From Protofrankia sp. CiT1 (lineage in GTDB: Bacteria; Actinomycetota; Actinomycetes; Frankiales; Frankiaceae): a stretch of 32,509 nt of DNA. The notes under the pieces are model-generated. The model was not told the origin of the DNA. It did not search any database and worked only from the letters and a program-made list of their open reading frames with translations. The position numbers were made by a program, and so were the translations under genes. Below are positions 1 through 32,509 of the stretch, piece after piece. The stretch lies in contig NZ_CAKJTL010000031.1 of the NCBI RefSeq assembly GCF_917627385.1, forward strand, positions 1 through 32,509. Direction: 5' to 3'. The number at the start of each line of letters is the position of its first letter. Position 1 is the first letter of the stretch.

Positions 1-102
1 TCCTGTTGCCGGGCGCTCTGAACCACGGTTTCCCGGCTGTCCGAAGCCGACATCGTCTTCGGACAGCCGGGAAACCGTGGTTCAGAGCGCCCGGCAACAG
101 GA
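1..102. repeat. 46-bp perfect inverted repeat (long palindrome)
   Basis: Positions 1-46 and 57-102 are perfect reverse complements around a 10-nt loop. Position 1 still pairs, so the palindrome probably continues to the left of the window. The outer part of each arm carries the 11-mer CCGGCAACAGG (91-101) or its complement, which is the end of repeat family A described at 91-203. The structure could be two family-A elements lying head to head with shared flanking DNA. It lies downstream of the minus-strand Rpf-like gene and could also fold as a transcription-stopping hairpin, but no T-run follows on that strand. Confidence 0.9.
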
Positions 103-203
103 CTGTCCGGCTCGCGCCGCCCAACACCTCCGTCGCACTCCTCCGCAGCCCTCGCGATCCATCCATCCGGACGCCGCTGTCTGACCGGACACCCTACTGC
201 CGG
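91..203 (+). repeat. Dispersed repeat family A, copy 1
   Basis: This stretch resembles 24030-24163 on the same strand and 17567-17707 on the opposite strand. Shared blocks are CTGTCCGGCTCGCG near the left end, GCGATCCATCC in the middle, CGGACGCCG, and CTACTGCCGGAGCTT at the right end. Left end CCGGCAACAGG and the complement of the right end, CCGGCAGTAGG, form an imperfect terminal inverted repeat. Copy 1 lacks about 30 nt of the central part seen in the other copies. There is no open frame of interest, so it looks like a small non-autonomous element. Confidence 0.75.
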
Positions 204-225
204 AGCTTTTTACGCGTGCCCGCGC

Positions 226-957
226 TCACAGCGCCGACGGGCTGGTGACGGTGATGTCCCAGAGGTTCTTACCGACCACACCGGTCTGTCCGTCGTCGAC
301 CCGGGTCAGATAGCTGTACAGCGACGCGAGACCCTGGGATTCCCCGCCGAAGCGGCCGTCCACCTGCAGAATGAACTTCTTCTCACGCATCGTGCTCTGC
401 CAGACGTAAGCGTCAGCGCGAACTTCACCGGCCAGCGCGGTGGAAAGGGTTGTGCCGGCGAAGTTTGACGATGCCAGTTGAGCCTTCGCGCGTTCCAAGG
501 TCATCGGAGGCTGCGCTGGGGCAACCGCCTGCTGGACCACCTCGGTGCTGGGCACGGCTGCCGCTGTCTGCGGTGCTGGGCCGTTGTTGGTCAGGCCCAT
601 CTTGACTGAGCAGGACGGCCAGGGGGACCAGCCGCGAGCGTTGTAGAGCTTGTGGGCGGCATCGTCCTGCAGTGCCGGTGGCGCGTCGCTGGGAAGACCG
701 GAATAACCAAGGCCATGCCAGGTCCCGGCGTCGAACTGGTAGGCGCCGTAGAAACCGTTACCGGTATTGATGTGATAGTTGTTACCGGACTCGCACTGGC
801 GGAGTTTGGCGAAGTCGTCGGCGGTCGCGGCGCTCGCTGGGCTGGCCGCGACGGCGAGACCACTGCCCACGAGTGCTGTGACAGCACCGGTGGTGCGCAG
901 GACCTTGACGGCGGTGGACGACTGTTGCGGGGCGCGGTGCCTGCCAACAGACGGCAT
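226..957 (-). CDS. Secreted Rpf-like (resuscitation-promoting factor / transglycosylase) protein
   Basis: This is a 243-residue protein. An export signal at residues 1-45 has a basic start, a hydrophobic stretch and an ASPASA-A cleavage site. The mature part opens with the Rpf domain: LRQCESGNNY holds the catalytic Glu, followed by NTGNGFYGAYQF and GTWHGLGY. A Pro/Ala linker leads to a C-terminal part (VRADAYVWQSTM to the end) that lines up with the peptidoglycan-binding domain of the neighbouring paralogue but has lost much of that pattern. Rpf proteins cleave peptidoglycan outside the cell and promote growth from dormancy. I chose the ATG at 957 because GGGAAGGA lies a suitable distance upstream, just after the c-di-AMP riboswitch. 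The frame stays open further upstream, but only through the riboswitch. Confidence 0.93.
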   Translation of the reverse strand: MPSVGRHRAPQQSSTAVKVLRTTGAVTALVGSGLAVAASPASAATADDFAKLRQCESGNNYHINTGNGFYGAYQFDAGTWHGLGYSGLPSDAPPALQDDAAHKLYNARGWSPWPSCSVKMGLTNNGPAPQTAAAVPSTEVVQQAVAPAQPPMTLERAKAQLASSNFAGTTLSTALAGEVRADAYVWQSTMREKKFILQVDGRFGGESQGLASLYSYLTRVDDGQTGVVGKNLWDITVTSPSAL

Positions 958-974
958 GTGGGTCGGTCCTTCCC

Positions 975-1168
975 GTCGCCTACGAGGTGAGCTGTCGGGT
1001 TCGGGCTGGGAACATGCCCGGCCGGTGACGCCCATGCGCGTCGCCGGCTTCACCCCAAGGACACCGGCGTCTCCGGTATCCGGATGTGGTTCCCCCGATC
1101 CCGTCCTAGCGGCTTCGCGGTAGGTCCTGCCGCGGCGGACGGGGACGGGATTCGGCGTCCGTTCGCGC
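975..1168 (-). promoter_or_regulatory. ydaO/yuaA-type c-di-AMP riboswitch upstream of Rpf-like gene 1
   Basis: Read on the minus strand, the region starts with GACGCCGAATCC, then has GGGGGAACCAC and TTGGGGTGAAGCC, and ends with CCGACAGCTCACCTCGTAGG. This is the conserved order of the ydaO (c-di-AMP) riboswitch class. The last conserved block lies 20-30 nt before the ATG and abuts the ribosome-binding site. In actinobacteria this class is known to precede cell-wall hydrolase genes, where high c-di-AMP lowers expression. That effect here is inferred from the family. Confidence 0.95.
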
Positions 1169-1196
1169 GGCCTCGCCGATCTGGCGAGTGGGGAGG

Positions 1197-1226
1197 ACTC
1201 TAGCGAGCCTGGCTCTTTCGAAGCAA
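1197..1226 (-). promoter_or_regulatory. Candidate promoter of Rpf-like gene 1
   Basis: On the minus strand TTGCTT and TAGAGT are separated by 18 nt, just upstream of the riboswitch, giving a leader of about 230 nt. The match to the housekeeping sigma consensus is moderate. The position fits a transcript that begins just before the aptamer. Confidence 0.45.
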
Positions 1227-1355
1227 ATCGGGGTGTCGGATGAACTACATGGATCTGGCCTACATCCCCCGAATGAACTATGTGGGCCAAACTGAGAACT
1301 GTACCTGGCGATTGGGAAAGCTCCGCTGGAGGGTTGCTTGTGTTGGGTTTTTGTA

Positions 1356-1437
1356 ACGACGAGTAATCGGGCCGGTCGTTATAGTGTTTATCTGTTGTGT
1401 TTGTTGTCACCTTGGTGTGGCCGGCCCGACTCGTCGT
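1356..1437. repeat. Inverted repeat around an AT-rich loop
   Basis: Arms 1356-1375 and 1421-1437 are complementary apart from a 2-nt bulge (core CGGGCCGG / CCGGCCCG and ACGACGAG / CTCGTCGT). The intervening 45 nt are unusually T- and A-rich for this genome. It lies just downstream of the stop of the second Rpf-like gene and upstream of the promoter of the first, so it may end transcription of the former. It lacks the classic short-loop terminator form. Confidence 0.55.
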
Positions 1438-1492
1438 GCGCGGGGTCTATATCAGTTTCGTAGCCGTCAGGCGGTAGCTGTTCGGTTCAGGC

Positions 1493-2380
1493 TCAGCTGA
1501 AGGTGGCCGTCCAGGTTTGCGGTCCGCAGATTCCGTCCACCGTCAGGCCCTTGTCAGCCTGGAGATGGCTCGCCGCACCAGCCGACTCCGGTCCGTACTG
1601 ACCATCAATCTGGATGTTGTAACCAAGACCATTCATCTGCTGCTGCCACGACCGCACGTCCGGTCGCACCTGGTCGACCAGATCGGTCGTCAAGGGCGTG
1701 GCAGCGGCAGCGACAGCGGTCGACGGGGTGGCCGCGTTCGCCGCGCGCCATGCCCAACGCGAGGAACCGCTTCTGCCGTATGAGCGTGCCTGCCACGAGC
1801 TGCTGTCCGACGAACCGGTGCTGTCTGGGCTGGCGCTGGCGCTGCTTGGACTCGACGAGCTGGCGCCTGACGAGCTGGTGCCCGACAAGCCGGTGCCGGT
1901 GCTGTTTGATGACGAGCTGGTGCCTGACGAGCTGGTGCCTGACGAGCCGGTGCCTGACGAGCCGGTGCCCGACGAGCCGCTGCCCGACGAGCTGGCGCCA
2001 GCCCCGAGTTGGCCGGCGCTCATGCCCCGGCCACAGACGGGCCACTGGCCGAAGCCGGATTGGGTGGCGAGCTTGAGCGCGGCCTCGTCCTGGGTGCTCG
2101 GGGAGGCGCTGCTGGGCAGTCCGGTGTAGCCCAGGCTCTGCCAGGTGCTCAGCGAGAACTGGTATGCGCCGTAATAGCCGTTGCCGGTGTTGGCCGTGTA
2201 GTCACCGCCGGACTCGCACTGGCGAAGCCCCTCCCACGTGGTGGCGGCGCTGGCCGGCTGTGACATCGCGATGCCACCACTGATCGCCGCGAGCAGGGCC
2301 GGGGTCAGCACCATGGCTCGGGTACGGACCCGGGCCCGGCGAATTCCGCGATGTCGGCCGCGAGAACTTGTACGGGACAT
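1493..2380 (-). CDS. Secreted Rpf-like protein with Ser/Gly linker and peptidoglycan-binding domain
   Basis: A 295-residue secreted protein. A basic, hydrophobic signal peptide ends near QPASA-AT (about residue 45). The Rpf domain follows at about 46-120, with catalytic Glu in LRQCESGGDY and then NTGNGYYGAYQF. Next is a linker of about 80 residues made almost only of Ser, Gly and Thr, encoded by 15-bp repeats. The C-terminal 60 residues (SWQQQMNGLGYNIQIDGQYG, then TVDGICGPQTW) are a type-1 peptidoglycan-binding domain. It should bind and cut cell-wall peptidoglycan outside the cell. ATG at 2380 is chosen over an in-frame GTG at 2401, because that GTG lies inside the riboswitch/RBS region and GGGGAAGGG precedes the ATG. 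It is the paralogue of the gene at 226-957. Confidence 0.93.
   Translation of the reverse strand: MSRTSSRGRHRGIRRARVRTRAMVLTPALLAAISGGIAMSQPASAATTWEGLRQCESGGDYTANTGNGYYGAYQFSLSTWQSLGYTGLPSSASPSTQDEAALKLATQSGFGQWPVCGRGMSAGQLGAGASSSGSGSSGTGSSGTGSSGTSSSGTSSSSNSTGTGLSGTSSSGASSSSPSSASASPDSTGSSDSSSWQARSYGRSGSSRWAWRAANAATPSTAVAAAATPLTTDLVDQVRPDVRSWQQQMNGLGYNIQIDGQYGPESAGAASHLQADKGLTVDGICGPQTWTATFS
1854..2000 (-). repeat. In-frame 15-bp coding minisatellite
   Basis: On the plus strand the unit is GACGAGCYGGTGCCY. Six adjacent units run from 1911 to 2000 and three from 1854 to 1898, with a 12-nt break between. Because the unit is 15 nt, copy-number change keeps the reading frame. It encodes the Ser/Gly/Thr linker of the Rpf-like protein, so linker length is likely to vary between strains. 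Confidence 0.9.
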
Positions 2381-2401
2381 ATTGGTAATGCCCTTCCCCA
2401 C

Positions 2402-2562
2402 GCCTGCGAGGTGAGCTGTCGGGTTCGGGCTGGGACTGCCCGGCCGTTTTCACGGCTTCACCCCGAGGACGCCTGGTATCGACGCCCGGAAGTGGGTCCC
2501 CCGTTCCTGCCGCAAGTTTGGTTTTCGTCGGGCGCGGGCAGGATTCGGCGTGCCGCCCGACG
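2402..2562 (-). promoter_or_regulatory. ydaO/yuaA-type c-di-AMP riboswitch upstream of Rpf-like gene 2
   Basis: The minus strand shows CACGCCGAATCC, GGGGGACCCAC, TCGGGGTGAAGCC and CGAACCCGACAGCTCACCTC in the same order as the riboswitch at 975-1168. The two aptamers differ mainly in variable stems, as expected for two real RNAs kept by selection. The 3' end of the last conserved block runs directly into the RBS of the gene at 1493-2380, which suits control of translation start. Confidence 0.95.
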
Positions 2563-3022
2563 TGTCCCCGCCGTATCGACGGGCACGGCGCAGACCATAA
2601 CCAGCATCGCTGGTGGCTGAACAAGCCGTGAATGCGCTTCGTGACTATGCGCACATCGGGCTGGGTGCTCTTGCCGTATCTCGAGATCGGCTGCTAACGC
2701 ACGCCAGCGCGCGCTCATCACTTTCCAGCGGCGGAAACCACGGGCAGCGGCGGGGTGGCCACCGTGCCGCAGCTGGCCCGAGTAATACCGCGTGCACCCG
2801 GACAGGTTGTTTGCGTAGCCCGCGGCGCCGCATCGAATTCGGGTTCCCAGCACTCATAGCGGGCGTTCACACGACATCGTCCGATGCATTCTGGGGGAAC
2901 CTGTTTTGAATCTTCTGTCCGGGCGGTCGACAGCGTCGACAGCTGTGATTCAAAACAGGTTCTACGACGGGGAAGGACAGGGCGGCATGGACCGGTGTGG
3001 TTGGGTACGAGGATCCGGTGGT
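2563..3022. other. Intergenic region upstream of Rpf-like gene 2
   Basis: I find no convincing gene in this stretch. It must hold the promoter of the riboswitch-controlled gene on the minus strand (I see TTGTTC and TATGGT, but 19 nt apart, so weak) and the inverted repeat at 2897-2962. Open frames here lack RBSs and family resemblance. Confidence 0.6.
2897..2962. repeat. 16-bp perfect inverted repeat with nested palindromes
   Basis: Arms 2897-2912 (GAACCTGTTTTGAATC) and 2947-2962 are perfect complements. The 34-nt centre itself contains GTCGAC twice and CTGTC/GACAG, so it folds further. It lies downstream of the aldolase gene's own terminator and upstream of the Rpf-like gene 2 promoter region. 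Its role is unknown; the AT-rich arms stand out from the surroundings. Confidence 0.8.
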
Positions 3023-3066
3023 GGCCGAAGGAGGCGCGAAAAGCGATGCTCGCGCCTCCTTCGGCC
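3023..3066 (-). terminator. Terminator of the aldolase gene
   Basis: Arms 3023-3039 and 3050-3066 form a perfect 17-bp GC-rich stem with a 10-nt loop, 15 nt after the stop codon of the minus-strand aldolase gene. There is no strong T-run, which is common for actinobacterial terminators. Confidence 0.85.
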
Positions 3067-3081
3067 GGTGAGCCGGCCGGC

Positions 3082-4119
3082 TCAGCCGGTGAGCGAACGC
3101 CCGGCGGAGCGCAGATCCTCGCAGGCCCGCACGACGCGGGCGGCCATGCCGGTCTCGGCCGCCTTGCCGTAGCTGCGGGGGTCGTACTGTTTCTTCACAC
3201 CGACCTCGCCGTCAACTTTCAGCACTCCGTCATAATTCTTGAAAATATGGTCGACGATCGGCCGAGTGAACGCGTACTGAGTGTCGGTGTCCACATTCAT
3301 CTTCACAACGCCGTAGTCCAGCGCTTCGCGGATTTCGGCCGGGTCGGAGCCGCTACCGCCGTGAAACACCAGGTCGAACGGCTTGGTATCGGCTGGCAGC
3401 CCGAGCTGTCGCGCGACATACTGCTGTCCGTCCCGAAGGATGCTTGGACGGAGTTTCACGTTGCCCGGTTTGTACACACCGTGTACGTTTCCGAAGGTTG
3501 CGGCGAGCATGTAGCGGCCCCGTTCGCCGGTGCCGAGAACCTCGGCGGTTCGCCACATATCCGCTGGGGTGGTGTAGAGCTTCTCGTCGATCGCGCCGAC
3601 GACCCCATCCTCCTCACCGCCGACGACGCCGATCTCCACTTCCAGGACGATCTCAGCCTGGTGGCATTCGATCAGGAGAGCGTCGGCAATCTTGAGATTT
3701 TCCTCGAGTTCGACCGCCGAGCCGTCCCACATGTGTGACTGGAAGAGGGGGGGCCTTCCTTCGCTGAGAACCCGTTCCTTGGAGATCGCGAGCAGCGGAC
3801 GCAGATAAGTGTCGAGTTTGTCCGCCGGGCAGTGATCGGTGTGCAGGGCGATATTGATCGGGTAGGCCTTTGCGACATGATGGGCGAACTCGGCGAGCGC
3901 CTGGGCGCCGAGGACCATGTTCTTCACCCTGGTGCCGGAGAGGAAATCGGCGCCACCGGTGGAAACCTGTACGATGCCGTCACTGCCGGCATCGGCGAAG
4001 CCCTTCAGCGCGGCGTTCAGGGTCTCGGACGAAGTAACGTTGATCGCCGGGTAGGCGAACGCCTCGGTCTTGGCCCGGTCAAGCATCTGCGCGTAGACGT
4101 CCGGGGTGGCGATGGGCAT
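3082..4119 (-). CDS. fba: Class II fructose-1,6-bisphosphate aldolase
   Basis: A 345-residue protein, the usual length for actinobacterial class II aldolases. It reversibly splits fructose-1,6-bisphosphate into dihydroxyacetone phosphate and glyceraldehyde-3-phosphate in glycolysis and gluconeogenesis, using a zinc ion. HTDHC at residues 93-97 carries the catalytic Asp (95) and a zinc-binding His (96); the conserved HGGSGS loop near residue 250 and the NVDTDTQYAFT stretch near the C-terminus bind substrate and cation. ATG at 4119 is preferred because AGGAG lies 8 nt upstream; a longer frame upstream has no RBS. It stands alone on the minus strand with its own terminator. Confidence 0.97.
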   Translation of the reverse strand: MPIATPDVYAQMLDRAKTEAFAYPAINVTSSETLNAALKGFADAGSDGIVQVSTGGADFLSGTRVKNMVLGAQALAEFAHHVAKAYPINIALHTDHCPADKLDTYLRPLLAISKERVLSEGRPPLFQSHMWDGSAVELEENLKIADALLIECHQAEIVLEVEIGVVGGEEDGVVGAIDEKLYTTPADMWRTAEVLGTGERGRYMLAATFGNVHGVYKPGNVKLRPSILRDGQQYVARQLGLPADTKPFDLVFHGGSGSDPAEIREALDYGVVKMNVDTDTQYAFTRPIVDHIFKNYDGVLKVDGEVGVKKQYDPRSYGKAAETGMAARVVRACEDLRSAGRSLTG

Positions 4120-4209
4120 GGGTCTGGCTCCTGTGAGCAGTCGGGTTGCATGTCTGTCCGGTTGGTAATGAACTGATTTGTTCGGCAATCATGGGCGGGA
4201 AGCCGCACG

Positions 4210-4647
4210 ATGAGTATGATGAGCGGGTCATCGGGGCGGGCGGGACCCGTGAGTGTGGATGGCCCGTTCGGCGCGGCGCTCTATGCTGGCATCTTCACGC
4301 TCGTATTCGTCGACAGCGGCGTCCTTATCGATATCGATTTCTGGCTGCCTGGTGACACGATCCTGTTCGTTGCCGGTCTGCTCGCGGCAGACCCGCACAC
4401 GGGCATGTCGCACAGTGCGCCCACGTCCGGGATCGTGCTGGCCGCGACCGCTGGCGCCGTAGTCGGTCATGTTACCGCGCCGAGGTCTGGCGGGCCCTGT
4501 CTCCAACGGCGTCACGGCCGGATACGTGCCTGTGCTGATGCCCTCTACCAGGGCTTTGGCACTCTGGCCCGGCTTGCGGCCCGGTTTGTCCGACGGATGC
4601 GGACGTTTGCCCCTGGGCGTGCGGGAGCGGGCACCACGGCTGGATTG
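4210..4647 (+). pseudogene. Decayed DedA-family membrane protein gene
   Basis: The first 70 codons read like the start of a DedA protein: a hydrophobic segment, then FWLPGDTILFVAGLLAA, the family's E/D-x-flPGd signature. After GAVVGH the expected GYxIGR stretch is garbled, but shorter matches return in the same frame: RSGGPCLQRRHGRI, then FGTLARLAARFVRRMRTFAP, which mirrors the family's ARFVPIVRTFAP motif with substitutions at key positions. After AGAGT the family pattern is lost, although the frame stays open to 5073. DedA proteins are usually 200-220 residues with several membrane spans; here the C-terminal half is gone. I read it as an old pseudogene rather than a working transporter. Confidence 0.72.
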
Positions 4648-4973
4648 CCGGCGCTGCCGCGATGTTCCCGGTCGCGATGTTCCCGGTCGAGGCGGGGCGA
4701 GGCGGCGGTTGAGTTCCAGCGTCGTCGGTATCGCGGGCGGGCCCGTTCCGGCGCTACCGGGGGTAGCTGGCCTGGGCCGCTGGTCGCTTATCCGATACGG
4801 CGCGTCCTCGGGCTCCTCAGGCACAGCGATACGCTGGCCCGATCTGCTCATGACTATTCGGTCAAAAGCGATATCAGATGGCTCGCCATGCCTAGTACTC
4901 GCTACCCTTGTCCCTGCTGGAGGGGATGCGGAGGGGACACGACGCGGGGGGGACCGACCATACGGAAGGTTCC
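4648..4973. other. Degenerate region between dedA remnant and CAP gene
   Basis: There is no convincing gene here. It begins with a 15-nt tandem duplication (GCGATGTTCCCGGTC at 4659-4673 and 4674-4688). A plus frame contains VAGLGRWSLIRY, weakly like the middle of DedA, so this may be the rest of the decayed gene after frameshifts. The promoter of the downstream CAP gene must lie in its right part. Confidence 0.5.
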
Positions 4974-5996
4974 ATGGATCGACATCGCAGACATCGCCGT
5001 TCCCGGCAGGGCTGGTCCGGTGCTGTCCTGGCAGTATTCGTTCTTGTTCTTGCCACGACCGGGCTGCTTCTGACTCAGCTTGTCCACGGGGGAGGGCCCG
5101 CCGCCGCGGACAATTCGACTGCCTCCTCGGCCCTGATGTCGTCGACATCACCGGTTGAGCTTGCGGCTCAATCTGTATCGCGGCAGATTGTCGACCGCGG
5201 CACGGTCAGCGGGACCGTTCAGATTCGCACCGCTGTCCCAGCCGACGCGCAGACGTGGGTGGCCTACGTTCTGCGAGGGCCCGGCACGATCGTCCGGGTG
5301 GCGCCGGTTGCCCCATATGAGATCAGTCTCGATACCCGTTCGGTACCTGACGGCATATACACCTTGAACGAGGCCGTGTTCAATGGATCGCGGACCCCGT
5401 GGGTACGGACGAGCCGAATGCGGATCATTAACACGCCCGCACCGGCAAGCACCTCGGACGCACATGCGTCGCCCGCACCGGCGATCATCCCGTCGCCGTC
5501 GTTCGTGCCGAGCCCGCAGCCGCGGTCCGTGGCGGGCGCGCAGGCCACGGTGACAGATCCCGCGCGCACGGCCGCGCCGGCCATACCGGTCGCCGCCACC
5601 GAGGCGGCGCCGGCAGACCCGGTATCCCAGGTGGTAACGCTTACGAACACCGAGCGAGCTAAAGCTGGCTGTGCTCCGCTGACCGTTGACTCCAGGCTGA
5701 CAGCCGCGGCCCAGGCGCACAGCGATGACATGGCCACCCACAATTACTTCAGTCACACAAGCCAGGACGGCCGGACGCCGTTCCAGCGTATGGCCGCCGC
5801 CGGGTACCAGTTCTCGATCGCGGCCGAGAACATCGCGGCTGGGCAGCGCACTCCCGCTGAGGTCATGACCGGCTGGATGAACAGCGCCGGGCACCGTGAG
5901 AACATCCTTAACTGCTCGTTGAAGCAGATCGGCGTCGGCTATGGCGTGGGGGGCAGCTACGGGATGTACTGGACGCAGGATTTCGGGACGCCCTAG
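4974..5996 (+). CDS. Membrane-anchored CAP/SCP-domain protein
   Basis: A 340-residue protein. Residues 1-20 are very basic (RHRRHRRSR) and are followed by a hydrophobic segment (about 18-38), a signal anchor or signal peptide. Residues 40-160 may form a small beta-rich domain; 160-215 is a Pro/Ala/Ser-rich linker. The C-terminal 120 residues are a CAP (SCP/PR1, YkwD-like) domain: TNTERAKAGCAPL, AHSDDMATHNYFSHTSQDG, AAENIAAGQ, GWMNSAGHRENILN and YWTQDFG. Bacterial CAP proteins are extracellular and mostly uncharacterised. The ATG at 4974 is chosen because GGAAGG lies just upstream and it directly precedes the basic signal; an in-frame ATG at 4908 is less likely. A very strong terminator follows, so the gene is probably alone. 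Confidence 0.9.
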   Translation: MDRHRRHRRSRQGWSGAVLAVFVLVLATTGLLLTQLVHGGGPAAADNSTASSALMSSTSPVELAAQSVSRQIVDRGTVSGTVQIRTAVPADAQTWVAYVLRGPGTIVRVAPVAPYEISLDTRSVPDGIYTLNEAVFNGSRTPWVRTSRMRIINTPAPASTSDAHASPAPAIIPSPSFVPSPQPRSVAGAQATVTDPARTAAPAIPVAATEAAPADPVSQVVTLTNTERAKAGCAPLTVDSRLTAAAQAHSDDMATHNYFSHTSQDGRTPFQRMAAAGYQFSIAAENIAAGQRTPAEVMTGWMNSAGHRENILNCSLKQIGVGYGVGGSYGMYWTQDFGTP

Positions 5997-6050
5997 GACG
6001 CAGCCGAGCGGGGCCGGGGCGCACGCACCCCGGCCCCGCTCGGCTGCGTC
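5997..6050 (+). terminator. Terminator after the CAP gene
   Basis: Arms 5997-6019 and 6028-6050 make a perfect 23-bp GC-rich stem with an 8-nt loop, beginning directly after the TAG stop codon. The following bases are only weakly T-rich. Confidence 0.9.
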
Positions 6051-6384
6051 CCCTGTTACCAGTCGCTTTTAACGTATATTTCGCTGCTTGTCGGGCGCTG
6101 GCGTACGCCGCATGATGCCGGCAATTGCGTTCGGACGGTCACAGCCATCGGTTCTCAAAAGCGGTTACTCTTGGGTGCCGATCACGTAGGGTCGATATCA
6201 TGCGACTGGAGCGACCTGTCGACGCGTTGGGCGTGACGGTGCGTTAGGTCTATCTAGTGGATCTTGATGGATCCGGGTGTGTCCGGGCCAGGGAACCCGG
6301 TGGATCGTGAACCGATCTTCCGAGAAAGTGGATCCCCGCGGTCTGTGTTTCACCGGGTGGACCCCAGGGGCGAGAGGGGGCGAC
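6051..6384. other. Intergenic region upstream of the SDR gene
   Basis: I see no well-supported gene. It has a short imperfect repeat (GATCCGGGT at 6270 and ACCCGG-TGGATC at 6295-6306) and a 15-codon frame at 6200-6247 without a good RBS. The promoter of the SDR/GNAT pair should lie here. In-frame starts upstream of 6385 exist but lack RBSs and family similarity. Confidence 0.5.
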
Positions 6385-7452
6385 GTGGTTCGTGCGGTGG
6401 TGACCGGCGCTGGCGGATTCATCGGGGACGCGGTTGCGCGGGAGTTCCGGCTACGCGGCTACGACGTCGTGCCGGTAGACGTCCGTCGCGGTCCCGGCAT
6501 CGTCGTGGCCGACGTCACCCATCCGGGTGACTGGGAGAAGCTCCTTGTCGGAGCGGATCTTGTCGTGCATGCGGCAGCGGTCGGGACAGGCGGCGGCGGC
6601 GAACTGACCGCGGTCCGCGCTGGCGTGCCGAGCCGGTCGGTTCCGCTTACGGACGGTGAACTACGCAGGATCACAGTAGCGGGCACGGCCAGCGTCCTGG
6701 ACGCATGCCAACGTGCTGGTGTCGGCCGCGTTGTCCACATTTCCTGCGTGAGCGTGCTGGGTGGCTCCTTCCCGGCCGAGGCTGACGAGGCCGTGCCCGT
6801 CACCATGACAGGCCTGGCGCGGGCTGACGCGCTGGCCGCGGCCGAGCACACAGCAATAGCCGCGGCCGCCCGCGGTCTGGCGGTGACGGTGCTGCGGGCC
6901 GGCGACGCGTACGGACCACGGGCGGGCAGATGGACCCTGTGGCCGTTGCTGCTGCTGCGGGCTGGCCGATTCGTTCTGGTGGACTCTGGCCGGGGCGTGC
7001 TGAGCCCGGTCCACGTTGACGACCTTGTTTCGGCGATCGCCGCGGTAGCGGACTCCCCGGCGACGGTAGGTGAGATCCTGCATGCCACCGGTGGCACGGG
7101 CATCGGGGCAGCCGAGTTTTTCGGCCGGTATGCGCGGATGGCGGGCCTGCCGCTGCCACACTCGGTACCCGCGGCGCTGGTTCGTAGGCTCGACTCGGTC
7201 GACCGGCTGCTGATCGAGCGTGGGTGGTTGTCCGGGCGGGTGAGCTCGCGCCTGCATCCTCGGTCTTATGTTGATCTTGGCCCCCTTGCGTTGACGGAGC
7301 TGACCCGAACGGGTACCTACTCGATCGCAAAGATCAGACGCCTTGCCGGCTGGCAGCCCCGCGTTGGCCTTGACGAGGGGATGGCCCGCACGGAGGTACT
7401 GCTCAGAGAGCGGGGACTGCTCGGCGTTGCGGAGCCCGCCAGCCGTGGGTGA
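6385..7452 (+). CDS. Extended SDR (NAD-dependent epimerase/dehydratase family), atypical active site
   Basis: A 355-residue protein. Residues 5-14 (VTGAGGFIG) are the NAD(P)-binding GxxGxxG motif of a Rossmann fold; VVHAAA, VVHISCVSVLGG and YGPR are all features of the extended SDR family (sugar epimerases, dehydratases, sterol dehydrogenases). In these enzymes a YxxxK pair follows about 20 residues after the Ser strand. Here that place reads LARAD (about 144-148), so both catalytic residues appear replaced. It may bind a nucleotide cofactor without usual catalysis, or use a different mechanism. GTG at 6385 starts the Rossmann strand and follows GAGAGGGGG. Its last 8 nt overlap the GNAT gene, so the two are co-translated. 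The substrate cannot be named. Confidence 0.85.
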   Translation: MVRAVVTGAGGFIGDAVAREFRLRGYDVVPVDVRRGPGIVVADVTHPGDWEKLLVGADLVVHAAAVGTGGGGELTAVRAGVPSRSVPLTDGELRRITVAGTASVLDACQRAGVGRVVHISCVSVLGGSFPAEADEAVPVTMTGLARADALAAAEHTAIAAAARGLAVTVLRAGDAYGPRAGRWTLWPLLLLRAGRFVLVDSGRGVLSPVHVDDLVSAIAAVADSPATVGEILHATGGTGIGAAEFFGRYARMAGLPLPHSVPAALVRRLDSVDRLLIERGWLSGRVSSRLHPRSYVDLGPLALTELTRTGTYSIAKIRRLAGWQPRVGLDEGMARTEVLLRERGLLGVAEPASRG

Positions 7453-7957
7453 GGGGCCGGCCCTGACGACATCCAGGCTGCTCGCGCTTCCCCTGACGGT
7501 GTGGAACGCGGGCTTCGTGGCCGAGGAGCTGGGACCGCTGCTGGCGGGTGCGTGTCTGCACCGGGCGCAGGGGATCGCTGTCGACGCGGCGGGCGATCCG
7601 ACCGCCGCGCTACGGCGGGACCTGCGCCGCCGAGCCGGTGCGGGTCGCGGTGTGATGACGTGGACGGTGCGCGGTGACGACTCAGCGGCTGTCGGGCTGC
7701 TGGCGGTGGACGCCATTGACCGGCGTGCCCTGGTGTCGGTGTCCATCGGACGTCCCTACCGGCGTCGGGGGTATGCCACCGAGGCGCTGCGGGCGCTGGC
7801 CAGTTGGCTGGAGTTCCGCGGTCAGGTAGTCGTCGAGAGCCGGGTGCGGGTGGGTGACCGCACGGGTGAGCGGCTGGCTGTGGCGACCGCGTTCGTGCCC
7901 GCGGACATAGTGCTGGCGGATGGTTGGCGGGTCTGGTTCCGGCCGCCACCTCCGTAG
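7445..7957 (+). CDS. GNAT-family N-acetyltransferase
   Basis: A 170-residue protein. The stretch SVSIGRPYRRRGYATEALRALASWL (about 98-122) is the acetyl-CoA-binding motif A of GNAT enzymes, with R/Q-x-x-G-x-A in RRRGYATEA. It looks closest to the RimJ-type subgroup that acetylates protein N-termini or small amines. The C-terminal part lacks the usual Asn-containing motif B (gNxxS) and ends in RPPPP, so the substrate side is unusual. GTG at 7445 overlaps the end of the SDR gene by 8 nt with GGAG upstream, which implies translational coupling. The acceptor is unknown. Confidence 0.8.
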   Translation: MGEGPALTTSRLLALPLTVWNAGFVAEELGPLLAGACLHRAQGIAVDAAGDPTAALRRDLRRRAGAGRGVMTWTVRGDDSAAVGLLAVDAIDRRALVSVSIGRPYRRRGYATEALRALASWLEFRGQVVVESRVRVGDRTGERLAVATAFVPADIVLADGWRVWFRPPPP

Positions 7958-8191
7958 CGTCACCACTGTCCGGGCGGCACGGTCCTGTTCTCATCGTTTT
8001 CGTAACTTAGAGTTATCAAACTGGCCCCGATGTTTACCTCGCCGCAGGATGCGGCACCATAGATGCGATGTCGCGAATGGGACGGTGTGGACCAGTCGCC
8101 CAGCTCGCGCGTCCGTGTCGGTTGGTCATCGGCGCGTGTCATGGATGGGGGACCGTACGGTTGGCGCGAAGGCGCCTGGGAGGTTCTCAGA

Positions 8192-9289
8192 GTGAGCGTG
8201 GAAACTCATCGTGAAGTCGCACTTACGAACAGTCCGGACGAGGCAGGTCCAGTGCGACCGCGCGGGTCCGAGGTCACGTATGATCATCTGATTATTCCGC
8301 CGCATTGGCGCCGTTCGGACGAGTCCGGGCCAGGGGCGTACAATCCACTGTTCCCGGATGATCCGTGTATCGATCCGCATAATCCACAGACCGGTCCCAT
8401 CACGGGCGCCATGACCGGCCCTCTGCTGGTGGGTACCACCGCTCGTGCGTTCGCCAAGCTCGACGACCTGGTCCGCCTCAATGCCGACGACCGCGCGGTC
8501 ATCGACGCCCGGCGGGATGACGCTGAGCAGGCCCTGCGGGCGATCTTCCCGCCGCGCTGCGCGTTGCCTCTCGTCGGTGTGGCGACCATCGGTTCCGCGG
8601 GGCGTGACACGATGATCCGCCCGCTGGACGAGGTTGACATCTTCGTCGTGTTCAGCGCCGCCAACAGCGCGTGGAAGCGCTTCCGCTGGGACTCACGCGA
8701 CCTGCTGCTCTGTGTCCGTAACGCGATCGGCGGTGACCGCATCCAGACGATCGGCACGCGTGGCCAGGCCATGCGCATCGTCTACAACTCAGCCCCGGAC
8801 GTCCATCTCGTGCCCGCCTTCGACCATCCGCGGGCTGGTTATGTCATGCCGGACTGTGTGGGCGGATGGCTGCCGACCCGCCCTGAGCGGCACGCGAGCT
8901 GGATGGCGGACGCGGGCCCGCGGGTCGCCTCGGCGGTTCGGCTGCTCAAGGCGTGGAATCGAGTCTGTGGTAGCCATCTGCGTTCGTTCCACCTCGAGGC
9001 GCTCGCGGGCAAGGTTCTGATCAACCGTGGGCTCAACACCCGGCAGGCGCTGGCGGAGGTCTTCAGGCACATCGAAACCAAGGGATTCACCGCCTACGAC
9101 CCGGCGGAGGTCGGAGGTGACCTGTCGACGTACCTGCAGCCGGGCGACTGCGACGCCCTTGCGGAGTCGGTGCGTTTCGCCCGTGCCCATGCTGATGACG
9201 CTGTTGAAGCGGAACAGGCGGGCCGGCACGAGGATGCTGTCAACCTGTGGCGGCAGGTATTCGGGCCGGAGTTTCCGACTTTCGGTTAG
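8192..9289 (+). CDS. CD-NTase-like (SMODS) nucleotidyltransferase, orphan
   Basis: A 365-residue protein of the polymerase-beta superfamily. The nucleotide-binding GS motif is TIGSAGRDT (about 133-140), followed by LDEVDIFVVF, giving the metal-binding E-x-D at 147/149. The next strand, PDVHLVPAF (202-210), occupies the place where SMODS enzymes usually have vDvVPaf; the third acidic residue seems to be His, or to be shifted two places earlier. The helical part AVRLLKAWNR...LRSFHLEALA (about 248-272) is the typical C-terminal core of CD-NTases/OAS-like enzymes. Such enzymes make cyclic or linear oligonucleotide signals, often for anti-phage CBASS. No CBASS effector, Cap2/Cap3 or HORMA/TRIP13 gene is nearby. 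GTG at 8192 is set by GGGAGG 8 nt upstream. The stop overlaps that of the convergent MMPL gene by 3 bp. Confidence 0.82.
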   Translation: MSVETHREVALTNSPDEAGPVRPRGSEVTYDHLIIPPHWRRSDESGPGAYNPLFPDDPCIDPHNPQTGPITGAMTGPLLVGTTARAFAKLDDLVRLNADDRAVIDARRDDAEQALRAIFPPRCALPLVGVATIGSAGRDTMIRPLDEVDIFVVFSAANSAWKRFRWDSRDLLLCVRNAIGGDRIQTIGTRGQAMRIVYNSAPDVHLVPAFDHPRAGYVMPDCVGGWLPTRPERHASWMADAGPRVASAVRLLKAWNRVCGSHLRSFHLEALAGKVLINRGLNTRQALAEVFRHIETKGFTAYDPAEVGGDLSTYLQPGDCDALAESVRFARAHADDAVEAEQAGRHEDAVNLWRQVFGPEFPTFG

Positions 9290-11526
9290 GGGCTTTCGCG
9301 GATATTGGCAGCAGAGTCCCTTCGCGACCGCGGCACGTCCGTGATGGCGGATGCCGCATCCCGGGGCGTGGTCACGGCGTGCTCTGTGTGCCCCAAAGCC
9401 CGACCAGGACCTCGACGTTGTTGATGGTCGGTGGCAGAGCCGGCGCCGGCTGTTCCGGGCCGGTCCGGCGGTAGCGTCGCCAGGCGACTCGGCCACCAGA
9501 TCTTCGGGCCGATGTCGAGCGCCAGCGCGGGGACGAGGATCGAGCGCACCACCAGGGTGTCGAGCAGCACGCCGAACGCCACCAGAAAGCCCACCTCGGC
9601 AAGCTGCACCAGCGGCAGGATGAACAGTACCGAGAAGGTGGCCGCCAGCACGACTCCCGCCGAGGTGATGACGCCGCCGGTGACGGCAAGCCCGTGGCGC
9701 ACTCCCGGCTCGGGGCCGATTCTCTCAGCTTCTTCCCGAACTCTGATCATCAGGAAGATGTTGTAATCGATTCCCAACGCTACCAGGAAGATGAATCCCA
9801 GCAGTGGCAGGGAGGGATCGGCACCGGCAAAGCCGAACAGCCAGTCGTACGCGAGCGCGCTGGCGCCGAGCGCGGCCAGGAACGACAGCACCACGGTCGC
9901 AATCAGCAGTAACGGGGTGACCACGGCCCTCAGCAGCAGCCCGAGAATCACGGCCAGGACACTCAGGACCACTGGGATGACGACCCGCTGATCGCGCACG
10001 GAGGCGGTGCGTACGTCCAGATTCACGGCGGTGGTTCCGCCGACCAGCCCGTCCGCACCGGGTATCGCGTGGACGGCATCCCGGAGCTGTTTAACCGCGT
10101 CGAAGGAGGCCTTCGTGTCGGGCGGCGGCGAGAGAATAGCAATGAACTGGACCAGGTTCGCTCCGCGCCCGTTTTCTTCGGCAGCGGTGACCGCGGGATT
10201 TCCGCGAATGGTGGCAAGGACGTCGGCCGCGGCCGAGGCGTTGGCAATGATGTATGCCGGCGCGGTCGCGCCAGCCGGGAAACTGCGCTGGGCGAGTTCC
10301 TGACCTACCACGGAGTCCACCGGTCCGGTGAATCCCTGATCCCCACGTAGGTTCGTGTTCAGATGTACGGTCGCGAACGCCAGCCCGGTCAGTACCAGCG
10401 TGGCCGCGATCCAGACCCGGCGAGGCCGCGCGGCGATTCGAGCGCCGGCCCGTGACCAGAAACCGGGCTCCTCGACCGCTCCCGTGCCGTACCCGGGGAT
10501 GAACGGCCAGAACAACCGCCGGCCGCACGCGACAAGCACGGCCGGGAGAAGCGTCATTATCGTCACCAGCGCCGCGGCTATACCGATGGCTCCCACCGGG
10601 CCGAGACCTCGGTCGGAGTTGAGGTCGCCCAGTAACAGGCACAGCAGGCCCACGATGACGGTCGCGGCGGAGGCGACGACTGCCGGCCCGGCCCGGCGGA
10701 TAGCGACCCCCATTGCCTCGTGCGCACTTTCGTGCCTGGTCAGTTCCTCTCGGTATCGGGCAATGAGCAGAAGCGCGTAGTCGGTGCCGGCGCCGAATAC
10801 AAGCACCCGTAATATTCCGGCGCTCTGCCCGTTGACGGTCAGCTCGCCGTACCTGGCCGCGAGATAGGTCAGGGCGGTGGCCACCTGGTCGGCGATGGCG
10901 ACCGACAGCAGCGGTGCCAGCCACAGGAAAGGGCTGCGGTAGACGATGAGGAGAATGACCGCGACAACCCCACCGGTGACGAACAGCAGGGTGGTATCGA
11001 CACCGCTGAACACGTCGTAGGAGTCCGTCAACAGACCGGCTGGTCCGGCCAGCCCTGTCTGGAGCCCAGGCGGCGCGGCAGTGCGTACGATCCGGCGGAT
11101 CTCCTTGACGTCATGGGTGAAATCCACAATGTCTGACCGCTGCGCGAGGCTGATGCTCAGCAGCAGCGCATTGCCCCTGGGGGACGGGATAGGCCCACCG
11201 ATCGGGATTACGGAGAACCTTTGGAGCTCGTGACCGAGCGCCTCCACCGTTGCCCGGTCGGCGGAGGTCAGTTCAGGATCACGGGCGAAGACGACGATCG
11301 CTGGTACGGCGTCCCCGCCCGGCAGAAGCCGCTGGGCCGTGAGCACGCGGGTGGATTCGGCTCCGGCGGGCAGGAAGGCCGCGGCGTCGTTCTTCTGCGC
11401 GTCGGCCAGTCTGGACGCGAGTGGGCTGACGACGACCGTAATAATGATCCACAGCAGGAGGGCGGCCCACTTGAGCCGTGGCCGGGCCGACCACGCGACG
11501 ATTCTCCAGGCTCTGTCCACCAGCAT
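9286..11526 (-). CDS. MMPL-family (RND) membrane transporter
   Basis: A 746-residue membrane protein with two tandem MMPL halves. The first membrane helix at about 18-38 is followed by a large external loop, then a group of five helices containing GAGTDYALLLIARYREEL (near residue 260). A second external loop and a second helix group follow, with ALGIDYNIFLMIRVREE (near 595). These GxxxDY motifs carry the proton-relay Asp-Tyr pair of MMPL proteins, which export lipids or other hydrophobic compounds by proton-motive force. The ATG at 11526 follows GGAGG; a TTG 18 nt upstream is less likely. The cytosolic tail is short and rich in Pro/Arg. No lipid-synthesis gene is adjacent, so the cargo is unknown. 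Confidence 0.93.
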   Translation of the reverse strand: MLVDRAWRIVAWSARPRLKWAALLLWIIITVVVSPLASRLADAQKNDAAAFLPAGAESTRVLTAQRLLPGGDAVPAIVVFARDPELTSADRATVEALGHELQRFSVIPIGGPIPSPRGNALLLSISLAQRSDIVDFTHDVKEIRRIVRTAAPPGLQTGLAGPAGLLTDSYDVFSGVDTTLLFVTGGVVAVILLIVYRSPFLWLAPLLSVAIADQVATALTYLAARYGELTVNGQSAGILRVLVFGAGTDYALLLIARYREELTRHESAHEAMGVAIRRAGPAVVASAATVIVGLLCLLLGDLNSDRGLGPVGAIGIAAALVTIMTLLPAVLVACGRRLFWPFIPGYGTGAVEEPGFWSRAGARIAARPRRVWIAATLVLTGLAFATVHLNTNLRGDQGFTGPVDSVVGQELAQRSFPAGATAPAYIIANASAAADVLATIRGNPAVTAAEENGRGANLVQFIAILSPPPDTKASFDAVKQLRDAVHAIPGADGLVGGTTAVNLDVRTASVRDQRVVIPVVLSVLAVILGLLLRAVVTPLLLIATVVLSFLAALGASALAYDWLFGFAGADPSLPLLGFIFLVALGIDYNIFLMIRVREEAERIGPEPGVRHGLAVTGGVITSAGVVLAATFSVLFILPLVQLAEVGFLVAFGVLLDTLVVRSILVPALALDIGPKIWWPSRLATLPPDRPGTAGAGSATDHQQRRGPGRALGHTEHAVTTPRDAASAITDVPRSRRDSAANIRESP

Positions 11527-11544
11527 CCCCGCCTCCGGTCCCAA

Positions 11545-11851
11545 GCAAGGATGTTCGCAGGAAGGCCGCCTGAGACGGAAGCGATACGGCGGGCGCGCCA
11601 GCGTGACGGGTTATCAAGGTTTTCGAGCAGGCGGCATGCTGTACCCGGCGGCGTGCCCGCCGGAAAACCCACACGGGGGCTGCCCCAGCGCAGGGCGGCC
11701 GCCTGGGTGACGACGGACTCTCAGCCCCATCCAGCTCTCAGCCCCATCCAGCTCTCAGCCCCATCCAGCTCTCAGCCCCATCCAGCTCTCAGCCCCATCA
11801 GCCCACGGCCTCATCAGCCCACGGCCTCATCCAGCTCGCGGCCCTGCCCCA
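11545..11851. repeat. Intergenic region with 17-bp tandem repeat
   Basis: There is no gene between the MMPL start and the psuG stop. From 11721 to 11788 four exact copies of a 17-nt unit TCAGCCCCATCCAGCTC stand head to tail, then a partial copy and two copies of ATCAGCCCACGGCCTC (to about 11836). The array lies directly downstream of psuG on the minus strand and upstream of the MMPL gene, whose promoter must lie at the left end. Confidence 0.9.
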
Positions 11852-12811
<960 letters not shown>

Positions 12812-12857
12812 CGCCCGACACTATCCATCGCGGCGCTATGAGACTGCCTGGCCGAGG

Positions 12858-13694
12858 TCAGGCGAAAAGATCGTGTACTGTCACCGGGCGTAGCCCCTTC
12901 TGCCCAAGACCGGTGATGATTCGAGGCAGGGCGGGGATCGTGCCCGCATGCCCGAAGTGCAGGCTCACCACCGAGCCGGGCCGCACCGCCGCAAGTGTGC
13001 GCGTGACCACCGCGTCGGCGCCGGGGTCGGTGTAGTCGAGCGGATCCACATCGTAGGACAGGCAGTGCGCGTAACCGGCCCGGCCAGCCTCGGCGAGCAC
13101 CGTCGGGGTGGCATGGTGCATCGCTGAGGGCCGGAAGTAGTCCCCCGGCCCGCCGGTCACTCGCTCCATGATCTCCTGCGAGCGCTCCACCTCCGAGCGC
13201 ACCACGGAAGCGCTCTGTCGGTCAAGATCGGCGAGATGGGTGTACGTGTGGTTTCCGATTTCGTGTCCGGCGTCCCGGACGCGGCGGGCGTAGTCCGGGT
13301 ACCGCTCCAGCCAGTTGCACACGAACATGCAGGTGATCGGCACTTGGGCCTGGGCCACAGCGGCGAGGAGCCCGTCGACCAGAGCGATGTCGCCGTTGGT
13401 GTGGAACGTCAGCGCCACCTCCGGACGGCCTGAGCTCGCGCGTACCAGTTCGGTCGCCGGGCCGCCTCCGGCGGACGGCGTGGAGGAGGTTGCCGCGGCG
13501 GCACCCGCCGGCGGCGGGACAACTCCCGCGGTGGCCGTTGGCGGCGTGCTCACCGATGGCTCGGCGCCGCGGCCGCTGTCACCACCGCCGTTGCCGGTGC
13601 CACCGCTGGTACGGCCGCCAGCTGCGCATCCGGCAAGCACCAGCGCCGCACCCGCGAACAGGCCGCGCCGAGTCGATGAACCGGAAAAGCACAC
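12858..13694 (-). CDS. Lipoprotein polysaccharide deacetylase-like (NodB homology) protein
   Basis: A 278-residue protein. A short signal ends in the lipobox VLAGC (Cys 23), so it is probably lipid-anchored outside the cell; a Gly/Ser/Pro/Ala-rich spacer runs to about residue 85. The NodB domain follows. The first motif, normally TFDDG, reads TFHTNGD (96-102), so the usual catalytic Asp is missing. The metal-binding HTYTH (second motif) is intact near 148; the third motif is FRPSAMHH; YDVDPLDY and SLHFGH match the later motifs. Related NodB proteins with a TFH-type first motif exist in actinobacteria, so it may be a distinct subgroup rather than a dead enzyme. GTG at 13694 is the only start that includes the signal. 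Confidence 0.88.
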   Translation of the reverse strand: MCFSGSSTRRGLFAGAALVLAGCAAGGRTSGGTGNGGGDSGRGAEPSVSTPPTATAGVVPPPAGAAAATSSTPSAGGGPATELVRASSGRPEVALTFHTNGDIALVDGLLAAVAQAQVPITCMFVCNWLERYPDYARRVRDAGHEIGNHTYTHLADLDRQSASVVRSEVERSQEIMERVTGGPGDYFRPSAMHHATPTVLAEAGRAGYAHCLSYDVDPLDYTDPGADAVVTRTLAAVRPGSVVSLHFGHAGTIPALPRIITGLGQKGLRPVTVHDLFA

Positions 13695-13746
13695 CGCAGC
13701 ACCTTACCGCCGGTGCTGGGCCAGCCCCATCGCGCGTTTCGCGGGG

Positions 13747-13791
13747 TTGATCGTGCTCTTCGCTTCGGCTATGCTTCGAACGTGAGTTCGA
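13747..13791 (+). promoter_or_regulatory. Promoter overlapped by a perfect LexA (SOS) box
   Basis: TTGATC (13747-13752) and TATGCT (13770-13775) are 17 nt apart. Directly after the -10 element lies TCGAAC-GTGA-GTTCGA (13776-13791), a perfect palindrome matching the mycobacterial/actinobacterial SOS box TCGAAC-N4-GTTCGA. LexA bound there would cover the transcription start, so the downstream HNH gene should be DNA-damage-inducible. The GTG inside the box is in frame but lacks an RBS. Confidence 0.85.
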
Positions 13792-13820
13792 CTTCCTTTG
13801 GGGCGGAAGGGGTGGCTGGT

Positions 13821-14693
13821 ATGCGGTTGGCTGATCTGCCCGCACGGCGGGGTATGGCGGCTCGGTTCGATCCGCTCTCTGATCCTGACGCCGTGAGCGG
13901 AGATCGGAACGGCGCTCATCGGGCGTGTGCGTTGACCGTGTCGTCCTCGCTCGAGGGCAAGATGTTCCTGCGGGGCCAGCTCGACGCCGAAGGAGGGGAG
14001 ACTGTCACCGCGGCCTTGGACGCGGCTATGGGAGGAGCGCCCGCGGCAGACGATACGCGCTCCAAGGATCAGCGTCGGGCGGACGCCCTGGTCGAAATCG
14101 CCCGACATTATCTGGGCCAGGCGGATCTTTCGCAGGTGCATGGCCATCGACCGCAGCTGACCGCTGTAGTCGAGGTCGCGGCGTTGCTACCGCCGGTGCG
14201 GGCAGCAACCTCGGCGGCCTCAGAAGCCGGCTCGGACCCTTCTGCCGTCCCCGCGCGTGCGGCAGCGGCGGTCCGTCCGCCGGAGTTTCCCACCAGGCTC
14301 ACCGTCCGTGCTGGTTTCACCGGCGGATGGCCGATCACTCCTGCCGCCATCCGCCGGATCGCGTGCGACGCACGAGTCAGTCATCTGCTGACCTGGGGCG
14401 AAAGCAAAATTTTCGATCTCAGCCGGGAGGCTCCCACAGTCTCTGCCGCGCAGCATCGCGCGTTGGAGCTCCGCGACGGCGGATGCGTCTACCCGGGCTG
14501 TGACCGGCCGCCGTCGTTCTGCGACGGTCATCATCTCGTGCATTGGATCGACGGGGGGCCGACTGAACTCGACAATCTTGTTCTGCAATGCGGGCGGCAT
14601 CATCGCAGGCTCCATGAGGAAGGCGAGACCCTCTACCGTGACGACATCGGCACCTGGCGGATCCGGAGAGCCGACGCCGACAGTGAGCCCTAG
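13821..14693 (+). CDS. DUF222/HNH endonuclease (13E12-repeat family), N-terminally short
   Basis: A 290-residue protein. Residues 25-100 match only the last part of the DUF222 domain (LEGKMFLRGQLDAEGGETV, then QRRADALVEIARHYL). A variable Ala/Pro stretch follows, and the C-terminus is an HNH nuclease: GCVYPGCDRPPSFCDGHHLV, then DNLVLQCGRHHRRLHEEG, with conserved His, Asn and His residues. Family members usually have 400 or more residues, so the helical start of DUF222 is missing. The start at 13821 is chosen from GGAAGGGG 8 nt upstream and because it follows the LexA-controlled promoter; the frame is open further upstream to 13713. Mycobacterial relatives include SOS-induced genes. The TAG stop appears to be supplied by the left end of repeat element B1. 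Confidence 0.85.
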   Translation: MRLADLPARRGMAARFDPLSDPDAVSGDRNGAHRACALTVSSSLEGKMFLRGQLDAEGGETVTAALDAAMGGAPAADDTRSKDQRRADALVEIARHYLGQADLSQVHGHRPQLTAVVEVAALLPPVRAATSAASEAGSDPSAVPARAAAAVRPPEFPTRLTVRAGFTGGWPITPAAIRRIACDARVSHLLTWGESKIFDLSREAPTVSAAQHRALELRDGGCVYPGCDRPPSFCDGHHLVHWIDGGPTELDNLVLQCGRHHRRLHEEGETLYRDDIGTWRIRRADADSEP

Positions 14694-14861
14694 GGCGTGT
14701 TTCGAAAGCCATCTGTCCGGCTCGCCACGTCCAGGCGGCCTCTGGCTGCGTTCTCGGCCACACCGATACAACTCATCCGGTATCGGTGTGGTCTGCGGCC
14801 TTGCCAGGAACCACCTGGACGCGCCTTCCTGATCGAACGACGACTTCCGAAACACGCCGTA
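14691..14861 (+). repeat. MITE-like repeat family B, copy 1
   Basis: The element begins TAGGGCGTGTTTCG and ends CGAAACACGCCGTA, imperfect 14-bp terminal inverted repeats with an exact 11-bp core (14694-14704 and 14848-14858). Inside are nested stems: CGTCCAGG with CCTGGACG and CCACACCGATA with TATCGGTGTGG. It resembles 17714-17811 but carries about 73 extra nt in the centre. The TA ends suggest a TA target like Tc1/mariner or IS630 elements, as an inference. It fills the gap between the convergent HNH and clpB genes, and its hairpins could stop transcription from both sides. Confidence 0.8.
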
Positions 14862-14872
14862 GTCCGAACCGA

Positions 14873-17479
14873 TCATCCGGTATGCACCGCGGGGTGGACC
14901 TGGAGACCACGGCGGTTCGGGTCGACCTCCACGACAACCTCGTCGCCGTCCCGTACGGTGCCGGCGAGCAGCTCCCGGGCCAGCGAGTCTCCGATCGAGG
15001 TCTGCACCAGCCGCCGCAGCGGGCGGGCCCCGAAAACCGGGTCGAAGCCGGCGTCGGCCAGCCAGGCACGTGCCGCGTCGGTGACCGTCAGCGTGATCCG
15101 CCGGTCGGTGAGCCGGGCTCGCAGCAGGTCAAGCTGGAGGTCGACGATGCGGGCCAGGTCGTCGCGGTCAAGCTGGTCAAAGACCAGGACATCGTCGAGC
15201 CGGTTGAGGAACTCGGGCTTGAACGCCTCCTGGACGACGACCATCACGGAATCATGCCGCACCTGTGGCGACAGAGTTGGATCCGCGATGAATTGCGACC
15301 CAAGGTTGGACGTCAGTACCACGATCGTGCTGCGGAAGTCGACCGTCCGGCCCTGGCCGTCGGTGAGACGCCCGTCGTCGAGCACCTGCAGGAGGATGTC
15401 GAAAACGTCTGGATGCGCCTTCTCGATCTCATCCAACAGGATCACACTGTACGGGCGGCGGCGGATCGTCTCGGTGAGCTGCCCGCCCGACTCGAATCCG
15501 ATGTAGCCGGGTGGCGCGCCGATAAGCCGCGCCACCGAGTGCTTCTCGGCGTACTCGCTCATGTCGATGCGCACCACCGCGCGTTCGTCGTCGAACAGAA
15601 AGTCCGCGAGCGCCTTCGCCAGCTCGGTCTTGCCGACCCCGGTAGGGCCGAGGAAGAGAAAAGAGCCGGTCGGCCGGTCCGGGTCGGAGATGCCGGCACG
15701 GGCACGGCGCACGGCATCGGAAACAGCACGTACCGCGGCCCGCTGACCGATGACACGCCTGTGTAGTTCGTCCTCCATCCGAAGCAGTTTGGCGCTTTCA
15801 CCCTCCAGCAGCCGGCCGGCGGGAATTCCTGTCCAGGAGGCGACGACCTCGGCCACATCGTCCGGGCCGACCTCCTCCTTCAGCATTGCGCCGTCTGCCT
15901 CGTCCGCGCCGGGCAGCGCGTCGGTTGCCGCGGCGAGCCGTTTCTCCAGGGTGGGGATCGTGCCGTAGCGCAGCTCGCCGGCCTTGGCCAGGTCAAGGTC
16001 GCGTTCGGCGACCTCAATGGCCCGCTTGGCGTTCTCCAGCTCCTCCTTGACCTTCTGGACCTCGACGATGGAGCTCTTCTCCCGCTGCCAGCGAGCGGTC
16101 AGGCTGGACAGCTCCGTCCGCTTCTCGGTGAGTTCGCGCTGGAGGCGGCCGAGACGGTCCTTGGATGCCTTGTCGTTCTCCTTGGCCAGAGCCATCTCCT
16201 CGATCTCCAGGCGCCGGACGGCCCGCTCCAGCTCGTCGATGGCCACCGGCCGGCTGTCGATCTCCATCCGGAGCCGGGACGCGGCCTCGTCCACAAGGTC
16301 GATGGCCTTGTCAGGCAGGAAGCGCCCGCTGACGTACCGGTCGGACAGCGTGGCGGCGGCGACGAGGGCCGCGTCGGTGATGCGAACACCGTGGTGCACC
16401 TCGTAGCGTTCCTTGAGCCCGCGCAGGATGCCGATGGTGTCCTCCGTCGACGGCTCGCCGACCAGAACCGGCTGGAACCGGCGCTCCAGGGCTGGGTCCT
16501 TCTCGATACGGGTGCGGTACTCGTTGAGGGTTGTCGCGCCAATCATGCGCAGCTCGCCGCGGGCGAGCATGGGCTTGAGCATGTTGCCGGCGTCCATGGA
16601 ACCTTCGGCGGCGCCGGCACCGACCACCGTGTGCAGCTCGTCGATGAACGTGATGAGCCGGCCTTCGGCGGAGCGGATCTCGTTGAGGACGGCCCGCAGC
16701 CGCTCCTCGAACTCGCCCCGCAGTTTCGACCCGGCAACCATCGACCCGAGGTCGAGCGAGACGATGCGCCGGTCGCGCAGGGACTCCGGAACATCACCGG
16801 CGACGACCCGCAGCGCGAGGCCTTCGACGATCGCGGTCTTGCCGACGCCCGGTTCGCCGATGAGGACCGGGTTGTTCTTCGTCCGCCTGGACAGGACCTG
16901 CACAACCCGTCGAATCTCGGCGTCGCGGCCGATAACCGGGTCGAGTTTGCCGGCCCGCGCCTGCTCGGTCAGGTCGACGGAGAACTTCTCCAGCGCCCGG
17001 TAGGCGCCCTCGGGATCGCGGCTGGTCACGCGGTGGACACCGCCGCGGACGGTGTCGAAGGCTCCGCGCAGGGTCTCGGCCGTCGCCCCGAACTCGGTCA
17101 GCACCCGGGAGGCCTCGCCGCCCTCCTCCGCGAGCGCGACCAACAGGTGCTCGACCGAGGTGTATTCGTCATCGAGCCGATTCGCCTGCCGCTCGGCGTT
17201 GTCGAGGACGGTGATGAGCTGCCGGGACAGTTGCGGCGGGGAGACGCTGGCGCCGGTGGCGTGTGGCAGCCGGCTGACCGCCGCTTCCGCGCGGGCGCGT
17301 ACCTGGGCGAGCGGGGCCTCGATGGCGTCGAGCAGGTCGATCGCCACCCCGTTCGGCTGGCTCAGGACGGCTACCAGCAGATGAAGCGGGTCGACGAGCG
17401 GCGAGCCGTCGCCGGTGGCGCGGCTGACTGCGGAGGAGAGTGCTTCCTGGGAGCGGGCGGTGAGCCGGTCAGCGTTCAT
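14873..17479 (-). CDS. clpB: ATP-dependent disaggregase ClpB
   Basis: An 868-residue Hsp100 chaperone, full length for ClpB. It works with DnaK/DnaJ/GrpE to pull proteins out of aggregates by threading them through a hexameric ring. The N-domain spans about 1-145; the first AAA+ module has Walker [14 protein letters not shown] and Walker [10 protein letters not shown]-adjacent ITFIDELHT; the coiled-coil middle domain (about 405-525) is rich in Glu/Lys/Arg; the second AAA+ module has [13 protein letters not shown] and [13 protein letters not shown]. The pore loop [17 protein letters not shown] is intact. ATG at 17479 follows AGGA by 6 nt. A HAIR-like site upstream implies HspR control, separate from the dnaK operon. 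Confidence 0.98.
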
Positions 17480-17533
17480 GGGAGTCCTAGAATGATCGTT
17501 TTGTGTGTTCCATCTTCGGTAACGCTCAGAATA

Positions 17534-17567
17534 GTTGAGTCGTTTCGACTGAGGGCGCTCGAGGATA
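17534..17567 (-). promoter_or_regulatory. HAIR-like HspR operator and promoter region of clpB
   Basis: The plus strand reads GTTGAGT-CGTTTCG-ACTGAGG (17534-17554), the layout of the HspR-binding HAIR site CTTGAGT-N7-ACTCAAG with 6/7 and 5/7 matches. On the minus strand TATCCT (17562-17567) is a candidate -10 element just upstream; the -35 element would fall inside repeat A2. A second candidate -10, TATTCT, lies at 17528-17533. Confidence 0.65.
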
Positions 17568-17707
17568 GGGCGTTCGATCAGTGAGCGGCGTCCGGGTGGA
17601 TGGATCGCCAGGCGGCGCGGGGAGTCGCTGGAGGTGCTGGGCGTCGACCGATGACGGCGGCGCGAGGCGCCGCCCGGACGGCGCGAGCCGGATAGTCCTG
17701 TGCCGGT
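17567..17707 (-). repeat. Dispersed repeat family A, copy 2
   Basis: Reverse complement of the family seen at 24030-24163: shared blocks include CACAGGACTATCCGGCTCGC, CGACGCCCAGCACCTCC, GCGATCCATCC and CTGATCGAACGCCCT. The clpB-proximal end stops at GCCCT without the terminal GCTGCCGG, so one end looks lost. It directly abuts the candidate clpB promoter. Confidence 0.8.
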
Positions 17708-17713
17708 CGCTCG

Positions 17714-17811
17714 TAGGGCGTATTTCGACGGTTAACTGTTCGGCTCGCCGCGTCCGGGCGGCCCTTGGCCGCGGCTCCCTGATCGAACGACGACTTCCGC
17801 AACACGCCGTA
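17714..17811 (+). repeat. MITE-like repeat family B, copy 2
   Basis: It begins TAGGGCGTATTTCG and ends CGCAACACGCCGTA, a slightly decayed version of the B1 ends. The core shares CGGCTCGC, GTCCGGGCGGCC and CTGATCGAACGACGACTTCC with B1 or family A. At 98 nt it lacks the hairpin insert of B1. It lies between hspR and clpB, next to repeat A2 in opposite orientation. Confidence 0.8.
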
Positions 17812-17901
17812 GGTTTGAAGTGCCACGGGTGGATGCGGGCGAACCTGAGCCGGTAATCATGGGGGTGGTGCGCAGGCCGCGCGGAACAGGCCTGGCAATG
17901 C

Positions 17902-17978
17902 GGGTCTGGACGGCGGGTCTGGACGGCGGGTCTGGACGGCGGGTCTGGACGGCGGGTCTGGACGGCGGGCCTGACAGC
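17902..17978. repeat. 13-bp tandem repeat at the 3' end of hspR
   Basis: Five exact head-to-tail copies of GGGTCTGGACGGC run from 17902 to 17966, followed by a degenerate 12-nt copy. The hspR stop codon at 17983-17985 lies in a further decayed copy (GGGTCTAGCGGT), so the array reaches the end of the gene. It is likely to vary in copy number. Confidence 0.95.
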
Positions 17979-17982
17979 GGGT

Positions 17983-18471
17983 CTAGCGGTGCGGGCCCGG
18001 CCGCCAGACCACGATCGCGCCGCGGTCGATCGGCACGAGATCCCGTCGGTGGCTCCTGTGCGCATCGGCCACCCTGCGTTCGGCCTCAGCGTGGGCCAGC
18101 GCCAGTTCCTCGGTGAGCTGCCGGATTTGATCTTTCAAGATCATCACCTGGCTGCCCAGGTCCAGGATCCGGCGGATTCCCTGTAGGTTGATGCCCTCCT
18201 CCTGGGAAAGCCGCTGTACCTCCCGCAGCATGGCGACGTCCCGGACGGAGTATCGCCGGCCGCGTCCGGATGTTCGCCCCGGAGTAACGAGCCCCAACCG
18301 GTCGTAGGCCCGCAGCGTCTGCGGATGCATGCCGGCCAGCTGCGCGGCAATAGAGATCACATACACGGGTGTGTCGTCGTCATGCGCGGGCCCTGGCCCG
18401 GATCTGGCTGCTGCCGGTCGATCAGCTGGCAGTAGCGGCGGATCGGCCGTGCGGCTCGGCCGTGGTTTCAT
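17983..18471 (-). CDS. hspR: HspR, MerR-family heat-shock repressor
   Basis: A 162-residue regulator. A Pro/Arg-rich start is followed by the MerR-type helix-turn-helix (about 36-105): [40 protein letters not shown], then [11 protein letters not shown] coiled-coil helix (about 108-140) mediates dimer formation, and the tail [14 protein letters not shown] is typical of HspR. Known HspR proteins bind HAIR sites and repress dnaK and clpB, with DnaK acting as co-repressor. The ATG overlaps the dnaJ stop by 4 nt (ATGA), so it is the last gene of dnaK-grpE-dnaJ-hspR and feeds back on it. The basic N-terminal extension of about 30 residues is longer than usual. Confidence 0.96.
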
Positions 18472-19649
18472 AGCCGGCCCTCCATCTGTGCCATCAGCGA
18501 CGTACGTGGATCTTCGGGATGGGCGTGCGCGAACTCCTGCAGCGCGGTACGGGCCTTCGGGGACAGGTCGGCGGGCCGTGGCACGGTTACTTCAACGGTC
18601 ACGATGAGGTCGCCGTGGCCGTTGCCACCCCGCGGCACCCCACGCCCACGTACTCGCAGGCGCCGCCCGCTCGACGTGCCGGACGGCACCTTCACCGTCA
18701 GCGGAGCACCGTCGATCGTCGGCACCTTCACCGACGCGCCCAGCGCGGCCTCCGTGAAGGTCACCGGCAAGGTGATCGTCAGGTTGTGGCCCTCGCGGCC
18801 GAAGACCGGATGGGCGAGCACGTGGACGGTTACCTCGAGGTCGCCGGACTGCCCGCCGCGCTCACCCGGGGAGCCGCGGCCCCGAACCCGAAGCCGTTGA
18901 CCGTCCGCGACGCCTGGCGGGATGCGGATGCGCTGCTCGCGCTCCCGCCGGCCCGTGCCCAGACAGCTTGGGCACGGCGAATCAATAATCGTCCCCTTGC
19001 CGATGCAGTCGCGGCACGGCTCCGACAGCGCGAACCCACCCTGGGAGCGGGACACCACGCCCAGGCCCCGGCAGGTTGGGCAGGTCCGTGGCGTCGTACC
19101 CGGACGGGCACCGCATCCCGCGCAGGTAACACAGGTCGCCGCGCCTGGCAGCCGGACAGTGGCTTCAAGCCCCGTCAGAGCCTTCTCGAACGGGATCGTG
19201 ACTTCAGCCGCGATGTCGCCGCCACGGCGGGGGCCACGGCCTGTCGGTGGCCTTTGGAACAGGTTGTCGAACAGGCCTCCGAGCCCGGGACCGGGGCCTG
19301 CGCCTGCCCCACCCAGCAGGTCATCGAGGTTGAACGCGCCGGATCCGCCGGATCTGAAGCCGCCCGGTTGGTAGCCGTAACCACCAGCGGGATGACCACC
19401 GGTGTTACCCGCGGTGAACAGCGCTCGCGCCTCGTCGTACTCCCGACGCCGGGTTTCGTCCGACAGGACGTCGTAGGCCTCGGAAATCTCCTTGAAGCGG
19501 GCCTCAGCCTTCGGGTCATCGGGATTCTTATCCGGATGCAGCTCAAGGGCAAGCCGGCGGTAGGCCTTCTTGATGTCGGTCGCCGAGGCGTCCTTGGGGA
19601 CGCCGAGAGCGGCGTAGTAATCCTTTTCGACCATGTCACGAACACTCAC
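18468..19649 (-). CDS. dnaJ: DnaJ co-chaperone (Hsp40)
   Basis: A 393-residue co-chaperone that delivers unfolded proteins to DnaK and stimulates its ATPase. The J domain (about 7-75) contains the HPD triad in LHPDKNP; a Gly/Phe-rich region ([10 protein letters not shown]) follows; four zinc-binding repeats are seen as [24 protein letters not shown] and CPSCLGTG; the C-terminal substrate-binding domains end before [10 protein letters not shown]. The start at GTG 19649 is fixed by AAAGGAGG just upstream; longer in-frame starts would read through the RBS. It is 79 nt after grpE and overlaps hspR by 4 nt. The type of DnaJ beside hspR is the usual DnaJ1 of actinobacteria. Confidence 0.97.
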
Positions 19650-19728
19650 GGCGCCCCTCCTTTCACCATCATGTCGCGTATGGACGCTTGAGGCGGATTT
19701 TTCCTGGCAAAAGGTCGAATGACATCGA

Positions 19729-20429
19729 CTACTCGACGGCTTCCGCCGCGCCGCCTTCCGCGCTCGGCGTGCTCTCCACCGGCAGGTCCGCCATGCCCTG
19801 AGCGGTCTCGGCGTCCGGCGCCGGTTCGGCGACTGAGACCTGTGCTGGCCGCAGCACCCGGCCGGCGTGACGATAGCCGGCACGGAAGACGTCCACACAG
19901 GTCGACCGGGTCACCTGCGAGGAGTAGGTGTGCATGAGAGCGTCGTGGACCAGGGGGTCGAACTCGTCCCCCTGGACGCCGAACCGCTCGAGCCCGGCGG
20001 TCTCCAGCGCGCTTTCCAGCGACTCGGCGACGGCCTTGAACGGGCCCTCCAGATCACCGTGGTCGCGTGCCCGGCCGATGTCGTCGAGGGTGGGCAGCAG
20101 GGCCGTCAGCAGCTTTCCCGTCGCCTGCTCGGCCATGACCTGGCGGTCCCGTTCGACCCGCCGGCGGTAGTTGTCGAACTCGGCCTTGAGCCGCTGGAGG
20201 TCGGCGGTACGTTCGGCCACCTGCTTACGCAGGGGTTCCAGCAGCCCGTCCTCGGCTGTGGAGCTGGCTGCCGCGGTGGCGGTGCCGCCGCCCGTGGCCT
20301 TCGTCTCCACCCGGCTGGCCTCTTCCCGTACCTGCCCGCTCTCGGGATCAATACGGCGTCTGTCCCGGACGATCACAGGCTCGTCCGGCGTGGACATGCC
20401 GAGCGTCCAGTCATCCCCATGAGCCGAGG

Positions 20430-20433
<4 letters not shown>
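19729..20433 (-). CDS. grpE: GrpE nucleotide exchange factor
   Basis: A 234-residue protein that releases ADP from DnaK. The N-terminal 75 residues are disordered and charged; a long helix ([30 protein letters not shown]) precedes the compact beta-domain containing [15 protein letters not shown] and [20 protein letters not shown], the family signature. A Glu/Ala/Pro-rich tail ends the protein. The GTG start at 20433 overlaps the dnaK stop as GTGA, giving coupling; an internal ATG 12 codons later is an alternative start. Confidence 0.96.
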
Positions 20434-22265
<1,832 letters not shown>

Positions 22266-22342
22266 GTCTGTGTGCCTCTCGGATCAGGACGGCCCGGCTG
22301 CTCCGTTCTCGTGGGAGCCCGACCGGGACCGCTCGTGTAGTA

Positions 22343-22390
22343 GTTGAGCCCTGCTGACTCAGAATCTAATGATAGACCAGTCACCGTCAA
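22343..22390 (-). promoter_or_regulatory. dnaK operon promoter with HAIR-like operator
   Basis: On the minus strand TTGACG (22385-22390) and TAGATT (22363-22368) are 16 nt apart. Directly downstream is an inverted repeat read on the plus strand as GTTGAGC-CCTGCTG-ACTCAGA (22343-22363), matching the HspR site CTTGAGT-N7-ACTCAAG at 5/7 in each half with exact spacing. Its place at the transcription start suits repression. The leader to the dnaK ATG is about 75 nt. Confidence 0.75.
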
Positions 22391-22483
22391 ACATGAGCCT
22401 ACGGAGCTCAAGGTTGTTGAGAGGGATTCTGTTCCCCGAAGGCTGTGGCACTCAGCCGTCGGCCGCGGGATGCGCGATAGCCC

Positions 22484-22582
22484 GGGGCATGCCAGGCCCC
22501 AGGGCATGCCGGAGCCCGGGGCATGCCAGAGTCCGGAGACGCGCGGACGGCCGGCGGGCACATGCCCACCGGCCGTCCGCGC
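22484..22582 (-). terminator. GCATGCC repeats and terminator of the NERD-like gene
   Basis: From 22484 to 22536 three imperfect 17-18-nt units, each built around GGGCATGCC, stand in tandem. Next to them, 22541-22560 and 22563-22582 form a 20-bp stem with one mismatch and a 2-nt loop, about 150 nt downstream of the minus-strand NERD-like gene. The hairpin is a likely factor-independent terminator separating that gene from the dnaK operon. The rest of 22391-22731 shows no gene. Confidence 0.65.
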
Positions 22583-22731
22583 GGGGGAAGCACAGGGGAA
22601 TAGCGGCAGGTCAAGAGCCTCGGGGGCGCGGGTCCGCGGAGACCAGGACCGCGGAGGGCGCCGGATCAGGCGCTGAACGGATCGCCGGGATCCTGCGCGC
22701 CCTGTTGCCGGTCGTTCCTAGCCGGTCGCTC

Positions 22732-23988
22732 CTAGTCCTGGTGGCCACCAGCTGGGCTGGTGCCGGTGCCGTCCCCATCGTCATAGTGGGTCTGGCGCGG
22801 GACCGACCGTAGCGGGCGAACAGCGGCCAGCACCCGCCCGCGCCGCCGGCCTGTTGACGGGTCGTCGGGGAGACGTCCGGGCGAGGCCTCTGCCATGCTC
22901 GTGAGCTCGCTGATGAGGTCGCCGTCGCCGGTGTTCTCGTCGCCGTCGCCCGCGCCGTTGGTGGGTATCGGCAGGATGCCGGACTGGCCGCTCGTTTCGG
23001 CGAGCTGCGTGAGATCATTTTCGATCTTCGCTAGTTGGTCGAGCATGTCGGTCGCGTCGCCGCCCCGTTCACGGATGGTGCGCAGCGCGTCCATCAGAAT
23101 GAGCCACTGGTCGCGGCCGACGGTGATGGCGTCCGTGGGCGGGTTGGCGGAGTAGGGCGGGAACAGGCGCTGGACGACGGCGAGCACCTTGGTGACCTCC
23201 GCCGGGTTGAGCCTGTCCGGCCGTCCCCGGATGTAGGACACGAGATCTTTCAAGCTGATGACGGTGACACCCTCGACCGCTCCGTCGCTCCACAGAACGC
23301 CTGCCTCGACCATCGCGAGAATCGGTGTCACCGGAATTTTGATCATCGGTGTGGCTGTGCGGGTCCGGGCGCGCACCTCGTCGCCGAGCCATTTGGTGAG
23401 GTCGAGCGGCTTTCGGAGCGACTGCCCGTCGACCTTGGCTCCGTCCTTGCCCCCGTCCTTGGCGTAGCGCACCGTGCCGGTGGAGGCATCACTTTTGATC
23501 ACCATGACTCCGCCCGGCCCGACCAGAAGGTGCCCGACGCTCGCCGCTGAACCGGGGACGCTGCGATCATGCATGATCACATATCCGTACCGGCGGAGCC
23601 GGTTGATCGCGCTGGCCGTCTTGCGTTCGGCTTCGGCGCCTTCGCGCAGCGCCTCGATCTCGGGGACCGGATCGAACGACCGGCCGATCACGATCAGTGG
23701 CCAGCCCAGCTCGATCAGCAGGAACACGCCCACGGCGATGGACGTCGACAGGCCCAGGCCCAACGCGACCAGGACCGCGAATACCGCGGCGATGGGGAAG
23801 GCACGCAACGCGGCGCGGGGCACGGTGTACGCGAGGCGCTCGCGCCGCATCCGCGCGTGCTGTTCCCGCGCACGCTGGTAGGCCATCTGGAGGGAGTAGC
23901 CGGGCCGGTCCCGCGGGTCGCCTCCGAACGGGCTTCTGAGCGGGCCCCTGGCCGGGCTCTTCGTCGTACTCGCCATCGTGTCCACCAT
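22732..23988 (-). CDS. NERD-like domain membrane protein
   Basis: About 418 residues. A basic start is followed by two membrane segments (about 65-105: AFPIAAVFAVLVALGLGLST and AVGVFLLIELGWPLIVIG). A NERD-like nuclease-related domain follows: EGAEAERKTASAINRLRRYG, then SVGHLLVGPGGVMVIKSD. In active NERD domains this place reads IDH...GVFVIDTK, so the key Asp and Lys seem absent. A middle region (ISLKDLVSYIRGRPDRLNP) and a polar tail with GDGDENTGDGD complete it. Two ATGs at 23988 and 23976 are both possible and neither has a strong RBS. Function is unknown; NERD proteins are thought to act on DNA or RNA. The frame upstream runs into repeat A3 and is not coding. Confidence 0.72.
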   Translation of the reverse strand: MVDTMASTTKSPARGPLRSPFGGDPRDRPGYSLQMAYQRAREQHARMRRERLAYTVPRAALRAFPIAAVFAVLVALGLGLSTSIAVGVFLLIELGWPLIVIGRSFDPVPEIEALREGAEAERKTASAINRLRRYGYVIMHDRSVPGSAASVGHLLVGPGGVMVIKSDASTGTVRYAKDGGKDGAKVDGQSLRKPLDLTKWLGDEVRARTRTATPMIKIPVTPILAMVEAGVLWSDGAVEGVTVISLKDLVSYIRGRPDRLNPAEVTKVLAVVQRLFPPYSANPPTDAITVGRDQWLILMDALRTIRERGGDATDMLDQLAKIENDLTQLAETSGQSGILPIPTNGAGDGDENTGDGDLISELTSMAEASPGRLPDDPSTGRRRGRVLAAVRPLRSVPRQTHYDDGDGTGTSPAGGHQD

Positions 23989-24029
23989 GGATCGTGAGGT
24001 CGCCAACGTCGTCCGGAGCCTTGGAGGCT

Positions 24030-24163
24030 CTGGCAATAGGACTGTCCGGCTCGCGGCGTCGGGCGGCGCCTCGGTCAACGCCCAGCACCTCCGGCGTCTC
24101 CCTCCGCCGCCTCGCGATCCATCCGCCCGGACGCCGTTGTCTGATCGAACGCCCTGCTGCCGG
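24030..24163 (+). repeat. Dispersed repeat family A, copy 3
   Basis: The most complete copy. The left end AGGCTCTGGCAATAGG (from 24025) and the complement of the right end, AAGCTCCGGCAGCAGG (to 24168), form a 16-nt terminal inverted repeat with only a few, mostly transition, differences. The body shares CTGTCCGGCTCGCGGCGTC, CGCCCAGCACCTCCGGCG and CTGATCGAACGCCCTG with copies 1 or 2. It lies upstream of the NERD-like gene. Confidence 0.8.
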
Positions 24164-24567
24164 AGCTTCTTGGTAATCACAATTCTTCCAGGCGCCGAGC
24201 ATCATCGCGGCAGCGCGTACGCGTATTACAGGCCGCATCCATCCTGCAACCGTTGGGCTCGCCGGGACAAGTGAATCACTCTAATCGGCCCAAGTTTCCC
24301 GTGGTTGGGGGGGACGTTGGTCCGGCCCGGCTTTGTCGCTAGATAGTTATATGATATTGCTATTTTGCCCAGTTGGGGAGGCTGAGCGCCGAGCCAGGGC
24401 TGGCCGGAGCGTCCCGCCGGTGCCGGCCGGGTTGCCCAAGGGCTGCGTGTGGCCCGTGTGTGGAGGAGGGTAAGCAGCGGTCTTGTGGGCAACTGCCTGG
24501 GTCGGTGAGCAAGTTACCGATTGGTAGCAGTAGGCTCCCACCGTCGGTAGGAGTGACTGGAGGATGT
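24164..24567 (+). promoter_or_regulatory. Upstream region and structured leader of the Fe-S oxidoreductase gene
   Basis: An AT-rich patch at 24338-24366 (with TTGTCG at its left edge) is the likely promoter. The following 200-nt leader contains GTTGCCCA (24431-24438) paired with TGGGCAAC (24486-24493) and an inner GCTGC/GCAGC pair (24442-24446 and 24474-24478), so it can fold into a hairpin. It matches no riboswitch class I recognise. No separate gene is supported here. Confidence 0.5.
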
Positions 24568-26853
24568 GTGAGACTCGCTGTCGGTGGAGTGATCGCCGTT
24601 GTCGCTCTGGCGGTGGCCGGACGACGGTTTTACTGGTTGTTCAGGCTGATCCGCCAGGGCCAACCGGCTCCCGGCCGGTTCGACGGGGCGGCCGAGCGTC
24701 TGTGGAGTGAGATCAGTGAGGTCGGCGGCCAGCGAAAACTGCTGAAGTGGACGGTCCCCGGGCTCGCGCATGCCTTCACCTTCTGGGGCTTCACGATCCT
24801 CATGCTGACCGTGATCGAGGCGTTCGGCGCGCTCTTCGACGACCACTTCCACATACCGCTGTTCGGCCATTGGGCGGTGGTTGGCTTCGTCGAGGACTTC
24901 TTCGCGGTGGCGGTACTCGTCGGGCTCGTGGCCTTTACGATCATTCGGCTGCGCAACGCGCCGGCCCGCCTCGAGCGCCGGTCGCGCTTCTACGGCTCGC
25001 ACACGGGGCCGGCCTGGGTCATCCTAGGAATGATCACGTCGGTGATAGTCACCCTGCTGATCCTGCGGGGCGCCCAGTTCAACGCCGGCACCCACCCGCA
25101 GGGCGACACGAGGTGGGCCTTCGCGTCCTACCTGGTCAGCCGTCCGCTGGACGTCTTCTCGACGTCGGTCAACGAGCACATCGAGACCGTCTTCCTGCTG
25201 CTCAACATCGCCATCATCATGGGCTTCCTGGTGCTGGTCGCCTACTCCAAGCACCTGCACATCTTCCTTGCGCCGATCAACGTCATCACCAAGCGTGAGC
25301 CCAAGGCGCTCGGCCGGCTCGGCAGCACCCCCGACATCGAGAGCCTGATGGAGGCCGACGAGCCGATCGTCGGCGTCGGCAAGGTCGAGGACTTCTCCTG
25401 GAAGGCCATGCTCGACTTCTCCACCTGCACGGAGTGCGGGCGCTGCCAGAGCCAGTGCCCGGCCTGGAACACCGGCAAGCCGTTGTCGCCGAAGATTCTG
25501 ATCATGGATCTTCGGGACCACCTGTTCGCGAAGGCGCCGTATCTGCTCGCGGCCAAGGCTGCTGGGGACAGCGAGGAGGCCACGGCCTCAGCCGGCGCGG
25601 CCACCGGCGGTTCGGCGGAAACGTCGACGAAGCACGTTGCCCACCATGTACCCGAGTCGGGCTTCGGGCGGGTTCCCGAGCCCGGTCAGCCGCAGGTCGA
25701 CCGACCGCTCGTCGGCACCGAGGAGGAAGGCGGGGTCATCGACCCCGACGTCCTGTGGTCCTGCACCAACTGCGGCGCCTGCGTCGAGCAGTGCCCCGTC
25801 GACATCGAGCACGTCGATCACATCATCGACATGCGCCGTTACCAGGTCATGATCGAGTCGGCCTTCCCGAGCGAGGCCGGCGTGATGTTGCGCAACCTGG
25901 AGAACAACGGCAACCCGTGGGGCGTCTCGCCGCGGGTCCGCACGGAGTGGACCGAGGGGCTGGCATTCGACGTCCGGGTGCTCGACGATGGTGCGGCCAT
26001 TCCGGACGATGTCGAGTACCTGTACTGGGTGGGCTGCGCCGGCGCGATCGAGGACCGGGCCAAGAAGGTCTCCCGGGCGTTCGCTGAGCTGCTGCACACC
26101 GCCGGGGTGTCGTTCGCCATCCTCGGCACAAGCGAGTCCTGCACCGGCGACCCGGCCCGCCGGCTCGGTAACGAGTACCTGTACCAGGAGATGGCCAAGG
26201 CCAACATCGAGGTTCTCAACGCCGCGTCCGCGAAGAAGATCGTGGCCACCTGCCCGCACTGTTTCAACAGCCTCGCGAACGAGTACCCGGCGCTCGGCGG
26301 GACATATGAGGTCATCCATCACACACAGCTGCTTGGCAAGCTCGTCGAGGACGGGAGGCTCATCCCCGTCCAGCCGGTGGACTCGTCGGTCACCTACCAT
26401 GATCCGTGTTTCCTCGGCCGGCACAACCAGGTCTACACCCCGCCACGGGAGATCCTCGACAGCATTCCCGGCCTGCGCAGCCAGGAGATGCACCGCTGCA
26501 AGGACCGCGGCTTCTGCTGCGGTGCCGGCGGCGCCCGCATGTGGATGGAAGAGAAGATCGGTAAGCGGGTCAACGTCGAACGGGTGGACGAGGCGCTCGC
26601 GCTCGATCCGGACATCGTGTCCACGGCCTGCCCGTTCTGCATCGTCATGCTGACCGATGCCGTGACCGAGAAGAAGCAGTCCGGCGGGGCAAGGGAAGGC
26701 GTCGAGGTCCTGGACGTCTCCCAGCTGCTCGTCCGCTCGTTGGCCGCGCCGGTCCAGGCCGGGGGCGTTCCCCCAACGGCGACGGTGGGCGGCGCTGTCG
26801 CGGCGGACACCGCTGGCGGGACAGACAGCGCGGGAGCATCCGGGCCCGGCTGA
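24568..26853 (+). CDS. Membrane-bound Fe-S oxidoreductase, heterodisulfide-reductase-like
   Basis: A 761-residue protein fusing three parts. Residues 1-250 hold about five membrane helices like the cytochrome-b subunit of nitrate/heterodisulfide reductases. Two 4Fe-4S binding sites follow: CTECGRCQSQCPAWN (about 290) and CTNCGACVEQCPVD (about 400), joined by an Ala/Gly/Ser-rich stretch. The C-terminal part has two CCG domains: GCAGAIEDRAKK...CTGDPARRLGNE with CPHCF, and YHDPCFLGRHN...GFCCGAGGARMW with CPFC. Such proteins pass electrons between quinones and soluble flavoproteins or thiols; homologues are common in actinobacteria. No etfAB genes are beside it. GTG at 24568 is chosen from GGAGG just upstream and the first helix; longer in-frame starts are unlikely. 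A terminator follows. Confidence 0.92.
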   Translation: MRLAVGGVIAVVALAVAGRRFYWLFRLIRQGQPAPGRFDGAAERLWSEISEVGGQRKLLKWTVPGLAHAFTFWGFTILMLTVIEAFGALFDDHFHIPLFGHWAVVGFVEDFFAVAVLVGLVAFTIIRLRNAPARLERRSRFYGSHTGPAWVILGMITSVIVTLLILRGAQFNAGTHPQGDTRWAFASYLVSRPLDVFSTSVNEHIETVFLLLNIAIIMGFLVLVAYSKHLHIFLAPINVITKREPKALGRLGSTPDIESLMEADEPIVGVGKVEDFSWKAMLDFSTCTECGRCQSQCPAWNTGKPLSPKILIMDLRDHLFAKAPYLLAAKAAGDSEEATASAGAATGGSAETSTKHVAHHVPESGFGRVPEPGQPQVDRPLVGTEEEGGVIDPDVLWSCTNCGACVEQCPVDIEHVDHIIDMRRYQVMIESAFPSEAGVMLRNLENNGNPWGVSPRVRTEWTEGLAFDVRVLDDGAAIPDDVEYLYWVGCAGAIEDRAKKVSRAFAELLHTAGVSFAILGTSESCTGDPARRLGNEYLYQEMAKANIEVLNAASAKKIVATCPHCFNSLANEYPALGGTYEVIHHTQLLGKLVEDGRLIPVQPVDSSVTYHDPCFLGRHNQVYTPPREILDSIPGLRSQEMHRCKDRGFCCGAGGARMWMEEKIGKRVNVERVDEALALDPDIVSTACPFCIVMLTDAVTEKKQSGGAREGVEVLDVSQLLVRSLAAPVQAGGVPPTATVGGAVAADTAGGTDSAGASGPG

Positions 26854-26879
26854 TGTGACGTCGTCTTGAGGTGAGGCCG

Positions 26880-26941
26880 CCCGGAACGATGTGGATCCGC
26901 TGTCATGCTGACAGCACCCCATGCACATCGTTCCGGGCTTT
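26880..26941 (+). terminator. Terminator between the Fe-S oxidoreductase and LysX-like genes
   Basis: Arms 26880-26893 and 26924-26937 pair perfectly over 14 bp (CCCGGAACGATGTG), with a nested CTGTCA/TGACAG hairpin, and CTTTT follows on the plus strand. The genes converge here, so it may serve both. Confidence 0.8.
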
Positions 26942-26962
26942 TCCGCGTTCGGGCCTCGTCGC

Positions 26963-28942
26963 TCAGCAGGATGGGCGGCGATGGGCCAACCGCGCCAGGC
27001 GGCGCGTGGCCGGGAAGGTCGTGAGTCGCGGCCAGACCAGGAAGGCCTCGGCTTCGAGCATGGCCAGAGCGATACGTGGAAGATCGCGGTTGGCTGGAAA
27101 GCAGATGTAGCGCGGCGACCATTGCGGTTGGAACTTCGCGTTGAACCGGTAGAGGCTGTCGATCTGGAACCAGCGGGAGAGGAAGACCAGCAGCCCGCGG
27201 AAACGGCGGGTCACCGGCCCGGCACCGAGCCGCTGCCCGCGCTCCAACGCGGACCGGAAGAAGGCGAAGTTCAGGGACAGGCGGTCCACGTTCAGCCCGC
27301 CCGCGGCCCGGACCGCTGAGACGATCAGGAAGTCGTTCAGCCCGTTGTCCGCGGCACGGTCGCGCACCATCAGGTCCAGTGACAGGCCCCGGTGTCCCCA
27401 GGGGACGAAGTGCAGCAGTGCCCGCAGCCGCGGATTATTTCCAGCGCTCTCCGGACCGGCCACGTTCCGCGCGCCACCCGAACCAGCGCCGGCTGAGTCG
27501 CCGCTGCCTGAGTCGCCGCTGCCGGCTGGGCCGCCGTCACCCGGGCTGCCGCCGTCACCCGGGCTGCCGCCGTTGCCGAGCCCATCGCGGTCGAAGGCCA
27601 TCACCACGACGCAGCTGTCGTCGCTGGGCTCGCCGATCCGGCCGAGGGCCATGGAGAAACCGCGTTCGGTTTCCGCCCCCCGCCAGGCTTCGGCCTGCTC
27701 CCTCAACCGTTTGCCCTCCTCGGGGGGCAGATCGCTCATCCGGACGGCGCGGTAGGTGTAGCCGGCCCGCTCGACCCGGCCGACAGCTTGCCGGACGTTA
27801 CGCATGTCGCGGCCTTCAAGGGTGAAGGTCCGCACGTCGATGATTGCTTCGTCGCCGAACTCCAGCGCCGTCAGGCCAACTCGTTCCCACGCTTTTCCGC
27901 CGGTTTCGGAGCATCCGATGACCGCTGGTATCCAAGCATGTTCGGCGGCGATCCGTAGGAACTCCCGGATCGCGCCCGGCCATGCCTCGTTGTCACCGAG
28001 CGGATCGCCGCTGGCGAGCATCACCCCGGACACCACCCGGTAGGCGACGCAGGCCTTGCCCGTCGGCGACCAGACGACGGTCTTGTCGCCGCGCAGGGCG
28101 AAGTAACCGAGTGAGTCGGCATCCCCGTGCCGCGTGAGCAGCGCGCGCATCCGTTCAATATCATCGGCGGACAGGCGCGGGCGCGGTTCCGGTGGGCGCA
28201 GCGCCAGGTACACGACGGTGATGATGGTGAGCAGGCCCATTGTGAGCAGGATCCGGGTGACGAGGTCGGAGACCCGCTCGGAGCTGAACCGAAGCGGTCC
28301 GTGGATGCCGATCAGCCCCTCGACGACATGCGCGAGCTGGGCGGTCAGCGGATGCGGACCGAGCAGGCGGCCTGCGCCCATGCGCAGCAGGACCAGCCCG
28401 ACCATGATCGAGGCTGCGGCGAGGGTCAGCCCGACCCACAGCGCCCGCCAGCGGGTTGTCGGATCGCCCTTGGCCCGGAAGTCGCCGCGGGCCAGCACGA
28501 GCCCGATGAGCAGCGCCGCGGACGCGACCGCCTCTTCGAAGTCGAGGCCCTTGACCACATGCAGGACGATGCTCGTGCCGAGCAATGTCACCACACCGAG
28601 CCAGGCGCGGCGCTTGCGTCGGCGCAGACCACGGGCGAGCAGGAGCAGAAGGAGGCCGACTACCACCGTGAACGCGGCGGCCTGGCGCGATGCCGCTCCG
28701 GGCAGGATCTGGCGGATCACATCCAGCCGGTCGCGCCACTCGGGGGTGACCCCGGACACGATATCGATCAGTCCGGCGATGAACACCAGGGCGGCGGCCG
28801 CGGTCGGTATCCACGGGTGGTTCCAGGCCGGCAACAGAGGTCGTGCCGGCCGTGATATCACGTGGTCTCCGTGGGCATCGCCGCCGAGCCGGCTGGTTTC
28901 GGTGGTCCCCGCGGGATGGCTGCCGCGGCTGATGGTCGTCAC
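26963..28942 (-). CDS. MprF/LysX-like phosphatidylglycerol aminoacyltransferase
   Basis: A 659-residue protein. After a polar start, about six membrane helices (about 50-270) include FIAGLIDIVSGVTP and a cluster near ILLTMGLLTIITVVYLAL. The C-terminal DUF2156 domain (two GNAT-like halves) starts near LRPPEPRPRLSADDIERMRALL and has GDADSLGYFALRGDKTVVWS, YRVVSGVMLASGDPLGD and FRFNAKFQPQWSPRY-like RFNAKFQPQWSPRYI, all typical of lysyl-phosphatidylglycerol synthases. These add an amino acid from tRNA to membrane lipid, lowering negative charge. No lysyl-tRNA synthetase domain is fused, unlike mycobacterial LysX. A 45-residue Gly/Ser/Asp/Pro insertion lies inside the catalytic domain. GTG at 28942 follows GGAGG by 8 nt. 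Confidence 0.9.
   Translation of the reverse strand: MTTISRGSHPAGTTETSRLGGDAHGDHVISRPARPLLPAWNHPWIPTAAAALVFIAGLIDIVSGVTPEWRDRLDVIRQILPGAASRQAAAFTVVVGLLLLLLARGLRRRKRRAWLGVVTLLGTSIVLHVVKGLDFEEAVASAALLIGLVLARGDFRAKGDPTTRWRALWVGLTLAAASIMVGLVLLRMGAGRLLGPHPLTAQLAHVVEGLIGIHGPLRFSSERVSDLVTRILLTMGLLTIITVVYLALRPPEPRPRLSADDIERMRALLTRHGDADSLGYFALRGDKTVVWSPTGKACVAYRVVSGVMLASGDPLGDNEAWPGAIREFLRIAAEHAWIPAVIGCSETGGKAWERVGLTALEFGDEAIIDVRTFTLEGRDMRNVRQAVGRVERAGYTYRAVRMSDLPPEEGKRLREQAEAWRGAETERGFSMALGRIGEPSDDSCVVVMAFDRDGLGNGGSPGDGGSPGDGGPAGSGDSGSGDSAGAGSGGARNVAGPESAGNNPRLRALLHFVPWGHRGLSLDLMVRDRAADNGLNDFLIVSAVRAAGGLNVDRLSLNFAFFRSALERGQRLGAGPVTRRFRGLLVFLSRWFQIDSLYRFNAKFQPQWSPRYICFPANRDLPRIALAMLEAEAFLVWPRLTTFPATRRLARLAHRRPSC
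27494..27566 (-). repeat. Coding tandem repeats inside the LysX-like gene
   Basis: Two 15-nt copies of TGAGTCGCCGCTGCC (27494-27523) and two 18-nt copies of CCGCCGTCACCCGGGCTG (27531-27566) encode the Gly/Ser/Asp/Pro stretch (GGSPGD repeated) in the catalytic half. Both lengths are multiples of three, so copy changes keep the frame. Confidence 0.9.
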
Positions 28943-28993
28943 GGACGACGCCTCCTTCCCCTCGTCATGCCCCACGGCTCCCTCGTCATGTCC

Positions 28994-29090
28994 CACGGCC
29001 GCGAGCGGCACAAAAGGTGATTATCGCGTCGCTGTTGGCCAGTTTCTTCATCTCTCACGGCCACCAGCGGCACGAAAGGTCATTATCGCG
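28994..29090 (-). repeat. Duplicated 35-nt block in the LysX/HAD divergent promoter region
   Basis: 28994-29028 and 29056-29090 are near-identical direct repeats (CACGGCC, AGCGGCAC, AAAGGT, ATTATCGCG shared), 62 nt apart. On the minus strand each copy gives CGCGATAAT, so two similar -10-like hexamers (GATAAT) stand before the LysX-like gene. A smaller repeat CCTCGTCATG lies nearer the start. The remaining part of the intergenic region (29091-29337) holds no recognised gene; an in-frame ATG at 29248 for the HAD gene is possible. Confidence 0.75.
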
Positions 29091-29337
29091 CTGTCGGCGG
29101 CCACGGGCTGGGTGTGTGTCTGCTACCTGCCTGGCCCGTTTGGGTCTGCCCGCGGGACCTTACCCCGCCCGCCGCGCGGTCAGGCAGGAGCGTCCCGGGT
29201 ATGAGAGAACACCGCATAAAAGCACCCGGCAACAGGGGGATGGATCAATGAGCCGGGCTGGGGTATGTGTATCGAGAGGCGCGGGCAGGCCCTGGGCGAA
29301 CTTCCAGCGCCTCCAAGCCTTCGAGAGGACTGAACGG

Positions 29338-30177
29338 ATGTTCGGACTACCCGAACGCATCAGGGCGTACCTCTTCGACCTGGACGGTGTGCTGACCCAG
29401 ACCGCGACTGTCCACGCGGCTGCGTGGAAGGAGATGTTCGACACCTTCCTCCGCCGCCGGTCGGAACGCGACCGTGGCCCATGTGTCCCGTTCAGCGTCG
29501 GTGACGACTATCCCTCCTATGTCGACGGCAAGCCCCGGGCGGACGGCATCCGGTCCTTTCTCGCTGCCCGCCACATCGAGCTGCCTGAGGGCGGCCCGGA
29601 AGATCCGTCATCCGCTGACACAGTCTATGGCCTGGGCAAACGCAAGAACGAACTCGTAACAGCCATGATTCGTGATGATGGGGTCGCCGCTTATCCTGGT
29701 TCTGTACGCTACCTGCGGGCGTTGGTGGCAGTGGGTGCCGCGCGCGCGGTCGTATCGTCGAGCACGAACTGCGCGGCGATACTCACCGCCGCCGGTCTCG
29801 ACTCCCTGGTGGTGGTCCGAATCGACGGTATTGTGGCCGAACGCGAACAGCTGGCCGGTAAACCGGCGCCTGACACTTTCCTGGCGGGCGCCCGCGCGCT
29901 CGGTGTGGCGCCGTCACGCGCCGCGGTGTTCGAGGACGCGATCGCCGGGGTCGAGGCGGGGCGTGCCGGAGGTTTCGGGTGTGTCGTCGGCATCGATCGG
30001 GCCGGGCATGCCGACGCGCTGCGCGCGCACGGCGCCGATGTCGTTGTCGCGGACCTTGCCGATCTGTTGGACGCCGGCAGGGGAGCAGGCGTTGGCGGGG
30101 ACGTTGACAGCGAGCATCGCCAGCCGTCGGCCGAGCCCGGCGGACAGAGCAGGCCCGGCGGCGGGAGCGACGTGTGA
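29338..30177 (+). CDS. Beta-phosphoglucomutase-like HAD enzyme
   Basis: A 279-residue HAD-superfamily subclass IA protein. FDLDGVLTQTA (13-23) has the nucleophile Asp 14 and acid/base Asp 16; the cap domain follows (HAAAWKEMFD, DDYPSYVDGKPRADGI, YGLGKRKNELV), then motif II VVSSSTN, motif III GKPAPDTFL and motif IV FEDAIAGVEAGRAGG. The DG-KPR cap region is typical of beta-phosphoglucomutases, which convert beta-glucose 1-phosphate to glucose 6-phosphate. The next gene, a GH65 phosphorylase, would make that substrate, and the two overlap by 4 nt (GTGA). The ATG at 29338 has GAGAGGA about 9 nt upstream; an ATG at 29248 with a GGGGGA RBS could add 30 residues. Confidence 0.92.
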   Translation: MFGLPERIRAYLFDLDGVLTQTATVHAAAWKEMFDTFLRRRSERDRGPCVPFSVGDDYPSYVDGKPRADGIRSFLAARHIELPEGGPEDPSSADTVYGLGKRKNELVTAMIRDDGVAAYPGSVRYLRALVAVGAARAVVSSSTNCAAILTAAGLDSLVVVRIDGIVAEREQLAGKPAPDTFLAGARALGVAPSRAAVFEDAIAGVEAGRAGGFGCVVGIDRAGHADALRAHGADVVVADLADLLDAGRGAGVGGDVDSEHRQPSAEPGGQSRPGGGSDV

Positions 30178-32509
30178 TCGGCGACATGTCGTTCCCGGTC
30201 GAGCCGTGGCAGCTGCGTGAGTCCGGTCTCGACCCGAACCAGCTGGCCAGGGCGGAATCGCTGTTCGCCCTGGCCAACGGGCACGTCGGCCTCCGGGCGA
30301 ACCTGGACGAGGGAGAGCCGCACGCGCTGCCCGGTACCTACCTCAACTCCGTCCACGAGCTGCGGCCGCTGCCTTACGCGGAGGCCGGTTATGGCTACCC
30401 GGAGTCCGGCCAGACGATGATCAATGTTACCAACGGGAAGCTGATCCGCCTGCTGGTGGATGACGAGCCCTTCGACATCCGTTACGGGGAGCTGCGAGCG
30501 CACGAGCGGATCCTGGATTTTCGCCGCGGTGTGCTGAGCCGCACGGCCGAATGGGTGTCACCGGCGGGCCAGGCGATCCGCATGTCGTCGGTGCGGTTGG
30601 TCTCCTTTGTCCAGCGGGCCATGGCGGCGATCTGCTACGAGGTCGAGCCGCTGGATGCCTCAGCCCGGCTGGTTGTGCAGTCCGAGCTGGTCGCCAACGA
30701 GCAGCTGCCGGCACAGTCCGTGGACCCGCGGGCCGCCGTGGCGCTGGAGGCGCCGTTGGTGGCGGAGTGGAACGGCAGCCATGGTTCGCACGCCGAGCTG
30801 GTGCACCGGACGCGGTACAGCGCTATCCGGGTCGCCGCTGCTATGGATCATGCGATTGACCGGCGGTCGGCCACGGGGGTGACCGCCGAGAGCGACGCTG
30901 ACTCCTGTCGCGTGACCATCACCGCGCTGCTTGCTCCTGGTCAGAAGCTGCGGTTCGTCAAGTTCATTGCCTATGGATGGTCGGAGCAGCGCTCCCTGCC
31001 AGCGCTGCGCGACCAGGCCGCGGCCGCGCTGACCGCCGCCCGCCAGACTGGCTGGGAGGGGCTGCTCGCCGAGCAGCGGGCCTATCTTGACGATTTCTGG
31101 GCCCGCGCGGACGTCGAGGTCGACGGTGATGCCGAGGTACAGCAGGCCGTCCGTTTCGCCCTGTTCCATGTCCTGTCCTCGAGCGCGCGGGCCGAGCGCA
31201 GGCCGATCCCGGCGAAGGGGCTCACCGGTCCCGGCTACGACGGCCACACGTTCTGGGATTCCGAGAGTTACGTGCTTCCCGTGCTCACCTATACAGCCCC
31301 GGACGCGGCGGCGGACGCACTGCGCTGGCGGCACGCCACCCTGCCCATGGCCCGGGAGCGCGCTCGCCTGCTCGGCCTGTCCGGGGCGGCGTTCCCGTGG
31401 CGGACGATTCACGGCGAGGAATGTTCTGGGTACTGGCCGGCCGGCACCGCGGCATTTCACATCAATGCGGATATAGCGGACGCGGTGATCCGCCATGTCC
31501 GGGTCACTGGAGACAGCGATTTCGAACGGCACATCGGCCTGGAGCTGCTGGTCGAAACGGCCCGGCTCTGGCGGTCACTCGGCCATCATGATCTGGACGG
31601 TGCCTTCAACATCGATGGAGTCACCGGGCCGGACGAGTACAGCGCGGTCGCCGACAACAATGTCTACACCAACGTGATGGCGCAACAGAACCTGGTGGAG
31701 GCGGCGAACGCGGTTCGGCGGCATCCCGAGCGGGCGCACGAACTCGGCGTGAACGCGGAGGAGGCCGCGTCCTGGCGGGACGCGGCCGGGGACATGTGCA
31801 TCCCCTACGATGAAAAACTCGGGGTGCATCCGCAGTCGGCGGGATTCACCCGTCACCAGGTGTGGGACTTCGAGCACACACGTCCTGACCAGTACCCGCT
31901 TCTCCTGCACTTCCCCTATTTCGATTTGTACCGCAAGCAGGTGGTGAAGCAGGCTGATCTGGTACTGGCGATGCAGCGCCGCGGGGAGGCGTTCACGGAG
32001 GAGCAGAAGGCCCGCAACTTCGCTTACTACGAAGCCCTCACCGTTCGCGACTCGTCGTTGTCCTCGTCAGCGCAGGCAGTGCTGGCGGCCGAGGTCGGTC
32101 ATCTCGGTCTCGCCCACGACTATCTGCGCGAAGCGGCGCTGATCGACCTCCGTGACCTGCGCGGCCGAGCTCTCGACGGCCTGCACATGGCCTCGCTGGC
32201 CGGCAGCTGGATAGCGCTGGTTGAGGGGTTCGGCGGGTTGCGCGACTACCCGGGGGCTGTCAACTCGGGCGCTGTCAACCCGGAAGCTCACATGTCGGGC
32301 GTACTGTCGTTCGCGCCTCGCCTGGCGGAAGGGATCAGTAGGCTTGCGTTCACCCTGTGCACGCGTGGACGACGGCTGCGGGTTGAGGTCACCGACTCCA
32401 CCGCGAGCTACGTGCTGCTGCGTGGCGAACCGATCATGATTCTTCACTGCGGCGAAGCTGTCGAAGTGTCGATGGATGGCCCGGTGCGCCGTGACGTGCC
32501 CGCCACCCC
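30174..32509 (+). CDS. GH65 disaccharide phosphorylase (3' end beyond window)
   Basis: An uninterrupted frame of 778 codons reaches the window edge; family members are usually 750-800 residues, so little is missing. The N-terminal beta-sandwich begins SFPVEPWQLRESGLD, then ALANGHVGLRANLDEG. The catalytic (alpha/alpha)6 domain shows GLTGPGYDGHTFWDSESYVL (W near 361), AFPWRTIHGEECSGYWPAGT and NIDGVTGPDEYSAVADNNVY; the general acid Glu is residue 488, matching its place in known maltose phosphorylases. The YRKQVVKQADLVLAM stretch belongs to the phosphate/substrate region. It should split maltose, trehalose, kojibiose or a similar sugar with phosphate into glucose and beta-glucose 1-phosphate; which one cannot be told. 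GTG at 30174 follows GGGAG and overlaps the HAD gene. Confidence 0.93.
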   Translation, partial: MIGDMSFPVEPWQLRESGLDPNQLARAESLFALANGHVGLRANLDEGEPHALPGTYLNSVHELRPLPYAEAGYGYPESGQTMINVTNGKLIRLLVDDEPFDIRYGELRAHERILDFRRGVLSRTAEWVSPAGQAIRMSSVRLVSFVQRAMAAICYEVEPLDASARLVVQSELVANEQLPAQSVDPRAAVALEAPLVAEWNGSHGSHAELVHRTRYSAIRVAAAMDHAIDRRSATGVTAESDADSCRVTITALLAPGQKLRFVKFIAYGWSEQRSLPALRDQAAAALTAARQTGWEGLLAEQRAYLDDFWARADVEVDGDAEVQQAVRFALFHVLSSSARAERRPIPAKGLTGPGYDGHTFWDSESYVLPVLTYTAPDAAADALRWRHATLPMARERARLLGLSGAAFPWRTIHGEECSGYWPAGTAAFHINADIADAVIRHVRVTGDSDFERHIGLELLVETARLWRSLGHHDLDGAFNIDGVTGPDEYSAVADNNVYTNVMAQQNLVEAANAVRRHPERAHELGVNAEEAASWRDAAGDMCIPYDEKLGVHPQSAGFTRHQVWDFEHTRPDQYPLLLHFPYFDLYRKQVVKQADLVLAMQRRGEAFTEEQKARNFAYYEALTVRDSSLSSSAQAVLAAEVGHLGLAHDYLREAALIDLRDLRGRALDGLHMASLAGSWIALVEGFGGLRDYPGAVNSGAVNPEAHMSGVLSFAPRLAEGISRLAFTLCTRGRRLRVEVTDSTASYVLLRGEPIMILHCGEAVEVSMDGPVRRDVPAT

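Follow-up and report, generated by a model that had tools for sequence, protein, structure and literature searches.

The window analysed here, a stretch of 32,509 nucleotides that makes up contig C31 of the Protofrankia sp. CiT1 genome, carries a gene of the DUF222/HNH family whose start codon lies inside a perfect LexA-type box. With good confidence, we read this gene as a LexA-repressed, DNA-damage-inducible and 5'-shortened member of the actinobacterial DUF222/HNH (13E12-type) nuclease family. Comparison of gene starts in relatives indicates that DNA damage very probably induces this nuclease family.

Promoter, operator and start codon

The major features of the gene are summarized in Table 1. 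The box, TCGAACGTGAGTTCGA (TCGAAC-GTGA-GTTCGA), has no mismatches and is the sole perfect match to TCGAAC-N4-GTTCGA in the window. As a sequence-only reading of this DNA had noticed, it stands directly behind a TTGATC-17-TATGCT promoter, the whole arrangement occupying positions 13747-13791. The two hexamers agree with the sigma-70 consensus at 8 of 12 positions, and the promoter is absent from the output of a sigma-70 consensus scan; the promoter call rests on the position of the -10 element, which is conserved in relatives. In one member of the family (G007), five genes carry [GT][CT]GAC[AG] with an equally long spacer of 17 nt. The same reading had placed the box upstream of the HNH part of the gene, but it actually lies at the gene start, where it overlaps the putative start points of both transcription and translation.

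Table 1. Features of the shortened DUF222/HNH gene and its control region (window coordinates)
Feature	Position	Strand	Basis or remark
-35 element TTGATC	13747..13752	+	17 nt 5' of the -10 element; compare G007 genes at equal spacing
-10 element TATGCT (TANNNT), adjoining the box	13770..13775	+	position kept in relatives
LexA operator (SOS box), predicted	13776..13791	.	perfect match; motif also before own lexA and other DUF222 genes
GTG start codon within the operator, putatively also the transcription start (leaderless)	13782..13784	+	register shared with relatives
CDS, shortened DUF222/HNH protein, 303 aa	13782..14693	+	open frame; DUF222 profile 135-306 and HNH; HNH residues kept
Alternative SD GGAAGGGG (13805-13812) and in-frame ATG (13821-13823)	13805..13823	+	sequence; unnecessary if GTG13782 is used
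C-terminal half of the DUF222 domain	13881..14477	+	PF02720 search
HNH nuclease motif	14499..14618	+	PF01844 match; predicted core residues 221-300, block pLDDT 71-95

GTG13782 starts 7 nt past the end of the -10 element. With so short a distance the mRNA is probably leaderless, starting at or beside this codon, and a ribosome-binding site would be superfluous. The spacing is that expected of a leaderless actinobacterial gene (start about 7 nt past the -10 element) and is conserved in relatives, and an operator of the TCGAAC-N4-GTTCGA type overlapping the promoter, as seen here, is expected of a LexA (SOS) regulon member. The ribosome-binding site that had earlier been called intact is indeed present as an SD-like sequence, but it can serve only ATG13821 and has no bearing if the gene is leaderless from GTG13782. 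A terminator scan also lists the box, because the palindrome is followed by T's; a terminator hairpin was rejected for an element that sits at the start of a gene.

Over the 5.02 Mb of the genome there are only six perfect boxes against one site for the reversed control pattern, and 52 boxes against 17 control sites when one mismatch is allowed. Upstream of a lexA gene on contig C153, recognised by eye, lie three sites with at most one mismatch each, which argues that the motif is the local LexA operator; further sites precede DnaB-like and UvrD-like frames, named by eye and without a profile. TCGAAC-N4-GTTCGA is, on this evidence, the predicted LexA operator type of this genome, and the M. 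tuberculosis SOS box as published is the identical motif (PMC4181829, in excerpt).

The shortened protein

The start of DUF222 is missing, as the sequence-only reading had stated. Only profile positions 135-306 of 306 are matched (52.8 bits against a Pfam cut-off of 24.4), together with an HNH domain (PF01844, 24.6 bits). Pfam, alignment and structural model agree that the protein is a truncated member lacking the N-terminal helical half of DUF222, about 170 residues when set against full-length relatives. In the alignment, the operator-encoded first codons are followed almost at once by the segment that starts near residue 170 of those relatives. All residues of the HNH part that are invariant in a 23-sequence alignment (C235, C240, H250, H251, N265, C270, H273, H274 and H278), with the presumed catalytic and zinc residues among them, are kept. 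In the AlphaFold2 model of a full-length relative (L035), residues 1-169 form a confidently predicted helical domain, which is followed by a beta hairpin and the remainder; the ordered part of the window protein opens with the hairpin that follows this domain. The truncation point is thus predicted to coincide with a domain boundary (about residue 169 of L035), in models whose mean pLDDT values are 61.5 and 70.4 and whose middle region is largely poor. Neither PADLOC nor NCBIfam returned a family match for the window protein, PHROGs returned a generic HNH match only, and no solved structure was found by sequence. Foldseek found nothing meaningful for the full-length model; for the window model it aligned only the HNH core of McrA, Gme, IscB and Cas9 proteins, at E values of at least 0.05 that are not significant.

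Directly 3' of the stop codon, at 14694-14861, lies a palindromic repeat of about 170 bp with TAG on either side and the ends GGCGTGTTTCG...CGAAACACGCC. It has 43 matches in the genome, partial ones counted, and looks like a MITE, a small element separate from the DUF222/HNH gene.

The short form, suggested earlier to be the functional unit, is no more than a candidate for that role. It has no ortholog in four congeners, where the best matches are partial with 46-48% identity, and full-length forms prevail everywhere among relatives. In one congener (G004) the neighbouring polysaccharide deacetylase gene and clpB lie 1.1 kb nearer each other with no DUF222 gene between them, so the gene was either gained in the window genome or lost in G004. 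The window gene could therefore be a decaying pseudogene: a deletion would have taken the roughly 170 N-terminal residues, the operator and promoter would have survived, and the LexA control would be real but without consequence. The missing N-terminal part, the lack of an ortholog of the short form in four congeners, the gene-free locus of G004 and the insertion of one of the 43 small-repeat copies right behind the stop codon all favor such decay. The frame, however, is open over 303 codons, the cut falls at a predicted domain boundary, with the retained part opening at the beta hairpin that follows, and no invariant HNH residue has been lost. We regard decay as a serious contender that falls a little short of even.

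DUF222/HNH genes in the genome and in relatives

A PF02720 search of the genome located DUF222 on contigs C20, C41, C147, C67, C57 and C31, and 5' ends of the C67-type gene also occur terminally on contigs C59 and C175, the three being near-identical. The sequence-only reading had proposed a search for boxes before such genes. In the window's own genome, all seven readable DUF222 5' ends have a box with at most two mismatches at their start (none on C20 and C31, one on C67, C59 and C175, two on C41 and C147); C57, whose 5' end is lost at a contig end, stands outside this count.

The search was extended to 41 named loci, mostly from Geodermatophilaceae (Klenkia, Geodermatophilus, Blastococcus), and to a further 80 in genomes around that of the window at the level of genus, family and class. 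Among the 112 genes with a usable 5' end, a box lies near the start with at most zero, one and two mismatches in 11, 51 and 70 cases, respectively. For comparison, 59 permuted palindromes of the same composition gave means of 0, 0.12 and 1.8 and maxima of 0, 1 and 10 in the same stretches. No box of up to two mismatches was found at 42 of the 112 genes, which weighs against the LexA reading. When the best DUF222 gene of each of 30 class genomes is taken, a box is present in 13 with at most one mismatch and in 16 with at most two, figures that are lower bounds because the longest frame picked at several loci looks to be on the wrong strand. A DUF222/HNH gene is present in 108 of 148 class genomes. 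Plasmid and phage records yielded six weak matches. Among these, a Rhodococcus plasmid gene has a one-mismatch box that lies 47 nt before the annotated start, the only boxes of three Tsukamurella plasmid genes carry two to three mismatches, and the gene in a phage record has no box. The old and conserved link between DNA damage and these nucleases that had been suspected is borne out by the 51 of 112 relatives' genes and by 26 of 27 matches in a blind search described below; an old and widespread SOS link of DUF222/HNH genes is thus supported at the level of sequence.

Several further observations concern the surroundings of these genes. A GACCTG(G/C)GGATTC-like sequence is conserved about 33-45 nt before the box in DUF222/HNH genes of Geodermatophilaceae (L023-L044; e.g., L035, L036 and L029) and is possibly the site of another regulator or a part of the promoter. 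At L129 (G007:C27), where a DUF222 gene has its own box, the exact 16-mer of the window box stands 403 nt farther upstream, before a short 41-codon frame. On Tsukamurella tyrosinosolvens plasmid 18 (L282), an annotated DNA polymerase IV gene stands two genes from a DUF222/HNH gene.

DUF222/HNH could be a dispersed repeat or a selfish nuclease gene, its SOS operator favoring its own spread during active recombination rather than host repair. Genomes carry the gene in several copies, with a maximum of 30 matches; there are three near-identical gene starts in the window's own genome and a 1.1-kb length difference from G004 at the locus, and 13E12 family members carry traits of mobile elements (PMC5005354, in excerpt, citing Davis 2002). 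Yet no terminal repeats, target duplication or transposase were seen at the gene, G004 may instead have lost it, and the copies are mostly diverged. We consider selfish spread possible but rather doubtful.

Start codons embedded in the operator

In relatives, the start codon occurs inside the operator in two registers. In register 7, ATG occupies box positions 7-9 (TCGNAC-ATG-NGTTCGA) and the proteins start with M-C/R/S/G-S; TANNNT ends at the base preceding the box in 14 of 15 such genes, the window gene counted, which sets the codon 7 nt after the -10 element. The window gene belongs here with TATGCT-TCGAAC-GTG-AGTTCGA (V/M-S-S-T), its GTG-AGT-TCG-A aligning with ATG-TGT/CGT/AGT-TCG-A. Nearly all other relatives in this register have ATG rather than GTG, which counts against our reading of the window gene. 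In register 9, ATG occupies box positions 9-11, the proteins start with M-F-E/D, and the recognisable -10 element has mostly moved to -4 or -5 with the distance to the ATG nearly the same; between registers, then, the operator shifts by two bases and the distance from -10 to start stays near constant. In a third group, which includes C67 of the window's own genome, the box lies 19-44 nt upstream of the frame, and these genes would be leadered. Some two-mismatch boxes deep within long frames in this survey are probably chance. Coding constraint was rejected as the cause of box conservation, since genes that read this DNA in either of two frames, or have it upstream of the frame, all keep it.

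A composite of -10 element, box and embedded ATG, TANNNT-TCGNACATGNGTTCGA (searched as TANNNTTCGNACATGNGTTCGA), has 27 matches in the 148 class genomes against none for its reversed control. DUF222/HNH follows in 26 of them: 22 read from that ATG, two have the same start cut at contig ends and two have DUF222 in another frame just downstream; the other match (L252) is unrelated. The second-register pattern, TANNNTGAACNNATGTTCGA, has 12 matches in the same genomes against one for the control, and ten are DUF222/HNH (nine read, plus the masked locus L122), one is DinB-like by eye and one is a stray start without DUF222. The 27 and 12 matches stem from only 11 and 6 genomes, G093 giving 14 of the 27, and hence are not independent cases; the composite was drawn up after relatives had been seen and was blind as to genomes and gene content only.

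Composite starts of the second register also occur without DUF222. At L274 (G044:C88:56433-56452) the MFE-register form belongs to a gene that by eye resembles DinB/DNA polymerase IV, so DUF222 genes do not have the embedded operator start to themselves. L280 (G000:C159:3189-3208), which lies in the window's own genome, has a stray promoter, box and MFE start of the DUF222 type but no DUF222 behind them, perhaps a recombination remnant.

We incline, somewhat beyond an even balance, to the view that in Actinomycetes a sizeable part of DUF222/HNH genes superimpose -10 element, LexA operator, transcription start and leaderless start codon in two registers, and that the operator-written first residues (M-[C/R/S/G]-S or M-F-[E/D]) would mark SOS control from protein sequence alone. 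For the window gene, it is unlikely that translation truly starts at ATG13821, the overlap of box and GTG being coincidental and the operator still repressing the promoter: the SD there is plausible and has an 8-nt spacing, but relatives place their ATG at exactly the same box position in 15 genes, 14 of them with an adjoining -10 element, and in the 27 blind matches. That the box is a chance palindrome, as a CG-rich genome with 17 near-perfect control sites in 5 Mb might produce, is hardly credible given the perfect match, the exact abutment to the -10 element and the recurrence throughout the family.

Proposed regulation and function

From these features we infer how the preferred reading, a LexA-controlled nuclease gene, might work. 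Bound to the 16-bp box, a LexA dimer would occupy the promoter from about -6 to +10. It would cover the edge of the -10 element, the putative start point and the first codons, and would block transcription initiation. On damage, RecA-stimulated self-cleavage of LexA would free the operator, RNA polymerase would start at or beside the GTG within it, and translation of the leaderless mRNA would begin at its very first codon, with no need for a Shine-Dalgarno sequence. The gene would encode an HNH DNase that most likely works on DNA during the SOS state; candidate roles are repair-associated nicking or cutting, damage-triggered DNA degradation, for which MSMEG_1275 (PMC9416677) offers a comparison, and selfish spread.

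If this is true, the window gene would show that operator and HNH module can be retained while the helical domain is discarded. DUF222/HNH is an abundant and uncharacterised actinobacterial family, and the signature would link a large fraction of it to the SOS response, predict leaderless expression and provide a function-level handle, DNA damage. It would also mean that an operator constrains the N-terminus of the very protein it regulates.

Comparison with known systems

For the mycobacterial 13E12 (DUF222/HNH) family, LexA control has been published before, and the association with SOS boxes that the sequence-only reading named is found in the literature: the M. tuberculosis LexA regulon includes several 13E12 genes (PMC5005354; PMC4181829, which cites LexA ChIP support; both in excerpt). 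For 10 HNH genes of the 13E12 family, a role in mismatch repair has been proposed (PMC4181829, in excerpt). Mitomycin C induces five putative HNH endonucleases in a RecA-dependent manner (PMC8151990). An operator-embedded leaderless start as a family-wide architecture is not described in the literature searched, part of it available as excerpts; this is weak evidence of novelty because Davis 2002 lay outside that literature.

McrA and Gme-type HNH nucleases are the best Foldseek matches of the window model, a likeness of the HNH core only (E at least 0.05) with a dissimilar DUF222 part. Overexpression of MSMEG_1275, an HNH DNase from M. smegmatis, leads to cleavage of the cell's own DNA and is lethal (PMC9416677). 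MSMEG_1275 and the window protein are both actinobacterial HNH proteins, compared at the level of HNH, and the control reported for MSMEG_1275 is an ArsR regulator. The lexA gene of M. tuberculosis is leaderless, its transcription and translation starts coinciding (PMC2897130, in excerpt). As an SOS gene with coincident starts it resembles our reading of the window gene; it differs in encoding a repressor rather than a nuclease, and the excerpted text does not mention a start codon within its operator. The 13E12 (REP13E12) genes of M. tuberculosis differ from the window gene in organism and in having the N-terminal half of DUF222, and an embedded leaderless start is not mentioned for them in the excerpts of PMC5005354 and PMC4181829. 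They share with it the DUF222/HNH architecture and the operator TCGAAC-N4-GTTCGA, and for them regulation by DNA damage has been reported (PMC5005354, PMC4181829, in excerpt).
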